Below, piece by piece: positions 1 through 64,000 of a stretch of DNA of 64,000 bases. Position 1 is the first letter of the stretch, and every line of letters begins with the position of its first letter. The DNA is taken from contig CP003316.1 in the NCBI GenBank assembly GCA_000247545.1, forward strand, positions 405,233-469,232, read 5' to 3'. The notes beneath the pieces are model-generated. The model was not told where the DNA came from. It ran no database searches and saw nothing but the letters and a program-made list of their open reading frames with translations. The position numbers and the translations under genes were made by a program. The DNA is from Pyrobaculum oguniense TE7. GTDB taxonomy: Archaea; Thermoproteota; Thermoprotei; Thermoproteales; Thermoproteaceae.

Positions 1-181
1 CGCCGAACACCGCGAAGGCCGTTCTCCTTATCTTATCGGCGAACCTCGCCGCTATGATGACCCCCGTCTTTATTTCATATTTGTTAGGAGCCTTGAGGAG
101 GTGTCCTCCATACAATTCAATGTTTTCATGTGCTTTTTCCAGGTCGCGTTGTATATTTTCTTCTAGTTTCCACGTTGCCAT
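1..181 (-). CDS. Conserved hypothetical protein, N-terminal part only
   Basis: The reading frame opens with ATG at 181-179 and runs off the left edge of the window, so only about 60 residues are visible. They start MATWKLEENIQ and continue into an ADKIRRTAFAVFG stretch. That last stretch resembles small crenarchaeal proteins of the DUF2258 type, from memory only; I assign no function. An A/T-rich stretch at about 187-212 could serve both this gene and the divergent gene at 248. The frame has no stop and normal codon use, so I believe it is a gene. Confidence 0.65.
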   Translation of the reverse strand, partial: MATWKLEENIQRDLEKAHENIELYGGHLLKAPNKYEIKTGVIIAARFADKIRRTAFAVFG

Positions 182-247
182 AAATATTAATGAACCTATA
201 TTTAAATTATTGCGTTATGTTTTTTATAGAGGTACAACAACGGCGAT

Positions 248-1342
248 GTGGACGTAATAGTAAAGACGAGGAGGGGGTTTGAGAAAATCGCCGCGTCGCA
301 CATTGGCGAGGTCTTGGGACCAGGTGCTGAGGTCGAGCCTGCTCCGTTCGGCTACCTAGGCATAGTGTTTGTGAAGGCCCCGGGTTCGGACAAGTGGGCC
401 CTTGCCCAGCTCATAGCGCAGAAGGTGCCAGAAGCCGACCGCGTGTTGGTGGTGGAAAAGCTGGTGCCCGCCGACCCCGCCGAGATAGAAAAGGCGGCGG
501 TTGAGGTGGCCAAGCGGTACATAAATCCAGACGACACCTTCGCCATTAGGACTACCAGGAGAGGCTCCCATACCTTCTCCTCAATTGACATAAACGTCAG
601 AGTGGGCGCCGCGGTGAAGGAGATCACCGGCGCCAATGTAGACCTTGAAGAGCCCACAAAGCCTCTATACGTGGAGATTTTCCAGGACACCGCGGCTGTG
701 TGCATCCCAGCGACGGGGGAGTATAGAAAGCTCCGCCGCGACAAGCCACTTGCCTTGGGGTATCTTAGAAAGGTGGCTCTGGGGCAATTCGTATACGAGG
801 GCGACGAGGAGGCCGTGCGTAAAATGGGGGAGAGAATTGGCCGCGCCGTCCAGACATTTGAAGTGGGGGAGTTGACAATACTCCTACACAAGCCGGTGCA
901 AGGCCGCGCTCTCCGCGCCTTTATACAGGCGGTGGAGGAGGGTATAGAGAGTAGGTATCAAATACAAGTCAAGAGCTACGGCAGGGCCGTTTGGAAAGTC
1001 CCCGTCTACGTCTACGAGCTCTACCAATACGTCAGAGCCAGAGAGGGCGAGCCAATTGTAGTCACAGACCCCAAGGGGGAATATGTCACCCACGTGAAGG
1101 AAAAACTGGCAGAGCTGTTCAGCCGCGAAAGGGTAAATATCCTCATAGGCGCGAGGGAGGGGGTGCCGCCGGGAGTATTCCGATTCGCCACCCTCGTTGT
1201 AGACCTAGTCCCCCAAGTAACCATAGCCACAGACTTCGTCGTGCCCTCCCTGGCGATAGCCCTCATAAGCGCGCTGGAGGAGGCCAAAGCCCTGCCGAAA
1301 TATACGGGGAGGCGGGACAAAAAGCTGAGAACACTAACATAA
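248..1342 (+). CDS. THUMP-SPOUT family RNA-binding/methyltransferase-like protein
   Basis: This 364-residue protein probably binds and modifies tRNA. Residues about 60-155 look like a THUMP domain: IRTTRRGSHTFSSIDIN, then NVDLEEPTKPLYVEI and a short beta strand. The C-terminal third has the glycine/proline pattern of a SPOUT trefoil-knot methyltransferase (LIGAREGVPPGVFR, then VVDLVPQVTIATD). THUMP fused to SPOUT is known from archaea, for example the MTH1 structure of Methanothermobacter. The start is GTG at 248; an A/T-rich promoter-like stretch lies at about 195-220. It is a single gene divergent from the one at the left edge. The modified nucleotide cannot be told from sequence. The alternative is a TAN1-like THUMP protein, which would lack the knot. 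Confidence 0.75.
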   Translation: MDVIVKTRRGFEKIAASHIGEVLGPGAEVEPAPFGYLGIVFVKAPGSDKWALAQLIAQKVPEADRVLVVEKLVPADPAEIEKAAVEVAKRYINPDDTFAIRTTRRGSHTFSSIDINVRVGAAVKEITGANVDLEEPTKPLYVEIFQDTAAVCIPATGEYRKLRRDKPLALGYLRKVALGQFVYEGDEEAVRKMGERIGRAVQTFEVGELTILLHKPVQGRALRAFIQAVEEGIESRYQIQVKSYGRAVWKVPVYVYELYQYVRAREGEPIVVTDPKGEYVTHVKEKLAELFSRERVNILIGAREGVPPGVFRFATLVVDLVPQVTIATDFVVPSLAIALISALEEAKALPKYTGRRDKKLRTLT

Positions 1343-1415
1343 AAATAGGCGTTAAACGAAATAACTTACTACATCTGTCTAGCGAAAAAAAATATTGAGC
1401 GTATAACAGCGTAGT

Positions 1416-2831
1416 ATGGCTAGGGGTTTGTGGTGGATAGGAGTTGCGTTTGTAATTCTATCCGTGTCGCTAGCTCTGTGGGGTGTTGGCCACGCTGGGA
1501 GAGTTGACGTTGCGGCGCCGAGAGAGGCTATCAACTACGCCGGCAATCACACCACGCTGTGGGGTAAGATCGCAGCCCTTGCCCATTTCGACGTTATCAA
1601 GACAACGGAGCCTTTGACTTGTTCAGACGGCGTTGCTAACTTCACATGTCTACTTAGCAAAACTGACGTAAGGCCAATTCTAAGCGCGTTGAGCAAAGCT
1701 GGCGTTAAGGCAGAGGCCAGGGAGGTAGGCGCAGAATGGGTGCTAGTGCTCTATTACAACTACACCACCGCGCAGTGGCAATGGAAAAACCACACAGTAA
1801 TAAAGGCATGGGAACTTACATGGAAAAATCAGACAGTAAAAGTATACCAGACAAATATAAAAAAGTCTCTAGGAGAAATGCTAAGATTAAAGGAGCGTAT
1901 AAGTGAGAAGTTTCTCATTAAGGGTGAGCTTAAGAATATCACTTTAGTAGGCGCAGTGCTTGAAAGCCTAGTCGTAGGAACCTCAAACGGAACATTGGGA
2001 AGAGTCGATGAGAACGCCAGGGAGAGGATAAGAAAGAAAATAAGGGAAATAGATCCAGAGGTTAACGTGGAAATAGCTCACATCGAACCCAATACCGTAC
2101 AAAATAGAGATAGCGTATTTAGGCCGCTCGTTGGCGGTGTTAAAATAGCGACAATGTGGACAACGGACATTAGGCCCAATAGCACAAATTGTACCTTGGG
2201 TTTTGTCGGAAGATGGGGCGATACACCTATTTTAACCACAGCATGGCATTGTATAGCATGGACTTACACCGCAAAGACACAGGGTAGTGCGTATATATAC
2301 CAGCCATTGGCAAGTAGTAGATACCTGATTAGTAGTGATTTGGCCGCGACATGTAGTTATATCTGGGAAAGTGAGAACAAGCTCATAGTTACATGTGATA
2401 TAATTCCCATGCGACTATCTACTTCATATGAGCCCAAGGTGTTTAGGCCAGATACATCTACAACTTTTGGTCAAGTCGTGACGAAATATTGTAAGTATGA
2501 CGTATCTACAATGCGTGTGCTGGCTAAGGCTGGTATAAAAACGGATGTGACTAAGGGGTTTATAAAGAGTTATAACGTAGACGTAACTTACCGAAATCAA
2601 CGATGGGGTAGTAGGACCTTTGATGTGGTAGTTAAGTATCTTGTATCTACGTCAATATACGTTGAACCTGGCGATAGCGGTAGCCCAGTCTTCACATACG
2701 AGGGCTCTGCGGATAGACTAGGGGCTTATGGAATTGTCAGCGGGAGGTTCATGCTATTTAACATCTTTTTTATCGAATCTTATGTCCAAAATTTGTGTGA
2801 CTTGCCGTTTATCTTTGATCCTACGCGATGA
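1416..2831 (+). CDS. Membrane-anchored or secreted trypsin-like serine protease
   Basis: The 471-residue protein starts with a hydrophobic signal/anchor (residues 5-24, WWIGVAFVILSVSLALWGV). A long N-terminal region of about 200 residues follows, with several N-x-S/T sites and cysteines, possibly a propeptide. Residues 235-471 carry the chymotrypsin-fold triad in order: His278 in TTAWHC, Asp308 in SSDLAATC and Ser421 in EPGDSGSPVF. GDSGSP is the classic nucleophile motif. Nine or more cysteines suggest disulfides outside the cell. A TATA-like run at about 1386-1395 fits the ATG at 1416. The stop overlaps the next gene by four bases (ATGA), so the two are translationally coupled. Trypsin-like proteases are uncommon in crenarchaea. 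Confidence 0.8.
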   Translation: MARGLWWIGVAFVILSVSLALWGVGHAGRVDVAAPREAINYAGNHTTLWGKIAALAHFDVIKTTEPLTCSDGVANFTCLLSKTDVRPILSALSKAGVKAEAREVGAEWVLVLYYNYTTAQWQWKNHTVIKAWELTWKNQTVKVYQTNIKKSLGEMLRLKERISEKFLIKGELKNITLVGAVLESLVVGTSNGTLGRVDENARERIRKKIREIDPEVNVEIAHIEPNTVQNRDSVFRPLVGGVKIATMWTTDIRPNSTNCTLGFVGRWGDTPILTTAWHCIAWTYTAKTQGSAYIYQPLASSRYLISSDLAATCSYIWESENKLIVTCDIIPMRLSTSYEPKVFRPDTSTTFGQVVTKYCKYDVSTMRVLAKAGIKTDVTKGFIKSYNVDVTYRNQRWGSRTFDVVVKYLVSTSIYVEPGDSGSPVFTYEGSADRLGAYGIVSGRFMLFNIFFIESYVQNLCDLPFIFDPTR

Positions 2832-3478
2832 AGGTAAAGCTGATAATTATCGCAGTTGTAATAATTCTTTTTTCGCTCCTTGCGATTTATCTATACCTCT
2901 CGTGGGGGTGTAGACTGGAAATTGACATTAAATGTTTCGACACAGTGCCGGGCGAGGGCGATGTGTGGTCGCCATGTAGCTATGACGGAGATGTAAAGAT
3001 TGAACCTGAGATCCCGCTCAACTGGGCGGGCGATAGATTTACATGTGCGGCCGGGGGGAGGGTTGGGAACAAGACATATGTAGTTTTGACAAGGACAGTC
3101 CAAGTGTATTCGTTAACATATACGCCGTTTTCTTATGAGGACACTGCAAGGTGTTATTGCGCGAAACACCCTCTAAACTGTATCCGTGCCGAGACTCTAC
3201 CGATATATGTCGCCAAAGCCGTATTGGTAGTTGATGTGAACAGCGGCACGGGCTATTTAGGAATTGTGTACACCTATCCGCCACGATATTCAGACGTCGT
3301 TTTTGGAAACGACGGCGTGTATCTAGCGTTGAGAGACGTCTGGGTCGTTAGAGAAATAGCAGGCGACCATATCTCAAACTGTTTCTACGTTGTAAAAGTC
3401 CGCCTGGAGAGGGAGAGGCTGAGGCTGGGCCAGCCCATAAATCGCACATCGGGCGTCTTTATAAAAATACCCAATTGA
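2828..3478 (+). CDS. Cys-rich single-span membrane protein coupled to the protease
   Basis: I do not recognise a family. The 216 residues start with one strongly hydrophobic span (about 5-24, [20 protein letters not shown]). A mainly beta-looking extracytoplasmic domain follows with eight cysteines, suggesting about four disulfides. The ATG overlaps the protease stop (ATGA), so the two proteins are made together. This one may be a substrate, chaperone or inhibitor of the protease; that is inference from position only. Base composition matches the protease gene. Confidence 0.7.
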
Positions 3479-3521
3479 GCTGTGGAAAAAGATAAATAAC
3501 TTGCATTTATCCATGCCTCCG

Positions 3522-3932
3522 ATGTCTTCAGAACAGCAACAACAGCAAAAGCTTAGGTGGGGAATTGCGTGGATATACTCCTCGTCGAATAACACTATAA
3601 TAACAATCACGGATCTAACGGGAGCTGAGACTGTGGCTCGCGTAAGCGGCGGGCAGGTAGTGAGGGCCGACAAGGACAAGCCCTCTCCATGGGCCGCCAT
3701 GCAGGCCGCGTATAAGGCGGCGCAACTGGCCCTGGCTAGGGGGATAAACGCAGTTCACATAAAGGTAAGAGGGCCAGGGGGCTACGGGATGAAGGTCCCA
3801 GGGCCGGGCGCCTCCGCCGCGATAAGGGCACTGGCAAGATCCGGCCTAGTCATCGGCCGGATAGAAGACGTCACGCCGATTCCACACGACATAATCAGGC
3901 CGCCCAGCGGGCGCAAGGGCAGAAGAGTATAA
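3522..3932 (+). CDS. rps11: 30S ribosomal protein S11
   Basis: This is the archaeal S11 protein of the small-subunit platform, which contacts 16S rRNA near the E site. It has the family core [20 protein letters not shown], then [20 protein letters not shown] and the basic C-terminus [10 protein letters not shown]. The chosen ATG at 3522 lies about 27 nt after a TATA-like gataaata at 3491-3498, consistent with a leaderless mRNA. An ATG at 3513 and a TTG at 3501 are in frame. The Gln-rich N-terminus (EQQQQQK) is a lineage feature. The next gene starts one base inside the stop codon. Confidence 0.95.
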
Positions 3933-4195
3933 TGGAAAAAAAGGACTGCCTACTTGCCGTTTTTGAAAACTGCGAGCCAAGCCGGCCCCTCAAGGAGATT
4001 TTGACCCAGGCCCGTATAAAAGCGAGAAAACTCATAATCATAACAAAATGTGGCAACACAGGAGAGTACCTGCGGCTAGTTAGACAAATCGCCAGCGACA
4101 ACATGGACTACCCCATAAGACACTACCACCAAGTAGAGCCGCCAGACGCGGCGGCCCTAGAGGGGTGCACCACCTACGAAGTTTTTAACCCATAA
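3932..4195 (+). CDS. Small hypothetical protein coupled to S11
   Basis: An 87-residue protein begins with the ATG that shares one base with the S11 stop codon (TAATG). It has a mixed alpha/beta pattern with a hydrophobic strand (KLIIITKCG) and four cysteines. I do not recognise the family. Tight coupling to rps11 suggests co-expression with ribosome genes. Nothing shows an enzymatic motif. Confidence 0.7.
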   Translation: MEKKDCLLAVFENCEPSRPLKEILTQARIKARKLIIITKCGNTGEYLRLVRQIASDNMDYPIRHYHQVEPPDAAALEGCTTYEVFNP

Positions 4196-4198
4196 TAT

Positions 4199-4384
4199 AC
4201 ACGCGCGTATCTGAGGCGGGTTCACGAGATTGCTCTTGTTTTCTTCACGCACATGGCCCATTGTGGCAGTGCTTTGTCAAATTGGTGGAGGAGGCGTGTG
4301 GTGTGTGCAGACGGCAAATACGCCGAAGAGGCGCTTAAGGAAGCTGAGAAACTAGGCCTTAGAATCATGTCGGCAAGGCAATAA
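4199..4384 (+). pseudogene. Possible C-terminal gene remnant
   Basis: An open frame with coding character but no convincing promoter ends at TAA 4382-4384. From the ATG at 4253 it encodes 43 residues; the frame stays open upstream to about 4199. It includes CADGKYAEEALKEAEKLGL, which looks like a helix-strand element of a Rossmann-like fold. There is no room for a whole domain, so this is either the tail of a lost gene or chance. I see no frame continuing it on either side. Confidence 0.25.
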
Positions 4385-4484
4385 TCCGCGCCTTAACCGC
4401 GGCGCGTGAGAGGTAGTTTGAGGTACCGGAAGACACCGCGCCGGGGCGGAAATTCGCATAAATATCACATTATCCATTGTCTTA

Positions 4485-4546
4485 GAGACATGATGAAGAG
4501 GCATTAATGGCGCCAAGATGGCCGACGCTGGAACAACTGATCTTTC
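4485..4546 (+). ncRNA. Candidate C/D-box sRNA
   Basis: The interval has a perfect C box (ATGATGA, 4490-4496) and a D box (CTGA, 4537-4540), 40 nt apart, a normal size for archaeal C/D sRNAs. A weak C'-like AAGATGG lies at 4516-4522. The flanks cttagaga and tctttctagg can form a short terminal stem. A TATA-like cataaatat at about 4457-4465 is placed about 27 nt upstream of the predicted 5' end, giving it its own promoter. Such RNAs guide 2'-O-methylation through fibrillarin/Nop5/L7Ae. The D' box is poor and the target is not identified. Confidence 0.55.
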
Positions 4547-4692
4547 TAGGATGAGGTCAGAGTAGCTCAGCGCGGTCACCCATCGCCTCTGGCTCTCTCA
4601 TCACGACACCTAGGCACGGGGACGCTTTTAAGCTTTCGCTCCGAGAAAGCAGTGCTAGAAATAAAGATTTATGTCCAAGACCAGCTAAAACC

Positions 4693-5784
4693 GTGGAGGC
4701 GGTTCTGAGCAGAAAGCTGGAAGACGGCAGAGTAGAGTGCCTCGCATGTGCCAGAATGTGTAAGCTAAAGGAGGAGCAGACAGGCTTCTGCGGCGTGCGG
4801 ACCGTGAGAGGCGGGAGGCTAATGCTCGACGTGTATGGGCTTATCTCCGCCATCGCGGTGGACCCCATCGAGAAAAAGCCCCTCACACACTTCTACCCAG
4901 GGGCCCTCGTGCTGTCGTTTAGCACGTTCGGCTGCAACTGGGCGTGTCAATACTGCCAAAACTTCGAAATCAGCCAGCGGAGAAGGGCCGAGGGCTTTGA
5001 GGTGACGCCGGAGCTCTTGGTGAAGCTCGCGGAGAGCTACGGCGCCCACGGCATCACCTACACCTACAACGAGCCCACAATATTCATCGAATTCGCCCAC
5101 GACGTCGGCGTCTTGGCCCGGGCTAGAGGGCTGTTTAACACCTTTGTGACAAACGGCTACATGACCCCCGAGGCGGTGAAGTACGCCAGCAAGTTCCTCG
5201 ATGCCGCCACGGTGGACTTCAAGGGCAACGCCGACGAGAAGTTCTTGAGGAGGTACGTATACGTCCCAGACGCCGAGCCCGTATTCCAGACGCTGGAGGA
5301 GATGAAGAGGCACGGCATCTGGGTGGAGGTAACCGACCTCGTGGTGCCCCGCGTCGGCGACGACTTGGAGAAGGCGAGGAGGCTCGTGAGGAGGGTAATA
5401 GACATCCTGGGCCCCGACGTGCCGATACACTTCCTACGCTTCCACCCGGACTACAAGATGCTGGACCTCCCCCTGACGCCCGTGGAGACTCTGGAGAGGC
5501 ACGTAGAGGTTGCCAAGAAAGAGGGGGCTAGGTTTGCCTATGTAGGCAACGTCCCTAGCCACAGGTACGAGCACACCTACTGCCCCGAGTGCGGGCGGGT
5601 TGTGATAAAGAGGAGGGGCTTCGACATCTTGGAGATAAACCTAGAGGAGAAGGGCGGCGAGTACCGTTGCAAGTTCTGCGGCGCCAAGATCCCCATAAGG
5701 GGGAGGATAATGCCCACGTGGAGGGATGAGTTCCGCTTCGTATACGTCCCCATACAAGCCTTCGCAAGGTGGGCCAAGCGTTAG
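4693..5784 (+). CDS. amrS: AmmeMemoRadiSam-type radical SAM enzyme (AmrS-like)
   Basis: The 363 residues match the AmrS family of radical SAM proteins (PflA-related), whose partners in the AmmeMemoRadiSam set are AMMECR1- and Memo-like proteins. The N-terminus has a Cys motif (CLACARMCKLKEEQTGFCG), the radical SAM cluster is CNWACQYC, and the C-terminus has a zinc-ribbon-like pair CPEC and CKFC. The N-terminal cysteines and the KKPLTHFYPG motif are typical. The start is GTG 4693, 27 nt after a TATA-like aaataaagattta. No AMMECR1 or Memo gene is visible nearby. The exact substrate of the family is not settled. Confidence 0.85.
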   Translation: MEAVLSRKLEDGRVECLACARMCKLKEEQTGFCGVRTVRGGRLMLDVYGLISAIAVDPIEKKPLTHFYPGALVLSFSTFGCNWACQYCQNFEISQRRRAEGFEVTPELLVKLAESYGAHGITYTYNEPTIFIEFAHDVGVLARARGLFNTFVTNGYMTPEAVKYASKFLDAATVDFKGNADEKFLRRYVYVPDAEPVFQTLEEMKRHGIWVEVTDLVVPRVGDDLEKARRLVRRVIDILGPDVPIHFLRFHPDYKMLDLPLTPVETLERHVEVAKKEGARFAYVGNVPSHRYEHTYCPECGRVVIKRRGFDILEINLEEKGGEYRCKFCGAKIPIRGRIMPTWRDEFRFVYVPIQAFARWAKR

Positions 5785-5815
5785 CTTTAATAAGCACAAA
5801 AAGAGATACTGTAGA

Positions 5816-6472
5816 GTGCAGCGCATCAAAAAGCTATTCTCCTCGGGGCTTGAGGAGATAAGAGACAAGTTAGTTGAGCATATACGCCTATCGCACGAGT
5901 CGCTTAAGCTGTTGCAAGACGCCTCGTCTAGCCGCGATCTAGACAGGTTGGCCATCGACGAGGCAGTGAGAAAAGCTACAGCCCTGGAGAGAGAAGGCGA
6001 TGAGATTGTGAGGGAGCTGGTGGACAAGGTAGTCCAAGGAGCGGTGGTGCCCACCGTTACAAACGTAGTCCTCGTATTACTAGACAACGTCGATAACATA
6101 CTCGACATGATATACTTCGCAATAAAAGAGATAAGAAGAGGCTACCACCTCTGGTCCAACGACAACGTCTACGCAATTATCTCCACAAGCATCAAGGAAA
6201 TGCTGGACCTCGTAAAGTCCATGCTGGAGTACCTAGAAAACATGGCAAGGGCTAACAACGAGGATGAGCTACGGCGCTACGCCCGCATAATAAGCTCATT
6301 AGAAGAGGAAATCGACGAAATTAAGGAAAACATCCTCGACAAGGTCTACACCTACAGCCTCAACGCGGTGGAGTTCAACCACGTGGTGTCGCTGATCTAC
6401 ACGGCGGACAAAATCGCCGACAACATACAAGACGCCGCATACCACCTAACCACGGTATTCGCCTCCGTCTAA
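5816..6472 (+). CDS. DUF47 / PhoU-like phosphate transport regulator
   Basis: From GTG 5816 the protein is 218 residues, all alpha-helical, rich in Glu/Asp and Lys, with the DUF47 (TIGR00153) pattern: an ALEREGDEIVREL helix and a DNVDNILDMIYFAIKEI helix. DUF47 proteins pair with PiT-type phosphate permeases and are thought to control them, perhaps through metal clusters as in PhoU. The GTG is preferred because tttaataa at 5786-5793 is a TATA element about 26 nt upstream; a longer frame to 5726 would overlap amrS. The stop shares one base with the permease start. Confidence 0.85.
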   Translation: MQRIKKLFSSGLEEIRDKLVEHIRLSHESLKLLQDASSSRDLDRLAIDEAVRKATALEREGDEIVRELVDKVVQGAVVPTVTNVVLVLLDNVDNILDMIYFAIKEIRRGYHLWSNDNVYAIISTSIKEMLDLVKSMLEYLENMARANNEDELRRYARIISSLEEEIDEIKENILDKVYTYSLNAVEFNHVVSLIYTADKIADNIQDAAYHLTTVFASV

Positions 6473-7239
6473 TGGATTACATATACGGATTCGTACTAAC
6501 AGCGCTATTAGTATACAACAATTCGCTAGTACTCCTCGGTCCCACCGCCTGGGGCACAGGGATAGGGGCCAGAAGAGCAGTGGCGGTGGCCGTGGCGGCG
6601 CAGCTTCTAGGCATGTACACAAGCACCCTGAGCCAAATACGTGTAGGAGCGCCGGAGTTCCTCTACGTGGCCACGCTCTACGTCTTCCTCTCACTAGCCA
6701 AAATAAGTCTGCCAATCTCGGTGCTCAGCTACTCACTTCACTCCCCAAGACCCGAGGCCTTCGCCTTGTGGATGGCGTCGCCCCTCACGTCGGTTCTAAC
6801 ATATCCACTATGCAAACTGCTAAGAGGGGGCACCGCCCTATCCGCGCTGTCTCTGTTCATCGTGATGTACGCCTTCGGCTACAACAACATCGCCATCTTC
6901 GACTACAACCCCCTCACAACAGCAGCCGCCGTCGTGCTTGGGACCTACTTCGGCGCGGGCCTCTCCCGCTGGGTGCTAGAAATAGCCGCGCTGAGGCCTA
7001 GAACCACTGCGGCAATAAACCTAACAGTAGCAACGGCCGCGCTCATAGGCACCGTATTCGCAACGCCCATATCATTCACCCTAGTCGCCTACTCAGCCAT
7101 GCTAGTGGCCTCGTACAGCCAGCGGATACGGGTAATAAAAATGGAAAAATTCGTCAGGGCCTACCTAGGGATATTAATAGCGGTGGCCGCCTCCCTTATA
7201 TTTCCCGTTCTAAAATCACTACTTGCACCTCCGGCCTGA
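6472..7239 (+). CDS. Compact PiT-like inorganic phosphate permease
   Basis: A 255-residue hydrophobic protein with about 8 membrane spans. Two internally repeated signature regions, VYNNSLVLLGPTAWGTGIG near residue 15 and FGYNNIAIFDYNPL near residue 135, sit where PiT transporters have their duplicated GANDxxN motifs. The acidic-Asn pair is changed to Tyr-Asn-Asn. It starts one base inside the DUF47 stop, the usual DUF47-PiT arrangement, which supports the call. Usual PiT proteins exceed 320 residues, so this is a short, divergent member. The 3' end overlaps the convergent hydrolase gene by 44 bp. Confidence 0.65.
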   Translation: MDYIYGFVLTALLVYNNSLVLLGPTAWGTGIGARRAVAVAVAAQLLGMYTSTLSQIRVGAPEFLYVATLYVFLSLAKISLPISVLSYSLHSPRPEAFALWMASPLTSVLTYPLCKLLRGGTALSALSLFIVMYAFGYNNIAIFDYNPLTTAAAVVLGTYFGAGLSRWVLEIAALRPRTTAAINLTVATAALIGTVFATPISFTLVAYSAMLVASYSQRIRVIKMEKFVRAYLGILIAVAASLIFPVLKSLLAPPA

Positions 7240-7867
7240 CCAGCCGCCTAAACTCCTCGGCCTCCCTCCGAGAGGCGACGATAGACCCGTAGTGCATCGG
7301 TATCGCCACCTTCGGCACAACCGCATTTACAAACTCCGCCGCCTCCTGCGGCGTCATTACATAAACACCAGAAACCGGCACGAGCACTACGTCCGCCCTC
7401 ACCTCCCTAAACTCGGGGACAAAGTCCGAGTCCCCGGCGTGGAAGATCCTAACTCCGCCCCATTCTATTAGGTAGGCCACCCTCCCGTCGGCCTTGGGGT
7501 GGAACACCACCCCCCGAGCCGGGTCCCTGAACTTGTTCAGGTTGTAGGCCGGGTACGCCACGACCCTCAACGGCCCCACCTCCCTCGTCTCGCCTGGCGA
7601 GATCTCCACAATGTTCCGCACCGCCTTGGATACGCACTGGCGGGCCACACCAGGCGCCACTACCACAGTTGAGGGCTTCAGCACCCTCTGGATCGAGGGC
7701 GGGTCGCAGTGGTCGAAGTGCTCATGCGTGACAAGGACGACATCAGCCTTAGGCTCCCCCACCTGGAGCTGGTACGGATCGATATAGACTACGACCCCGC
7801 CCCTAGCGATCCTAAACGAGTCGTGTCCAAGCCACGATATCGTTATATCCTGGTACGAAAACGGCAT
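7196..7867 (-). CDS. Metallo-beta-lactamase-fold metal-dependent hydrolase
   Basis: The 223 residues follow the UPF0173/UlaG-like branch of the MBL superfamily. The start is SWLGHDSFRI, the metal motif is THEHFDHCD, then HAGDSD and the late histidine in IPMHYGS. These are the expected zinc ligands. The substrate is unknown; small phosphoesters or lactones are typical guesses. ATG 7867 is the only good start. It is convergent with, and overlaps the tail of, the PiT-like gene. Confidence 0.85.
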   Translation of the reverse strand: MPFSYQDITISWLGHDSFRIARGGVVVYIDPYQLQVGEPKADVVLVTHEHFDHCDPPSIQRVLKPSTVVVAPGVARQCVSKAVRNIVEISPGETREVGPLRVVAYPAYNLNKFRDPARGVVFHPKADGRVAYLIEWGGVRIFHAGDSDFVPEFREVRADVVLVPVSGVYVMTPQEAAEFVNAVVPKVAIPMHYGSIVASRREAEEFRRLVRPEVQVVILEREI

Positions 7868-7959
7868 ATGCCAAACACACTACAGAAATATAACAATTTG
7901 CACCGCGGGAAAAGAGCTCCGCCGAAAAAAGGTAGGAAAAAATTGGGTTGTTTTTGTGG

Positions 7960-8133
7960 TTATTTCTTCTTGCCTAGCAACCTGTATACTTTGATGCCGG
8001 TGTACGGAGACTTAGCAACAGCAAACATCATCGGCCCACGCGCAGTCTGCTTCTCCACAACCTCATACTGATCAGTCTCAAACGCCTGCTTCGCCTTTAT
8101 ATCATAGAACTTTAGCTTCTGTTTCTTGGACAT
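7960..8133 (-). CDS. CC1-like small basic chromatin protein
   Basis: A 57-residue, Lys-rich protein starting MSKKQKLKFYDIKAKQ. I recognise it as probably CC1, a 6-kDa crenarchaeal DNA-binding protein described in Thermoproteus and Pyrobaculum. ATG 8133 is chosen over an in-frame ATG at 8148 because the TATA sequence (tttataaat, 8155-8163 on the complement) is 25 nt upstream of 8133. It would bind DNA without sequence preference. The identification is from memory of the family; an alternative is another small basic nucleic-acid-binding protein. Confidence 0.65.
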   Translation of the reverse strand: MSKKQKLKFYDIKAKQAFETDQYEVVEKQTARGPMMFAVAKSPYTGIKVYRLLGKKK

Positions 8134-8210
8134 GTGGAGGAGAAACACATCGCTATTTATAAAGAACGGTTAAGATAGGAAAGAATATATACACAACATA
8201 TATACTATAT

Positions 8211-9224
8211 ATGGGGCTGAGTGAGGTACTGCTGGTATATATAGCGGTTCTGGGGGCGTCCATATACCTAGCACCGCGAGTCGTAGGGACTAGGCGGTGG
8301 AGGCTCGGCTTCTACGGGCTAATGGCGCTGGCCGTTGCCGGAATAGTCCTCACCGCATACTACGTCTTGTCCCCCCTCCTCTTCCCCGTAGTCCTGCTGT
8401 TCCAAGCCGCCACCGGCATTAAGGACTACGTACTGGCGTTCATAGCCCTCGTGGCCACTTCCGCGTTTATTATGTACCTCGTAGCGCCGTTCCTCATAAA
8501 CGCCGCCTTCTCCCCGCGCCCCGACCCCCGCCTACAGGGCATCGTCGACGAAGTCGCCGCCAGGTTCGGCCGGAGGATAAGAGCCAAGGCCGTGGTCGTG
8601 GACGGGCCGCCCAACGCCTTCGCCTACGGCAACTTCCTCTCCGGCCGATACGTGGCGGTTACGACGGGGCTACTGAAAATCGCAAACCAAGACGAGCTGA
8701 GGGCCGTGATAGGCCACGAGCTGGGCCACCACGCCAACCGCGACAACGAGGTCATGTCAGCCCTGGGGATACTACCATCGCTGGCCTACTACACCGGAGC
8801 CGCGGCCATAGCCATCGGCCTAGCCAACAGGGAGAGGCCCGGGCTCCTGGCCGTTGCATACGGCGTCGTGATGATAGTCGTGTCCTTCATAATCCAGCTC
8901 CTGGTCATGGCCTTCAGCAGGCTCCGGGAGTACTACGCCGACATGCACGGCGCCCGCGCCGCGGGGAAAGAGGCGATGATGTCAGCCCTCGCCAAGATAC
9001 ACCAGTATTATAAAAACGCCCCAGAAGAGCTCCAAGCCTCGCCCAAGACCTCCGGCTTCAAAGCCCTCTTCATATACGCCCTCGTCGAGGCCGCCGCCAG
9101 CCCATTCGCAGACCAGATCCGCCTCCTCATGAACGAGCGCACCTCCTGGCTCGAGGAGCTACTATCCTCCCATCCACCCATACCCAAGAGGCTGAGGTTC
9201 CTCGCCGCGTTGCCCACCCTCTAA
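8211..9224 (+). CDS. htpX: HtpX-like M48 membrane zinc protease
   Basis: A 337-residue protein with two N-terminal hydrophobic spans, another pair after the active site, and the M48 zinc motif HELGHHANRD near residue 169. The third ligand lies in REYYADMHGARAAG. HtpX proteases degrade misfolded membrane proteins, with the active site on the cytoplasmic side. The ATG at 8211 has a tatatacta-rich promoter just upstream. A second M48 protease is at 45408. Length is usual for the family. Confidence 0.9.
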   Translation: MGLSEVLLVYIAVLGASIYLAPRVVGTRRWRLGFYGLMALAVAGIVLTAYYVLSPLLFPVVLLFQAATGIKDYVLAFIALVATSAFIMYLVAPFLINAAFSPRPDPRLQGIVDEVAARFGRRIRAKAVVVDGPPNAFAYGNFLSGRYVAVTTGLLKIANQDELRAVIGHELGHHANRDNEVMSALGILPSLAYYTGAAAIAIGLANRERPGLLAVAYGVVMIVVSFIIQLLVMAFSRLREYYADMHGARAAGKEAMMSALAKIHQYYKNAPEELQASPKTSGFKALFIYALVEAAASPFADQIRLLMNERTSWLEELLSSHPPIPKRLRFLAALPTL

Positions 9225-9256
9225 AAGTTTTTAAAACCGCCTCTTTTTTCCAACCA

Positions 9257-9333
9257 GGGCCCGTAGCTCAGCCTGGTAGAGCGGCGGGCTCTTAACCCGT
9301 AGGTCGTGGGTTCGAATCCCACCGGGCCCGCCA
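9257..9333 (+). tRNA. tRNA-Lys (CTT)
   Basis: A full cloverleaf can be drawn: acceptor GGGCCCG paired with CGGGCCC, D stem GCTC/GAGC, anticodon loop CTCTTAA with anticodon CTT, T stem GTGGG/CCCAC with loop TTCGAAT. The discriminator base is G (9330) and CCA is encoded (9331-9333). No intron. A gtttttaaaacc promoter lies just upstream. Confidence 0.95.
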
Positions 9334-9479
9334 GCTTCCTTCTCACAGCACCCACGCAGACCCTCGCAACACCCTTCCGGGCAGTAGCCCAGCCTCCGCT
9401 GGCGCTGCGCAGAGCCCTATGTGGCGCGGAGGCGGCGGGCGGGGGACAAAGCTTAAAAACACCTCCGAACTATTGTAAA

Positions 9480-9573
<94 letters not shown>

Positions 9574-9623
9574 TCTCCCAACCAGCGGCCCACAAGCTTA
9601 AAAACACACCCAGTAAAACACAG

Positions 9624-9701
9624 GGGCCCGTAGCTCAGCCTGGACAGAGCGGCGGCCTCCGGAGCCGTAGGTCGTGGGTTCGAATCCCACCGGGCCCGCC
9701 A
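9624..9701 (+). tRNA. tRNA-Arg (CCG)
   Basis: Acceptor GGGCCCG/CGGGCCC, D stem GCTC/GAGC, anticodon stem GCGGC/GCCGT with loop CTCCGGA and anticodon CCG, T arm identical to tRNA-Lys above. The discriminator is G at 9698 and CCA is encoded at 9699-9701. No intron. Promoter gcttaaaaacac at about 9595-9606. It shares acceptor and T arms with tRNA-Lys. Confidence 0.95.
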
Positions 9702-9785
9702 GTTTTCAACCACCCACCAGCCGCGGCCCAGCACCACCTTCACAACTCACCCCCAAGAAAAAACTGCGCCCCCATCCGCGGAGAG

Positions 9786-10391
9786 GCGGTTTGCGTTGGA
9801 GGAGGACGCGGAGTTTAGGTACGCGGTGGCGGGGTTGCTGGGGCTGGGCGAGGTGTTGAACGAGCTGAGGACGCTGAGAGAAGACTTCAACAACTGTGTA
9901 AAGAAAGGCTAAAAATGAGAAGAGGTGAAGAGAGTGGCACACCACATGGAAGCAGTTTCCAGAGCACTACGAAGGGCGGTGACAGAAAAACGAGCGGAGA
10001 TGGGAGGAAAATTGGAAGAGATAGGAGAATGTCAATAGGCGGATTCCCCGCATAGAGGAGGCGCTAGGGGCTCTGAGCGAGAGCTTCTACAGCTCTCAGC
10101 TGTGGAACGACTTGAAAGAGGAGATAGGGACAAGGGGCGAGGGTGATCCGCCGTGTGAGGAGCGCAAAGGTGGATAACGTGGACGTGGACCTCCTCGTGG
10201 AGACTGATTGGCGGGTCTACGTGGTGGAGGTTAGGCCTAGGGTGGAGGACGTCGGCGCGCTTTTGGCAAAGGCGGAGGTGGTGAAAGCCGCCTTGGGCAA
10301 AGAGGCGGTGCCGATACTGACAGGAGCGTGGATAGGAGACGACGTGGATAAATACGCGAGGGGGAAAGACGTGTTGGTGTACAGCTACTAA
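9786..10391 (+). pseudogene. Decayed coiled-coil/nuclease-like (DUF3782-type) gene
   Basis: Pieces of one protein appear in several frames. An N-terminal module (FRYAVAGLLGLGEVLNEL, about 9815-9868) is followed by a helical linker, then RIEEALGALSESFYSSQLWN in a second frame and VDLLVETDWRVYVVEVRP in a third (10143-10391), ending VLVYSY. The last part resembles a PD-(D/E)XK-like fold (Asp ... VVEV). At least two frameshifts and stops break it. A paralogous wreck lies at 11600-12253 and an intact relative at 42912. Confidence 0.7.
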
Positions 10392-10769
10392 ACGCAGGGT
10401 GAGGCCCGCGGGCCGGCGCTTCGTGAGCTGGGCGCCCCCCTCAGCTAAGGCGGGGTTTTCTGCAGGTGTGGTTCGCCAATGTCGTTCAACACGTCCCGCC
10501 AAGGCGCTGCTAGGCAACGCCAGTAGCCCTCCGGCACGACCCCCCATAGGAGGGCGTTGCCTGCTCTCCACTTCACCCCCTGGGGCCCTCACGCCTACTC
10601 TCCTACAGGTACGGCAACCCCTAGAACTTCGCCCCCGCCTCTGGCGGCCGGCGAGGGGGTGCCCGGTCGCCCCGCGGAGGGGGCGATTGGCAAGTCACAG
10701 CAAGACTTGACCAAGTCGCTGTCCGAGTCCCGCGCGGGTAAATTTTTTACCAGCCGCAGCGGTCCGGCC
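10392..10769 (+). other. GC-rich gap with no clear gene
   Basis: About 380 bp between the decayed nuclease-like gene and the HEPN gene. Open frames exist but look like GC-driven shadows. One minus-strand frame at about 10450-10570 reads WGVVPEGYWRCLAAPWRD, which may be a gene remnant I cannot name. The TATA element for the HEPN gene is at 10739-10749. Confidence 0.4.
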
Positions 10770-11171
10770 GTGAGGGAGTTCGACAGGTGGTACCGGCAAG
10801 CCGTCCGCAACCTCGAGGCTGCGCGGAGCGACTTGGCGAGCGGGTTCTACGAGTGGGCGTGCTTTAAGGCGCAGCAAGCGGCTGAGCTGGCCGTGAAGGC
10901 GCTGTTAAGGGCGAGGGGGGTGCCCAGAGGGGGGCACTCAGTGCTGAAGCTTTTGGAAATAGCAGAGGCGGAGCTGGGGCTCCGGGTGCCGCAAGAGCTC
11001 AAGGAGGCCGCGGCCGAGCTCGACAACATGTACATACCGCCGAGATACCCCGACGCCTTCGCCGAGGGAAGCCCCTACGAGTTCTTCACGAAGGCCATGG
11101 CGGAGAGGGCGATGGCAAATGCCGAGAGGATACTGAGGTGGGCCGCCGAGGCATGGAGTGCAGGGAGGTAG
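10770..11171 (+). CDS. HEPN-domain protein (toxin of a HEPN-MNT pair)
   Basis: From GTG 10770 the protein has 133 residues and a four-helix HEPN pattern: FDRWYRQAVRNLEAARSDL, the AQQAAELAVKALL helix and an R...H element in RARGVPRGGHSVLKL. HEPN domains often act as RNases held in check by a partnering minimal nucleotidyltransferase, which is the next gene here. The GTG is chosen because taaatttttta at 10739-10749 is about 26 nt upstream; the open frame extends to 10557 but its extra N-terminus is low-complexity. It overlaps the MNT gene by 19 bp. Confidence 0.8.
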   Translation: MREFDRWYRQAVRNLEAARSDLASGFYEWACFKAQQAAELAVKALLRARGVPRGGHSVLKLLEIAEAELGLRVPQELKEAAAELDNMYIPPRYPDAFAEGSPYEFFTKAMAERAMANAERILRWAAEAWSAGR

Positions 11172-11581
11172 TCCCCGGCGTATTGAAGCTGATGGAGTGC
11201 TTGAAGGGCCGGCTCGGCAACTTCTCGGCCCTCCTCACGGGGTCTTGGGCAAGGGGGGAGAGCCGCGGGGCGCTGAGCGATGTAGACGTCTTGATCTTCG
11301 CCAAGCCGGACCCCAAGGCCGAGCTCTGCTGCTGGGGCCTGCCGTATGAATGCGACTTGATCTTCGTAGAGCCCGAGAAGACGCGCCGCCTCCTCGAGGC
11401 GGGCTTCATCGCCTTGCTGGAAGGCTTGTGGCACGGAATATGGATATGCAGAGACGAAGCGGCCTCCGCCGTCGAGAGCGCTTGGAGGTCCTTCCTGGCA
11501 GAGCACGAGGTGGTCAGAAAAGGCGACTATTGGGTAATAAGGAAGAGGGGTCGCCAGCCCTATAACCTCGCCCCCGGCTAG
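11153..11581 (+). CDS. MNT-type nucleotidyltransferase (antitoxin of HEPN-MNT pair)
   Basis: A 142-residue protein with the minimal nucleotidyltransferase signature GSWARGESRGALSDVDVLIF near residues 26-45. The two aspartates of SDVD are metal ligands. MntA-type enzymes AMPylate or otherwise neutralise their HEPN partner. ATG 11153 lies inside the end of the HEPN gene; a GTG at 11138 is possible. The overlap supports an operon. Confidence 0.85.
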   Translation: MECREVVPGVLKLMECLKGRLGNFSALLTGSWARGESRGALSDVDVLIFAKPDPKAELCCWGLPYECDLIFVEPEKTRRLLEAGFIALLEGLWHGIWICRDEAASAVESAWRSFLAEHEVVRKGDYWVIRKRGRQPYNLAPG

Positions 11582-11599
11582 ATGACGCGCCGCTCACGG

Positions 11600-12253
11600 C
11601 TGTGGAAAAGAGGCGCCACCTGAAGGCCCTTGAGGAGGATCCCCGAGATTCGCTACGCGGCGGCGGGGCTATTGGGTCTGGGCTAGGTCCTCGCCGAGCT
11701 TAAGGACACGACTTCAATAAATTCATCGACCTGGGCGCTGGGAGGAAGACAACAACGCTAGGAAGAGAACAACGAGATGGGAAGAAAACTGAGAAAGTGG
11801 GGGGGGGGGGGGACTCCCGCAGGTGGGAGGAGCAAAAACGTCTGGAGGCTTCGAGTCGTGGAAGAAGTTTAGAGGATTACGAAAGCCGTTGGGATGAGGC
11901 GAGCAGGCGGTTTGCCCAAATCGAGGAGGTCCAGCGCGCCTCCGCCGAGGCACTCAGCAGATACGTCTGGGACGACCTAAAGGAGGAGATAAAGATTCGG
12001 GGAGAGGCCGTTCTGCGGCGGACGAGGAACGCTAATGTGGACAACGTGGATAGGTCTCTTGGTTGAAGCAGATAAGCGGGTCTATGCCATAGAGGTCAAG
12101 ATTAGGCCTAAAGTTGAAGACATCGGCATGTTGTCAGCGAAGGCTGAGGTGGTGGAGGCCATTTGGGAAGGAAGCGGTGCCCATATCGACAGGGACTTGG
12201 ATGGGAGAAGAGGTGGAGAAATACGCGAAGACGTGTTGGTGTACAGCTACTGA
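11600..12253 (+). pseudogene. Second decayed coiled-coil/nuclease-like gene
   Basis: This is a paralogue of the wreck at 9786-10391. It has the same N-terminal module (IRYAAAGLLGLG, about 11650), a helical middle (RFAQIEEVQRASAEALSRYV, about 11910-11970), then, after another frameshift, LLVEADKRVYAIEVKIRP, ending VLVYSY. It contains a run of 14 G at 11799-11812. Stops and frameshifts make it non-functional as read. Confidence 0.7.
11799..11812 (+). repeat. Poly-G tract of 14
   Basis: Fourteen consecutive G inside the decayed nuclease-like gene. Long G runs that vary in length between clones were reported for P. aerophilum, which lacks classical mismatch repair. The run shifts the reading frame at this point, so its length affects the gene directly. 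Confidence 0.9.
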
Positions 12254-12428
12254 CCGCGAGCACCTCCTCCGCCGAGGCAACCCTCCGAGGATGCAGTCCA
12301 CGACACACGATGGCGTAGCCGGGAGGCGCCCGTCCTCCGGGCCTCCAGCGCGATCTCTATCTGAGAGCCCCCTAAAGGCCGTCGATGCGTCTTGCTTCTT
12401 GGGCGGCCCCCAGTCAGCGCCGTGGACG

Positions 12429-12803
12429 CTACTTCCGCCTAGGCGCAATCCTCTGCACGCCCGCCTCGTCGAAGTCCGCGTCGTTGGACAATATAGTGTC
12501 CACCCCGTAGACCTGCATGGTGGCGAGGTGCACCCTGTCCTCGAAGTCCCTCGGCCTCGACAGCCTCCTGGCCCTGCCCAAAACCTCGGCGTCCAGCGGC
12601 AGCAACGTAGCCAAGTCCCCCACAGCCTCCACCACCCCCTCGTCGCGCGTCAAGACGTAGAGAAGCCAGGCGGTGAGGGCAGAGGTGGCCAGCCTCCCCA
12701 CGTACTTCTTAATCAGCTCCCGGGAGCCCTCCCCGTACTCGGGATGCGCCGTGAAGAAGTAGTACAAGACGTTGACATCAACGTAGATCCACCTGCGACG
12801 CAT
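12429..12803 (-). CDS. vapC: PIN-domain ribonuclease toxin (VapC)
   Basis: A 124-residue PIN protein. The first acidic residue is in YVDVNVLYYF, and later acids are in RDFEDRVHLATM and SNDADFDEAG, the usual Mg-binding set. VapC toxins cleave tRNA or rRNA. Its start overlaps the end of the AbrB-like gene by 26 bp, the standard VapBC order. Confidence 0.9.
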   Translation of the reverse strand: MRRRWIYVDVNVLYYFFTAHPEYGEGSRELIKKYVGRLATSALTAWLLYVLTRDEGVVEAVGDLATLLPLDAEVLGRARRLSRPRDFEDRVHLATMQVYGVDTILSNDADFDEAGVQRIAPRRK

Positions 12804-13011
12804 CCCTCACAGCCCCCTCTATCTCCTCCAGAGTTCTGTATTTGGCGGGCCCGAACTTGCCGTAGTACCTATCCACGTCGTCCACAGGCTCCAGCAAAAT
12901 GCCCCCCTCCACCACCCTCACCCTAAAACGCCGAGCCCCGATCCGCCTCCTAATCTCCGCAGGGAGGTAGATCCTCCCAGAGCCGTCCACCTCCACAATT
13001 TCCACAAACAC
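12778..13011 (-). CDS. vapB: AbrB-type antitoxin (VapB)
   Basis: A 77-residue protein with the swapped-hairpin AbrB/MazE pattern (VDGSGRIYLPAEIRRRIGA) and a charged C-terminal tail that would wrap VapC. GTG 13011 is used; GTG 13005 is also in frame and fits the TATA (aaatatttaaac, 13022-13033) slightly better. It would bind and repress its own promoter. Confidence 0.85.
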   Translation of the reverse strand: MFVEIVEVDGSGRIYLPAEIRRRIGARRFRVRVVEGGILLEPVDDVDRYYGKFGPAKYRTLEEIEGAVRDASQVDLR

Positions 13012-13047
13012 ACCAAAATGGAAATATTTAAACTTTTTGGAAACACA

Positions 13048-13743
13048 TCACTTCACCAACACCACCTCCCTGTCGCAGAACACCCTCGGCAACATCTCGC
13101 CGGCGCCCCCCGAGACGTACATGACGGCCTCCCCCCTCTTGTAGAGCCCCCTGACGTAGCCAAAGAAGCTGTTCGTCACCGCGGGAATCCCCCCAGGCAG
13201 GCAGAACTGCCCCCCGTGGGTATGCCCCGCCAGGTAGAGCCCCCCAACCGCGCTCTGGAAGGCATCCGGCGAATGCACCAGCACAATGTCGGCATCCTTA
13301 ACAGGCGGGTAGTCCCTCGGATCCTCCCGCCAGTCCAGCCCGAAGATCCTGAGCCCGCCGATTTGGACCCAGTCGTCCCGCAAAACGTGCACCCCCGCCT
13401 CCTCCAGCGCCCTAATGCCCTCCCCAAGCGGGATCCTCCCCCGGTCCCAATACTCGTGGTTCCCCAAAACAGCCACCTTAGGCCCCCTCAGCCCGCCCAG
13501 CACCCCCACCACAACCTCCGCACCGGGAGTCAACTTGTCGTACGTATCCCCACCTATAAGCAACAGGTCGTAGTCCGGCAGATTGAGGTATGTCAAGCCG
13601 TGGATGTGTAAGTCGGTCAAGTGCAGAACCCGCCTGCCCAGCCCCAGATCCAGCACAGTAACAACTCGCCGCACCAACCCCACCCCCACCACCCCCAGCA
13701 AAGCCAGCCCAGCCGCCGACGCCAGAAGCGCCCTACGAAGCAC
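13048..13743 (-). CDS. Secreted or membrane-anchored metallophosphoesterase
   Basis: A 231-residue calcineurin-type phosphoesterase with the full motif set: LTDLHIH, LLIGGDTYD, VLGNHEYWD, LVHSPDAF and GHTHGGQF, binding two metals. The N-terminus (MLRRALLASAAGLALLG) is a signal or anchor that resembles a Tat leader. GTG 13743 is chosen because the TATA tttaaatt at 13762-13770 is 25 nt upstream, and the truncated paralogue at 32084 starts the same way. The promoter A/T block is shared with the divergent tRNA-Gly. The substrate is unknown. Confidence 0.85.
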   Translation of the reverse strand: MLRRALLASAAGLALLGVVGVGLVRRVVTVLDLGLGRRVLHLTDLHIHGLTYLNLPDYDLLLIGGDTYDKLTPGAEVVVGVLGGLRGPKVAVLGNHEYWDRGRIPLGEGIRALEEAGVHVLRDDWVQIGGLRIFGLDWREDPRDYPPVKDADIVLVHSPDAFQSAVGGLYLAGHTHGGQFCLPGGIPAVTNSFFGYVRGLYKRGEAVMYVSGGAGEMLPRVFCDREVVLVK

Positions 13744-13795
13744 CCCAAGACACACCCATAAATTTAAAAACTACTCAGTTCACAAAAACACATGA
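13744..13795. promoter_or_regulatory. Shared divergent promoter: phosphoesterase and tRNA-Gly
   Basis: The single A/T block aaatttaaaa at about 13760-13771 lies 25 nt from the phosphoesterase GTG (13743, minus strand) and about 27 nt from the tRNA-Gly 5' end (13796, plus strand). One nearly palindromic TATA could thus serve both directions. Confidence 0.5.
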
Positions 13796-13908
13796 GCGGC
13801 GGTAGTCTAGCCTGGTTTAAGGACCCCGGAGAAGGATGAAGGGGGCCGACTAGGGATGGCGGCCTGCCAAGCCGTTGATCCCGGGTTCAAATCCCGGCCG
13901 CCGCACCA
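13796..13908 (+). tRNA. tRNA-Gly (GCC) with a non-canonical intron
   Basis: Acceptor GCGGCGG pairs with CCGCCGC (13898-13904), discriminator A, CCA encoded (13906-13908). D stem GTCT/GGAC ends at 13824. The anticodon arm GCGGC-CTGCCAA-GCCGT starts at 13859 and gives anticodon GCC (13866-13868). The 34 nt between are too many by 33, so an intron of about 33 nt (near 13825-13857) lies at about position 25/26 or 26/27, outside the anticodon loop. This is typical of Thermoproteales. Confidence 0.85.
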
Positions 13909-14191
13909 CGCCGGTCTTCTCACCCAATCCCTAAGCCCCGCTCCTAATCACGCCACCTCTCAACTTCACAGGTTCTAGATAGCTTAGCCGGCTTCGCCCG
14001 TGCTTGCGACTATCAGACGGCAAACCGATCCAGCCATTACCTGATATCTTGGCATAAGAAGCGACACTTGTTGAAAAACGCCTCTTGGCCCCTCTCTAGG
14101 TGATACGCTTTGGCCGTAGCGCTTGTGCGCTCTCGCCTATTTCCGCACTTTTAATTATGCAAAATCCCCTCCGCACCGCCTTGAGCGCCGC
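13909..14191 (+). other. Gap without recognisable gene
   Basis: About 280 bp downstream of tRNA-Gly. Short frames are broken, there are no clear repeats, and a tttaattatg stretch at about 14150-14159 is the only promoter-like site. It is a possible insertion scar next to the tRNA 3' end, but I see no duplicated tRNA end. Confidence 0.4.
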
Positions 14192-15187
14192 CTACCGCGC
14201 CAGGATTCTGAGGCGCTTGCCCACCTCGCTCAGATCTTGCTCCTCAGAGACCTTTGCGATTACGTACGCGATGGCGGCGTCTCTCGCGGCGTCACCTGCA
14301 TCGTAGAACAGCTCAACCCGCCGCAGATCCTCGGACTCGGCTAGGCTGGCTAGGCGCTCTCTCAGGCAACCGTAGAGCCACCAAGCCTCCCTCGCGGCGT
14401 CTCCAAGGCTCCCGAGACGCGCCAGCTGGGGCCACATCTTGAAGAGCAAGACGTTTCCTAGCAGTATTGAGAGGAATAAGCTCTCTAGCGGCGCTCTGGC
14501 GGCGAGCGCCTTGGCCACTGCCGAGCCGACGCCCGTCTGGACGACCACCTTGACCCTAAGGCCGCCGCTCAAAGAGATCCACCGGAGGACCACGTGTTCT
14601 ACCAGCTCCTCGTCGGCCGCGCTTGAGACGAGGTTGATAGCCGAGAGCGCCGCGTATATCGCCGGCGCGGCCTCCCTGGTTATCTTCTTCTCGTGCACCT
14701 CGCTGTAGTAGTCCCTCTCGCCCATCTTGCCGACCAGCACCGCGGCTTCCTCCCTGAAGCGCGCCGAGCCGTAGAGGAATATGTGCGCCACGGCAGACCT
14801 CCCGAGCAGTTGCTGGAAAGCGAGCGACTCAGCCACGTCGGACAAGCGTAGCGAGAGGCCGCCGCTGATCTTCAAGACCTCTTCGTCACCCTCCACGAGA
14901 CCCGCGGCGAACACGATCTGCCACTGGGCGAGCTCGCCGAACTCCGGGGAGCCCGCCCACCGCGACACCTCCTCGTAGATCCTGCCCAGAGGCCCATGCG
15001 CGAGCTCCTTGAAGGCCTCCTCGAAGTCCCCGGACAGCTCCCTCGACAAGGCCTCGCGCACGCCCCACACCTCTTCGTCGAGCGCCAGAAGGTAGCGGCG
15101 TTGCCTCCCCTTCGGCGGCCGGCGCCACAGCTTGACCGCGTGCTCCAGAAAGCTCTTGGCGACGCCCGCGGCCCGCTTAGAGCTCAT
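14192..15187 (-). CDS. Unknown helical protein of the accessory island
   Basis: A 331-residue, mostly alpha-helical, charged protein that I do not recognise. The N-terminus is basic (KLWRRPPKGRQRRYLLAL) and could bind nucleic acid. A C-terminal piece (LFLSILLGNVLLFKMWPQLA) has a homologous fragment on the same strand at about 16250-16442 (VVLGNALLFNVWPMAQSQI), so the family has at least two copies here. It is divergent from the zinc-ribbon gene at 15267. Confidence 0.65.
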   Translation of the reverse strand: MSSKRAAGVAKSFLEHAVKLWRRPPKGRQRRYLLALDEEVWGVREALSRELSGDFEEAFKELAHGPLGRIYEEVSRWAGSPEFGELAQWQIVFAAGLVEGDEEVLKISGGLSLRLSDVAESLAFQQLLGRSAVAHIFLYGSARFREEAAVLVGKMGERDYYSEVHEKKITREAAPAIYAALSAINLVSSAADEELVEHVVLRWISLSGGLRVKVVVQTGVGSAVAKALAARAPLESLFLSILLGNVLLFKMWPQLARLGSLGDAAREAWWLYGCLRERLASLAESEDLRRVELFYDAGDAARDAAIAYVIAKVSEEQDLSEVGKRLRILAR

Positions 15188-15266
15188 GGACGGATGCGCG
15201 CTCCGGCTTTTTAACTCTTCCGGACTGTCTGCTCACAGCTTATAAATCAGGAAGTAGACAGCTGTA

Positions 15267-15842
15267 GTGAAGTGCCCCTACTGCGGCTCTGAGGACGTCG
15301 AGGCGGTTAAGAGCTGGGAGATGCCCAAGAGGGGCTACAAGGTGACGCGGTACCGGTGCAGAAGTTGCGGCGGACAATTCAACCACTACGTGGGAAGGGG
15401 CAAGGAGTTCGTGCTGAGGCCCGGCGCCTCCAGGAAGAGCCCCAGGCGCACGTGCATAATAGTCGAGTGGCCCAACCTTCCGCAGATCCGCGTCAGCGAA
15501 ATCGAGGTAAGGGGGACCTACCTGAGTGGCATCAGCGAGTTCCTCTGGAAGCTGGAGGGGCTCCGCGAGAAGGGGGTTTTGAAGGTCCTGTCGGCCGAGG
15601 CGCTCGTCGTGTGTGGCGGGAGCGCCGAGGCGCAGTTTAAGGCCAAGGGCGGCGGCTCCCTCGGCCAGATCCTGAGTAGGGCGCTCAGCTCAGCCAAGGG
15701 TTGCGCAGTTAGAGTAGTAGTGGAGGTAGACGCGCAACTCAGCGAGAGCTTGCGGCTGGCGCTCGAGACGTACCACAAGATAATGAATAAGGATGTGGAG
15801 ATCAGAGCCCGGGGAGAGCTCTGCGCCGCTGAGGGCGGTTAG
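15267..15842 (+). CDS. Zinc-ribbon protein of unknown function
   Basis: A 191-residue protein with an N-terminal zinc ribbon: CPYC at residues 3-6 and CRSC about 30 residues later, a pattern seen in transposase- and TFIIS-like ribbons. The rest is alpha/beta and not recognised. GTG 15267 sits 25 nt from tataaatca at 15241-15249. It lies between the unknown helical gene and the broken glycosylase, perhaps a relict module with them. Confidence 0.65.
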   Translation: MKCPYCGSEDVEAVKSWEMPKRGYKVTRYRCRSCGGQFNHYVGRGKEFVLRPGASRKSPRRTCIIVEWPNLPQIRVSEIEVRGTYLSGISEFLWKLEGLREKGVLKVLSAEALVVCGGSAEAQFKAKGGGSLGQILSRALSSAKGCAVRVVVEVDAQLSESLRLALETYHKIMNKDVEIRARGELCAAEGG

Positions 15843-15874
15843 AGGTAGTTATATACTGCACCTGCTTCAGAGGC

Positions 15875-16264
15875 GTGGATCCCCGTAGCCTAGCCGAGAT
15901 AGTGGCTGAGTGGTGCGAGGACAACTGCGACTGGGGCCTTCCCTGGCGGCGGAGCCCCACGCCTTGGGGCATCCTCGCCGCCGCGCTTCTCTTGCGCAAG
16001 ACAACCGCCAAGCAGATGGCGGCGGTATACGAGGAGTTTCTCAAGAGGTACCCGGAGCCCCGCGCGCTCCTCCAGGCGCCTGAGGAGGAGCTGAAGGCGC
16101 TCCTGCGCCCCCTGGGGATCGAGAACCAGCGCGCCCGGCTCTTCAAGGAGCTCGCCCGAGAGCTGGCCGAGAAGTTCGGCGGGCAGGTGCCGTGCGACCG
16201 GGAGGCGCTCGAGAGCCTTCCAGGCGCGGGCCCCTACGCGGCTTCCCCTAATCGCGTCCGCTAG
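15875..16264 (+). pseudogene. Truncated MIG/MutY-type DNA glycosylase
   Basis: The frame begins like a HhH-GPD glycosylase (DWGLPWRRSPTPWGILAAAL, LRKTTAKQMAAVYEEFL, LRPLGIENQRARLFKELA) and reaches the hairpin LPGAGPYA near 16245. It then breaks off before the catalytic Asp and the Fe-S cysteines. It is clearly related to the intact enzyme at 19655 (RPLGIENQRARLF against RPIGLYNQRARQL). The join is to a reversed fragment of the helical gene family. It cannot be active. Confidence 0.75.
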
Positions 16265-16442
16265 CTCGTAGTATATCTCCAGTTGGCACAGGGAGAGCCT
16301 CCCGGCGGCCCTAACCCTCTGCTGTATCTGCTCCTTGACCCTCTTATATATCGCGATGGCCTCCTGGACTATCTGGCCAGCGTTTATCTGGGACTGCGCC
16401 ATGGGCCATACGTTGAAAAGCAAGGCGTTGCCCAGGACGACG
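16250..16442 (-). pseudogene. Fragment of the 14192-15187 gene family
   Basis: On the minus strand this stretch reads VVLGNALLFNVWPMAQSQI, later LSLCQLEIYYELADAIRG. It aligns with the C-terminal part of the 331-residue protein (LLGNVLLFKMWPQLA, VELFYDAGDAARDAA). Neither a start nor an end belongs to it. It abuts the broken glycosylase and probably marks a rearrangement junction. Confidence 0.6.
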
Positions 16443-16450
16443 CCGTGTTG

Positions 16451-17016
16451 TTGACGCACGTCCTCATGTTTCTCGAGGACAGGAGCCACTGGGGGCCCCC
16501 CCTCCAAGGGGCGGCGAGGTGCCCGAGGGGCTACCTCGTGGTGGAGATCTACCACGTGAAGAACGGAAAGGCGTTGAAGTACACGAACGAGGAGCTGGAG
16601 GAGGCCCTCGCGGTGTTTACCGTCGTGAGGCGCAACGTGAGGCCCGACATGCAGAACTTCGTCTTATCCGCGAGGCGGCCGAAACGCTTATAGAGGGGCG
16701 TCCCGGGCTGCGCGTGGAGGCGCTGGTGTACGTCTGCGATGAGTTCTCCCCGGTGGATGTAGACGCCGCGTCGCTGTTTGCGCTGGCCGAGGAGGATCCC
16801 CTCAAGCTCTTCGACGAGTACGTGAGGCCCTTCGTGGAGGACTGCGTGGGGGAAATCCTGGGCGTCGAGGCGAGCTTGTTCTTCGACCCGGGGATCGGCC
16901 TCGTCGTTGAGTACATAGCTAGGCACGGCCGCGGCTCCATATCGGCGAAGCTGATATACTCGCCGAACTCTGAGGGGGCCCTAGCCGCCTACTACGCCCG
17001 GAGGGGGCGGCCGTAG
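16451..17016 (+). pseudogene. Frameshifted hypothetical gene
   Basis: Two overlapping frames together make one plausible protein. The first runs through LLTHVLMFLEDRSHWGPPL and ALKYTNEELEEALAVF to about 16655. The second takes over with LRLIREAAETLIEGRPGL and continues to 17016, ending AAYYARRGRP. A one-base change near 16650 would join them. I do not recognise the family. The start is unclear because the upstream sequence belongs to the reversed fragment. Confidence 0.5.
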
Positions 17017-17088
17017 GCCGCAACGCCGCCGCGGAGCCCCCGCCGAGGCACCCCCTCTGCATTTTTAAACCACTACATTGGGCGCTTC

Positions 17089-18300
17089 ATGGCCGGCGTC
17101 GAGCGCGAGGTGGAGCTGGAGCAAGGCCTCTTCCTAGAGAAGCTTCTTCTGCGTCTCTCCGACAAGTTTACACAAGAAGTCGTCAAGGCCAGCGCCGCGA
17201 TCGGCATAAGCCCGCCCAAGCGCGTCTTGCTCTCGCTGAGGGGGTTCCACGAGTGCCTGGGGGAGGAGGGGTGCTGGGGCGGTGCATGCGGCTACTACGA
17301 CTGCGAGAGGGAGGAGGTGGTGCTCTCCCTCCCGTGCGCCGCCTGGAGGAGTGATCGCACAGAGGCCCTCCTCAAGACGATCGCCCACGAGCTGGTACAC
17401 CGGTGCCAGCACGCGGGAGGCCCGGAGTGTGCTGTACGCCGGAGTTGCGAAGACATGCGCCTGCTGGGCATGGTGCTACCCTATAGGCAGAGGCCGCACG
17501 AAGTTGAGGCCTACGCGAGGCAAGACGAGCTGGCCGAGAGACTAAGGCCCCACCTGGAGCGCCCTATTAGGGAGCTGTGGGAAGCCCTTACTATAAGGCT
17601 GAGGTTTAGTGAGCCCCCGCCGTTTAAGGCCAACCTCCTCTACGTGGAGCCCGGCGGCAAGGGAGAGCTGAGAGGCCCCGGCTTTACAGCCGAGCTGGCC
17701 GGTGATGTGGGCATAGGCGGGCCTATTCTCCTGTACTGGCCTACAAGTACGGGCTTAAACAGGGAGTTAAACGTGGACTTAGCCAGCACCACTGGCGGCG
17801 TATACGTAATCGTGGGGGAGGGCGCAACGAGGGCGTTCAGAGCGCTCAAGAACATGTTTGACATAAGCGAGCGGGGCGAGCAGAACCCGCACGCCCCTGT
17901 CTTTTGGGAGTGTAATACACGGCCTGAGTGGGTTCGGCGTGGTGAGGAGTATATCGAAATTATCTACCCCCATCATGCCACTGAGAGCTCTCTCACAATT
18001 GTGAAATTAAGGGTTGGTGAAAAAACGTTGCCGTATCACAAACTCATGGAACGGCTTCAGTCTGTATGCGGAGGAGGGGGAGGGGGCGCTTCTCAGCCGC
18101 CTGTAGAGATCACCGAGAAGGACATCAAGAAGCTCATCGAGGAACTCGAGGAGCTCCTCTACGTGCCTGTCCTACCCCTCACTGTCGTTCCCGCTCCTCC
18201 CCCCAGCGCTGAAGAGGCCTCCAAAACCTCCCCCACTCCCGCTACAGCCGCCCCCTCTGTGGACGCTGATGCCAATGGCGGAGAGAGCCCCGAGGGCTAG
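17089..18300 (+). CDS. Putative zinc metallopeptidase-like protein next to the DISARM-like operon
   Basis: A 403-residue protein with a zincin motif IAHELVHRCQH (HExxH at residues 100-104) and a downstream glutamate in RPHEVEAYARQ that may be the third ligand. Eight cysteines cluster in residues 56-120. The C-terminus is a Pro/Ala/Ser-rich tail after a GGGGGG linker near 325. ATG 17089 follows a tttttaaacc element at about 17061-17070. The family is not recognised. It points the same way as the methyltransferase but is separated by a promoter, so membership in the defence operon is inference. Confidence 0.65.
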   Translation: MAGVEREVELEQGLFLEKLLLRLSDKFTQEVVKASAAIGISPPKRVLLSLRGFHECLGEEGCWGGACGYYDCEREEVVLSLPCAAWRSDRTEALLKTIAHELVHRCQHAGGPECAVRRSCEDMRLLGMVLPYRQRPHEVEAYARQDELAERLRPHLERPIRELWEALTIRLRFSEPPPFKANLLYVEPGGKGELRGPGFTAELAGDVGIGGPILLYWPTSTGLNRELNVDLASTTGGVYVIVGEGATRAFRALKNMFDISERGEQNPHAPVFWECNTRPEWVRRGEEYIEIIYPHHATESSLTIVKLRVGEKTLPYHKLMERLQSVCGGGGGGASQPPVEITEKDIKKLIEELEELLYVPVLPLTVVPAPPPSAEEASKTSPTPATAAPSVDADANGGESPEG

Positions 18301-18333
18301 GGCCATAAATGTGTTTTTAGCCTCTGTAATAGC

Positions 18334-19677
18334 ATGTGGGGTCACGAGGACTTGATGATTAAAGGTGCTATGTATCTCGAAAGGCTTCCGTCGCCACATA
18401 TAATCAACACGTCGGGCTCGTGTATAGACGTATACGAATGTATGATAGGCTTTCTCTACGCGCTTTCTGCGCGCTACGGGCTACTAGACGTTGCTAGAGC
18501 TGTGCTCTCTTACGCCGTAGACTCTGCGACTATGTATACGGGCGTCTACGACGACGCCCTGTTAGAGGTTTTGCGCGGGGACGTCCCGTTGCCCAGAGTT
18601 GACGAGTTGCCTAAGTGGGGGAGCATTAGGCCGCGTGGCGCGCTATTCCGCACGAAAAAGGAGTGGCGCCCGGCCCGCGTAGCCGATGGCGTCGCCGTGT
18701 CGCTGTTTACAGGTGCCTACGGCCTAGATCTGGGGTTTGAGCTCGCTGGCTTCCACATAGCAGTGGGGCTTGACATTTCCGAAAACTCCATGAAGATCGT
18801 TAAGGCCAACCGCCCTAGTCTTCCGTTCGTACTCAGCGACGTTACCAGGTTTAAGCCAGAGGACTACTTAAGAGAGGCCCGCCTTAAGCCGGGCGAGGCC
18901 GACGTCTTAATTGCGGGACCCCCGTGCCAGCCCTTCTCGTCTTTTGGCAAAAGGCTTGGCTGGCTTGACGCCAGATCGTCTGCAATCAAGGCGTTGGGAA
19001 AGTACATTGAGTACATCAAGCCCAGAGTAGTCGTGGTGGAGGAGGTACCGCCAGCTAAGGGAGTCTTACTACCTTACTTACGCCGCGTGGCACAAAGGCT
19101 CGGGTATGAGATATCGAGCGCTGTGCTTAACGCGTGGCACTATGACACCGCGCAAGATCGCAGGAGGCTCTTCGTAGTGCTCTCTAAGGGGGGCGTGTGG
19201 GCCCCACCACAGCCAAGCCCCCGCAGGTTCGCCTTCGCTGAAGTAGCCCCGCCTGGCTCAGAGGACGTGGGCTGGGCCGAGTTACCGGAAAGCGTTGCTA
19301 GGTACGCACCTTATATACCCGGCGGCGGCTCGTGGCGGGTGTTGCCAAGAAAGTTGGCAAAAGAGGCCATGGGAAGGGCGCTACTCCAGCGCGGCGGGAA
19401 GACGGGCTTCCTCAGAAGGATCGCGTGGTTTTGGCCGGCGCCCACTCTCGTGGCAAGACCCACACACAGGGGCACTACGCTGATGCACCCGTGGGAGGAT
19501 CGCCCCTTGGGCGTTAGGGAGTACCTGCTCGTCCAAGGGTTCCCTAGGGACTGGTCCGTGCCGCTCCCGATACGGAGTGCGTATTATCTCATAGGCCAAG
19601 CCGTACCTGTGCCGCTGGCATACCACGTGGCTAAGTCAGTCGCCGCACTGCTCAATGGACGCAAAAAGGGTAGCTAG
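18334..19677 (+). CDS. drmMII: DNA (cytosine-5) methyltransferase, DrmMII-like
   Basis: A 447-residue enzyme that would methylate C5 of cytosine in a specific DNA site, marking host DNA. Motifs in order: I, SLFTGAYGLDLGFE (residues 123-136); IV, GPPCQPFSSFG with the catalytic Cys198; VI, VVVEEVPP (Glu instead of the usual Asn after the catalytic Glu); VIII, QDRRRLFVV; X, YYLIGQAVPVPLA. About 115 extra N-terminal residues precede motif I. ATG 18334 is 27 nt after a TATA-like ccataaatg. The last 23 bp overlap the glycosylase gene. DISARM class 2 systems use such a methyltransferase. Confidence 0.85.
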   Translation: MWGHEDLMIKGAMYLERLPSPHIINTSGSCIDVYECMIGFLYALSARYGLLDVARAVLSYAVDSATMYTGVYDDALLEVLRGDVPLPRVDELPKWGSIRPRGALFRTKKEWRPARVADGVAVSLFTGAYGLDLGFELAGFHIAVGLDISENSMKIVKANRPSLPFVLSDVTRFKPEDYLREARLKPGEADVLIAGPPCQPFSSFGKRLGWLDARSSAIKALGKYIEYIKPRVVVVEEVPPAKGVLLPYLRRVAQRLGYEISSAVLNAWHYDTAQDRRRLFVVLSKGGVWAPPQPSPRRFAFAEVAPPGSEDVGWAELPESVARYAPYIPGGGSWRVLPRKLAKEAMGRALLQRGGKTGFLRRIAWFWPAPTLVARPTHRGTTLMHPWEDRPLGVREYLLVQGFPRDWSVPLPIRSAYYLIGQAVPVPLAYHVAKSVAALLNGRKKGS

Positions 19678-20260
19678 GGCCGTTGAGCGGTGGGCTAGGG
19701 AGAACTTGGAGAAGTTGCCGTGGAGGGGCGAGAGGAGCCTTTATCGCCTTCTCGTGGCCGAGATACTCCTAAAGAGGACTACGAGAAAGGCAGCTTCCCT
19801 CGTCTATATGCAGTTCATCGAAAAGTACCCAACCCTCGAAGATCTGTGCAAGGCAAGCGTAGAGGAGGTAGAACAGTTGCTTAGGCCCATAGGCCTCTAC
19901 AACCAGAGGGCAAGGCAGCTTGTCCAGATTTGTGAGCACCGCCACGTACTCGAAAAAGCGACTACCTGGCGCGAGCTGGCTAGGTTGCCCGGCGTCGGGG
20001 AGTACACAGCAAAGGCAATAGGGGCTATACTGTTCGGCGAGCGGGTAATAGGGATCGACGGCAATGTGAAGAGGCTACTCGTTAGGGTGTTTGGCCGCTA
20101 TGATGACAAAATAGCCGATGCGTTGGCGATGGAGGCAGAGGACACTAGACTACTACAGCTAGGGCTTGTAGATCTAGGCTACAGGATCTGTGCCCCAAGG
20201 AGACCCAAGTGCAATAAATGTCCGCTTGCGGAAACGTGTTTATACACTAGGCAACACTAG
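19655..20260 (+). CDS. MIG-type T:G / U:G mismatch DNA glycosylase
   Basis: A 201-residue HhH-GPD enzyme with the hairpin LARLPGVGEYTAKAI, a catalytic Asp in IGIDGNVKRLL, and a [4Fe-4S] loop C-x6-C-x2-C-x5-C at the C-terminus (CAPRRPKCNKCPLAETC). The Tyr after the hairpin, in GEYTA, is the residue that marks MIG enzymes, in place of Lys in Nth or Ser in MutY. Mig.Mth of a Methanothermobacter plasmid and Pa-MIG of P. aerophilum remove T from T:G pairs. It overlaps the 5mC methyltransferase, so its job is surely repair of deaminated 5mC. A broken relative is at 15875. Confidence 0.85.
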   Translation: MDAKRVARAVERWARENLEKLPWRGERSLYRLLVAEILLKRTTRKAASLVYMQFIEKYPTLEDLCKASVEEVEQLLRPIGLYNQRARQLVQICEHRHVLEKATTWRELARLPGVGEYTAKAIGAILFGERVIGIDGNVKRLLVRVFGRYDDKIADALAMEAEDTRLLQLGLVDLGYRICAPRRPKCNKCPLAETCLYTRQH

Positions 20261-20291
20261 AACATAATACTGACGTAAAATTTTTTTATTT

Positions 20292-23200
20292 ATGTTGGCT
20301 ACACTGTCCGTGCATAGCTTGATACGTGTTGCAGAAAAAGTTGCGGACGCTCTCCGTTCTAGGCACCACGCGGAGAAGCCCCATATATCTGTGGTAGCCA
20401 TTTCAAGGGATTTCTTCGACATGGTGCTACGCGACATCCTGTGTGGCACTAGGATAGAGATTGAGGAGGATGACGAGGAAGATGTAGAGGAGGTTGAAGA
20501 GTCTCTGACCTCGATACCTCCTCCGTGGGCTTTCGGCGTGAGTGCCGAGGCCGAGTGCTTAGAGAACGGCTCTATTAGTGCGGAGTTCAGGTTTGTAATA
20601 AGGAGGGGGGTACGAGGATCCCCGGAGACACGAGGCGACACAGTTACTGATCCCGATCCCAACGAATATGCTGACCTTGTGCTAAAGGCTGACGTGAGCG
20701 TGTCCGGCGGACTCGTTGTTTCTGGCGCTTTGGTTACGGCAGACGGCAACCAGATCTGCAAGTGTCAAGCATCAGGCGTAGATGAGCCTGTGTGGCTGCT
20801 CTTCTTCCCAAAGAGGTTCTGGAATGCGGTAAACACGGCTACACAGAAGATGGAGGGGGCCTTGAAAGTAATGGGCTTAAGACTAGATCCTAGTACAAGA
20901 TCCGTTGACAGGGCTAAATACAGTATATGTTTGTGCGACGATCACCGGCTTGAGGCGGTGATACATGACAGACACCTAAACGAACTAGGTAGACTTTATT
21001 ATGCGATGGGCCTCTATGCCAGCTACACGGGCGAGAGGCTAAATGTATACCTTGTAAACCTAAGCGGGTACGTAACATCTACCGATAGATCAGTTGTTAA
21101 CGACATGTGTAAGAGGAGAGGACTCGTCTATACGTGGTCCGACGAACAAAGCAGATGGGCCTTGGGCTACCTCATGGAGACACATGGGCGACTCCAGTTT
21201 AACAACGGGTGCCGGCATCGGGCGAGGTGGACTGAGCACGGCATAGTAGGGGCGTACCCATTAAATGCGGTAGTGAAAACAGATCAGGAAGGTAACTACA
21301 TAGAACTGAGGGACTACGTCGTTGAGGAAGAAATAGTAAGGAGGCCCGTGAAAGACAACGTCTCAATAAGCCAAGTGTTGACTTCGGAGGCCTTAAAAAT
21401 TGCCGAAAACGTCGGTGGTTGTGACAAGGCGAGGGAGATCCTTTCGGCACTGGCGGAGGCTGTTACTGCATATATTGGCTCTGAGTATCTTTATAAGTTC
21501 CAGCGGGAGGCCCTTATAGAGATATTAAAGAATATTACGGCTAACGACAGAAGAGCAGTAGTTATAACTGCGCCCACAGCTGCTGGCAAGACCCTGGCGT
21601 TCCTACTACCTATCATCGTCGACTTTGCGGTTCTTGCTTGTAGCCGTAAGGCGCAGCCTAGGGGGGTGCTATATTATCTGTTATACCCAACAAAGGCGTT
21701 GGCGAACGATCAGCTCGATGAGGTAGCTAACATCTTGTACGCTATCTGGAGGAGGTTGCCGCAAGAAATAAGGAGGTTGGTGATACCGACTTTTGGACTA
21801 CTTCACGGCGATATAAAGGACGAATACTACGAGACGCCTATATCGTACACCACTGCTGAAGGAAAAACTGCATACGTAAGCGTAGAGTGTGACCGAGCTC
21901 CAGAATACAGACCGCCTAATTGTCATGTTGAGTGTAACGAGTGTCCCCCAGATTTCGTTGACTTCTTGAAGGAGCACTATAGGCCTAACCGGTTTGCCAT
22001 ATACTCAGATCCGCCAAATATCCTGATTACCGACGAGGACATGATTAATAGAATCCTTAGTCTGAGACCTTATAAGTATCCCGCAGGAGAGGGGAGGGGG
22101 TACGTCCCAGTGTACGAGTTACACTTATTTGGCGGAGGGTATAAGCGCTGTAAGGTATGCGGTTTTGTGTACCCTCCCGCCTACGAGGGATATAGGGGGA
22201 AAAACCTTTGCAAAATATGCCAAAGTGGAGAGCTAGAGGGCCTTACAGCAGAGCCTCCCCGCATATTTGTACTTGACGAGGCGCACCAGCTACACGGTAG
22301 TTTTGGCAGTCAGGTACGTTACTTATTTGCTACTCTAGAAGATCATATCAGGAGGGAATGCAAAGAACACATAGTGAAGTACGTCATATCTAGTGCGACT
22401 ATAGCACAGCCTAAATCTTTCGTTAGCAGATTACTCAACTTAGGCGAAGACAAGATTGTAGAGATATCGGCGAGCTTGTCTGAGAGGGAGGAGGAAAGAG
22501 TTAACAGGGTGCACTTGGTGCTAATGCCAAGGTCGTACACACGTGATAACACGCTCTCCATGGCATTGTATTATCTTTTCTCGGTATGGCCCGACGCCAA
22601 AGGTATAGTCTTCACTAATACCCTCAGCGAAAATAATGATGTAACTAACGCGTTGAGAGACAGACTGGCAAACCTTAATGTAGAGGTAAAGTCGCACTCT
22701 ACCGACTATAACCGCTACGACTTGTACGATGACGAAGACAGAGTGAAGATTGAACAGTGGTTTAAGTACGCGAGAGAGAGAGCGGTGCTCGTGGCAACGC
22801 CGACCATGGAGCTCGGCGTGGATATAGGAGACGTCAATTTCGTCGCCCTCTACGGCCTTCCTGAGACTCTCAGCAGTTACATACAGAGAATAGGCAGAGC
22901 TGGTAGAAAGCGCGATGCCCTAGTGTTGACTGTAGCGAACCCGTTTAACAGGTACGACTACTTCTTTTACGAAAACTACAAGCTCCTTACAGACTCGGGG
23001 CTTAGGGCAAAAGCTCAGCTCAGGGAGGTCATCCCCATCAGCGTTACTAACAGAGAAGCATGGACGCGTGGTGTGCTACGCCATTTACTTTACATATTCA
23101 AGCACTACTGTGTGAAGGACAGAATGTGTGCTAGACAATACATAAACGACGAGTATAATATCGACGATGTTTATCTCATGATTAAGAGGGTAACGCTTAA

Positions 23201-23579
23201 CGACTTTCCTGATATCTTTAGACAGCATTCTTTTGAACAGGCCCTAGATCGTATACTGAAGGATCTTCTAGAACGCACTAACCCAGAGAGGGGCCCAGTG
23301 AGGAGGACACTGCGCTACGATGACGTGGCTCAACACCTAGCAAGGGTCACCGGAAGAACTGAGATCTTATCGCTCCTGAGGAACCTAAGGGGGTTTGATC
23401 TCCAGATAATGCTAGAATTCCCTACAGGCGAGGTCAGGTCACGTGACGCCTACATCTTCACCAGAAAGGGGGCAACTGGCCAGATAGTCTCATTTAGAGG
23501 CCGGTACTACGTGATAAACTCATACAGAAATGAGGTATCGTCAAGGCTTAGCGAGTTCCTAGGCGACAAGGGCCCATGA
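20292..23579 (+). CDS. drmA: DEAH-box superfamily 2 helicase, DrmA-like
   Basis: The 1095 residues hold a long N-terminal domain (about 1-390) with an acidic patch (EEDDEEDVEEVEE), then a helicase core: Walker A TAPTAAGKTLAF near 427, motif Ia YPTKALANDQL, DEAH in VLDEAHQL near 660, SAT near 700, and VATPTMELGVDIGD with QRIGRAGRK near 850-870. Zinc-binding Cys pairs (CHVECNEC; CKVC and CKIC) lie between the motifs, an insertion typical of DrmA/YprA-like helicases. It would translocate on incoming DNA. ATG 20292 follows an A/T-rich run. It is joined to drmB by ATGA. Confidence 0.85.
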   Translation: MLATLSVHSLIRVAEKVADALRSRHHAEKPHISVVAISRDFFDMVLRDILCGTRIEIEEDDEEDVEEVEESLTSIPPPWAFGVSAEAECLENGSISAEFRFVIRRGVRGSPETRGDTVTDPDPNEYADLVLKADVSVSGGLVVSGALVTADGNQICKCQASGVDEPVWLLFFPKRFWNAVNTATQKMEGALKVMGLRLDPSTRSVDRAKYSICLCDDHRLEAVIHDRHLNELGRLYYAMGLYASYTGERLNVYLVNLSGYVTSTDRSVVNDMCKRRGLVYTWSDEQSRWALGYLMETHGRLQFNNGCRHRARWTEHGIVGAYPLNAVVKTDQEGNYIELRDYVVEEEIVRRPVKDNVSISQVLTSEALKIAENVGGCDKAREILSALAEAVTAYIGSEYLYKFQREALIEILKNITANDRRAVVITAPTAAGKTLAFLLPIIVDFAVLACSRKAQPRGVLYYLLYPTKALANDQLDEVANILYAIWRRLPQEIRRLVIPTFGLLHGDIKDEYYETPISYTTAEGKTAYVSVECDRAPEYRPPNCHVECNECPPDFVDFLKEHYRPNRFAIYSDPPNILITDEDMINRILSLRPYKYPAGEGRGYVPVYELHLFGGGYKRCKVCGFVYPPAYEGYRGKNLCKICQSGELEGLTAEPPRIFVLDEAHQLHGSFGSQVRYLFATLEDHIRRECKEHIVKYVISSATIAQPKSFVSRLLNLGEDKIVEISASLSEREEERVNRVHLVLMPRSYTRDNTLSMALYYLFSVWPDAKGIVFTNTLSENNDVTNALRDRLANLNVEVKSHSTDYNRYDLYDDEDRVKIEQWFKYARERAVLVATPTMELGVDIGDVNFVALYGLPETLSSYIQRIGRAGRKRDALVLTVANPFNRYDYFFYENYKLLTDSGLRAKAQLREVIPISVTNREAWTRGVLRHLLYIFKHYCVKDRMCARQYINDEYNIDDVYLMIKRVTLNDFPDIFRQHSFEQALDRILKDLLERTNPERGPVRRTLRYDDVAQHLARVTGRTEILSLLRNLRGFDLQIMLEFPTGEVRSRDAYIFTRKGATGQIVSFRGRYYVINSYRNEVSSRLSEFLGDKGP

Positions 23580-24958
23580 CTCCGCTAGAGCGTCTGAAGG
23601 TTCTTGTCGAGGAGTTAACTGATGTGTACAATGGGGCGTCGCTCGGTAACGCGTTAAGCCGGTGGAAAGAGTGGCTCAGTACAGACGAGCTTATGAACAA
23701 GATCACTGTGATGAACCCAGTGGAGGGGACGGCCTTGATTACACAATACAGAGACGGTAATAATATTGTGGAGGGGCTTGAGTGGTACCAGTGCCCCAGA
23801 TGCGGATATGTGTTCAAAATAATATCGGGGGACAATAGATGTCCTAAGTGTGGCGCAACGGCGATCCCGTTGTTTGTGGGCGTGGCCAAACCAGAGCGGG
23901 CCGTACAGCCCTATGTTGGCGCGCGGGGGGGCTTCGCGCTAATAAGTTCAGTCGCCGTGAACAGGGGCACTTACCGCTTGCTTGAGTGTCCCTTGAAGAA
24001 AAAGCGGCTTGGTCGAGGCATCGTAAGTCGCGGTATTAAGAGTAGCGATCCTCAGCGGCCGATAATGTCCCTAAGGGCTGTTTGCTATGTAGATAGCGTA
24101 AGGGGGGGGGGAAGGGAGCATTGTAGCTACTATGATCCAGCTAGCCATTTCTGTACATACAATGGAGGGAGGATTTACTTTAGTTTTGCCCTGCCTCTTT
24201 CGAACACTACAGTTGTCCCGGTAAGGCCGTCTGAGGAGCTTACTAAGCCATTTATCGTCACCGTACACTCCATAGGCAGGGAGGAGCAACCAGACGGCAG
24301 TGTGTTGCTCAGAAACTTCAAAGAAGTGCTGAGCGATCCCGATCTTGTTGAAGACGTAAAGTTCGGAGAGGCCACCGTATGGGAGCTCCAACTATTTTAC
24401 ACTGTCGGCCCTCCAACGACTTCTAGATATTACAGGGTTCCTGTGTTATACTCGGACATAGGCCTTTCCAGTAATTTACAGTACAAAATCCCTGGTAGGA
24501 AGCTAGTCACTAAGGGCCTCTATGTAAGACTGAACTTTAATGCCTTGACGAAAATTACCGAAGAAGTGAACAAGGCAGCTCCCATTAGGCTCAACGAGTT
24601 CACAGTAGTGCACTCTCTATCGCATGTACTGCTAAATGCTGTGGTAAACACTGCAGGCGTCTCCGAAGAGGAAGTAAGCGAGTCGATCTTTTTCACTATG
24701 AGGCACCGCGAGGCCGAGATAGTGATATATGACAACGCACCAGGCGGTGTCGACGGCGTAGGTGCGGCTGTTAGGAACTTCCCCGATCTAATTTATAGGT
24801 TATTCTACAGTGCAAGGGTGTGTCCAAGGCGTTGTAGAAGTGCTTGCAGGGCTTGTCTCTTTTCAACGTCTTGTACTTATGCCAACACCAGGCTGTCGTG
24901 GATCGCGGCTTATAGGCTTATGAACTGGGCAAAGATGGATTTACTCAATAAACCATGA
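23576..24958 (+). CDS. drmB: DUF1998 protein, DrmB-like
   Basis: A 460-residue protein with a zinc ribbon near residues 72-95 (CPRCGYVF and CPKCGA) and, in the last 120 residues, the DUF1998 signature: VHSLSHVLLNAV, then YDNAPGGVDGVGAAV and the Cys cluster CPRRCRSACRACLFSTSC. DUF1998 proteins work with DrmA-type helicases in DISARM. It overlaps drmA and drmC by four bases each. A run of ten G at 24102-24111 (codons about 176-178) could shift the frame and switch the gene off. Confidence 0.85.
   Translation: MTPLERLKVLVEELTDVYNGASLGNALSRWKEWLSTDELMNKITVMNPVEGTALITQYRDGNNIVEGLEWYQCPRCGYVFKIISGDNRCPKCGATAIPLFVGVAKPERAVQPYVGARGGFALISSVAVNRGTYRLLECPLKKKRLGRGIVSRGIKSSDPQRPIMSLRAVCYVDSVRGGGREHCSYYDPASHFCTYNGGRIYFSFALPLSNTTVVPVRPSEELTKPFIVTVHSIGREEQPDGSVLLRNFKEVLSDPDLVEDVKFGEATVWELQLFYTVGPPTTSRYYRVPVLYSDIGLSSNLQYKIPGRKLVTKGLYVRLNFNALTKITEEVNKAAPIRLNEFTVVHSLSHVLLNAVVNTAGVSEEEVSESIFFTMRHREAEIVIYDNAPGGVDGVGAAVRNFPDLIYRLFYSARVCPRRCRSACRACLFSTSCTYANTRLSWIAAYRLMNWAKMDLLNKP
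24102..24111 (+). repeat. Poly-G tract of 10 inside drmB
   Basis: Ten consecutive G encode Arg-Gly-Gly-Gly in the DrmB-like protein. Loss or gain of one G would truncate DrmB well before its DUF1998 domain. Variable G runs are documented for P. aerophilum, so this is a candidate slippage switch. Confidence 0.9.
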
Positions 24959-25689
24959 GCAGTGAGGCCGAGATCCTATTAAAAGCTCTTAGAGAAAGAG
25001 GCGGGTGCGCCAAATTACCAGAGCTCGCTGTTGCGACGGGCTACAGCGTATTTAGGTTACTTACAGTGTTGAATGAGCTCTTGGCCGTAGGCGCCGTTAG
25101 GCGAGATCGTGTCGGCGATCCTCTGAATCCGCTGTCTACCACAGAGTGGTGCGTCCAAGAGCCGAAGAGCAAGCAAGAGGTGCTCGGGTCAATTGAGGCT
25201 TTAATCGCTACACCGCCTCTCTTAAAAGACGCGGCGGAGCTGATTGCGCCGCTCGGAATCCCAGTGATCAGCTCCCAAGAGGTCTTGCGCAATGCGCTTT
25301 GCAACACATCCACTTACTTCAAGTTAGCCGTCCCCTATATAGACAGTACAGCGTACGTCTTCTTTACCGAAAACTGCCTAAGTCCCAAGGCAGAGTACAA
25401 AATCCTGCTCACAGGTCAGAGGGAGGACAAAATGCAGGCTACGCTAAGGATTCTAGAGGATATAAGGAACTACATCCCGAATGTAGTATACAGAGCCGTA
25501 GACGGCAAGAGGGGCCTACACGCTAAGTTTCTTGTAGTAGACGGTAAATACGCAGCGGTGTTTACCTTCAATCTCTACTACACACACTATGTGCGGAACT
25601 ATGATATAGGCGTCGTCGTGCGGGGCTCGCTTGTGGAGCTACTCGACAAGATCTTTGACTACCTATGGAGTCGTGCCACACAGCCGTAG
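24955..25689 (+). CDS. drmC: Phospholipase D-fold protein, DrmC-like
   Basis: A 244-residue protein. Residues 1-55 look like a winged helix (LPELAVATGYSVFRLLTVLN). The rest is a PLD domain with one HKD motif, HAKFLVVD (His189, Lys191, Asp196), followed by AVFTFNLYYTHYVRNYDIGV. PLD enzymes of this sort are usually dimeric nucleases or phosphodiesterases; DrmC is the matching DISARM component. It overlaps drmB by ATGA and the next gene by 25 bp. Confidence 0.8.
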   Translation: MSSEAEILLKALRERGGCAKLPELAVATGYSVFRLLTVLNELLAVGAVRRDRVGDPLNPLSTTEWCVQEPKSKQEVLGSIEALIATPPLLKDAAELIAPLGIPVISSQEVLRNALCNTSTYFKLAVPYIDSTAYVFFTENCLSPKAEYKILLTGQREDKMQATLRILEDIRNYIPNVVYRAVDGKRGLHAKFLVVDGKYAAVFTFNLYYTHYVRNYDIGVVVRGSLVELLDKIFDYLWSRATQP

Positions 25690-26651
25690 CACGGTTACGG
25701 CGTTTAGTTAACAGTAAGCTCAGAAGCCCCTCTGAGACTAAGGCGAAATCGAGAGAGCTTATAGAGTTGGGCGTATTTCTGGGTTACATACATATTGGGG
25801 AGGGTTTTTACCACTTTTTCTATAACGAGAGGTTCAACAAAGTTATGAGGTTTAAGCACGTGCGCAATCTAAGTCCGAGAAAGTTTTTTAAAAGTATATA
25901 TGCGCAAGTTGCTGGAGGCACCCTTTCCCTCTACCCGTCTGTCGGCACTATTATTCCGCGTAAGGGCAGTAGCTCCAGAGTAGTGCTGAAGTTACGCTCG
26001 GCTCCCTTCAATGGCCGCATACCGCTTTATGCGGATAACGGGCTGTTAGAGCCGATACTCTGTTCCGCCGTCGTGCCAACAACAGGCTTCACGACGGCAG
26101 CCGTGGAGATCCGAAGAGGGTTAACGAGGGTGCCCTTTGCTGTTGTAGCTGTTAGGCCGGATAAATTGGCTTTCCAAGGGTTTGACGTCATTATTAAAAC
26201 CGGCGCAACGACGCTGAAGGCTGTCGGGGGGTATACGCTGAGGGGGCCGAAGAGGGGTGACTGCGCAGTGCTTGCAGTGGATCTCTCCACATGTATACCA
26301 CAACGGACGGTATACTTGTTATCGTCCTATACTTGCGATGCGTTTACCCAGGCGCCTCTCTGTAAGATATGGGGGTTTAGGGTGGTTGAAGCGCGAATGG
26401 TATATGCCGAAGTCGAGCGGTTGCTATCGGCGGGAGCGGAGCCTAACAGCTTACTTCCCGTAGTGGACAGAGAGTGTGTTAGTAAGGTGGACGGTTCAGC
26501 CAGGAGGAAGCTCCTAGAATGCGCTAAGCGGATAAGCACTGATGTACTCTTACCTACGGAGGAGTACGTAAAGACGTGTGGAGTAAGGCGAAGGACTATA
26601 GAGGTATTAAACACCACACCAAGCCAACTGGACGACTGTGTCACAGCTTAG
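25665..26651 (+). CDS. Unknown last gene of the DISARM-like operon
   Basis: A 328-residue protein I do not recognise. It begins with a basic helical segment (AVARLRRLVNSKLRS), then a mainly beta region (residues 60-230) with repeated YADNG, FTTAAVEIRRG and VDLSTC elements, and a helical C-terminus with ten or so cysteines in all. The ATG lies 25 bp inside drmC, so it is translated with the system. It has no resemblance that I can see to DrmD or DrmE. It could recognise methylation or act as an effector; this is inference. Confidence 0.75.
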   Translation: MESCHTAVARLRRLVNSKLRSPSETKAKSRELIELGVFLGYIHIGEGFYHFFYNERFNKVMRFKHVRNLSPRKFFKSIYAQVAGGTLSLYPSVGTIIPRKGSSSRVVLKLRSAPFNGRIPLYADNGLLEPILCSAVVPTTGFTTAAVEIRRGLTRVPFAVVAVRPDKLAFQGFDVIIKTGATTLKAVGGYTLRGPKRGDCAVLAVDLSTCIPQRTVYLLSSYTCDAFTQAPLCKIWGFRVVEARMVYAEVERLLSAGAEPNSLLPVVDRECVSKVDGSARRKLLECAKRISTDVLLPTEEYVKTCGVRRRTIEVLNTTPSQLDDCVTA

Positions 26652-26856
26652 TTATTACTGGATACATAGGTTATTCTCTTCATTAGTAACTAATTTCGAT
26701 TACGATACAGTGCATGTTAAAGCGCTGAGAAAATTATAGCCGCCCAGCCACCGTTGTGGCAGTGTTCCAGAGGGAGAGAGTATCTTGAAACTTGCACTTA
26801 CCCCTACTTTACATTTATGCACTATTGCGTATATATTTGTCCTTTTTTCCGAGGGT

Positions 26857-27546
26857 ATGGGTTGTTTCGTGGCGCTTGGCGTTGACGTGAATAGGGACTA
26901 CTTGGCCTTCGGCTGGCTTAGTAACGACGCGGACTACGTGGCGTCGGTGCTGGGCGCCTGGGGGGCGCACCCCCTCACCAGCTGGCTGTTTGAGGGGCAT
27001 GTGCAGTTCGAGGGGCCTCTGGCGCTGGGCGGCGGCGCCTCGGTGCCTGGGCTTAGCTTTGTGGGCGTCTTAATGTGGCTTCAGGGGGCGTAGGAACAGG
27101 AGGCAGACGCTGTGACGGCGCCTCGCACTGTCAAGGCTCTTCGCCTAGCTCACGCCGTGGCTGAGGCATTTGACGGAGGCTGGGACTCCTGCGGTGGTGG
27201 GGGTTGAGGACCTGCGCGGCATGGCTGAGAGGAGGGGCATCGGCGAGATAGAATACGCCAAGATTTGGAAGAAGGCGATGGGGTCGTTCGGCGCGTTGCT
27301 GAGGGAGGGCGGCGGCTACAGAGCCTACGTGGGGAGGGGCGGTCTGTCGTCATTGCCCTCGATCCTAGGGGCACCTCGTCGACGTGCGCACTCTGCGCCG
27401 CTGAAGGCAAGACGGCGCCTGTGAAGGAGCGGGCGGACAGGACCGTCTACTGCCCGATACACGGCGTCATAAACCGCGACGTCAACGCCACCTTCAACAT
27501 CGCCATTAGGGCGGTCAGGATATACGCGGGGGATTCGCCGGGAGCG
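26857..27546 (+). pseudogene. TnpB remnant, copy 1
   Basis: Three RuvC-type blocks can be read in successive frames: GVDVNRDYLAFGWL (RuvC-I Asp, about 26880), PAVVGVEDLRGMAERRG (RuvC-II Glu, about 27187), and a zinc knuckle CALC ... YCPIHG followed by NRDVNATFNIAIRAVRI (RuvC-III Asp, about 27480). Frameshifts, one at a shortened G run near 27340, break it. Only the C-terminal two thirds of a TnpB is present. Copy 2 is at 32426. TnpB is the RNA-guided nuclease of IS200/IS605-type elements; no TnpA is seen. Confidence 0.8.
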
Positions 27547-27675
27547 CCCGCGGGGGACTGGGCCCTCCCCGCGAGTCCTCCGCGTGATGATAAAGAGGGA
27601 AAGGATTTGCGCGGAGATGGGGCCGCCGAAATCTGGCAGGCGCCAGCTAGGCTACCGCCGCTTGCGAACCACCGC

Positions 27676-27742
27676 CTGACGGCGCCCTCCGGCGCCCTAT
27701 ACGCGTATATGGAGGAGGTATTTAAGTGTTTCGGCCGTGTTG
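27676..27742 (+). repeat. 67-bp conserved block, copy 1 (hairpin plus palindrome)
   Basis: The block is identical to 33092-33158. It holds an inverted repeat GGCGCC-CTCC-GGCGCC (27681-27696), a 12-bp perfect palindrome TATACGCGTATA (27698-27709) and a gtatttaag element. Surrounding sequence is clearly more diverged, so this block is under constraint or recently converted. It could be an element end, an RNA hairpin or a promoter/operator. Confidence 0.8.
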
Positions 27743-27850
27743 AAGGAGCTGGCATCGCGCAGACGTTGAGCGCCGCTTGCTTGATCTCCGCCGCCGGGAT
27801 CGCACGCGCGCCCGCTTTTTTGCCCCATGTGGGCGCATAAAGCCGCCCCC

Positions 27851-28042
27851 GAGGGGATCCCAAGGGCGGTTTGGACATTTTGGCTGATCCCCCAGAGGAC
27901 AAAGGCCCTCTCGGCCCTAGTCTACGACAGATTTAATTAGAAAACTGGCCTGCAACTTGGGTCTCTGGACTCCCTGCTCCGGCAAGGGCTTGGGGAGGTT
28001 TACGACAGCAAACCTGGCGCCCTGAGGCCGATCGCCCACTAA
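27851..28042 (+). pseudogene. Remnant of the HerA-partner gene
   Basis: The frame GDPKGGLDILADP at about 27855-27893 equals the start of the C-terminal part of the protein encoded at 34483-35127. Further pieces (ALVYDRF, GRFTTAN) match in shifted frames. The HerA-like gene that should stand before it is missing: relative to copy 2, about 1.65 kb are deleted. Confidence 0.65.
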
Positions 28043-28130
28043 CTGACGGGCCGCGCAGAGGCGGCGGAGGACAAAGGGTAAGACCTGCGCGACTGGAGCT
28101 AAGGATAAAAACTGATGCAACTGTGATCTC

Positions 28131-28586
28131 GTGGCGATATCCCCCTACGTCCTGGAGGTCTTGCGCAAGGCGGCGGGAGGTCGAGATCTCGACGAGTTTC
28201 TGCTGGAGTTGGTGGCGGATAAGCTGGATCCCCGGGACCGCGTTGAGGCGTATCTCGCCTTACACGAGAAGTACTTGAGAGAGGCCGAGGAGCTTTACGC
28301 AAGGGGCGATCTCCCTCAAGCCGGCGAGAAATATTGGGGCGCCGTAACTGCCCTACTCAACGCCATAGCCGAAAAGCGTGGAATGCCCCACTACAGCCAT
28401 CGCGACTATTCGCTCATCGTCGGAAGGCTCTATAAGGAGACGAGAGACCGGGATCTCGTGGTGGGCTTCAGGATGGCGGAGGGGTTGCACGCCAATTTCT
28501 ACAACAACTTCATGGAGAGGGAGGAGTTCGACTTACACAGAGAGGCCGTTAAGATCTTAATTGAAAAGCTAAGGCGTTTCCTGTAG
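28131..28586 (+). CDS. PaREP1-family protein
   Basis: A 151-residue all-helical protein of the PaREP1 family, which is expanded in Pyrobaculum and related to HEPN folds. Typical pieces are LDPRDRVEAYLALHEKYL, QAGEKYWGAVTALLNAIAEK and EGLHANFYNNFM. GTG 28131 follows a ggataaaaac element at about 28103-28112. Function is unknown; helix content and the HEPN link suggest RNA or toxin-antitoxin roles. The next gene is a tandem duplicate. Confidence 0.85.
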   Translation: MAISPYVLEVLRKAAGGRDLDEFLLELVADKLDPRDRVEAYLALHEKYLREAEELYARGDLPQAGEKYWGAVTALLNAIAEKRGMPHYSHRDYSLIVGRLYKETRDRDLVVGFRMAEGLHANFYNNFMEREEFDLHREAVKILIEKLRRFL

Positions 28587-28708
28587 GGTGTAGCGCGATA
28601 TTCGCAAAGCGAGACTCCCCGGCGACTTGGCGATGCGGCGAGATTACTCTCTGCGTCTTGCCAGAGCGTACGCGTCTCAAAGTTTTTATCCCATGCGCAC
28701 TCATCATA

Positions 28709-29173
28709 GTGTCTCTAGTGATTTCCCCGCCAGTGGCTGAGCTCTTGCGCAAGGCCGCCGGCGGCCGGGACGTAGAGGAATTTCTCCTCTCGTTAATTGC
28801 AGAGAGGCTTGACCCCTCTGAAAGAGTTGATGTTTACCTCGCCCTTTACGAAAAGTACTTAAGAGAGGCCGAGTCGCTTTACGAGAAAGGCAATTTGGCA
28901 CAGGCGGGGGAGAAGTACTGGGGAGCCGTCACGGCGTTGTTAAACGCCATAGCCGAGAAGAGAGGAATGCCCCGCTACAGCCAGAGGGACTACGCCGTGA
29001 TAATAGAGAGGCTTTACCAGGAGACTAAAGACAAAGAGCTGTTAGTGGGATTCCGCTTGGCCGAGGGGCTCCACGCCAATTTCTACCACAACTTCATGGG
29101 AAAAGAGAGTTTTGAGTTACATAGAGAGGCCGTATTGGGGCTGGTGGAGAGGCTGAAAAGACTCCTGGGCTAG
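28709..29173 (+). CDS. PaREP1-family protein, tandem copy
   Basis: A duplicate of the previous gene with the same layout (VAELLRKAAGGRDVEEFLLS, QAGEKYWGAVTALLNAIAEK, EGLHANFYHNFMG). Start GTG 28709 fits the tttttatccc TATA at 28682-28691; GTG 28718 matches the family start better. An upstream extension of the frame to 28658 is not family-like. Each copy has its own promoter, so they are separate transcription units. Confidence 0.85.
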   Translation: MSLVISPPVAELLRKAAGGRDVEEFLLSLIAERLDPSERVDVYLALYEKYLREAESLYEKGNLAQAGEKYWGAVTALLNAIAEKRGMPRYSQRDYAVIIERLYQETKDKELLVGFRLAEGLHANFYHNFMGKESFELHREAVLGLVERLKRLLG

Positions 29174-29504
29174 TACCCACCGCTGTGCGGAATCTGCCGC
29201 CCGGCGTTTATCTAGCTTGGGACAGCCATCGCCTTAGCTTTGCGATTTATGGCGCAACCAGCTGGGCCGTCCGCGAGAGTCGCCGCCGGCCGCCCCGCAG
29301 TAAAAACCCGGTTCAGATCACTGGCTGACGTTTCGACGCGCCCCGGCTGCTTAAGCCGGTACGGGTACAGGCTAGGGCCCCCTCTGGAGCCGCATGTGCT
29401 CTGATTTTAACGTTTGTCGCTATTTCGTTGCCGTATGCTTAAGGGGCTACTGAACGGCGGGAGTAAATAACGAAATACTTTTAAGTTCTGAATATAGAAC
29501 AAGC
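29174..29504 (+). other. Gap before the HTH-cupin gene
   Basis: About 330 bp, GC-rich at first and A/T-rich near the end. I see no gene, tRNA or repeat. The last 40 bp hold the promoter of the next gene (tacttttaagtt at about 29475-29486). Confidence 0.5.
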
Positions 29505-31055
29505 GTGGGCTATGACGTCGGAAGTAGAATTGCCGAGCTGAGGGAGAAGAGGGGACTCAGCCTAACGGCCTTGGCCAAATTATCAGGGGTTTCTAAATCT
29601 ACTCTCTGGGGAATTGAAAGGGGGGAGGTAGTCCCCACAGTCTCCACCCTCTGGAATATCGCCAACGCGCTGGGGGTGACGTTTGGCGAGTTAATTACGT
29701 ATGATATAGTCGTTAAAGAGGGGGGTGTCGAAGTTCGTTTAATAGAACGCGAGGGGAATAGAGAGGTGTATTTAATGAGGCTGGAGGGCGGTTCTTACAG
29801 AAGGGCTTCTGGACACGCCAATTCGCCCGTGGAGGTTGTGCATATAATAAAAGGGGCCATGATAGTAGGCCCCGTGGACGCGCCGCTGTTTGTCTGGGCC
29901 GGCAAGACGGCGAGGTTTTACGGCGGCGTTGACCACATATATATGGCAGTCGGAGGAGAGGCCGAGGCCGTTGTGACAATGTGGTATTTCTCGCGGCCGG
30001 CAAGACAGCGGGTGTGGTATGTAGACACGCGCGAACCGGCTAGGGGTAAATACAGAGACCTCCTCAGCCCTGAGGGCGTGAGGAGCGAAAAGCTTGCCCG
30101 CGCTATTAAAGCTATCAACAATCGCGTAGCTCATGACGATGGTAGCTTGCTGTTCGACGTGTTGAGCTCTGAGTTTAAAACCCTCTCTGGAGAGCCCACT
30201 CTGCCGAAGGTAGTTTACAAGTCGGTGGAGAGATTAAAGGGAGTATCCGCCGAAAAAGCCACGAGTTTTGAACGCAATATCGACGTAATTAGATACTATA
30301 TTTACGAGCCTCTTCATCCTGGCTACGCCGAGCAGGCTGTGTATGTGGCGTACGAGTTAGAGAGGAGGGGGGTAGGCGAAGTTATAAGCATAGGCTGCGG
30401 CCCCGCTTATCACGAGGTTATGCTCAAAGAGCTGATACCCGTTGACGTTAAGTGCGTGGAGCCCTCTCCGTTTTTCAAACAGCTGTCCCCCGTCCCTGTA
30501 ATTGACGGCGTGCCGCAGGGAGTTAACGCTATAATCTCCTTCGGATCTTCTCACCACATAGCAAACTTTTTGAAAATGGCCTCGGAGAAATTAAAAAGCG
30601 GCGGCGTCTTGATCGTCTCGGACGAGTTTATCAACGACTACGCCTCTGAGGGCGCGAGGAGGAGGAACGTAATTAAACACCACTTGGGCTATCTTTTAGA
30701 CATCCCGCTGGTCTCGTACAGAGATGAGATGCTTTCGGCTTACAACGCCTCTTACAAGAATTTATCTCTCTCGCTTAGAATATTATCTAGAGTGTATTAT
30801 GAAGTTTACGAAAGAGTTAAAACAGAGCTGTATACTACAGACGTTGAAATGGCCTTTTTGAACTTTTACTTTTTGGAGTTAACTGCTATGTTGCTCGGCG
30901 TTGCGTATATTGAAGAGAGGAAAACCTCAGTGGAGAGGTTCATATCAGAGGCGTCGGAGGTTGGCTTGAGGCTTGAGGCTCACTATAAGGTCTACTCCAC
31001 GGGCTGGGGGAAGGCCGGAGCCGGCACCCACGTGCTTGTTTTTGTCAAGACATGA
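29505..31055 (+). CDS. XRE regulator-cupin-methyltransferase fusion
   Basis: A 516-residue three-part protein. Residues 5-70 are a Cro/C1-type helix-turn-helix (LSLTALAKLSGVSKSTLWGI). Residues about 90-170 are a cupin-like sensor (HANSPVEVVHIIKGAMIVG, VDHIYMAVGG). Residues about 270-440 are a class I SAM methyltransferase (GEVISIGCGPAYHE motif I, VKCVEPS, IISFGSSHHI, LKSGGVLIVSDEF). XRE-cupin repressors are common; the added methyltransferase is not one I know. GTG 29505 lies about 25 nt from its TATA. It overlaps the exporter gene by ATGA, so it likely regulates it and perhaps modifies its substrate. Confidence 0.8.
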   Translation: MGYDVGSRIAELREKRGLSLTALAKLSGVSKSTLWGIERGEVVPTVSTLWNIANALGVTFGELITYDIVVKEGGVEVRLIEREGNREVYLMRLEGGSYRRASGHANSPVEVVHIIKGAMIVGPVDAPLFVWAGKTARFYGGVDHIYMAVGGEAEAVVTMWYFSRPARQRVWYVDTREPARGKYRDLLSPEGVRSEKLARAIKAINNRVAHDDGSLLFDVLSSEFKTLSGEPTLPKVVYKSVERLKGVSAEKATSFERNIDVIRYYIYEPLHPGYAEQAVYVAYELERRGVGEVISIGCGPAYHEVMLKELIPVDVKCVEPSPFFKQLSPVPVIDGVPQGVNAIISFGSSHHIANFLKMASEKLKSGGVLIVSDEFINDYASEGARRRNVIKHHLGYLLDIPLVSYRDEMLSAYNASYKNLSLSLRILSRVYYEVYERVKTELYTTDVEMAFLNFYFLELTAMLLGVAYIEERKTSVERFISEASEVGLRLEAHYKVYSTGWGKAGAGTHVLVFVKT

Positions 31056-31894
31056 GGCTTTTAGGGGTTTTAGAAATGGTCGTCGTTACTGCGATTTGGG
31101 GCAGTGTGTCCATACTCGCCATATGGTCAGGGCTGCCGTCGCCTGTCTTTGTATTTTTCAGAGTGTTTATCGCGTTCCTAATTCTGCTGGCATTTCTACG
31201 GGAATTTGACGCCAAAAGTTTTCTCCGCATATCTGTATTTCTCTCAGGGATTTTCCTCGCGTTGAACTGGATAGCGCTTTTCTACGCCGTTTTGTTAGTC
31301 CCGGTGGCTGAGGCAGTTATGCTATACTATACGGGCCCGCTCCTCGCCGTTGTCATCATGCACTTCTTAGGCGAGAGGGCGGGCTTGGCTAGGCTGGGGC
31401 TAGCCGCGGCGGCGTTTATAGGCGCCGTGGCTGTGATTAAGCCGTTTAATATAAGCGGCAGCGCCGGCGCGTTGATAGCCCTCGTCAGCGGCGTTTTGTA
31501 CGGCCTCTTAATCGTCACAAATAAACTCGCCGTTAGGTCGCTTCCGCCAATAAGGCTAGTGTTTTACCAAACGGCGATTGCGGCCATTGTCACTGCGCCT
31601 TTTCTTTTCACGACGGAATTCCGCCTAACGCCGAGCGGGCTCGCCGTGGCGCTCACGGCTGCGCTGGTCAATACTCTCCTCGCGCTGTACTTGTGGTACG
31701 ACGCGCTTAAGAAAATAAGCGTCCACCTAGCCTCTGTGCTGAGTTATTTAGACCCCGTCTTCGCCACAGCATTCGCCTACTTCCTCCTTGGCCAGGCCCC
31801 CTCTGCGACGGCTCTTCTCGGAGGGACGTTGGTAATAACAAGCGGCGTGTTATCGGCCTTATTAGAAGCCCGAAAAAAGGGGAATTTGACTTAA
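31052..31894 (+). CDS. EamA/DMT-family exporter
   Basis: A 280-residue protein of ten membrane spans in two EamA repeats (IWGSVSILAIW at the start; EAVMLYYTGPLLAVVIM; later VSGVLYGLLIVTNKLA and YLDPVFATAFAYFLLG). DMT transporters export amino acids, nucleobases and similar metabolites. The ATG lies in the stop of the regulator-methyltransferase gene, which suggests the two form one response unit. Confidence 0.9.
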   Translation: MRLLGVLEMVVVTAIWGSVSILAIWSGLPSPVFVFFRVFIAFLILLAFLREFDAKSFLRISVFLSGIFLALNWIALFYAVLLVPVAEAVMLYYTGPLLAVVIMHFLGERAGLARLGLAAAAFIGAVAVIKPFNISGSAGALIALVSGVLYGLLIVTNKLAVRSLPPIRLVFYQTAIAAIVTAPFLFTTEFRLTPSGLAVALTAALVNTLLALYLWYDALKKISVHLASVLSYLDPVFATAFAYFLLGQAPSATALLGGTLVITSGVLSALLEARKKGNLT

Positions 31895-32083
31895 GGCCTT
31901 GCTAAAACACGCTGAATTTCATCACTACTCTTGTCGTCTCGATTTGTTTGACCACTTTCCTCTCCGCGTTTTCTTTCTTTTCCTCGCCCTGCATATGGGC
32001 CTTTGGAGCCGTGTATATACTTTTCGTTATACCCGCCGAGTATAACGTTGGGAAGGTTTTTAAGGGGAGTCGCAACGGGGCGC

Positions 32084-32425
32084 GTGTACAGGCGGGCGTT
32101 GTTAACTGCGGCGCTGGGGCTCGGGGCCCTTGCGGCGGCGGGCGCCGCTGTTGTAAACACGGCGACACGCGTTTTAGACCTGGGCCTGGGCAGAAGGGTT
32201 GTGTTTATTTCCGACCTCCACATACACAACACGGCGAAGTACGACTTGCCTAATTACGACTTACTGCTCATAGGAGGCGATATTTACGATAGACATACGC
32301 CGGGGGTTCACGTCGTGGTGGAGACTTTATCCCAACTGAGGGGGCCTAAGGTGGCCGTTTTGGGAAACCACGAGTATTGGGACATGCGGAGAATTCCGTT
32401 GAGAGAGGGCTTGGGGGCGCTGGAG
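32084..32425 (+). pseudogene. Truncated metallophosphoesterase paralogue
   Basis: From GTG 32084, 25 nt after ggtttttaag, the protein matches the phosphoesterase at 13048 (MYRRALLTAALGLG, FISDLHIHNT, LLIGGDIYDR, AVLGNHEYWDM). It is cut at REGLGALEEA, where the TnpB copy 2 sequence begins. HSPD and GHTH motifs are lost, so it is inactive. The open frame runs on to 32470 by chance. Confidence 0.8.
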
Positions 32426-32945
32426 GAGGCGGCGCCTCGGTGCCTGGGCTTAGCTTCGTGGGCGTCTTGATGTGGCTTCCGGGGCGTAGGAACAGGAGGC
32501 AGATGAGGTGGCGGCGCCTCGCGCTTTCTAGGCTCTTCGCCCAGCTGACGCCGTGGCTGAGGCATTTGGCGGAGGCAGGGACTCCTGCGGTGGTGGGGGT
32601 GGAGGGCTTGCGCGGGATGGCGGCGAGGAGGGGCATAGGCGAGATAGAATACGCCAAGATCTGGAAGAAGGTGATGGGCTCCTTCGGCGCGTTGCTGAGG
32701 GAGGGCGGCGGCTACAGAGCCTACGTGGGGAGGGGGCGGTCTGTCGTAATAGCCCTCGATCCAAGGGGGCACCTCCTCGACGTGCGCACTCTGCGCCGCC
32801 GAGGGCAAGACGGCGCCGGTTAAGGAGCGGGCGGACAGGACTGTCTACTGCCCGGTGCACGGCGAGATGAACCGCGACGTCAACGCCGCCTTCAACATCG
32901 CCATTAGGGCGGTGAGGATATACGCGGGGGATCCGCCGGGGGGCG
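32426..32945 (+). pseudogene. TnpB remnant, copy 2
   Basis: Close to copy 1 at the DNA level. It reads GLSFVGVLMWLPGRRNRRQ, PAVVGVEGLRGMAARRG and, after a one-base insertion near 32768 (ggggg for gggg), the zinc knuckle and NRDVNAAFNIAIRAVRI. The RuvC-I part is missing because the 5' end is fused to the truncated phosphoesterase. The frame error differs from that of copy 1, so each copy died separately. Confidence 0.8.
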
Positions 32946-33091
32946 CCCGCGGGGGACAAGCACCCCAGCCGCGGGCTCTCCCCGCGGGTCCTCCGCGTGA
33001 TGACCAAAAAAGAGATGATGCGCGCGGAGATGAGACCGCCGAAACCTGGCAGGCGCATAGGGCTAGACTACCGCCGCTTGAAATCCATCGT

Positions 33092-33158
33092 CTGACGGCG
33101 CCCTCCGGCGCCCTATACGCGTATATGGAGGAGGTATTTAAGTGTTTCGGCCGTGTTG
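33092..33158 (+). repeat. 67-bp conserved block, copy 2
   Basis: Identical to 27676-27742, with hairpin GGCGCC-CTCC-GGCGCC at 33097-33112 and palindrome TATACGCGTATA at 33114-33125. It lies just before the HerA-like gene, where a promoter would be expected, and just after the TnpB remnant. Confidence 0.8.
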
Positions 33159-33212
33159 GCGGATTTGCTGGATCGCCGGCGCTGACCGCGGCCTTCTCGA
33201 GGCTGCCCGGAA

Positions 33213-33497
33213 GTGCGCGCGCGTCCGTTTTTTTGCCCTATGTGGGCGCATAAGATCGCGGCGAATTCCGGGGAGGAGTTCGTCTCTACCCTGCTCTCGC
33301 TTAGGTTCTTTGGCTTGGACTTGGCCAGGGGGGTGGTCCTCTTGGAGCGGAGGGCGGGCCGCCCCTTCGTCCCGCTGGGGAGGGAGAAAAGGCGCAGGGT
33401 CTGCAGGACCTCGCCTCCTGTGCCGGCCGCGTCGTGGCGGGCCGAGGGGGAGGGGCCCGTGACCTTCAAGTCGGGCCTGGGGGTGGGGGTCTATTAG
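33213..33497 (+). pseudogene. N-terminal piece of the HerA-like gene, cut by an in-frame TAG
   Basis: The frame starts at GTG 33213 (RARPFFCPMWAHKIAANSG) and stops at TAG 33495-33497. The same frame continues open without shift to the ATPase that starts at 33540 (FEQLGFFKRGREWAVAANC). A CAG-to-TAG change would explain it. The N-terminal part is where HerA proteins have a beta-barrel. Confidence 0.65.
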
Positions 33498-33539
33498 TTC
33501 GAGCAGCTTGGCTTCTTCAAGAGGGGGCGGGAGTGGGCT

Positions 33540-34508
33540 GTGGCGGCTAACTGCAGGAATAGGCCTCCTTTCTTCGGCTGGGAGAGGGCGGCCGGCTGGG
33601 CGGTGGCTGAGCTCCTCGGGGAGGTCTCCTACTGGCGGTTTTGGCCTCCTCTGAGCGGCGCGGTGGAGGGGCACCTCCTCATCGCCGGGAGCAGCGGGTC
33701 GGGGAAGACCACCTTTTTGAAGCGGTATTTGTCGTGGGTTGGGCGTTGGTATGTGGTGGATCTGACGGAGGGGGGTGAGTATGTGGGGCTTGGCCCGACG
33801 GTGGAGGGGTCTATTGACCTTGCGTCTCTGGACGCGGAGGAGCAGGCCTTGCTTTACAGCTTGGGGGTGGCGGCGACGGTGGGGGCCAAGGAGGCGGCCG
33901 TGTCGGCCGTCCAGCTGGGGGCTTTGAAGCTGGTGGCGCGTAGGGGGCTGGGGCTGGACGGCCTCTTGGAGGAGTTGCGCGCGGCGAGGGATGTGCCTCA
34001 GCTGACTAGGGAGGTGCTCTACGCGAAGCTCTCCGCGGCCTGCGCCGGCTTCGAAGACGGGAGGTGCAAGCCCCACCCGGCGCTCACCAAGGACGCCGAG
34101 ATCCCGCCTCCTCCCGCCGTGATTAGGGTGGATCCCGCAAATCCGCTGGCGGCTGCCGTCGTGGCCCACGGCGTCTTGGCGCGCCTGCTTAGGGCGGGGG
34201 GCGCCTTCGTGGCTGTTGACGAGTACCACAAGATCGCGCCGAGGCTCCCGGTGGAGGATCCGGTGGAGAGGGCGATTAGGGAGGGGAGGCACCGCCGCGT
34301 CTCCGTGGCCATAGCTACGCAGAATCCCCTGGACCTTAAGGAGTCCCTGGTGCCCGTGGTGGGGAACTACGTGTTCTTCCGCTTGGCGGGGCCCGCGGCG
34401 CGCCTCGCCGCCGACGTGCTCAACGTGCCGCAGTGGGCTGTGGAGTCTCTTGGGACGGGGGAGTATCTGGCTAGGCTCAGCCATGGCCCAGCGGCGGGGG
34501 CTTTATAG
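33540..34508 (+). CDS. HerA/FtsK-like ATPase (probably the 3' part of a split gene)
   Basis: The 322 residues hold Walker A AGSSGSGKTTFLKRYL, Walker B GAFVAVDEYHKI near residue 222, and a sensor-like IATQNPLDL, as in HerA/VirB4-type DNA pumps. GTG 33540 is only the first start after an in-frame TAG, so the native protein was longer (33213 onward). It overlaps the next gene by 26 bp. Such ATPases are carried by archaeal plasmids and integrated elements, which fits the TnpB neighbour. Another HerA-like ATPase is at 43992. Confidence 0.75.
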   Translation: MAANCRNRPPFFGWERAAGWAVAELLGEVSYWRFWPPLSGAVEGHLLIAGSSGSGKTTFLKRYLSWVGRWYVVDLTEGGEYVGLGPTVEGSIDLASLDAEEQALLYSLGVAATVGAKEAAVSAVQLGALKLVARRGLGLDGLLEELRAARDVPQLTREVLYAKLSAACAGFEDGRCKPHPALTKDAEIPPPPAVIRVDPANPLAAAVVAHGVLARLLRAGGAFVAVDEYHKIAPRLPVEDPVERAIREGRHRRVSVAIATQNPLDLKESLVPVVGNYVFFRLAGPAARLAADVLNVPQWAVESLGTGEYLARLSHGPAAGAL

Positions 34509-35127
34509 GGTCGTCACGCCTCGGGGCTGGGCTGTCCTGCCTCCTGGGGCGGAGGCTGTCTTGTGGCCGCCGGTGGATCTCCCCAAGGCGAGGGCGCTGG
34601 ACTTGGCGGGGCACAGAGCGCTTCTTCCCGTCTCTATCTCGGTGGTGAAGGTGTTGCCGGAGCCGGGGCGGGACATGTACCTGCTCAAGGCGGGGAGGAC
34701 CTACATGCTGTCGGCGGCTCGGGCCTCTAAGGCCTCTTCGCCGCCTGGGGGCGTGACTCACGAGCTGAGGATCTTCTGCGGGGGGCCGTGCGACTTGTCC
34801 CCGCTCTACTTCCTCTCCCTCCCGAGGGGCGCGGCGGCCGTGGTGAGGGGCTTCATAGACGTTGAGCCTGTGGAGAGGTGGGCCCCGGCGCCGGCTCCGG
34901 AGGGAGACCCGAAGGGGGGTTTAGACATCTTGGCAGACCCAAAGCGCGCCGCGGCTCTCCTTGCGCTGGTGTACGATAAGTCCAAGGAGTCGAGGAGGCT
35001 TGGCTGCGAGCTGGGGCTCTGGACGCCTTGTCCGGGGGAGGGCCCTGGGAGGTTCACCGCGGCGGCTCAGCACGCCCTTAGGCTCATCGCCCACTTCCTG
35101 CCCGCCGAGGGGTCCGACGAGGGGTAA
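34483..35127 (+). CDS. HerA-partner protein of unknown function
   Basis: A 214-residue protein from ATG 34483, overlapping the ATPase end. It is mainly beta in the first 130 residues (LYRVVTPRGWAVLPPGAEA), with CGGPCDLSP in the middle and a helical C-terminus (GGLDILADPKRAAALLALVY). I do not recognise it. A decayed copy of its C-terminus stands at 27851, also behind a TnpB remnant, so ATPase and partner move as a unit. Confidence 0.65.
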   Translation: MAQRRGLYRVVTPRGWAVLPPGAEAVLWPPVDLPKARALDLAGHRALLPVSISVVKVLPEPGRDMYLLKAGRTYMLSAARASKASSPPGGVTHELRIFCGGPCDLSPLYFLSLPRGAAAVVRGFIDVEPVERWAPAPAPEGDPKGGLDILADPKRAAALLALVYDKSKESRRLGCELGLWTPCPGEGPGRFTAAAQHALRLIAHFLPAEGSDEG

Positions 35128-35312
35128 CGGTGCCGGGTGCGGAGGGGAGTTCAAAGCCAGTGTGTCGGCAAGGGCCATGTTGCCGCCTACTACGCCAAGA
35201 GGCAACCGTGTGGCGAAGCTATACACTCGAGGAGCCCGGAGGAGGCCCTTGCCGCAACGGCACTCGGTTTTAGAAATGAGAGTAGAGCTTGGCCATTACC
35301 TTTAAGCGTCTC
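35128..35312 (+). other. Possible small-gene remnant
   Basis: The sequence after the HerA partner has a frame with coding look (CVGKGHVAAYYAKRQPCGEA, then SRSPEEALAATALGF, about 35160-35275) but no clear start. It could be a short zinc-binding protein fragment. I see no other feature here. Confidence 0.3.
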
Positions 35313-35663
35313 TCAATCGCCTCTGCGCAGATCCTCGGCTACATCGCCGAAGAGCCTTCCGAGAACCCCTTTGGACGCGACTCTGCCCCACTCGGCGTGT
35401 AGTAATGCCGTGTCGACATCGCCCGAGCGCCGAACTGCTGGACATATTCGGCAACATGCAGATGCCAATATTTCTTTGATTTCCGCCGCTCATGTGACCT
35501 GCCTTCTTGTCTGTTTAAGCTTCTTCTCGGCTTCCTGCAAGACGCCAAGCGCCTTCTCCAACCCGCTGTATGTTCAAACATATCGCCTAGCCGCCGAGGC
35601 AACTGCCATTCTTCGGGGCGCTCGCATACGTCAGAGCCTCGCATAATCAAGGTCCAACGCCAT
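35313..35663 (-). pseudogene. Gene broken by three in-frame TGA codons
   Basis: One minus-strand frame stays in register from ATG 35663 to TGA 35313, interrupted only by three TGA codons. It reads MALDLDYARL, then GLEKALGVLQEAEKKLKQTR (a coiled coil) and AAEIKEILASACCRICPAV. A TATA-like block at about 35683-35695 is 25 nt upstream of the ATG. Each stop could come from CGA (Arg) by one C-to-T change. The family is unknown. Confidence 0.5.
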
Positions 35664-35794
35664 TCTTCGCAGCGGCTTTATCCTTTTAAGATAGCCCACC
35701 AGCTCGTGTACGTCTACTTGGGCGAGGTGGACTAATCGGCTATTGCAACGTCGAGGCGGCTTCGGGGGTGCAGGTCGCAGATATGGCCGCTTGG

Positions 35795-36289
35795 TTACCT
35801 AGGCGGGTGTCTACATCCCTCTTTTACCATCTTCTCGATGTAGGGCATCCTCGCCTTGACTGCCTCGGCGTCTAGCTTTGCCTCGTGGAAGCCCCAGACG
35901 TGGAGGTAGTTGGCGCTGTTCCACGCCTCCATAAACCAATCGCCCAGCTGCCGGCTAATCGCCGCCACTGCCTTCTCTAGATCTGTAACAGTCCACCTAC
36001 CCCTCTTATCCACTCTCTCAAGTACCTCAGCCAGCCCTAGGCGGATGGCTAGGGCCTTGACGCACTCCTCGGCGGCTTTGTAAAGCTTCTCCGACGCCTG
36101 TACAGGGTCGCTGTCAGATAGCCTTCTGCCCTCCTCTAGATACTTCGTAGCAAGCTCCGACCTCGCCTCGGCCACCGTGTCGGGGTCCAAGTAGGCGAGC
36201 TTAGCCAATGCTTCTATTATGGCGGCTTCTGGGTCTAACCCCCTCTCTACGAGCTCATCCACTACAGCCTTTGGTAAGGCAACCTCCAC
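35795..36289 (-). CDS. PaREP1-family protein, divergent branch
   Basis: A 164-residue helical protein of the longer PaREP1/HEPN-like branch (ELATKYLEEGRRLSDSDPVQ, QASEKLYKAAEECVKALAIR, WNSANYLHVWGFHEAKLDAE). GTG 36289 is 25 nt from aataaaacc on the complement (36310-36318). It differs from the 28-kb pair by an extra region around the RW(T)VTDLEKAV helix. Function unknown. Confidence 0.8.
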   Translation of the reverse strand: MEVALPKAVVDELVERGLDPEAAIIEALAKLAYLDPDTVAEARSELATKYLEEGRRLSDSDPVQASEKLYKAAEECVKALAIRLGLAEVLERVDKRGRWTVTDLEKAVAAISRQLGDWFMEAWNSANYLHVWGFHEAKLDAEAVKARMPYIEKMVKEGCRHPPR

Positions 36290-36312
36290 GGCCGTTGGTT
36301 AGGAGTAAGGTT

Positions 36313-36565
36313 TTATTCTTTATGCTTGCCGATATGAGGCTGGAGCATATGAGGTATGGAGAATTCTTCTGGAGTGAGGACTTCAATGACGTATTCGCTA
36401 GGCTTCTCAAATAATACATTTATGTTGCCAGGTCAATGGTATGTGTTTCTCGTAGTTGCCACAATGCTGGACCCTTCTAACACCTTCGTCGGGAATATTA
36501 TAGACGCGAATCTCCTTAACGCGCACTTCATTGTCTGTGCCAATACTCTAAACTCCAGACTGTAG
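36313..36565 (-). pseudogene. Broken gene upstream of PaREP1
   Basis: A minus-strand frame reads EFRVLAQTMKCALRRFASI, then a TGA, then PGNINVLFEKPSEYVIEVLT and PEEFSIPHM to TAA 36313. It looks like one short gene with an internal stop. Its 3' end overlaps the promoter of the PaREP1 gene. The family is not recognised. Confidence 0.4.
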
Positions 36566-37735
36566 TTTTACTCTCACATCTCTTTCTCCACAGCTAGCCT
36601 CCTTTCTAACCAGGATTTTTCGACCTAAATCTATAGATATCCACTACGGTAGCAGGATTTTTGAACTGTCCGCGTGTCTCCAGAATGCACTCTACAGTGT
36701 ATACACCACACCGCGACGTCTCTCCTTTACGTAGTCGTGAGGCGCGGCTGGGAGCACTTCGGCCGTTGCGGCTGTTCTCCTATTGTTGGAGGGTTCTACA
36801 AGGTGGCGGTGGGTAGAGCTCTCGGGTGGGCTTAGGGTTGTCTGAGGGCCGCTGTGTGAGCTTTATGGGCGGTTTGATATGGGGGGCGGTGTTGTGGCTT
36901 GTGGAGGAGCTCAGAGCTGCGGCGGCACTCCTGTGCAAGGAGGAGACCGTGTTTATATATCGGCATATGTGTGCGAGATGTTGTGACACTTCTAGACAGC
37001 TGGGTGCGGAAGTCCTTTTCACGCGCCGCGGCGGCGCAGGAGACGACGCGGGTTGCGCAGATGAGGGGGCACCGCGGCTGTGGACTATTGGCGTAGGCCT
37101 TTGCGGAGGCGGCTGATATCCTTACGAGGCGGCTGGCTACGCCTCAATGCTCTCTTGCTGCGTGACGTGCCGCTCGGCTTGTCAAAGGCGTTTCTCAGTC
37201 GATCTCCCGAGGGGCGTGTAGGCTGGTTGCGTTGTGCAGACGCGGAGCTGTGGAGGGGACTTGGTATTACCTCCAGTGGCGTCTCCAGCCCGCTGCGGCG
37301 GACGCTGCGATGCCTCTTGTCGGCTTTCCGGAGATCTACTTGGGCTACTATCTTCGTTGAGGCAAGTGTATAGACAGAGTCCCGGTTGCCTGGGTGCTAA
37401 TTTGTGAAAGTAGCTCACATAGGTACCGCATCGCACATTTCGCCGAAGTAGAGTAAATGCAGTGGCGGCCTATTCTACGGTTGCAACGCTGGAGGAGGGC
37501 AATTTTGGTCAAAGTTGTTTCCCACCGTTTGTTATAAAGTTCGATAAACATTTGGTCTTCATGCTCACTTATATACTAATACACTCTTACTAAGAAATAT
37601 AGTTAGCCACCGCGTATACGGTTTAAAACTTTATACGAAAATAGTTGAGTATGAATAAGTATACATGAAACTCACTTCTTGATTACATTTTTATCTAAAG
37701 AAAAAACTTTATTAAACTTTGTGAGTTTCCTAATT
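36566..37735 (+). other. Long gap with decayed coding sequence
   Basis: About 1.2 kb without an intact gene. One plus-strand frame near 36968-37170 has coding look (VTLLDSWVRKSFSRAAAA, then AFAEAADILTRRLATPQ) but holds stops. The right 200 bp are very A/T-rich and contain the aioB promoter (aaactttattaaac, about 37704-37717). I see no RNA gene or repeat. Confidence 0.4.
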
Positions 37736-38341
37736 ATGTCTGAACAAGAAAAGAAGATGGATAAGCGGCCTGACGCCGTAAGGCGTACTGCACTGGTTGC
37801 CATCGGGGGGCTGGCTGTGGGCGGCGTGGTTGGCTATTTCCTGGCGCCGCGGGGCGTCACAACAGTTACGCAGACAGTTACCCAGACAGTTGCGCAGACT
37901 GTGACCCAGACTCAGACGGTAACGCAAGCGCCTCCTCAGCCTGTGCAAGTTACCAAGGCATATGAAAGAGTGAAACTTGCAAATATCAGGGAGCTTTCCA
38001 ATAGAAGGCCTGTGCTTAAGCAGTACATGGGGCTTAGCGTGTTGCTGGTTAAGCTTGGCGAGAGGGCTGTGGGCGGTGTGGGGCCCGACGGTGACGTAGT
38101 TGCTTTTGTAAATCAATGCACCCACATGGGCGGCCCGTTGATATACTTGTCGGATGTAAATTGTGTAGTGTGTCAGCTTCACTACACGCAGTTTGACCTT
38201 GCCCGGGGCGGGAAGCAAGTTACAGGACACGCCACAGAGTATCTGCCCCAGCTCATGCTGGAATACGATGAGGGAACCGGCGACATATACGCCGTGGGTA
38301 TAAACCAGCTGGTTTATGGCAAGTACGACAATCTGTCGTAG
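37736..38341 (+). CDS. aioB: Arsenite oxidase small subunit, Rieske protein
   Basis: A 201-residue exported Rieske protein. The N-terminus has a twin-arginine pattern (RRTALVAIGGLAVGG, Arg16-Arg17), then a Thr/Gln tether (residues 42-64). The [2Fe-2S] ligands are Cys128-x-His130 and Cys146-x2-His149. The extra disulfide cysteines of bc1-type Rieske proteins are absent, as in AioB. ATG 37736 is 27 nt from the TATA; the frame extends to 37679 but without support. It would pass electrons from AioA to the respiratory chain outside the membrane. aioA follows after 2 nt. Confidence 0.85.
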   Translation: MSEQEKKMDKRPDAVRRTALVAIGGLAVGGVVGYFLAPRGVTTVTQTVTQTVAQTVTQTQTVTQAPPQPVQVTKAYERVKLANIRELSNRRPVLKQYMGLSVLLVKLGERAVGGVGPDGDVVAFVNQCTHMGGPLIYLSDVNCVVCQLHYTQFDLARGGKQVTGHATEYLPQLMLEYDEGTGDIYAVGINQLVYGKYDNLS

Positions 38342-38343
38342 CC

Positions 38344-41300
38344 ATGTCGTTTAGGTTAACTGGCAGAGTACCACTGCCGCCGCCAGACGCCGAGCGTTAC
38401 ACTACAGTGTGCCAATTCTGTAATGTGGGATGCGGCTACGACGTGTATGTATGGCCGGCGGGGGCTTCAGGCGGGCCTAGGCCAGGGGAGCACGGCGTTG
38501 TGTATAAAATAGTAGATGAGGTATACGGGCGGGAGCTGAGGCCTGAGTCGACGGACTTCTCAAAGCCTCTGCCTCCGCTGTCTGCAAAGCAGGGCACTCC
38601 TTGGATCTCGGAAGCCATGGTGGTAAGGACAATACGCCGCGATTGGAAGAGGGGCAGAGGGACAGGCGAATTCATGGAAGCGTACGTGGCCCAGATACCC
38701 AGTCCAGAATGCCCCATAAACATGGGCGACCACAGCATCCGCGGCGGCACCAATGGGGAGAGGAACTGGAGCCCGTGGAACACAGCCGGCATTAGGAGGT
38801 TAAAACACCCGATGGTTAGGTTCGGCGGGAGGCTCGAGGTCGTGACGTGGGACTACGCCATAGATCTCGTAGCTCGTGTAATAAAGGGCGTTATCGACAA
38901 ATGGGGGGTAGACAGAGGGATGGGGAAGGAGGGCCACGCCGTGTTTGCCCACAGAATGGACCACGGCGGCGGAGGAGGAGGCGCCATGATAGAGAACACA
39001 GCGGCGGGCTTGTTCTTCTTCTACGGCGTAAGGACGGCGTTCGCGAGGATACACAACAGGCCCTTCTTCGGCCCCGAAAACCCAGCCATTGGAGACGCTG
39101 GGCCCGGCGCTATGAACAACTCCCTCCACGACCTGAGGCTAGCCGACGTGGTGATCTTCTGGGGCGCAAATCCCTACGCTACGGGCACTGTGATGTTTAT
39201 TGAACACGCGCTTGACAACCTACGGGGGGCTACCGCGGCGGAGAAGCAGAAGTGGTTTGAGCCAGGAGAGCCGGCGGGGCCGGCTTATATGATAATCGTA
39301 GATCCGCGCGATACAGAAACCGCGAGGGCCGCCAAGGCGGCGGGCGGGGATAGGGTACTTGTGCTGAGGCCTGATCCAGGTACCGACATTGTCCTTGCCA
39401 ACGCCATAGCGAGGGTTATATACGAAAAGTACAGAGATGTGGTGGATAAGTATATTCAACACTACAGAGAGGCGGCGCAGAAGTACGGCTTCGGCTGGGA
39501 TGAAAACGCATGGCGGCTGTATTTAGAAAAAGCGTTGCAGATTGACAAGTCGCTTGATGATTTCCTAAACGAGGCGGCCCGGATAACAGGTGTGAGCAGA
39601 GCCGACATAGAAAAAGCCGCGCAGATAATAGCGGAGCCGAAGAGCGGAGGTTTCTTGAAGAGAGTTTGGCTGATGTACGAAAAGGGGATTATATGGAACC
39701 AGAACTACCGCTCGATATACGCTATAGTTGATCTCTGCACGCTGGTGGGCGCCTTCAGAGGCTTGCCTGGCAACGGGTGCCAGAGACAGGGAGGCCACCA
39801 GGAGGGCTACGCAGGCCCTGCGCCGCCACCGCCGCCTTGGATAAATGAGAGGCATCACGTAAGCCCGTGGAACTACGCCAAGGAGAAGGGCATGCAGCTC
39901 AACACATATGACGATTACGTAAAGCTCTTTGAGGCATGGTACGACGAGGTGTACAGGAAAGGCTACTACGCTACTAAATGGCCCATCGGCGATAAGTACA
40001 TGCCCACCACAGACTTTAGGCTTGTGGCCGGCGAGGGCAAAGTGCTCTGGGTTCACGACATGGATAACTACAAGCTGGCGCCGCAGGCCCAGAGGCTCAA
40101 GGCTGCGATTAGCGATAGAGCATGGAGAGTGACGAGATACGTCTTCGCAGAGCCATTTGCCCAGATAGGCGGCGCTGAGTCTAAAGAGCAGTACGACACC
40201 AAGACGTTGGATATCCCGGTGACCACGAGGCCGTCGTCAAAGGAATACGCCGAAAAGGTGCTGGAGGCTCTAGAGAAGACAGGGGGCTTGTTTGTGATAG
40301 TTCAAGACATCTATCCTACATTCATGCTAGAAGACGCCCACGTTGTGCTCCCAGCGGCGTTCAACAACGGCGAGGTACCAGACGTCAGGATGTCTGTGCA
40401 CGAGAGGAGGTTTAGAATAACAGATGCTTGGATGGATCCGCCGGGGGAGGCCAAGCCGGATTGGTGGATCTACGCCCAAGTGGCCAAGAGGATTGTGGAG
40501 CTCTACCAAGAGGAGGGAAAGGGCGACGATCCCGTAGCCCAGAGGTTTAGAAGAGCCTTTCAACGCATATGGGACGCCATGGAGAAAAACGCCAAGGATC
40601 CCCGCATAGAGGTGGAAAATGAGATCTTTAAGGCTTACATAGCAAACGCCGATGAGACCTACAAGGAGCTCGGGGTTGAGTGGGAGGTTCAGTACTGGAC
40701 GCCGGCCTTCAAGAAGCTGGACTTAAACATCTTGAGGAAGTTCAGAACTGTGGGCGTGGTTTTGCCCCTCACGGAGCTCAACATATATCCAGATGGCACA
40801 GTGGAGGCGAGGGGCGTGGTCAATCTAATGGAGCCCGCTCTAAACCCCCAGTACAGAGAAGAGGTGGTAATTGTTAGGCCAGATGGCACGATTATTAGGA
40901 GGATTGAAAAAGTTCCATCAGAAAACGCGAGGAGGGCCGGGGCGTACGTTGGGCACCTAAGAGTGTGGCCCTCACTGTGGCTGGGCTACCCGCCATACGT
41001 CGAGGAGCAGGCTATGAAGTACAAGTATTGGGTTGTCAACGGCCGCTACAACGAAATATGGCAAACCGGATACGCCGATCCAAACGTAGAGGCGTTGATA
41101 AGGCGTTGGCCATACGCCTTTGTTCAGATAAATCCCAGAGACGCGGCTAGGGAGAATGTGGGGAACGGCGATGTTGTGGTTGTTTATAACGACAACGGCT
41201 CAGTGCCGGCTATAGTGTGGGTTACGGACATGGTTAAAGAAGGCCACATCTTCCTCATCATGGCCCATCCATACAGCGTGGGCGCCAACGCTGTCACAAC

Positions 41301-41436
41301 GCCGAGCGTCGAGCCAGTGGCCCAAAACCCAGACTACAAGCTCACCAAGGCCAACATAGTTAAAATTGGAACTCTCGGAGACGAATTAAAGAGCATACTG
41401 ACATTTAAAGATATTAAATTCACGCCTACTGCCTAG
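38344..41436 (+). CDS. aioA: Arsenite oxidase large subunit (molybdopterin enzyme)
   Basis: A 1030-residue member of the DMSO reductase superfamily. It has the AioA-type [3Fe-4S] motif CQFCNVGC (Cys23, Cys26, Cys30) with Ser131 in SIRGG at the fourth position. Residues that bind arsenite in the Alcaligenes enzyme are kept: Arg and His in CQRQGGHQEGY, His in DHGGGGGG and the Glu of ENT. Other shared blocks are RIHNRPFFGPEN and NGRYNEIWQTGYAD. Reaction: arsenite to arsenate, two electrons to AioB. It is about 200 residues longer than bacterial AioA. It has no signal of its own and would be co-exported with AioB. No regulator or cytochrome gene is adjacent. Confidence 0.85.
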   Translation: MSFRLTGRVPLPPPDAERYTTVCQFCNVGCGYDVYVWPAGASGGPRPGEHGVVYKIVDEVYGRELRPESTDFSKPLPPLSAKQGTPWISEAMVVRTIRRDWKRGRGTGEFMEAYVAQIPSPECPINMGDHSIRGGTNGERNWSPWNTAGIRRLKHPMVRFGGRLEVVTWDYAIDLVARVIKGVIDKWGVDRGMGKEGHAVFAHRMDHGGGGGGAMIENTAAGLFFFYGVRTAFARIHNRPFFGPENPAIGDAGPGAMNNSLHDLRLADVVIFWGANPYATGTVMFIEHALDNLRGATAAEKQKWFEPGEPAGPAYMIIVDPRDTETARAAKAAGGDRVLVLRPDPGTDIVLANAIARVIYEKYRDVVDKYIQHYREAAQKYGFGWDENAWRLYLEKALQIDKSLDDFLNEAARITGVSRADIEKAAQIIAEPKSGGFLKRVWLMYEKGIIWNQNYRSIYAIVDLCTLVGAFRGLPGNGCQRQGGHQEGYAGPAPPPPPWINERHHVSPWNYAKEKGMQLNTYDDYVKLFEAWYDEVYRKGYYATKWPIGDKYMPTTDFRLVAGEGKVLWVHDMDNYKLAPQAQRLKAAISDRAWRVTRYVFAEPFAQIGGAESKEQYDTKTLDIPVTTRPSSKEYAEKVLEALEKTGGLFVIVQDIYPTFMLEDAHVVLPAAFNNGEVPDVRMSVHERRFRITDAWMDPPGEAKPDWWIYAQVAKRIVELYQEEGKGDDPVAQRFRRAFQRIWDAMEKNAKDPRIEVENEIFKAYIANADETYKELGVEWEVQYWTPAFKKLDLNILRKFRTVGVVLPLTELNIYPDGTVEARGVVNLMEPALNPQYREEVVIVRPDGTIIRRIEKVPSENARRAGAYVGHLRVWPSLWLGYPPYVEEQAMKYKYWVVNGRYNEIWQTGYADPNVEALIRRWPYAFVQINPRDAARENVGNGDVVVVYNDNGSVPAIVWVTDMVKEGHIFLIMAHPYSVGANAVTTPSVEPVAQNPDYKLTKANIVKIGTLGDELKSILTFKDIKFTPTA

Positions 41437-42008
41437 CCACCGGCCAGATAAGGAGGCGGTAATCGTTTTTTCCAATGCCTTCTGTTCTATGCCTGCGTTA
41501 ATAAAACTATTGCACGATCTAACCATTTTTGCTTAAGGCCTAATGTCACGTTTTCAATTACGGGTTGAGAGGTTAGTATCTGGAAGCTGTACGCGCTTTC
41601 TCACTGAGCCTAGCTGAGGCAACTCTTTCACCACTTAGTCGAACCCCCTCTACCTCGTCGTCTCAATTGTCGCGGCGCTCGTTGTGTGGCCCAGCCTTAC
41701 CAACACCACGGGGCTACCTTCTGATAGGGCGGTCTCGACCTCTTTAAGCACCGTGTAAACAACGTCGGCGGGTGTGGCCACCGCCAGCTTGCCTCTTAGT
41801 CCATTACTTCCGAGCTGCCGGAGACTTGCCGTTGTGCTGAGAGCTGGGGCCTGCTCCCACATGACCGCCCTCTTCGTGGTCGTGGCCGAGGGGGTGCAAG
41901 ATGGCCTCTCGGAGGAGGTTTATCTCGTGCGAGCTCGTTGAGCAATTCCTACTAAGTTCAAGCCGAGAGGTGAGGCGGTGGTCGAGGTTTGGGGTCAGTT
42001 GCGGCTGG
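41437..42008 (+). other. Gap downstream of aioA
   Basis: About 570 bp. A minus-strand frame at 41650-41862 has coding look (LAVATPADVVYTVLKEVETA, then SPVVLVRLGHTTSA) but no good start or promoter; it may be the tail of a lost gene. Otherwise I see nothing. Confidence 0.35.
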
Positions 42009-42453
42009 TCACAAATGTAATTTAAGCTTCTCAACTAGCTTCAACGCATCTCTTCGGTGTATTTCAAATGAGGGCTTCTTCAAAAACCCGTGGTAGAAGT
42101 TGGCGTGTAGCCTCTCCGCGGAGGCGAAGAGGCGGGTTAGCTCTGCATCGCCCCTCTCCTCGTGTAGTAGCTCTATGATCTCGGCGTAGTCTCTGTGGCT
42201 GTGGTGCGGTAAGCCCCTCTTCTCCGCTACAGCGCTTAGGAGGGCGGCGACGGCTCCCCAGTACTTCTCCCCCGCCTGCTGGAGGTCTCTCTTGGCGTAC
42301 AGCTCCTCAGTCTCCTTTAAGTACTTCTCGTGGAGTTTTAGATAGGCGTCAACCCGGTCAAGCGGATCTAGTTTAGAGGTTACGATCAAAAATGCCTGGA
42401 GATCCCTCCCCCGGCCGCCCTCTTCAAAACCTCCGCTATTTTTCAGAGATCAC
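42009..42453 (-). pseudogene. PaREP1-family gene with two frameshifts
   Basis: The body (LDPLDRVDAYLKLHEKYL, QAGEKYWGAVAALLSAVAEK, ERLHANFYHGFL) is a normal PaREP1 protein. The first 30 codons are spread over other frames: GTG ATC TCT GAA AAA, then a lost A, GCGGAGGTTTTGAAG, then a lost G in a G run, then GRDLQAFL. Both lesions are one-base deletions in homopolymers. The promoter (gcttaaaac, about 42474-42482) is still intact, 25 nt before GTG 42453. Confidence 0.7.
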
Positions 42454-42911
42454 ACACGTCTTAACGCGTAGAGGTTTTAAGCTTCTTATTGATGGTCGCT
42501 GGGCCCTTCTACAAGTACACACCGGCTAGGGAGCCCCAAGTCCTCGTTGCAATGAGAGGCGCGATTGGCAGAACCTATGGCGACTGCTGTACGCGCTTGG
42601 ACTACCTGTCGAGCCTAAGTCTGCCCTAGTGGGCTCGGACATGGTGGTGGCAGACGGTCCTATACTGTGGCATAATGTTGGTACTAGCGAGGCCCCGGAA
42701 GCTCAATGACGTGAACCCGCTGTCGGTAAACGCCGAATAAACCCGCTGGGCACGCCGCATGTCGCATGAGCTCCAAGACGAGCCGCCACAATCTTGACCT
42801 GCATAGAACAGCCGCGACGCGGGGAGGGCGAAGCCGCCTCCGCTTGTACAAATCGTCAAGAGGCGACGGCTCGGTGTGCTAAGCTTATAAACAACTGCCC
42901 AAGTAGAGGTG
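42454..42911 (+). other. Gap with coding remnants
   Basis: About 460 bp. From ATG 42492 a 45-codon frame (GPFYKYTPAREPQVLVAMRG) ends at TAG 42627. A second frame carries RRDWQNLWRLLYALGLPVEP and GSDMVVADGPILWHNVGT up to about 42710. They may be pieces of one frameshifted gene. The TATA for the next gene (gcttataaac) is at about 42883-42892. Confidence 0.3.
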
Positions 42912-43796
42912 ATGTCCCTCGCTGAGGAGGTGAAGAGGGTTTTGTTGGAGAACCCGGAGATTTTGGCCGAGGCCCTACTCGCCCACCCGGAGGTGGTTTA
43001 CCAAGCCCTAGCCAAGCTAGCCCCCTGGGAGAGACTAGCCACAAAAGAGGATATAGAAAAGCTGAGGTCGGAAGTGGCCACTAAGAAAGACCTAGAGACA
43101 ATGGCCACGAAAGAAGATCTGGAAAAGCTGAGAGCAGAAATGGCAACCAAAGAGGATTTAGAAAAGCTAAGATCGGAAGTGGCCACCAAGGAGGAGCTGG
43201 AAAAGCTGAGGTCTGAGATGGCCACGAAGTCGGATTTAGAAAAAATGGCCACGAAAGAAGATCTTGAAAGACTAAAGGCTGTGATGGCCACCAAGGAGGA
43301 TTTAGAGAAAGTGAAAGCGATGATGGCAACGAAGGATGATTTAGAGAGGCTTAGGGAGGAGGTCGACGCCCAGCTGAGGTTTTTGGCTATTAGGGTGGAG
43401 GCGCTTGGGGCTCGGTGGGGTGTTGTCAGCGAGGAGGCTTTTCGGGAGGGGGTGAGGGAGCTTTTGAAAGAGGCGGGCTACGCCGTGGAGAAATGGCTTT
43501 ACTACGACGGGGATGGCTTCGTCTACGGCTACCCCAGCGAGGTGGAGCTGGACGTGGTGGTGAGGGACGGCGTTACGATGGCTGTGGAGATTGTCTCTAG
43601 CTTGAAGAGGGCCGATCTACACGCCGTGAGGCGGAAGGCGGAGCTGTACGAAAAGGCGACGGGCAGAAAGGTGGACAGAGTGGTGGTGATCACGCCGTAC
43701 ATCAGCGACAGGAACCCGCCCTACGTCAAGGCCATGGCCGAGAGACTGGGAGTAAAGATAGTGACGCCGGAAGAGGCGGCGCAGAAACCGGCGTAA
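42912..43796 (+). CDS. Coiled-coil protein with nuclease-like C-terminus (DUF3782 type)
   Basis: A 294-residue protein. Residues about 43-150 are nine tandem repeats of an ATKEDLEKLRSEV-like unit (9 or 13 residues), a long coiled coil. The C-terminal 150 residues resemble a PD-(D/E)XK fold: SEVELDVVVRDG, MAVEIVSSLKRAD and VVVITPYISDRNPP. The usual catalytic Lys is not obvious. ATG 42912 fits the TATA. Two dead relatives lie at 9786 and 11600. The family is expanded in Thermoproteales and its role is unknown. Confidence 0.75.
   Translation: MSLAEEVKRVLLENPEILAEALLAHPEVVYQALAKLAPWERLATKEDIEKLRSEVATKKDLETMATKEDLEKLRAEMATKEDLEKLRSEVATKEELEKLRSEMATKSDLEKMATKEDLERLKAVMATKEDLEKVKAMMATKDDLERLREEVDAQLRFLAIRVEALGARWGVVSEEAFREGVRELLKEAGYAVEKWLYYDGDGFVYGYPSEVELDVVVRDGVTMAVEIVSSLKRADLHAVRRKAELYEKATGRKVDRVVVITPYISDRNPPYVKAMAERLGVKIVTPEEAAQKPA
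43038..43363 (+). repeat. Tandem coding repeats (27/39-bp units)
   Basis: Nine imperfect units of 27 or 39 bp, each starting with a GCCACNAARGANGAT-like sequence that encodes Ala-Thr-Lys-Glu-Asp. They code for the coiled coil of the DUF3782-type protein. Unit number could change by recombination without changing the frame. Confidence 0.85.
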
Positions 43797-43991
43797 GCGC
43801 ACAGCGCTAGTATTCTCAGCCCCACGCCGGCAGCCACAGCTGTTGGCACCTCTTCGCAGAAGGGGCGACTGTGTTGACACCCAGGTTCCGGGGCGTTGTG
43901 GGCGCAGGTCGGCGCCGTGTCGGTTAGGCGCAGTGGGGACTGTTTAGTTGTTTTTATTTTCCGTATTTTTGTGTGGCGGCTGGGGGGTGGG

Positions 43992-44819
43992 GTGTTTGTG
44001 GGGTTTAGGTTGACGGGGCCCGCCTTTCTGCCCCTGGATAGGCATGTGGTGATTGCGGGGCCGACGAGGAGTGGGAAGACTAGGTTGGCTAAGAAGATCG
44101 TGGCTAGGGCGCGCCTGCCTGCTGTCGTGTTGGATTGGCATGGGGAGTATGGTGGGGTTTCGGTGGATCCGCATCTTCTTAAGATTTCGATTGAGGGTTT
44201 GGATAAGAAGTTGTTGTGCGAGATTTTGGGGCTTGCGTTGAACTTGAACGAGCCGAGTGTCTACTTCTTGTACCGCGCTGTTAGGAATCGGGAGTTGAGG
44301 ACTCTGCGGGACGTTGTGGTGGCATTGGACGAGTTTTTGGTGTCGACGAAGAGCGAGGTGGAGATGAAGGCGGCTATTGCCCGCAGGTTGGAGTACGTAA
44401 TCGACGTCTTTGAGGGGGGTAGGGTTCCTGTGGATTTAGTTTTTAGGTCTAGGAGGGTTGTGTCGGTGGATTTGTCTTCTTTGAAGTTGTACGAGGAGAG
44501 GGTGTTGGTTATTCTGTTCGTGCTGGCTTCTTTGTACAACTATCTCTTCAGCAGGGGGATTGCGAAGGGCGTGGAGAGGCTTCTTGTAATAGATGAGGCG
44601 CAGAACGTGCTTAGGCGTGGGGATGTGGTTAAGCATTTAGTTTTTGAAAGCGGTAAATACGGGCTAAGGGTTGTTTTTGTGACTAATGAGATGCCTCCCC
44701 CAGAGATCTTGGTCCACTCTACGCTGGTGGTTACGAGGCCTCACAGGGTTTACAACTTGGAGGTTAGGGGGAGCGCCTTGTTGCGTGATGACAGCGTTGA
44801 GAGGATATGGATAGTGTAG
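43992..44819 (+). CDS. HerA-like ATPase (DUF87 type)
   Basis: From GTG 43992 the protein has 275 residues: Walker A IAGPTRSGKTRLAKKI, then VVLDWHGEYGG as in HerA/DUF87, Walker B RLLVIDEAQNVLRR near residue 205, and VVFVTNEMPPPEIL. GTG codons at 43971 and 43998 are also in frame; the TATA region at 43951-43968 does not decide. It overlaps a 60-residue gene and is followed by a winged-helix gene, making a compact cassette. Such ATPases move DNA in plasmids or viruses, or act in defence. Confidence 0.75.
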   Translation: MFVGFRLTGPAFLPLDRHVVIAGPTRSGKTRLAKKIVARARLPAVVLDWHGEYGGVSVDPHLLKISIEGLDKKLLCEILGLALNLNEPSVYFLYRAVRNRELRTLRDVVVALDEFLVSTKSEVEMKAAIARRLEYVIDVFEGGRVPVDLVFRSRRVVSVDLSSLKLYEERVLVILFVLASLYNYLFSRGIAKGVERLLVIDEAQNVLRRGDVVKHLVFESGKYGLRVVFVTNEMPPPEILVHSTLVVTRPHRVYNLEVRGSALLRDDSVERIWIV

Positions 44820-44989
44820 AGAAGATCTTGAAGGCGCTTGGGTTGAAGAAGAATGAGTTGAGTCCTTGTGACTTGTATATTGCCTATTTTATGAATTATA
44901 TTGCGAGTATTGAAAGAAGTATTTTCGATCTCAAAAACAAAGTTGAGTATCTAGAAATGACATGCGTAAACAAGGAAAGGAATAAATAG
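44807..44989 (+). CDS. Small coiled-coil protein of the HerA cassette
   Basis: A 60-residue protein (MDSVEKILKALGLKKNEL, then a helical SIERSIFDLKNKVEYLEM). Its ATG lies 13 bp inside the ATPase gene. It may help the ATPase oligomerise. Short, so moderate confidence. Confidence 0.5.
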   Translation: MDSVEKILKALGLKKNELSPCDLYIAYFMNYIASIERSIFDLKNKVEYLEMTCVNKERNK

Positions 44990-45009
44990 AGGCGTTTTTC
45001 ATATTGTAT

Positions 45010-45378
45010 ATGGCTGATATACGGACGCTTTCCAGAACTTATGTTGATAAAACCGACTCGTTCCGTATAAAGCTCATAACTCTTAGGTTTTTGAGGGAGC
45101 AGGTGCAAAACGCGAAGGGGAATCTCATCACTTTCCGGCCTTCTAAGGTGGCGCAGGACCTGCACCTATACGGGAGGCAGGAGCTTAGGGCGAAGACCGT
45201 CCTAATTAGGACTTTTCTCGACGACTTGGTGCAGAGGGGCTATATTACTATAATAAAACGGAGTGCCAGGGGGAAAGTCTACGGCTTGTATAAGACGAAT
45301 AAGCTTTGGGATATGCTTACTCTTTACGAGCCCGAGAAGGTGTTGGAGCTCTTGGAGGCTGAGCGAATTCAAGAGTAG
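45010..45378 (+). CDS. Winged-helix protein of the HerA cassette
   Basis: A 122-residue protein (MADIRTLSRTYVDKTDSF) with a likely winged helix in residues 20-100: KVAQDLHLYGRQELRAKTVL, then LVQRGYITIIKRSARGKVYG as helix-wing. It is probably a DNA-binding regulator of the cassette. ATG 45010 is used; a TTG at 45004 is in frame. Confidence 0.6.
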   Translation: MADIRTLSRTYVDKTDSFRIKLITLRFLREQVQNAKGNLITFRPSKVAQDLHLYGRQELRAKTVLIRTFLDDLVQRGYITIIKRSARGKVYGLYKTNKLWDMLTLYEPEKVLELLEAERIQE

Positions 45379-45407
45379 TCTTAATATAGTTAACCAGCTT
45401 TCTTTTA

Positions 45408-46295
45408 GTGAACGCGCTTGAGGTAATCGAGTTTTTGAAGCAGTACAAGAGGGAGAGCTACAAGGCTGCTCTTGTGGGTGCGTATAGAAATGGGAGGTAT
45501 GTAGATCCGCCCCCGCTTAAGACTAGTCTTTCTCTACTTCTTTTGCCTCTTGGGTTCTCTGCTGTGCCCATTCTCCTCGTTAAGGACGTTGTGGCTCAGT
45601 GGTTGTTGGGCATCGCCATAATTACGGGGTCTTATCTCGCGATGTACTTCTACCTGAGGAGGAACTGTTTTGTGCCTGATGTGGTGAAGGTTGTTAGGAC
45701 TAACTACGGCGACCTTGACTTTCTTAAAAGACATAAGTTGCAGATTTTGGAAAACCCAGAGGTTTTGCCCAGCGACTATGAGTACTACTACGCCCCTGTA
45801 AACGTCTGTGTGGCGTGGGATAAAAAGGCCAACGCCTTTACGCTTGACGGGCCCAGAGGCCCTGTCATATACTTTACCAGCGGCATATTTGCGCGGCTCA
45901 CCCCGGAGGAGCTCCAGGCGGTGTTAGAGCACGAAAGGGGCCACATTAAGTATAGGCATACATATAAACTACTCCTCTTCCTCTTGGCGGAGTACACCAT
46001 GCGCCTCCCTCTTGTGCACCTGGTCTATGCGAAGATTTCGATGGTCCTGCTAGCTATCCACCTCATGGGGGTGGCCCTAGTCTACACCGCGCTGTTGCAG
46101 GCTTTTGAATTCGAGGCCGACAAATACGCCGCGGCTAGGCACAGGGAGAGCCTCGTCTCGGCCCTCGTCAAGCTTGACTGGAACGGGATAGTGGAGTCGT
46201 TGCTCAACCCCTTGGCGGCGAGGACGACGCTTCTCACGAGGACCCACCCGCTTACAATAGACAGGATCAGGAAGCTACATGCAATTCCTAAATAG
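45408..46295 (+). CDS. M48-family membrane metalloprotease
   Basis: A 295-residue protein with two N-terminal spans (LSLLLLPLGFSAVPILLV, WLLGIAIITGSYLAMYFYL), the zinc motif EHERGHIKYRH near residue 180, two more spans, and the third ligand in EFEADKYAAARH. It is a second, divergent HtpX-like protease, different from that at 8211. GTG 45408 is the start. Its end overlaps the next gene by 17 bp. Confidence 0.85.
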   Translation: MNALEVIEFLKQYKRESYKAALVGAYRNGRYVDPPPLKTSLSLLLLPLGFSAVPILLVKDVVAQWLLGIAIITGSYLAMYFYLRRNCFVPDVVKVVRTNYGDLDFLKRHKLQILENPEVLPSDYEYYYAPVNVCVAWDKKANAFTLDGPRGPVIYFTSGIFARLTPEELQAVLEHERGHIKYRHTYKLLLFLLAEYTMRLPLVHLVYAKISMVLLAIHLMGVALVYTALLQAFEFEADKYAAARHRESLVSALVKLDWNGIVESLLNPLAARTTLLTRTHPLTIDRIRKLHAIPK

Positions 46296-46653
46296 GCTGG
46301 CCCGGCTATTGGATGATCTTGACAGGATTTCTCAGAAGTACCAAGACGAGGAGCTGAGAGCCGTGGTTTCTGATCTCTACAAACAACTGGCCTTAGTGGT
46401 GAATATCTTGGAAAAGGTCTACACGATATATATGGAGTTGGACATTTTGATGAAGACGGACCTGAGGCTCGACCCAGGGACATACCTTGAGGTGGAGTTG
46501 CCCCAGCAGCCAGTTAGGTTGGTCGACTACCTGAACAAGCTGAGGAGCGAGGGCCACGACGCGGCGAAAGTCCTCGCCTATCAGCTAGGCACAGGGCTTG
46601 TAAACCTGGAGATTAAAGACGGCGAGGTTTACATAAGGTCCAAAACAAGGTAG
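46279..46653 (+). CDS. Hypothetical helical protein coupled to the M48 protease
   Basis: A 124-residue protein, helical in the first 75 residues (FLNRLARLLDDLDRISQKYQ), with a small beta C-terminus (LVNLEIKDGEVYIRSKTR). The ATG is inside the protease gene. I do not recognise it. Confidence 0.65.
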   Translation: MQFLNRLARLLDDLDRISQKYQDEELRAVVSDLYKQLALVVNILEKVYTIYMELDILMKTDLRLDPGTYLEVELPQQPVRLVDYLNKLRSEGHDAAKVLAYQLGTGLVNLEIKDGEVYIRSKTR

Positions 46654-46882
46654 ACGGGTCCTCCTCATGTTGTGCGGTTGTGTAAAGTGTTGGAAAAGGA
46701 TATTAATTGCCGACTCCTCGGATGGCAGATGACGAGACCAGGCTGTGTGAGGGGTGAACGCGGTTAATAGCGCTGACTCCCCTGGCGCGCTTATCAAACT
46801 TGTCTTTTCGCCGCCACGGTATGCGCGTGGAGGTGCACGGAGGCCTCAGTTGCAGGTCAGCGGTGGTGCCTCCTGGAGCTGG

Positions 46883-47314
46883 TTAACACTCCTCCAGGCG
46901 TGTGAGGTATTTCCTCAAGACGGCGCCGACGTCTATGCTCGTGCTGTACCTTTTACGCAGATCCCCCGCCCTGACCCGCGCCGATTTGCCGGAGAGGACA
47001 ACTTCTACCGTGGAGGTGGGCGATACGTATGGCTTGTAAACAACTGCGTCGTTTGCCACCTCTAAGGTGCCGGTGTAGGTGTAGTACCTCGACTTGACTA
47101 ATGCGCCGACCCGGTCCATTAGTCTGGTGAGTAGCCAAGTCGCCTTTTTCAAGTCTTCGCCATCCACGAGGCATTCCTCTCCCCGCGTCAATACAGCGGC
47201 GTATGCGCTCTTCGCGTAGAGGTGTGAGACCAGTATTTTACCTCCTGCCGTGATGGATATCCCCCTTACTCCGGGGCTTGCTGTAACCGATAAAAGAACT
47301 CTAGACAAGCTCAA
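46883..47314 (-). CDS. Hypothetical protein downstream of a zinc-ribbon gene
   Basis: About 143 residues if it starts at TTG 47314 (MSLSRVLLSVTASPGVRG); TTG 47308 is an alternative, and the frame is open to 47410. Mixed alpha/beta with GISITAGGKILVSHLYA and a basic C-terminus. The start overlaps the end of the zinc-ribbon gene, so they form an operon. Function unknown. Confidence 0.55.
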   Translation of the reverse strand: MSLSRVLLSVTASPGVRGISITAGGKILVSHLYAKSAYAAVLTRGEECLVDGEDLKKATWLLTRLMDRVGALVKSRYYTYTGTLEVANDAVVYKPYVSPTSTVEVVLSGKSARVRAGDLRKRYSTSIDVGAVLRKYLTRLEEC

Positions 47315-47477
47315 GAGGCGTGTAGCCGTCGGGGCACTTATACTGCATTTTTCTTGCACATACGTCGCATAAGACGTATCCTGATTTCTTGCAGACATAC
47401 CTGTCCTCATACAAGTACAGCCTCCGCCCGCATCGGGAGCACCTACCCACTACGAGGGTCTTAGGGGGGTAAACCAT
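47301..47477 (-). CDS. Small zinc-ribbon protein
   Basis: A 58-residue protein with two CxxC pairs (CSRCGRRLYLYEDRYVC and CDVCARKMQYKC). ATG 47477 is chosen because a ttaacccttttata block lies 25 nt upstream; the longer frame to 47516 would run into the divergent btpA gene. Likely nucleic-acid or protein binding. Confidence 0.65.
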   Translation of the reverse strand: MVYPPKTLVVGRCSRCGRRLYLYEDRYVCKKSGYVLCDVCARKMQYKCPDGYTPLELV

Positions 47478-47514
47478 CGCGTCGAAGTATAAAAGGGTTA
47501 AAAAACATTTCCGC
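47478..47514. promoter_or_regulatory. Overlapping divergent promoters
   Basis: The 37 bp between the zinc-ribbon ATG (47477, minus) and the btpA ATG (47515, plus) hold tataaaaggg for the plus gene and ttaaccctttta for the minus gene. The two elements overlap, so polymerase at one would exclude the other. Confidence 0.45.
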
Positions 47515-48240
47515 ATGCTTATAGGGGTTCTCCACCTCCTTCCAAAGGATCACCCCGACTTTTTAGACCATGCCGTGCGGAACGCCAAGAGGCTGGAAGA
47601 GGCGGGGGTAGATGCGCTAATTGTTGAAAACTACTACGACATGCCGTTTAAGCCCTATGCCGACCTGCCTACAGCTATCGCGGTGGCGGTGGCGGTCAGG
47701 GAGGTGGTGAGGGCAGTGTCTGTGCCGGTGGGGGTAAACTTGCTTAGAAACGGTTGCAGAAAGGCGGCGGTTATTGCGAAATATGCGGGTGGGCGTTTTA
47801 TCCGGTGCAACGCATATACTGACATCGTCCTCTCTGAGTCTGGGCTCCTCATGCCACAGGCGCCCTACTTGAAGGGCGTTAAGGTGCTCGCCGACGTTCA
47901 CGTGAAGCACGGCCTCTCGCTATACCCGCCGACGCTTGCCGAGGCGGTGGAGACTGCGTCCACAAGGGCGAGCCCCGACGCGATTATAATAACGGGGAGT
48001 AAGACCGGTGAGCCGCCCGACCCGGTGGACTTAGCCACAGCGAGAGCCTATACCGACCTCCCCGTGCTGATAGGCAGCGGGATATGCTTCTCCACGCTAG
48101 GCATTTTAAAAATAGCAGATGGGGCAATTGTTGGGACTTGCCTAAAGGAGGGCAAAGAAATAGACGCGGATAAGGCTAGGAGGTTGGTGAGAGAGGCTAG
48201 GAGCCTTCTCTCTCCCCGGAGGCGGCTTAGTCTAGGGTAG
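47515..48240 (+). CDS. BtpA/SgcQ-family TIM-barrel protein
   Basis: A 241-residue protein of the BtpA family: MLIGVLHLLP, then GVDALIVENYYDMPF, VPVGVNLLRN, FIRCNAYTDIVLSESGLL, VLADVHVKHG and IIITGSKTGEP. In cyanobacteria BtpA affects photosystem I stability; in archaea the role is unknown, perhaps nucleotide or aldolase chemistry. It overlaps the convergent nucleotidyltransferase gene by 9 bp. Confidence 0.85.
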   Translation: MLIGVLHLLPKDHPDFLDHAVRNAKRLEEAGVDALIVENYYDMPFKPYADLPTAIAVAVAVREVVRAVSVPVGVNLLRNGCRKAAVIAKYAGGRFIRCNAYTDIVLSESGLLMPQAPYLKGVKVLADVHVKHGLSLYPPTLAEAVETASTRASPDAIIITGSKTGEPPDPVDLATARAYTDLPVLIGSGICFSTLGILKIADGAIVGTCLKEGKEIDADKARRLVREARSLLSPRRRLSLG

Positions 48241-49314
48241 CACCTCGCCGTCTTTCACGTCTTGGTCGACCTCGCGGTTCGGCCCTATGGCAGCCCCCTT
48301 GCCCACGTAAATCTCGTCGCGGACGTAGACGCCGTCTGCTATTACTGCCTCCACTGCCCTAGTCCAGCGGCCGAGAACGACTACATCTCCGATAATGGAC
48401 TTGGCTATGTACGCCCCAGCCTCGGCCACTACGCCGTCCATCAACACGCTTTCCTTAATCCTGACACTGGGACCCAACTTGCTGCCTCTGCCTATAACTG
48501 CGTAGGGCCCCACTACCGAACCTGGACCTATGGCCACATCCTCGCCGATGTAGACTGGGGGGATAATCTTGACGCCGGACGGCGCCGCGGGTCTGCACGA
48601 CCCGCATTTATCAAGCGCTGCGAAGTTCGCCTTTAGGTAATCGATATGTGTGCCTATGTCAAACCACAAGCCCTTGTGTACATAGCCGTATATATCGAAC
48701 TTCTCCATTAGCCTGGGGATGATGTGCCTGGCTATTTTCAACTCGCCGGCGTTGGGCTCTGGAAACTCAGCCACTGCCTCTGGCTCGAAGATGTAGACCC
48801 CGGCGTTGGCCAAGTTGCTCCCCACAGGCTCTTTAGGCTTTTCCACAAATCTCGCAATTCTTCCGTCGTCTTCCAACAGGGCGATTCCAAACCGGCTGAC
48901 CTCCTCCGGCGGCACCTCCACCAGCGCGATAGTCACTGCGGCGCCCTTTCTTTTATGAAATTCCCACACATCTTTTATTGAGATGTCAGTAAACACATCG
49001 CCGTTTGCCACTGTAATGGCCCCCTTCACGCCTAGGCTTTTGACCACGTTCACGACAGCGCCTCCGTCGCCCAGGGGCCTATCCTCCTCCACAATTCTAA
49101 CTCTTCCACCCCACTTGGAGGCGACGTGGCTTCTGATCATGGAGGAGAGATACCGCGCCGAGATCACGGGCTCGGCTATCTCTACTACCTTCTCAATAAT
49201 CCAGTCTATCACCGGCTTTCCAAGGACGGGGAAGAGGGGCTTAGGCTTTGTGTACGACAATGGCCGTAGCCTCGTAGCGAAGCCACCTGCGAGGATGATG
49301 CCGTACTCGGCCAT
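48232..49314 (-). CDS. Sugar-1-phosphate nucleotidyltransferase
   Basis: A 360-residue GDP-mannose/glucose-1-phosphate nucleotidyltransferase-like enzyme. The N-terminus has GIILAGGFATRLRPLSYTKPKPLFP; GNGD-like NGDVFTD binds metal; the C-terminal third has hexapeptide repeats (PPVYIGEDVAIGPGSVVGP). It would make NDP-sugars for glycosylation. ATG 49314 is the start. The following gene on this strand starts elsewhere, so it is likely monocistronic. Confidence 0.9.
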   Translation of the reverse strand: MAEYGIILAGGFATRLRPLSYTKPKPLFPVLGKPVIDWIIEKVVEIAEPVISARYLSSMIRSHVASKWGGRVRIVEEDRPLGDGGAVVNVVKSLGVKGAITVANGDVFTDISIKDVWEFHKRKGAAVTIALVEVPPEEVSRFGIALLEDDGRIARFVEKPKEPVGSNLANAGVYIFEPEAVAEFPEPNAGELKIARHIIPRLMEKFDIYGYVHKGLWFDIGTHIDYLKANFAALDKCGSCRPAAPSGVKIIPPVYIGEDVAIGPGSVVGPYAVIGRGSKLGPSVRIKESVLMDGVVAEAGAYIAKSIIGDVVVLGRWTRAVEAVIADGVYVRDEIYVGKGAAIGPNREVDQDVKDGEVLP

Positions 49315-49322
49315 ACCTCTTT

Positions 49323-50015
49323 TTATAGAAGTTTTATATATTCGTATGCGGCCGCCTCCGTCTCGTCTATGCCGACCTCTGCCCTCTTAACTACGTTGCC
49401 TCCCTCGCCTATGATGAAAAATACGCTTTTGCTTCGCGGCGAAGAGGCGTTGAGGTAGAACTTGACGACCAGGTAGCGGTTGCCCCTGCTAACAAACACC
49501 TCGTAGGGCATGAGGCCCAGCCTGCATGTGCAGTTCAGCGACAGCACGCCGCCTCTCTGCAGTATCCTAGCCACTGCCCAGATTTTCTTGGCCAGCTCCA
49601 CGTCTGACTGTACGGCGTTTATGTGCAAGAGGGGGCCTGCCCTAGACGCGCCGACGGCCACGGTGGGGCTCGAATTGGAGAGGAAGATCGGCTTGTTCCA
49701 AATCTGCTCCCACGCGCCGTACTCCTTAGCCTTTATACTACTGATAGTTACCGCCCTCCTCTGCAACGGCCTCAGCCCGTCGGCGTCGAGCACGTAGGCC
49801 TGCTTGGCTAGGGCCACCCCTTTCACTATGGTGGTGGCAAAGGAGACGACTGCCACGTGGCCGCTGAGAAATTCCCCCGACACTCTAGGCTCTGCGGAGT
49901 CCACATCGACGCCGACGTGCTCCTCGACCCTCTTGCCGCTCTCAACCTCTAGGTACACCACTTTCCCCTTCACAACTCCTAAAGCAACGGCGCACGGCGT
50001 GTTAAAAGAAGCCAT
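49323..50015 (-). CDS. Hypothetical protein
   Basis: From ATG 50015 the protein has 230 residues (MASFNTPCAVALGVVKGKVV), mainly beta in the first half and alpha/beta later (LAKKIWAVARILQRGGVLSL). The ATG is 25 nt after tttttacc on the complement (50036-50044); the open frame runs to 50237 without other support. The family is not recognised. It lies 8 bp upstream of the nucleotidyltransferase and may be cotranscribed. Confidence 0.65.
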   Translation of the reverse strand: MASFNTPCAVALGVVKGKVVYLEVESGKRVEEHVGVDVDSAEPRVSGEFLSGHVAVVSFATTIVKGVALAKQAYVLDADGLRPLQRRAVTISSIKAKEYGAWEQIWNKPIFLSNSSPTVAVGASRAGPLLHINAVQSDVELAKKIWAVARILQRGGVLSLNCTCRLGLMPYEVFVSRGNRYLVVKFYLNASSPRSKSVFFIIGEGGNVVKRAEVGIDETEAAAYEYIKLL

Positions 50016-50239
50016 GGGCTTGCCTACATGCAGGTAAAAATATGTTGAGACCCAACTTCGGAACAATACAAAGGGTAGCACAACGCTGTCTGAGCTCTTC
50101 TTGGAGGTTGCGACCAAGCCGAGGTGCCGGGTAGTTGGTGTGAAAAGCGCAGAGGCGGCATCTATCGGAGGTGTACGGCGCCGCGGTGTAGGGGGATATT
50201 TTACGTATTGGAAAGATAAGTTGGCGGGAGGGTGCATAA

Positions 50240-50449
50240 GTGGATTTGAGAATTGTGGCTAAGCTGGTCTCTTCTAAAATAGGAGAAAAGCCGGCTGACC
50301 TAGACGAGGTCCTAGAAGCGCTGGGAGTTGAGATGGGTTGGCAGGAGAAAATAAGCCTCCTGCAGTACATGGAGGGGGTTGAGGCGGTGTACCACGCCGT
50401 CTCTGGCAGGATTATACTAAGGAAAGTGCCGCAGCGTGCTACTATTTAA
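50240..50449 (+). CDS. Small hypothetical protein
   Basis: A 69-residue helical protein starting at GTG 50240 (DLRIVAKLVSSKIGEKPADL), with one short beta hairpin at the end (GRIILRKV). It stands 20 bp before the HIT gene. Not recognised. Confidence 0.55.
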   Translation: MDLRIVAKLVSSKIGEKPADLDEVLEALGVEMGWQEKISLLQYMEGVEAVYHAVSGRIILRKVPQRATI

Positions 50450-50469
50450 AAACACAGTGAGGTAGCCCC

Positions 50470-50931
50470 GTGGAGTTTAAAATCGTCTACGCCCCGTGGA
50501 GGTATAAGTATATCAAGAACATCAGGAAGGGGGAGTGCTTCTTATGTAAGGCAGTTGCGGAGCCAAGCCGCGATGAGGAGAACTTAATCCCCCTTAGAGG
50601 AAGACATGTATTCCTCATATTAAACAAGTACCCATATACCTGGGGACACGTGATGGTAGCGCCGTATAGGCATATTTCCCGCTTCGAGGAGCTAACTGAC
50701 GACGAGTGGGTGGAGATGGTGGCGTTTGCTAAAAAAGCCATGGACGCCGTTGCGGCGCTCACGGGCGCTCAGGATTTCGTTATAGGGATTAACGTGGGAA
50801 GGGCAGCCGGCGCGGGGCTGGAGGACCACATACACCTCCACATTATTCCTAAAGACACGGAAGTGAAGGTAGAGGACCTAGAGACGGCGCTGGTGCAATT
50901 AACGCGGGATCTAAGAAAAGCTTTGCGATAA
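50470..50931 (+). CDS. HIT-family nucleotide hydrolase
   Basis: A 153-residue HIT protein with the catalytic triad motif HIHLHIIP, an N-terminal CFLCKAV zinc site, and the core strand ILNKYPYTWGHVMVAP. Family members hydrolyse Ap4A or nucleotidyl conjugates. GTG 50470 is the start. Confidence 0.9.
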   Translation: MEFKIVYAPWRYKYIKNIRKGECFLCKAVAEPSRDEENLIPLRGRHVFLILNKYPYTWGHVMVAPYRHISRFEELTDDEWVEMVAFAKKAMDAVAALTGAQDFVIGINVGRAAGAGLEDHIHLHIIPKDTEVKVEDLETALVQLTRDLRKALR

Positions 50932-50998
50932 TCCTTCTGCAAAACAAATTCAGCGCCCACAACACTGGAAGCGGATTCTCGTAGGGAAAATCCTCGCA

Positions 50999-51295
50999 TC
51001 AGCCCAAGATCCTGGGGGCATATAATCCTCTAACCGCCGGGTACATAGGTCTCAGCTCTATTCTCCATCCCTTGAAGAGGATTCCCCTGCCTGGGTCCCG
51101 ACGACTTCTCTGGGGGATACCCGCGCCGTCTACTATGTCGAAAATTTTTGTGGACAAGGCCCTGGCGGCGCGCCGTAGCCGCCCCCTTAGCGGCATGTAG
51201 TATTTAAAGTTGCGTTTAATACGCGCTGTGGCGTCAAGGAGATGGCCTAGTAGCGCGGAGAGTGTTTTAAGAGTGGAAGAAAACTCCCTGGGCAT
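50999..51295 (-). CDS. Small basic hypothetical protein
   Basis: A 98-residue, Arg-rich protein (LSALLGHLLDATARIKRNF, then GILFKGWRIELRPMYPAVRG). Codon use looks real. ATG 51295 is back to back with the divergent ATPase ATG at 51296, and no TATA is evident for either. A structured RNA was considered and not supported. Function unknown. Confidence 0.45.
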   Translation of the reverse strand: MPREFSSTLKTLSALLGHLLDATARIKRNFKYYMPLRGRLRRAARALSTKIFDIVDGAGIPQRSRRDPGRGILFKGWRIELRPMYPAVRGLYAPRILG

Positions 51296-52339
51296 ATGAT
51301 AACTAAGATTTGTCTAGAATATTTCAAAGGCGTCAAAAGCGGCTGTGTCCAGCTCGGCCGCGGGACGGTGGTGTTCGGCCCTCCAAACTCTGGGAAGACC
51401 ACGTATTTTGAGGCTGTTGCCCTTCTTGTCCAGAGCAGAGGCGAGCAGTGGCTGGCCCTGGAAGGCCCCCTACTAATTGTGCACGAGGCGGAAGACCTCC
51501 ACCACGGCGGCGATTTGGAAACCCCATTCACGATAGAGCTGTCGGTTATGTTAGAAGGCGGGGAGGTTGTATACGGCTATCGATACGCCGCAGGTCCCAA
51601 CTACGTCGAGCAGTGGGTCAAGAAAGACGGCGAACTACTTGTAAGACTTGTTAAAAAGGGAGATGGCGGCGTGATGACGCATCCTACCGAGGCGAGGCTG
51701 TGCGTGGCGCCATTTGCCGTTATGAACGAGGATGTTTTGATAGCCTGCGACCCCGTGGAGGATGAGAGGTTTAGAATGGCTGAAAGAGCGTTGCTGGAGT
51801 TGAGAATAGGGCTGAAGGACAAGTTCTACCTAATCAGCGGGAGGAGGCTGGCGGCGTGGAAGTACACCTACGAGACACATGTGGATTTAATGCCACAGAC
51901 TAGCGTAGGCCCCGAGGGCCAGTTCACCCCCCACCACCTCTCGCGGATCTTGACCCTCCCCTCCTACGAGGCTGTGAGGGAACAGCTCTATGAGTACCTG
52001 CACGTCGCAGACGTAGAGGATATCCGCGTCGGCCTCATCAAAAGCGGGCGCATAGCGCTGTATGTAAGAAGAGGCGGGCTATGGACAAATATATACAACG
52101 CAGGGAATTACACCAAGGCGGTCCTCCCAGCCCTGTTACAGCTCCTCTTGGCCAACGAGGGGTCTACGGTGTTTATAGACGATGCAGACCTTGCCGTCCC
52201 CAGCGACAAGTCTGAAACGTTGTTGTCAGCTATGGCGGAAATAGCACAGAGGAGGCGTCTGCAGCTGGCGGTCTCGGCCAAAGAGCCGGGCTTCGCCAAG
52301 GTAGCAGAAAAATTGGGGCTTGTAGTTGAGTCTTTGTGA
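51296..52339 (+). CDS. AAA/SMC-like ATPase
   Basis: A 347-residue RecF/SMC-type ATPase: MITKICLEYFKGVKSGCVQL, Walker A FGPPNSGKTTYFEA, and near the end Walker B STVFIDDADLAVPSD with an IAQRRRLQLAVSAKE strand. It lacks the coiled coil of SMC proteins. Its stop overlaps a PIN-domain gene by four bases. Similar ATPase-nuclease pairs are found in defence and in overcoming-lysogeny-defect (OLD-like) systems. Confidence 0.75.
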   Translation: MITKICLEYFKGVKSGCVQLGRGTVVFGPPNSGKTTYFEAVALLVQSRGEQWLALEGPLLIVHEAEDLHHGGDLETPFTIELSVMLEGGEVVYGYRYAAGPNYVEQWVKKDGELLVRLVKKGDGGVMTHPTEARLCVAPFAVMNEDVLIACDPVEDERFRMAERALLELRIGLKDKFYLISGRRLAAWKYTYETHVDLMPQTSVGPEGQFTPHHLSRILTLPSYEAVREQLYEYLHVADVEDIRVGLIKSGRIALYVRRGGLWTNIYNAGNYTKAVLPALLQLLLANEGSTVFIDDADLAVPSDKSETLLSAMAEIAQRRRLQLAVSAKEPGFAKVAEKLGLVVESL

Positions 52340-52674
52340 AACTTGTATTGGACACGTCGGCTGTTATCTACATAATTGAGAAGAAGATAGACGCGACGCA
52401 ACTTCTTGAGCACGAAATCCACATACCCATAGCCGTAGTTGAAGAAATGCAGAAAATATCTGTAAAGAATAGGCGGGCCAGGGCAGCCCTTCAGTTGCTT
52501 GAAATACTGCGACCCACCCTACACAAAAAAAGAGGGCCTGCAGACCGCGCTGTGCTGGAACTCGCTAAAGAACTTGGCGCAGTTCTGGTGACAGGCGATG
52601 AGGCCCTAGCCGAGAGGGCAAGACGGGAGGGAGTCGCAGTAGGTAAGTTCCACAAAGGTCAGCTGGTCGTATAA
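52336..52674 (+). CDS. PIN-domain ribonuclease
   Basis: A 112-residue PIN protein: first Asp in MKLVLDTSAVIYII, Glu in PIAVVEEMQKI, and Asp in RGPADRAVLELAKELG and LVTGDEALAERARR. These are the four metal-binding acids. It resembles the Fcf1/VapC-like branch. GTG 52336 overlaps the ATPase stop, suggesting they act together. No antitoxin gene is adjacent. Confidence 0.8.
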   Translation: MKLVLDTSAVIYIIEKKIDATQLLEHEIHIPIAVVEEMQKISVKNRRARAALQLLEILRPTLHKKRGPADRAVLELAKELGAVLVTGDEALAERARREGVAVGKFHKGQLVV

Positions 52675-52829
52675 AAAGAAGGGGTGCGCTAATTCGATTT
52701 CTGCTAGTAAGGTTCTCTTGTATGTCGCAGTGAAATCTGGCAGTGCAGTACTCGCTATTGCGCGGATTCGCCGGCTTTCACCTATGCCGCTTCATGCAAA
52801 GGTTTTTATAGTAGTACTCCTTGGGGCGA

Positions 52830-53069
52830 ATGGAACGAAGAACGAGAAGGGGGCCGTCCCGCGGAGGGCGCGGCCCGTCTGGGCCTAAACCAGTTAAAGA
52901 AGGAGATATAGTAGAGGTAGAGGTTGTGGAGAAGTCTAGGAAGGGCGATGGCGTTGCCAGGGTTGAGGGGTTTGTCATCTTTATACCAGGGGCAGAGCCT
53001 GGCCAAAAGGTGAAGGTTCAAATCGAGAGAGTCGGTGGGACGTACGCTGTGGGGAAAATCGTCACCTAA
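52830..53069 (+). CDS. TRAM-domain RNA-binding protein
   Basis: A 79-residue protein with an Arg/Gly-rich N-terminus and a TRAM beta-barrel (VKEGDIVEVEVVEKSRKGDG, VEGFVIFIPGAEPGQKVKV). Archaeal TRAM proteins act as RNA chaperones, much like bacterial cold-shock proteins. ATG 52830 is 25 nt after gtttttatag. The end overlaps trpS by 8 bp on the other strand. Confidence 0.85.
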   Translation: MERRTRRGPSRGGRGPSGPKPVKEGDIVEVEVVEKSRKGDGVARVEGFVIFIPGAEPGQKVKVQIERVGGTYAVGKIVT

Positions 53070-54186
53070 GCTTCACGCTTAGCCGGTACTCGTCTACTTT
53101 TCCACGCGCCTTTTCTCTCCTTTCTCGGTGCTCTTTGAGGAATTTTGAGATCTTTTCGTGAAGCTTAAGCTTGCACTCGCCGCAGAGGAGGGCGCCAGAC
53201 TTGCAGTCTTGCCTAATCTTCTCCACCGAGGCATCGTCTGGGTCAAAGAGCATGTGGTAGTGAAACACGGGGCAGATGTCTGGATTTCCGCCGTACTTCC
53301 TCTGCTCCTCAGCTGTGGGGCGGCCGCCGGTGAAGGCGTTCAATATCTTGCGCTTCACGGTCTTGTCGTCGTCCATGGTATATATGGCCGAGTCGGGGTT
53401 TGATGCAGACATCTTGCTCTCCCCAGTCAGCGCCATTATGAACTTGGAGTACAGGGTCGTGGGCTTGGGGTAGCTTAGGGAGTCCGCTATGTCCCTCGCC
53501 AGGCGGAAGTAGGGGTCCTGGTCAATGGCGCAGGGGATGAGTACGGGCGTCAGCTCTTTCTTAAGCTCTGTCGGCAGGAAGGCCACGGCTATTTGCAGAG
53601 AGGGGTAGAAGATAAGGCCTATGTTGGAGGAGTCGGTAAAGCCGAAGGTGGCCTTTACTGTATTCCAAGTAAGCTTCTTGGCCACGCGGACTGCTATGGG
53701 GTAGAGCGGGGCTATGTCTTTTGTGTCCACTATGAGATGTAGCTTATCTGGCCCAAAGCCAAGGGCGATTACGTCCAGGGCGTTTTCGTAGGCCCAGCCG
53801 GTGGCCTCCTCCAGCTTCATCTCCGGGTCGTCGAAAAACTTCTCGTCGTCTGTCATTTGGAAGTAGACCTCGAGGCCGAACTTGTCCGAGAACCACTTGA
53901 GTAGTATCCAAGGCACCATGTGGCCGATGTGTACAGGTCCGCTGGGACCCCGCCCCGTGTAGAGGGCCCAAGGCCTCCCCTCGCCGTGCCACTTCATGAT
54001 AAAGTCGAAGTCGCGGTGGGCGTAGAAGAACCCCCTCCTGATAAGGGGGTGCACATCTCCGGCGTATTTTTCAAGAAGGGCCACCTCCTCAGCTGTGAGG
54101 GGCTTGGCGCCGAACTGTCTCAACAACTTTTCATAGTCGACCTTGCCCCTTACCTCCCAGGGCGTTACTACAAAATCCTCGCCCAC
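53062..54186 (-). CDS. trpS: Tryptophanyl-tRNA synthetase
   Basis: A 374-residue class I synthetase of the archaeal/eukaryotic type. HIGH motif: GPSGPVHIGHMVPW; KMSKS motif: GESKMSASNPDSA. DQDPYFRLARDIA lies between. It loads Trp on tRNA-Trp. GTG 54186 is 25 nt from a tttataaa TATA (54211-54218 on the complement). Length is usual. Confidence 0.95.
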   Translation of the reverse strand: MGEDFVVTPWEVRGKVDYEKLLRQFGAKPLTAEEVALLEKYAGDVHPLIRRGFFYAHRDFDFIMKWHGEGRPWALYTGRGPSGPVHIGHMVPWILLKWFSDKFGLEVYFQMTDDEKFFDDPEMKLEEATGWAYENALDVIALGFGPDKLHLIVDTKDIAPLYPIAVRVAKKLTWNTVKATFGFTDSSNIGLIFYPSLQIAVAFLPTELKKELTPVLIPCAIDQDPYFRLARDIADSLSYPKPTTLYSKFIMALTGESKMSASNPDSAIYTMDDDKTVKRKILNAFTGGRPTAEEQRKYGGNPDICPVFHYHMLFDPDDASVEKIRQDCKSGALLCGECKLKLHEKISKFLKEHRERREKARGKVDEYRLSVKLR

Positions 54187-54213
54187 CCCATGCAGGGGGT
54201 TGCTGTGTTGCGT

Positions 54214-54960
54214 TTATAAATTCTCCGCCGGGAGGACGCCCTTGTCTAACAAGTACGCCAGGGTCTGCACCCAACCGGCAAGTCTGCCCAGCTTGGTAAA
54301 TGAGAGGTGCCTCAAGCAGGTATGTGTAAGCGGGCATTTGTCGCACGTATACCTCCTGCAGTAGGCGGACTCCGGCGGCCTCCCCGAAAGGCCCAGCTTG
54401 GGGGCTATCCGCATGTAGTGCTCATCCACGGGGGCAGATGTCGTGTCGCCGGTGAAGAGGAGGAAGAGGTCGGCCACCTTAGGCCCTACCCCCCTTATCC
54501 TCAACAAGGCCGCCCTCTCCCTAGGCCTGCCGAGGGTTAAGTAGTCCTCAACTGCCGCCGGAAGCCTCCGGAGCTGGTAGCTACGGCCGACGCCGGGGGC
54601 GATTTTCGCAATTTCCGCCAAATCCTCAGTCTTGGAGAACATGGCCCAAGTCCACCTGAGGACGTTTGTGTGATAGCTCGTGTTTTGAGTGAGAAAAGAT
54701 GCAACGAAGATGAGATCTTCATCGCCCGGAGAGATGGAGATGCCTACGCAGTCGCCGAACCTCTCCGCGAGGCGTTGTACTTTATCCCTCACATTTCCAT
54801 CGGCCTCATTTATGTACTTCCACGGGCTGTACCACCGGCCTGATATGTACACGTCCTCCCCTGCCCTGACGCCCTTTTTCACGCCGAATATCTTCACGCG
54901 TTTCCCGTCTAGAAGGGCGAGGGTTAGGCTGGGGTAGAGGGTGAGCTCTAGGCAGTTCAT
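54214..54960 (-). CDS. HhH-GPD DNA glycosylase/lyase with Fe-S motif
   Basis: A 248-residue base-excision repair enzyme. The hairpin-helix LRIRGVGPKVADLFLLF holds the Lys expected of bifunctional Nth/OGG-type lyases, and the catalytic Asp is in SAPVDEHYMRIA. The C-terminus has four Cys, C-x4-C-x2-C-x5-C (CRRYTCDKCPLTHTC); the first spacing is x4, not the usual x6. The N-terminal beta region suggests an OGG-like layout. It overlaps the upstream radical SAM gene by four bases. Substrate uncertain. Confidence 0.75.
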   Translation of the reverse strand: MNCLELTLYPSLTLALLDGKRVKIFGVKKGVRAGEDVYISGRWYSPWKYINEADGNVRDKVQRLAERFGDCVGISISPGDEDLIFVASFLTQNTSYHTNVLRWTWAMFSKTEDLAEIAKIAPGVGRSYQLRRLPAAVEDYLTLGRPRERAALLRIRGVGPKVADLFLLFTGDTTSAPVDEHYMRIAPKLGLSGRPPESAYCRRYTCDKCPLTHTCLRHLSFTKLGRLAGWVQTLAYLLDKGVLPAENL

Positions 54961-55721
54961 ATCATGAAGGCAGGCACCCCGCTGGGCGTCACCGCCTTCG
55001 TTGGCTTCAAGCCCCGCGCCGACATGAGCTTAACGACGTGGGGGTAGAGGATTACGTATTCCACGTCTATACACTCGGCCAGTCTGGGGTCTATCTCCGC
55101 CAGCGCCTTCTCCAGCTCCCTAGCAGTCTCTGCAGTGGAGAAGCCCAACATCGCGGCTGGGTAAACATCACGGCACGGCTCCATGCCGGCTTCTACAAGA
55201 AGGCGTAGTGCCTCCAGCTGTTTGTAGAAGTACTGAGGGGGCGACATAGTAATTTTTACAAACTCCTCAGCCGTCGCCCCCTTAATCGACACTCTCACAA
55301 CGGCGTGGGGCCTCGCCGCCAACTCTTTAGCCAGGGCCTTGTCTATCAGTAGCCCGTTGGTCTCCACAATGAAGGTATACTTAGCAAAGGAGTCTATGAC
55401 CTGAAGGAGGTGCACCGGCGCAATGAGCGGTTCCCCTCCCGATACCCTTACCTGTCGGAAGCCCTTCCTCTCCGCTATGCCCCTTAGCCTCTCGGCCACT
55501 TCGGCTGGCGCCAGCCACTCGCCTCCTGAGAGGACGAAGGAGGTGTTCCTCCAAGCCCAGCACATGCCGCAACGGAGGTTGCAACCAACCACATCCGCCG
55601 TGGCGATGCCGCCGTACCACCTGTCTGCGCGGAACCTCTTGTACCGCCTATACACCACGCCACTCTCCACTTTGACGGCGTACTTCTCAACTAGTTGGAG
55701 TAACCTCTGTGGATCCATCAC
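54957..55721 (-). CDS. Radical SAM protein
   Basis: A 254-residue radical SAM enzyme with CNLRCGMCW (Cys near residues 47-54), a GGEP motif (VRVSGGEPLIAPVHLL), and a TIM-barrel of normal length, without extra Fe-S domains. Its stop overlaps the DNA glycosylase start (ATGA), so they are cotranslated. The substrate is unknown. ATG 55721 or 55718. Confidence 0.85.
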   Translation of the reverse strand: MMDPQRLLQLVEKYAVKVESGVVYRRYKRFRADRWYGGIATADVVGCNLRCGMCWAWRNTSFVLSGGEWLAPAEVAERLRGIAERKGFRQVRVSGGEPLIAPVHLLQVIDSFAKYTFIVETNGLLIDKALAKELAARPHAVVRVSIKGATAEEFVKITMSPPQYFYKQLEALRLLVEAGMEPCRDVYPAAMLGFSTAETARELEKALAEIDPRLAECIDVEYVILYPHVVKLMSARGLKPTKAVTPSGVPAFMI

Positions 55722-55807
55722 ATAGGGAATACGCTGTGTATTTATTTACTTTACTTTGTACGTAAAATTTTCAAAAAACCATAAAAGGATAACAGATAAA
55801 ATTATCC

Positions 55808-55882
55808 ATGTATAAGCTCACTCCCCCCAAAGAGAAGATTAAGGAGGTGCGTGTAAAAAGGCCTGAGGTGTACTGGGGCTAG
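55808..55882 (+). CDS. Candidate 24-residue microprotein
   Basis: ATG 55808 opens a frame ([18 protein letters not shown], then PEVYWG) that stops at TAG 55880. A TATA-like accataaaagg lies about 26 nt upstream, exactly where a leaderless gene would have it. The product is basic. It directly precedes the L31e promoter. It might be a real small protein or the leader of the L31e operon. Confidence 0.35.
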
Positions 55883-55916
55883 ATTATTTTTATATCCTCT
55901 GGATTTTCATGACTCT

Positions 55917-56195
55917 GTGTCCGAGGAGAAGAAGGTAGTCCTAACCAGGGAGTACGTGGTGAATCTCCGGAGGGCTTACGAAGTCTCAAGGACTAAAAGG
56001 GCAAAATACGCAGTTGGCCTAATTAGGCGCTTTGTTGCTAGGCATTTGAAGGTGGAATCTAAAAACGTGAGGATAGGACAGGCGCTTAACGAGGTGTTGT
56101 GGATGCGTAGCATCGAGAAGCCGCCTAGGAAGGTGCGCGTAGTGGTGGAGAAGTTAAGTGACGGTACGGTTAAGGTAGATCTTAAGAATGTTTGA
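55917..56195 (+). CDS. rpl31e: 50S ribosomal protein L31e
   Basis: A 92-residue archaeal/eukaryotic L31e ([37 protein letters not shown], then [18 protein letters not shown]). It lies around the tunnel exit of the large subunit. GTG 55917 is 25 nt after ttatttttatatc. It overlaps aIF6 by 8 bp. Confidence 0.95.
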
Positions 56196-56850
56196 CATAG
56201 TGCCCATCAGGGTATTCGGAACGTCGTCTATTGGCGTTTTCCTGGCAACGAACAATTCAGTGACCTTCTTGCCCCCCGACGTTCCTGAAAAAATCGACGA
56301 CATCGTTAGAAATACGTTAAGGACAACCGTGGCGCGCCTTACTGTGGCCAAGTCCCCCCTTCTTGGAATATTCACAGTTGTTAACGACAACGGGGTATTA
56401 CTCCCGCCCATGGTGCTGGAGGAAGAAATTAGGCTTTTCAAAGCCCTGGGGCTTAACGTAGAGGTTTTAAATACAAAATACACGGCAATTTCAAACCTAA
56501 TACTCGCCGGTAACAAGGTGGCACTTGTATCTCCCCTTCTAGAGCCTTCAGTCAGAAAGGTAGTCGCCGATGTGCTAGGGGTGGAGGTTATCGTAGATAC
56601 AATAGCCGGGAACCCCCTAGTGGGGTCTTTAGCAGTCCTAAACTCAAGAGGAGTCTTAGTCGCGCCTGAGGCTACAGACGAAGATTTGAAAAAACTCGCC
56701 GAGTATTTCAAGGCGAAGACAGACTTAGGTACTGTAAATAAGGGCAAGAGCTTCCTGCGCGGCGGGATTGTGGTAAACGACCACGGGGCTCTTGTCGGCG
56801 ACGAGACCGCAGGCCCCGAGTTTATGAGGATACAGCAGGTGCTGGGGTAA
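56188..56850 (+). CDS. eif6: Translation initiation factor aIF6
   Basis: A 220-residue pentein-fold protein that binds the large subunit and prevents joining with the small one. Repeats of the pentein unit are visible ([59 protein letters not shown]). The ATG lies in the L31e gene. This gene order L31e-aIF6-LX is common in archaea. Confidence 0.95.
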
Positions 56851-56880
56851 ATTTTTAAAGTGCTAGGAGACCCGGGGGAT

Positions 56881-57117
56881 ATGCCTAGGATTTATAAGAT
56901 TGTTGGAGATACCACTACGGGGATGAAGTTTAGAATTGAGGTAGTCGCCGAGAAGCCTTATGACGCCATTGAGAAGGCGTATTCTCTGATTGGGAGCCGG
57001 CACAAGCTATCAAGGATGCAGATAAGGATAAGAGAGGTGGTCCCAATCTCTCCTGAAGAGGCGCGTTCAGATCATGTGAAGATTTTAATGGCCGTGGATA
57101 AGATCTATAAATATTGA
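56881..57117 (+). CDS. rpl18a: 50S ribosomal protein L18Ae/LX
   Basis: A 78-residue LX protein (MPRIYKIVGDTTTGMKFRIE, then AIEKAYSLIGSRHKLSRMQI). ATG 56881 is 25 nt from a taaatttttaaag TATA; the frame upstream to 56860 is not needed. It has its own promoter inside the operon. Confidence 0.9.
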   Translation: MPRIYKIVGDTTTGMKFRIEVVAEKPYDAIEKAYSLIGSRHKLSRMQIRIREVVPISPEEARSDHVKILMAVDKIYKY

Positions 57118-57118
57118 T

Positions 57119-57529
57119 ATGTCGCGACAAGACGTTCGTCAAGAAATTCAAAGGCTTATAGAGGAGTATCAACTAGTCGGCGAGCTTCTCACAAATCTCC
57201 AGGCGCAACACGCCACGGTGTCTGAGCTTCTGGAGGAGCTCACAACAGCTCTAGACGGCGTGAGGCTTTTGAAGGGCGGAGCGGGGGAGAGGCTGGTGCA
57301 CATAGGTGCGGGGCTTTTTGTAAAAGGCGTGTTTGAAGCAAAGGAGGTGTTGACGCCTCTGGGCGCCGGGTACCACGCCTTTCTAGATCTAGACAACGCC
57401 GAGAGAGTGCTCCAGGAGAGGATTGAAGAGTATTCTAGACTTAAGACCTCGCTGGAGGAGAACATCGGCAAACTGGCGGAGAGGGCGGAGCAGATTAGAC
57501 AAGTTTTAGAAAGACTTGGAATTAGGTGA
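57119..57529 (+). CDS. pfdA: Prefoldin subunit alpha
   Basis: A 136-residue prefoldin alpha: two long helices (QEIQRLIEEYQLVGELLTNL and the C-terminal LEENIGKLAERAEQIRQVLE) around a beta hairpin region (LVHIGAGLFVKGVFEA, VLTPLGAGYHAFLDL). It hands unfolded proteins to the thermosome. One base separates it from LX; ftsY follows directly. Confidence 0.9.
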   Translation: MSRQDVRQEIQRLIEEYQLVGELLTNLQAQHATVSELLEELTTALDGVRLLKGGAGERLVHIGAGLFVKGVFEAKEVLTPLGAGYHAFLDLDNAERVLQERIEEYSRLKTSLEENIGKLAERAEQIRQVLERLGIR

Positions 57530-58447
57530 ATGTTTAATAGATTAAAAAAGGCCTTTTCTAAGTTTGTAGAATCTGTTGTTAGTACAGTAAAGGAGGATAC
57601 CCTTAGTGAGAAGGACGTAAACGAGGTTATTTCAAATCTATATTTCGACTTGATTGAGAACGACGTTGCTGTAGAGGTCGCCGATGCAGTCACAGAGGAG
57701 TTGAAAAAGAGGTTGATAGGCGTTAAAGTGCCGCGGTTCGGAGATAAGGAGGCTGTGGTGAAGAAGGCTGTCCTGGAAGCATTGATAGGGGTGCTTAGCG
57801 ACGTCCCCGACGTAGATTTCTACCAAGATTCTAAAAACCGACTTGAGACCTCGCGCCCGGTGACAGTTATGTTCCTAGGTCCAAACGGCTACGGCAAAAC
57901 GACCACTCTAGCTAAGCTCGCCTACCACCTACAGGAAAGGGGTTTCAGGGTTGTCGCCGCTGCTGCGGATACCTTCCGCGCGGGGGCTAGGGAGCAGCTA
58001 GAGGAACACGGTAGGCGCGTTGGCTTTAGGGTAATCGGCGGCTCCTACGGCGCTGACCCAGCCTCTGTGGCTTACGACGCGGTGCAGCATGCCAGATCTA
58101 AGGGATTCCACTATGTTTTGATAGACACGGCTGGGAGGATGCACACAGACGCCAACCTGATGGAGGAGCTTAGGAAAATACAGAGGGTGGTGGAGCCACA
58201 GTACTCGATTTTCGTCTTCGACGCGCAGCTTGGCAACGAGGCGCTGGAGATCGCCAGGTACTACTCCAAGTATGTGAAGATAGATGGGATGATAGCGGCC
58301 AAGGTAGATGCGTATCCCAAAGGCGGTTCGATACTCACCTTTCTCTATACGTTAAAGAGACCTGTCTACTTCCTAGGCGTAGGCCAGTCGTACAAGGACC
58401 TGGTACAGTTTACGAAACAAGAATACGTAAGCCAGTTGCTGACCTAA
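57530..58447 (+). CDS. ftsY: Signal recognition particle receptor FtsY
   Basis: A 305-residue SRP GTPase: N domain (first 100 residues, KKAFSKFVESVVSTVKED), P-loop GPNGYGKTTTLAKLA, DTFRAGAREQL, DTAGRMHTD and a final TKQEYVSQLLT. It lacks the long acidic N-terminal extension of bacterial FtsY, as usual for crenarchaea. It works with SRP54 at the membrane. Confidence 0.95.
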   Translation: MFNRLKKAFSKFVESVVSTVKEDTLSEKDVNEVISNLYFDLIENDVAVEVADAVTEELKKRLIGVKVPRFGDKEAVVKKAVLEALIGVLSDVPDVDFYQDSKNRLETSRPVTVMFLGPNGYGKTTTLAKLAYHLQERGFRVVAAAADTFRAGAREQLEEHGRRVGFRVIGGSYGADPASVAYDAVQHARSKGFHYVLIDTAGRMHTDANLMEELRKIQRVVEPQYSIFVFDAQLGNEALEIARYYSKYVKIDGMIAAKVDAYPKGGSILTFLYTLKRPVYFLGVGQSYKDLVQFTKQEYVSQLLT

Positions 58448-58476
58448 AATTTTTATACTTCTGCTCGGCTCCTCCT

Positions 58477-58776
58477 GTGTCGTCTCTTCAGGAGAAGTTA
58501 GAGAACTTATGGCGCGACATCAAGTGGGTAGTCTCCACAGCCAGCAAGCCGGACGAGAACGAGTTTAGTGCGACGGCCAAATTCTTATTGCTTCTCACAT
58601 TCGTCGCAGGGGCGTTTCAGATAGTGTTTCACATAGCTGGGGTCTACCTCTTGCAAGCAGTGTCCCGAGCGCCGGTTTACACGCTTGGAGACCCCGTGAA
58701 GGAGACAGTTGCGGCGTTGTCCTCAATTACTGTTATTGTACTAGGCCTTTTATACCTCATGTATAAGCTGAGGTGA
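58477..58776 (+). CDS. secE: Preprotein translocase SecE/Sec61-gamma subunit (extended)
   Basis: A 99-residue protein with the amphipathic SecE helix and one span (ATAKFLLLLTFVAGAFQIVF), plus a second hydrophobic stretch at the C-terminus (ALSSITVIVLGLLYLMYKL). Usual archaeal SecE has about 60 residues and one span, so this one is longer. GTG 58477 follows aatttttatactt. Its position before spt5 and L11 confirms the call. Confidence 0.85.
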   Translation: MSSLQEKLENLWRDIKWVVSTASKPDENEFSATAKFLLLLTFVAGAFQIVFHIAGVYLLQAVSRAPVYTLGDPVKETVAALSSITVIVLGLLYLMYKLR

Positions 58777-59237
58777 TGGCACAGGAGAGATGCCCAGTCT
58801 ACACGATAAGCGTCGTGGCGCGGCAGGAGTATAATGTAGTAATTACGCTGAAGATGCGAGTTGAGTCCTCGAAAATTCCTGTCTACTCTATTGTGGTTCC
58901 CCCAGAGTCCTTCGGCGTAATGTTTGTTGAAGGAGAATCTCTACCGGCTGTGAATAGGGCGGTCTACGGAGTTAAACACGTAAAGGGAGTGATGCGCGGA
59001 GTCTCCAACGTTGAGGAAGTTATGAAAATTCTCAAGCCGGCGAGGCCTATGGTTGAGCTGGATGTAAATGACGAAGTCGAGATAGTGGCAGACGTGTTGA
59101 AGGGTAGTAGGGGGAGAGTAACCTATGTCGACAAGGAGAAGGGGATAGTCCGTGTGGAGTTGCTAGACAGCGCGTTCCCAATGCCTCTAGACCTGAAAAT
59201 ATCTGAGGTCAAGCTCGTGAAGAAGGGGTCGCAGTGA
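58776..59237 (+). CDS. spt5: Transcription elongation factor Spt5 (NusG-like)
   Basis: A 153-residue protein with an NGN domain (CPVYTISVVARQEYNVVI) and a C-terminal KOW motif (DEVEIVADVLKGSRGRVTYV). It binds the polymerase clamp and increases processivity, with Spt4. ATG 58776 overlaps the secE stop. Confidence 0.95.
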   Translation: MAQERCPVYTISVVARQEYNVVITLKMRVESSKIPVYSIVVPPESFGVMFVEGESLPAVNRAVYGVKHVKGVMRGVSNVEEVMKILKPARPMVELDVNDEVEIVADVLKGSRGRVTYVDKEKGIVRVELLDSAFPMPLDLKISEVKLVKKGSQ

Positions 59238-59270
59238 TAAACTTTTTATACAGCCCCCTTTAGAGTTGCG

Positions 59271-59768
59271 ATGTCTAAGCGCGTAGTGACTGTGCCATTA
59301 CAGGGTGGCAAGGTAGTTGCAAATCCCCAATTCCAAGATACCTTAAAGCAATTGGGCATAGACCCCAACGTTGTGATTCAAAAAGTGCAGGAGGAGCTTA
59401 AGAGGGTTGGGAAATACCCTGTGCAGAAGGTAGAACTTGAGGTGACCTCTCCTACGAGGTACGAGGTGAAGGTATACCTCCCGCCCATTGGCGATCTATT
59501 TCTTAGACTTTTCGGAAAGGACGTGGGCGCTCATGACTCAAGGAACGAAATAATAGGCAACCTATCATTTGAACAACTCGTAGAGATCGCGATTTTGAAA
59601 AAAGACGAGCTTAAATCGAAGAGCTTGAAGTCGGCAGTAAAACAACTATTAAGCACGTGCAAGGCAATGGGCATAACCGTAGACGGGAAGCGGGCTGACG
59701 AGGTGTTAAAGGAGGTTGATGGTGGGAAATACGACGAAATCTTAAATAAGTTCGAGAAACAGTGGTAG
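59271..59768 (+). CDS. rpl11: 50S ribosomal protein L11
   Basis: A 165-residue L11, the base of the stalk in the GTPase centre ([60 protein letters not shown]). ATG 59271 with ctttttatac upstream. L1 follows after one base. Confidence 0.95.
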
Positions 59769-59769
59769 T

Positions 59770-60438
59770 ATGAGCGTCTTGCTGAACAGGGACGTGCTGA
59801 CTTCTAAAATAGCAGAGGCCCTCAAGGCGGGGAAGCCCAGGAGGTTTAGGCAAAGCGTTGAGCTTATTGTAGTATTAAGAGAGTTGGATTTGTCAAAGCC
59901 TGAGAACCGTATTAATCTCTTGGTCGAGCTCCCCCATCCGCCCAAGGCGAATAAGATAGCGGCTTTTGCCCACGGCGTGTTTGAGGTAAATGCAAAAAAC
60001 GCAGGTGTTGACGCGATAATTACAAGAGACCAGGTAGAGGCCCTCTCAGGTAATAAGAGGGCGATTAGGAAACTCGCAAAGCAGTACGACTTCTTTATAG
60101 CGCCGCCCGATCTCATGCCTCTATTAGGAAGGGTGGTAGGTCCGATCTTCGGTCCGCGGGGAAAGATGCCAGAAGTCGTGCCGCCTAACGTCGATGTGAA
60201 ATCTGTCGTGGAGAGGCTAAGGAGGTCTGTGAGAGTGAGGATAAGGAATGAGCCTGTAATAAAGGTGAGGGTGGGGGCCGAGGGACAAGATCAAAAAGAA
60301 ATTTTAGCAAATATATTGACCGTGTTAGAGGAGATTAATAGGAAATTCTCATTGAAGCAGTATTTGAAAGAGATCTATGTTAAGAAGACGATGGGGCCTC
60401 CCATAAAAATTAGAGCTGCCGAGGTCTTATCGCGTTGA
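59770..60438 (+). CDS. rpl1: 50S ribosomal protein L1
   Basis: A 222-residue L1 of the mobile stalk (SVELIVVLRELDLSKPENRI, MPLLGRVVGPIFGPRGKMPE, VRVGAEGQDQKEILANILTV). Archaeal L1 often represses its own mRNA; I do not see a clear rRNA-like site here. It overlaps nothing and has 42 bp before L10. Confidence 0.95.
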   Translation: MSVLLNRDVLTSKIAEALKAGKPRRFRQSVELIVVLRELDLSKPENRINLLVELPHPPKANKIAAFAHGVFEVNAKNAGVDAIITRDQVEALSGNKRAIRKLAKQYDFFIAPPDLMPLLGRVVGPIFGPRGKMPEVVPPNVDVKSVVERLRRSVRVRIRNEPVIKVRVGAEGQDQKEILANILTVLEEINRKFSLKQYLKEIYVKKTMGPPIKIRAAEVLSR

Positions 60439-60480
60439 GCCGCCCTTAAATTATTTATAGCCCTCACACTTTGCGTCTTG

Positions 60481-61515
60481 ATGCTTGCTATTGGCAAGAG
60501 AAAATACGCAAGAGAAAAGCCTTACCCCCCGCGGAAGGTTAAGACAGTTAATGAGGCTGTCGAGTTGTTGAAGAAGTATCCGTATGTCTTCATATTCGAT
60601 CTCCATGGGCTTTCGGCTAGAGTATTAAATGAGTATAGATACCGAATAAGGCCTTACGGCGTTATCAAGATCATTAAACCTACTCTGTTTAAAATAGCGT
60701 TTTCCAAGGTTTATGGAGGTATCTCTACCGACATCGCCGAGAAGATCAGAGGGGAGATAGGATTTCTATTCACCGACATCAACCCGGCCGAGATGATAAA
60801 AATCGTAGCTGAGAAGAGCGTTAGGAGGGCGGCAAAGCCTGGGGATAAGGCGCCTTTTGACATAGTAGTTCCGGCTGGGCCTACCAACGCGTCGCCCGGG
60901 CCCATTATCTCAAAATTTGGAAAGTTGAAGATACCTACAAGAGTTCAGGAGGGTAAGATATGGATTGCAAAGGACACCGTCGTCGCCAAGGCGGGCCAGG
61001 AAATTACGGCTGAGATAGCAGAAGTGCTGAGAGTAGTTGGGATAGAGCCCATATTCGAGCAGTTAAGACTCGTCGGGGTATTGTGGAGAGGTAAACGGTA
61101 TGTAGACATCTCGGAGTTGGTGATAGACGTCTCGAAGTACAGAGAGCTCTTCGAAGTTGCGGCCGCGCACGCCAGGAATTTAGCGCTCAATGTGGTATAC
61201 CCGACAAGAGAAGTGTTACAGGTGGTTCTGCCCGCTGCCCACATGAGAGCTGTGGCGCTCGCCGCGAAGCTGGGCGTGGTGACGAGGGAGACTCTGTCAG
61301 TGTTGCTAAGCAGAGCAGTGGCGGAGGCAAACGCCTTAGCGGCCGCAGTTGCGGCAAAGGCGCCCGACCTTGGTATTACTGTTGCGGCTCCACAAACCGT
61401 TGCTCAACAGCCCGCCCAGCATGCTGAGGCTCCAAAAGAGGAGACGAAGGAGGAGGAGAAGAAAGAGGGGCCAAGCGAAGAGGAGATAGCGGGCTCGCTG
61501 GCTTCTCTGTTCTAA
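60481..61515 (+). CDS. rpl10: 50S ribosomal protein L10 (P0)
   Basis: A 344-residue archaeal P0, the stalk scaffold. The N-terminal rRNA-binding domain (VNEAVELLKKYPYVFIFDLH), the insert domain, helices for L12 dimers (AVAEANALAAAVAAKAP), and the acidic tail (EEEKKEGPSEEEIAGSLASL). ATG 60481 is 25 nt after ttatttatagc. L12 does not follow; the next gene is mevalonate kinase. Confidence 0.95.
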   Translation: MLAIGKRKYAREKPYPPRKVKTVNEAVELLKKYPYVFIFDLHGLSARVLNEYRYRIRPYGVIKIIKPTLFKIAFSKVYGGISTDIAEKIRGEIGFLFTDINPAEMIKIVAEKSVRRAAKPGDKAPFDIVVPAGPTNASPGPIISKFGKLKIPTRVQEGKIWIAKDTVVAKAGQEITAEIAEVLRVVGIEPIFEQLRLVGVLWRGKRYVDISELVIDVSKYRELFEVAAAHARNLALNVVYPTREVLQVVLPAAHMRAVALAAKLGVVTRETLSVLLSRAVAEANALAAAVAAKAPDLGITVAAPQTVAQQPAQHAEAPKEETKEEEKKEGPSEEEIAGSLASLF

Positions 61516-61546
61516 AATAATATATCAAGTCTTCTTCTTCCTTCCG

Positions 61547-62494
61547 GTGAAGAAGAGCATTTTCGCTCCTGGGGTTGTCAAGCTTTTTGGGGAGCATGCG
61601 GTAGTTTACGGCAAGCCGGCGATAGCAGCGGCTATAGACAAAGGAGTGTACATAGACTGCGTATCGTCAGATAAGTTAGTAGTAGAGACGGTAGGTATAA
61701 CAACCGGTTTGAGATTTTTCCCCCTGGACCGCCGAGTTGAGGCGTTTGGTGCTGAGAAATTTTTTGCATACGTAGAGACGGCTCTAAGACTGGCACAAGA
61801 GAGGTGGGGCGACTTAGCGGCTAAGTTTACAATAAGGAGCGACTTACCGCCCAGCGCCGGTGCGGCTACCTCCGCAGCGGTATCTGTGGGTATCCTAAAG
61901 GCGTATGCCCTCTGCGCCGGGGCAGATGTGGGGGATGAGGAAGTGGCGAAACTTGGGCACAAGGTGGAGCTTGAAGTACAGGGAATAGCCTCTCCTATGG
62001 ACACCGCCGCCGTGACTTATGGCGGTGTGCTTAAAATTTTGACCAACCCATTCCGCGTCGAGCCGCTGAAGATTCAACTACCGCCTTTCTACATAGTTCT
62101 GCTACCGCGGCTTGGGACAACCGGGGAGATCGTGAAAGACGTCAGGGCGCTACTTGGGAAGAGAAAATCGGCTACGTGGGTCATAGAAGCAATCGGCAAA
62201 GTGGTTGAGGAGGCGGAGGGTTGTCTCAGAGCAGGCGACTTGGAGTGCTTAGGCGAACTTATGGATATTAACAACTGGCTCCTCGGCGCCTTGGGAGTTG
62301 TGGATGGCAGAGTCGTGGATCTACTGGGCATGTTAAAGCCGTTTATATATGGGGGGAAGATAAGCGGAGCGGGCAGAGGAGGCGTTGTCATATTAATACC
62401 AAAAGAGGGGGATGTGGTGTCAAGAATCCTCAAGGGTCTTGGATACCCCTACTACAAAGTCTCTGTTTATCCCAAAGGCGCAGGAGAGGTATGA
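61547..62494 (+). CDS. mvk: Mevalonate kinase
   Basis: A 315-residue GHMP kinase: FAPGVVKLFGEHAVVYGKPA at the start, the ATP loop DLPPSAGAATSAAVSVG, and KISGAGRGGVVILIP. It phosphorylates mevalonate for isoprenoid lipid synthesis. GTG 61547 is the start. It overlaps the next gene by four bases. Confidence 0.95.
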   Translation: MKKSIFAPGVVKLFGEHAVVYGKPAIAAAIDKGVYIDCVSSDKLVVETVGITTGLRFFPLDRRVEAFGAEKFFAYVETALRLAQERWGDLAAKFTIRSDLPPSAGAATSAAVSVGILKAYALCAGADVGDEEVAKLGHKVELEVQGIASPMDTAAVTYGGVLKILTNPFRVEPLKIQLPPFYIVLLPRLGTTGEIVKDVRALLGKRKSATWVIEAIGKVVEEAEGCLRAGDLECLGELMDINNWLLGALGVVDGRVVDLLGMLKPFIYGGKISGAGRGGVVILIPKEGDVVSRILKGLGYPYYKVSVYPKGAGEV

Positions 62495-62727
62495 TACAGG
62501 TCTTCGGCCTACTCGGGCTAGCACTCATAATAGCTGCGTGGGCTGTGAATATTGCAAGAAACAGCCCGCCGCCGCCTTTAGACTTGACACTGCTCTACTT
62601 CATTGGAAGTGTGTTTCTCACACTATACGCCGTCTTGCTAGGCGACGTGGTTTTCACAGTGCTTAACGCCCTCTCTGGTATCCTCTCGTTTATAAACTTG
62701 GTCAGGGCCTTACGTATTAAAACTTGA
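62491..62727 (+). CDS. Small membrane protein
   Basis: A 78-residue protein with three hydrophobic spans (VFGLLGLALIIAAWAVNI, LTLLYFIGSVFLTLYAVLL, VVFTVLNALSGILSFINLV). ATGA overlap with mevalonate kinase. It resembles small three-span proteins of unknown function found across prokaryotes. Confidence 0.75.
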   Translation: MIQVFGLLGLALIIAAWAVNIARNSPPPPLDLTLLYFIGSVFLTLYAVLLGDVVFTVLNALSGILSFINLVRALRIKT

Positions 62728-62741
62728 GAGTGTCCTAGCAC

Positions 62742-63527
62742 ATGGCTCGTAGGCCGAAAGTGGGCGAAAAGGCGTACCACCTACTCTTGGCGCCTGGGGA
62801 AGTGCCTAGGTATGTTCTACTGCCAGGAGACCCCGGGAGAGTGCCGCTAATAGCAGAGATGTGGGACGAGAAGCGAGAGATAGCTAAAAATAGAGAGTTC
62901 GTGACGTGGGTTGGCAGGTACAAGGGCGTGCCTATTGCTGCTACCTCTACTGGCATCGGCTCAGGTTCCACCGCCATTGCAGTAGAGGAGCTTCTCTATG
63001 TCGGCGCAGACACTTTCATAAGGGTTGGAACCACGGGCGCCCTCAGAAGAGAAATTAAACTTGGCGATTTAATAATTGGGACAGCAGCTGTGAGATGGGA
63101 CGGCGCGTCCCGTTGGTATGCACCTCTTGAGTATCCCGCAGTAGCTCACTGGGTTGTGGTATTGGCTTTAGTAAAGGCCGCGGAGTCTCTAGGCGTGAGG
63201 TTCCATGTAGGTATTGTGGCATCTACAGACTCTTTCTACGTGGGCCAAGAGAGGCCGGGCCATGGGGGGTATATGCCTCCTTGGGCAAGGGGGCTGATTG
63301 AGACGCTTAGGAATTTGAGAGTGTTATCATTCGAAATGGAGTCCGCCACAATCTATACCCTAGCCTCGATATACGGGGCAAGGGCAGGCGGCGTCTACGC
63401 GGCAATCGCTAATCGCGAGACTGACGAGTTTGAGCCTGAGGTAGGAGTAAGCGACGCCGTAAGAGTGGCCAACGAGGCTGTGAGGATACTCGCCGAGTAT
63501 GATAATCAAGGCAGTTTACGTCCGTGA
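62742..63527 (+). CDS. Uridine phosphorylase / PNP-family nucleoside phosphorylase
   Basis: A 261-residue NP-I family enzyme: VLLPGDPGRVPLIAEMW, ATSTGIGSGSTAIAVEEL, FIRVGTTGALRREIKLGDLI, STDSFYVGQERP and the FEMESATIYTLASIYG nucleoside-binding motif. It cleaves uridine (or purine nucleosides) with phosphate. The Met-Glu-Ser pattern does not by itself decide the base. Its end overlaps the next gene. Confidence 0.9.
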   Translation: MARRPKVGEKAYHLLLAPGEVPRYVLLPGDPGRVPLIAEMWDEKREIAKNREFVTWVGRYKGVPIAATSTGIGSGSTAIAVEELLYVGADTFIRVGTTGALRREIKLGDLIIGTAAVRWDGASRWYAPLEYPAVAHWVVVLALVKAAESLGVRFHVGIVASTDSFYVGQERPGHGGYMPPWARGLIETLRNLRVLSFEMESATIYTLASIYGARAGGVYAAIANRETDEFEPEVGVSDAVRVANEAVRILAEYDNQGSLRP

Positions 63528-63735
63528 CGTGGCTATCCTAGAGATAGACCTAGAGCCATGCGCAGACGTCTTCATCTTCAAAGTTAAAAACAACGAGATA
63601 GAATTATGCGGTAAGTCTCTTGTCCTATCAGAGACATTGGCGAATTTTAGAAAGGGACTACTGGTCATGAATAAGCAACCTTTCTTCGTCGAGTGCGAAG
63701 ATGGGGAGTGCGTGGCCGCGAGGGCACAGATATAA
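63499..63735 (+). CDS. Small hypothetical protein
   Basis: A 78-residue, mainly beta protein (MIIKAVYVRDVAILEIDLEP) with four cysteines. The ATG lies in the end of the phosphorylase gene. Not recognised. Confidence 0.6.
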   Translation: MIIKAVYVRDVAILEIDLEPCADVFIFKVKNNEIELCGKSLVLSETLANFRKGLLVMNKQPFFVECEDGECVAARAQI

Positions 63736-63758
63736 AAACTGCCCCTAGCGACGTCATC

Positions 63759-64000
63759 ATGGACATAGTGGTGGCGGCGTACAACGTCAGTTCAGTCCCC
63801 AAAATGCTTGAGTTAGCCAAGATCACCTACGGGTTTGGGCTGAGGCGTTTTGTGTTAATTAAAGTCTTCGGCGCAGCGGCGCAACAGATAGGAGACCTCT
63901 TTAAACTGGCATTTAAATTAGGGGGCGAGGTTCTTGTATTCAATGATATCAACGACGCATTGGATGTGCTTAAGCCCGATGTGGTATATGCCCTAGGTGG
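63759..64000 (+). CDS. SPOUT-like RNA methylase family protein, 5' part
   Basis: Eighty residues are visible before the window ends: MDIVVAAYNVSSVPKMLELA, then GFGLRRFVLIKVFGAAAQQI and LVFNDINDALDVLKPDVVY. This resembles an archaeal family annotated as SpoU-like or RecB-family (COG4080 type), from memory. ATG 63759 is 25 nt from gatataaaaac. Confidence 0.55.
   Translation, partial: MDIVVAAYNVSSVPKMLELAKITYGFGLRRFVLIKVFGAAAQQIGDLFKLAFKLGGEVLVFNDINDALDVLKPDVVYALG

Follow-up and report, generated by a model that had tools for sequence, protein, structure and literature searches.

The described system closest to the locus analyzed here is that of Mig.Mth (Mig.MthI), a small glycosylase of the HhH-GPD/4Fe-4S type that accompanies the M/R.MthTI system on the Methanothermobacter plasmid pFV1, where it likewise lies beside a 5-methylcytosine (5mC) methyltransferase. 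Mig.Mth has been described as reducing deaminated 5mC (PMC2714593), and the association of a MIG with a 5mC restriction-modification system is already known. That system is of type II rather than DISARM, and its methyltransferase lies on the other strand, 1.4 kb from the glycosylase gene. Vsr, the enzyme of very short patch repair, is a PD-(D/E)XK endonuclease. As described in PMC6116569, Vsr is likewise a dedicated T:G repair enzyme that travels with a 5mC methyltransferase, Dcm; the enzyme of our locus differs in being a base-excising glycosylase. In DISARM, the self-mark is provided by a cytosine methylase (PMC10273834); class 2 of these systems is composed of DrmE, DrmMII, DrmA, DrmB and DrmC. 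Brig1 and PabI are likewise DNA glycosylases in a defense setting; they differ in belonging to other protein families and in attacking foreign DNA rather than repairing self-marks. Our literature search returned no report linking DISARM with a glycosylase; the original DISARM paper lay outside this search, and an earlier remark is possible there. Furthermore, a survey of YprA-family helicases that includes DISARM mentions no glycosylases in its main text (PMC12458937).

The locus described here belongs to Pyrobaculum oguniense TE7, a hyperthermophile (PMC3558965) whose genome has reverse gyrase. Coordinates are positions in the window, meaning the whole 64,000-nt stretch of CP003316.1 that was analyzed:

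15875..16245, + strand: relic of a MIG, truncated after the helix-hairpin-helix (HhH); about 120 residues of the N-terminal part
17089..18300, + strand: 403 aa; zinc-protease-like HExxH motif ('AHELVHRCQH'); lies 33 bp upstream of drmMII
18334..19677, + strand: DrmMII, C5-cytosine DNA methyltransferase, 447 aa (PF00145, 3.5e-41; full-length match to the PADLOC DrmMII model)
19655..20260, + strand: MIG-type mismatch glycosylase, HhH-GPD with 4Fe-4S loop, 201 aa, ATG start (PF00730, 2.1e-15)
20292..23579, + strand: DrmA helicase, 1095 aa (PADLOC PDLC02569, full length)
23576..24958, + strand: DrmB, MZB/DUF1998 domain, 460 aa (PADLOC PDLC02578, full length; PF09369)
24955..25689, + strand: DrmC, PLD-like nuclease, 244 aa (PADLOC PDLC02586, full length; PF13091)
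25665..26651, + strand: last gene of the string, 328 aa, no function assigned, overlapping drmC by 25 bp

From drmMII onward, the genes form a contiguous string in the order DrmMII-glycosylase-DrmA-DrmB-DrmC, with spacings of −23 (DrmMII/MIG), +31 (MIG/DrmA), −4 (DrmA/B), −4 (DrmB/C) and −25 bp (DrmC/last gene). The first-pass annotation had placed the glycosylase ATG 23 bp inside the 5mC methyltransferase gene and had attached the pair to a DISARM-type system; the two reading frames do overlap by this length, and the PADLOC matches to DrmMII, DrmA, DrmB and DrmC bear out the setting. DrmA, DrmB and DrmC are the components that define DISARM, and DrmMII is one of those that define class 2. None of the locus genes scanned with PADLOC models matched DrmE, the other class 2 component, and we therefore call the system class-2-like. 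Compared with class 2, it shares DrmMII, DrmA, DrmB and DrmC in one contiguous run, lacks a recognized DrmE, and has the glycosylase and the 328-aa last gene in addition. The PADLOC models for DrmMII, DrmA, DrmB and DrmC have exactly the lengths of the window proteins, so that the locus is evidently among their seeds and this DISARM is evidently already in that database. The glycosylase was matched in PADLOC only as a 'type II nicking endonuclease' (221-aa model PDLC03398), which is likely a misnomer for this MIG family.

We favor, with a probability of roughly 0.7, the reading that this DISARM of class 2 character carries its own repair enzyme, the MIG serving as a dedicated repair arm of a 5mC-based defense. 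DrmMII would mark host DNA with 5mC, and the DrmAB/DrmC machinery would spare DNA so marked. Since 5mC slowly deaminates to thymine, T:G mismatches would arise exactly at the protected sites. The glycosylase, presumably translated from the mRNA that also encodes the methyltransferase, would excise the thymine (or a uracil) opposite guanine; the AP endonuclease, polymerase and ligase of the cell would restore C:G, and the site could then be methylated again. According to PMC5042384, crenarchaea mostly lack other means of recognizing T:G mismatches. We count against this reading that DrmMII, whose motifs are otherwise PPCQ (IV), QDRRR (VIII) and GQAVP (X), has EEV instead of ENV in motif VI; its methylation activity is a prediction.

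Membership of the 403-aa HExxH protein in the DISARM system is uncertain: domain, PADLOC and NCBIfam searches gave it no family match, and neither it nor the last-gene product has a homologue in the other loci fetched. Annotated SprT-like proteins also occur near two haloarchaeal MIG/methyltransferase pairs. For the 328-aa last-gene product, a fold was predicted from its single sequence only, with a pLDDT of 36. A run of seven T lies in 20261-20291, just upstream of the drmA start, and DrmMII-MIG and DrmABC could therefore be separate transcripts, a further point against the repair reading.

A relic of another MIG at the same site

A search of the whole P. oguniense TE7 genome (2,452,920 bp, two contigs) gave three matches: the window glycosylase, an endonuclease III and the truncated MIG at 15875-16245. 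There is no second intact MIG in this genome. The relic, 3.4 kb upstream, lacks the catalytic Asp and the Fe-S loop, and 3' of it lies antisense sequence resembling the gene at 14192-15187. Its best intact relatives adjoin 5mC methyltransferases in five sister genomes (L044, L045, L046, L048 and L049), and a PDLC03411-type endonuclease is also present in 4/5 of these loci. In one of them, L048, the methyltransferase-endonuclease-MIG module occupies the same chromosomal site, and its flanks match the window genes at 8211, 26785, 28131, 28658 and 29505 in identical order. It follows that a methyltransferase-endonuclease-MIG module formerly sat at this hotspot, where DISARM with another MIG is found today.

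This history bears on the possibility that the window enzyme is a general genome-repair glycosylase, acting on T:G and U:G anywhere, that replaced a lost resident MIG and was kept in the operon by happenstance. Such a role would fit a gene that is the sole intact MIG of its genome, the only other copy being a relic. Yet the relic, too, has its intact relatives in the company of 5mC methyltransferase/endonuclease modules. Furthermore, several Pyrobaculum genomes have no MIG match beyond EndoIII-like ones, so that a resident general MIG does not seem to be needed. We consider this explanation unlikely.

Two of the sister loci contain a further gene pair: a 1257-1287-aa helicase is followed by a 670-683-aa protein without a family match (L044, 2355-8176; L048, 2245-8117), and in both Pyrobaculum genomes the pair adjoins a MIG and a 5mC methyltransferase. 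It is possibly an undescribed defense pair.

MIG genes beside 5mC methyltransferases

The proximity of MIG and methyltransferase genes extends far beyond Pyrobaculum. When about 85,000 named genomes were scanned specifically for MIG, 42 loci emerged, 38 of which have an intact MIG-type gene by profile. A 5mC methyltransferase was found within 8 kb of the MIG in 37/38, across many phyla and often touching it; the sole exception is a 5-kb contig. Among control loci, 0/20 with haloarchaeal MutY (one of them, L231, ambiguous) and 0/20 with crenarchaeal EndoIII adjoin a 5mC methyltransferase. The pairing is therefore more than chance (37/38 versus 0/40; Fisher test, P = 1.5e-21), and the coupling of MIG genes to 5mC methyltransferase genes is a strong general pattern. 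It is also carried by plasmids of Methanothermobacter, Thermus, Caldicellulosiruptor and haloarchaea. Viral contigs, when scanned, returned one relative, and the window DrmA had no match among plasmids.

Viewed from the methyltransferase side, the 61 nearest genomes contain eight PPCQ-type enzymes, and a MIG lies within 2 kb of seven of them, all but that of G048. Only PPCQ-type methyltransferases were counted, because whole-genome PF00145 counts are confounded by a ubiquitous PPCE family. This family, a PF00145 protein of about 320 aa with PPCE as motif IV, occurs in nearly every Thermoproteia genome, including those without a MIG (for example, G000:C1:253030-253947 in L108, and across L107-L136). 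The reverse rule, that a MIG implies a methyltransferase, is not strict: eight loci in Thermoproteia (L037-L043 and L047) have MIG-like genes with no 5mC methyltransferase nearby, and on plasmid pP742401 of the cyanobacterium Gloeothece a MIG-type gene annotated as an adenine glycosylase has none within 12 kb.

The breadth of this pairing weighs on whether the glycosylase could instead be a defense effector, producing abasic sites in viral DNA at deaminated or modified bases that DrmC or host enzymes then turn into breaks. Antiviral and restriction glycosylases do exist, namely Brig1 (PMC11078745) and PabI (PMC10273834). Moreover, the gene is flanked by those for the self-mark and the helicase, and the system includes a PLD-like nuclease, DrmC. 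Against this, MIGs of the same type are also found with the 5mC methyltransferases of unrelated systems, type II restriction-modification among them, which points to a tie with methylation and not with a particular effector. The characterized member, Mig.Mth, is credited with lowering the load of deaminated 5mC, and many haloarchaeal DrmA loci have no MIG. We therefore regard an effector role as quite improbable. A broader version, in which the glycosylase is active in DISARM immunity and not in repair alone, opening T:G, U:G or modified sites and feeding abasic sites to DrmC, strikes us as very improbable; if it were true, DISARM would provide the first example of a base-excision effector in a multi-gene system.

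Identity of the glycosylase

By sequence and pocket residues the window glycosylase is MIG-type, with predicted T:G/U:G activity, and not MutY. Its nearest solved relative is Mig.Mth (1KEA; 5.8e-30, 107.9 bits), compared with 87 bits for Escherichia coli MutY. Profiles score it at 222 for MIG versus 109 for MutY and 60 for EndoIII; since the window protein was itself part of the MIG profile, this comparison alone is biased. An AlphaFold2 model built from a 23-sequence alignment has a mean pLDDT of 96.5, and its best PDB match is again 1KEA (E = 9e-12). MutY folds score nearly as high, and the fold alone therefore does not decide the identity.

The first-pass annotation had assigned the protein to the MIG type from a Tyr after the HhH, a catalytic Asp and a full Fe-S loop. 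All three features are present: Tyr117 in 'LPGVGEYTA', Asp135, and Cys179-X6-Cys186-X2-Cys189-X5-Cys195. The assignment holds, and so do the last two features; the Tyr is not diagnostic, since it is also found in the MutY of Geobacillus stearothermophilus and in 19/19 aligned haloarchaeal MutY proteins, and we rejected it as a MIG marker. A comparison of pocket residues over 134 aligned rows is more informative. Three positions of the glycosylase are MIG-like and not MutY-like: MutY Gln182 corresponds to Leu, Gln42 to Arg and Tyr82 to Leu. The first is the equivalent of Mig Leu187, a non-polar residue where MutY would have Gln, Glu or Asn. The pocket Glu, Tyr, Asp and Asn are retained, including the equivalents of Mig.Mth Glu42, Tyr126 and Asp144.

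Two residues depart from Mig.Mth: Phe27 is Leu, and Ala50 is Arg44. For adenine, MutY uses Val45 and Gln182; the corresponding residues of Mig.MthI are Ala50 and Leu187, and changing both (A50V/L187Q) converts Mig to an A:G enzyme (PMC2714593). Arg44, which takes the place of Mig Ala50 and MutY Val45, is counted against the repair reading, as this position helps to set thymine versus adenine preference. MIG-type proteins differ from one another at position 50 (Ala, Ser, Gly, Val or Thr), and we therefore treat it as non-defining; the Arg is shared only with the protein of L036. That gene, in genome G055, is also of MIG type and lies about 100 bp from a 5mC methyltransferase.

An adenine glycosylase of the MutY type, or an enzyme for another lesion unrelated to 5mC, would be in keeping with this non-MIG Arg44, with the near-equal structural superposition on MutY and with the nearest named NCBIfam model, which is mutY (129 of 286 bits, far below its cut-off). 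Set against these points, the protein has MIG-like replacements at each of Gln182, Gln42 and Tyr82, the C-terminal 8-oxoG-reading domain of MutY is missing from a protein that ends at 201 aa, and true haloarchaeal MutY genes have no methyltransferase linkage. We find this identity hard to credit.

DISARM-linked MIGs and growth temperature

Among Thermoproteota, DrmA of the window kind occurs in 2/398 genomes. The second, G254, has DrmABC; neither a MIG nor a methyltransferase is visible, and no reverse gyrase match exceeds the cut-off. Related DrmABC sets were found in L082, L063, L103 and others. L082 belongs to an archaeal MAG with reverse gyrase, whose own group of 23 genomes places it outside Thermoproteota, and carries a methyltransferase, MIG, DrmC, DrmB and DrmA in a row. 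It is a second hyperthermophile, from another lineage, with a MIG beside DrmABC.

Haloarchaea have DrmA in 41/292 genomes. A MIG is present in 18/41 genomes with DrmA versus 24/251 others (odds ratio 7.4, P = 4e-7), and in 18/18 genomes having both it lies 1-16 kb from drmA; these 18 include one MIG with an in-frame stop (G418) and one found only by a finer local scan (G628). Four further haloarchaeal drmA loci carry broken MIG remnants. More than half of the haloarchaeal DrmA loci have no MIG nearby, which we count against the repair reading. A nine-locus MIG clade was found only beside DISARM (9/9 rows), some of its members 20-120 bp from drmC or drmA. Other haloarchaeal MIG/methyltransferase pairs often adjoin a three-gene cassette that neighbors DISARM and encodes an ATP-binding protein, a 345-aa protein and DUF6339, and the pair of clade 2 may belong to this neighboring cassette rather than to DISARM. 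The cassette (L063, 6365-9994; L091-L098) is often duplicated within one locus.

Trees, built by a quick method, rejected a single clade for all DISARM-linked MIGs (p-AU 3e-63) and placed 8-9 changes of this label, so that the MIG/DISARM pairing arose more than once. A clade of the window and L082 MIGs is neither shown nor rejected (p-AU 0.14); the MIG of L082 falls within the clade that the type II MIGs of Pyrobaculum form, and that of the window next to L036 (SH-aLRT 80-93, not starred). Defense islands do shuffle genes, and other cassettes separate the pair from DrmABC in some haloarchaea, but chance hitch-hiking of unrelated island genes has next to no likelihood given the 23-bp coding overlap with drmMII, the DISARM genes directly downstream and this repeated recruitment. 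In view of the recurrence, annotation of DISARM should probably list MIG as an accessory.

Thermophiles growing at or above 60 °C have long been predicted to avoid 5mC, as heat deaminates it, and a study of M.ApeKI left open which repair makes 5mC bearable in heat (PMC8557920). A MIG gene joined closely to that of the methyltransferase, in type II restriction-modification as in DISARM and in several phyla, would be a concrete answer to this puzzle. The first-pass annotation had proposed to check whether every DISARM of thermophiles, but not of mesophiles, has a MIG. The first half agrees with the cases at hand: given the 2/398 Thermoproteota, it rests on two hyperthermophiles, the window and L082, both with a MIG. 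The second half fails. Haloarchaea are mesophiles to moderate thermophiles, and many have a MIG beside DrmABC. Heat may still raise the need for a MIG; the haloarchaeal recurrence indicates that it is not the only driver, and any long-lived 5mC self-mark may select its own repair. Among 32 genomes checked, nearly all of them MIG-bearing, reverse gyrase was over the cut-off in 12 and not in the other 20, the latter including Lokiarchaeota, Chloroflexi and haloarchaea.
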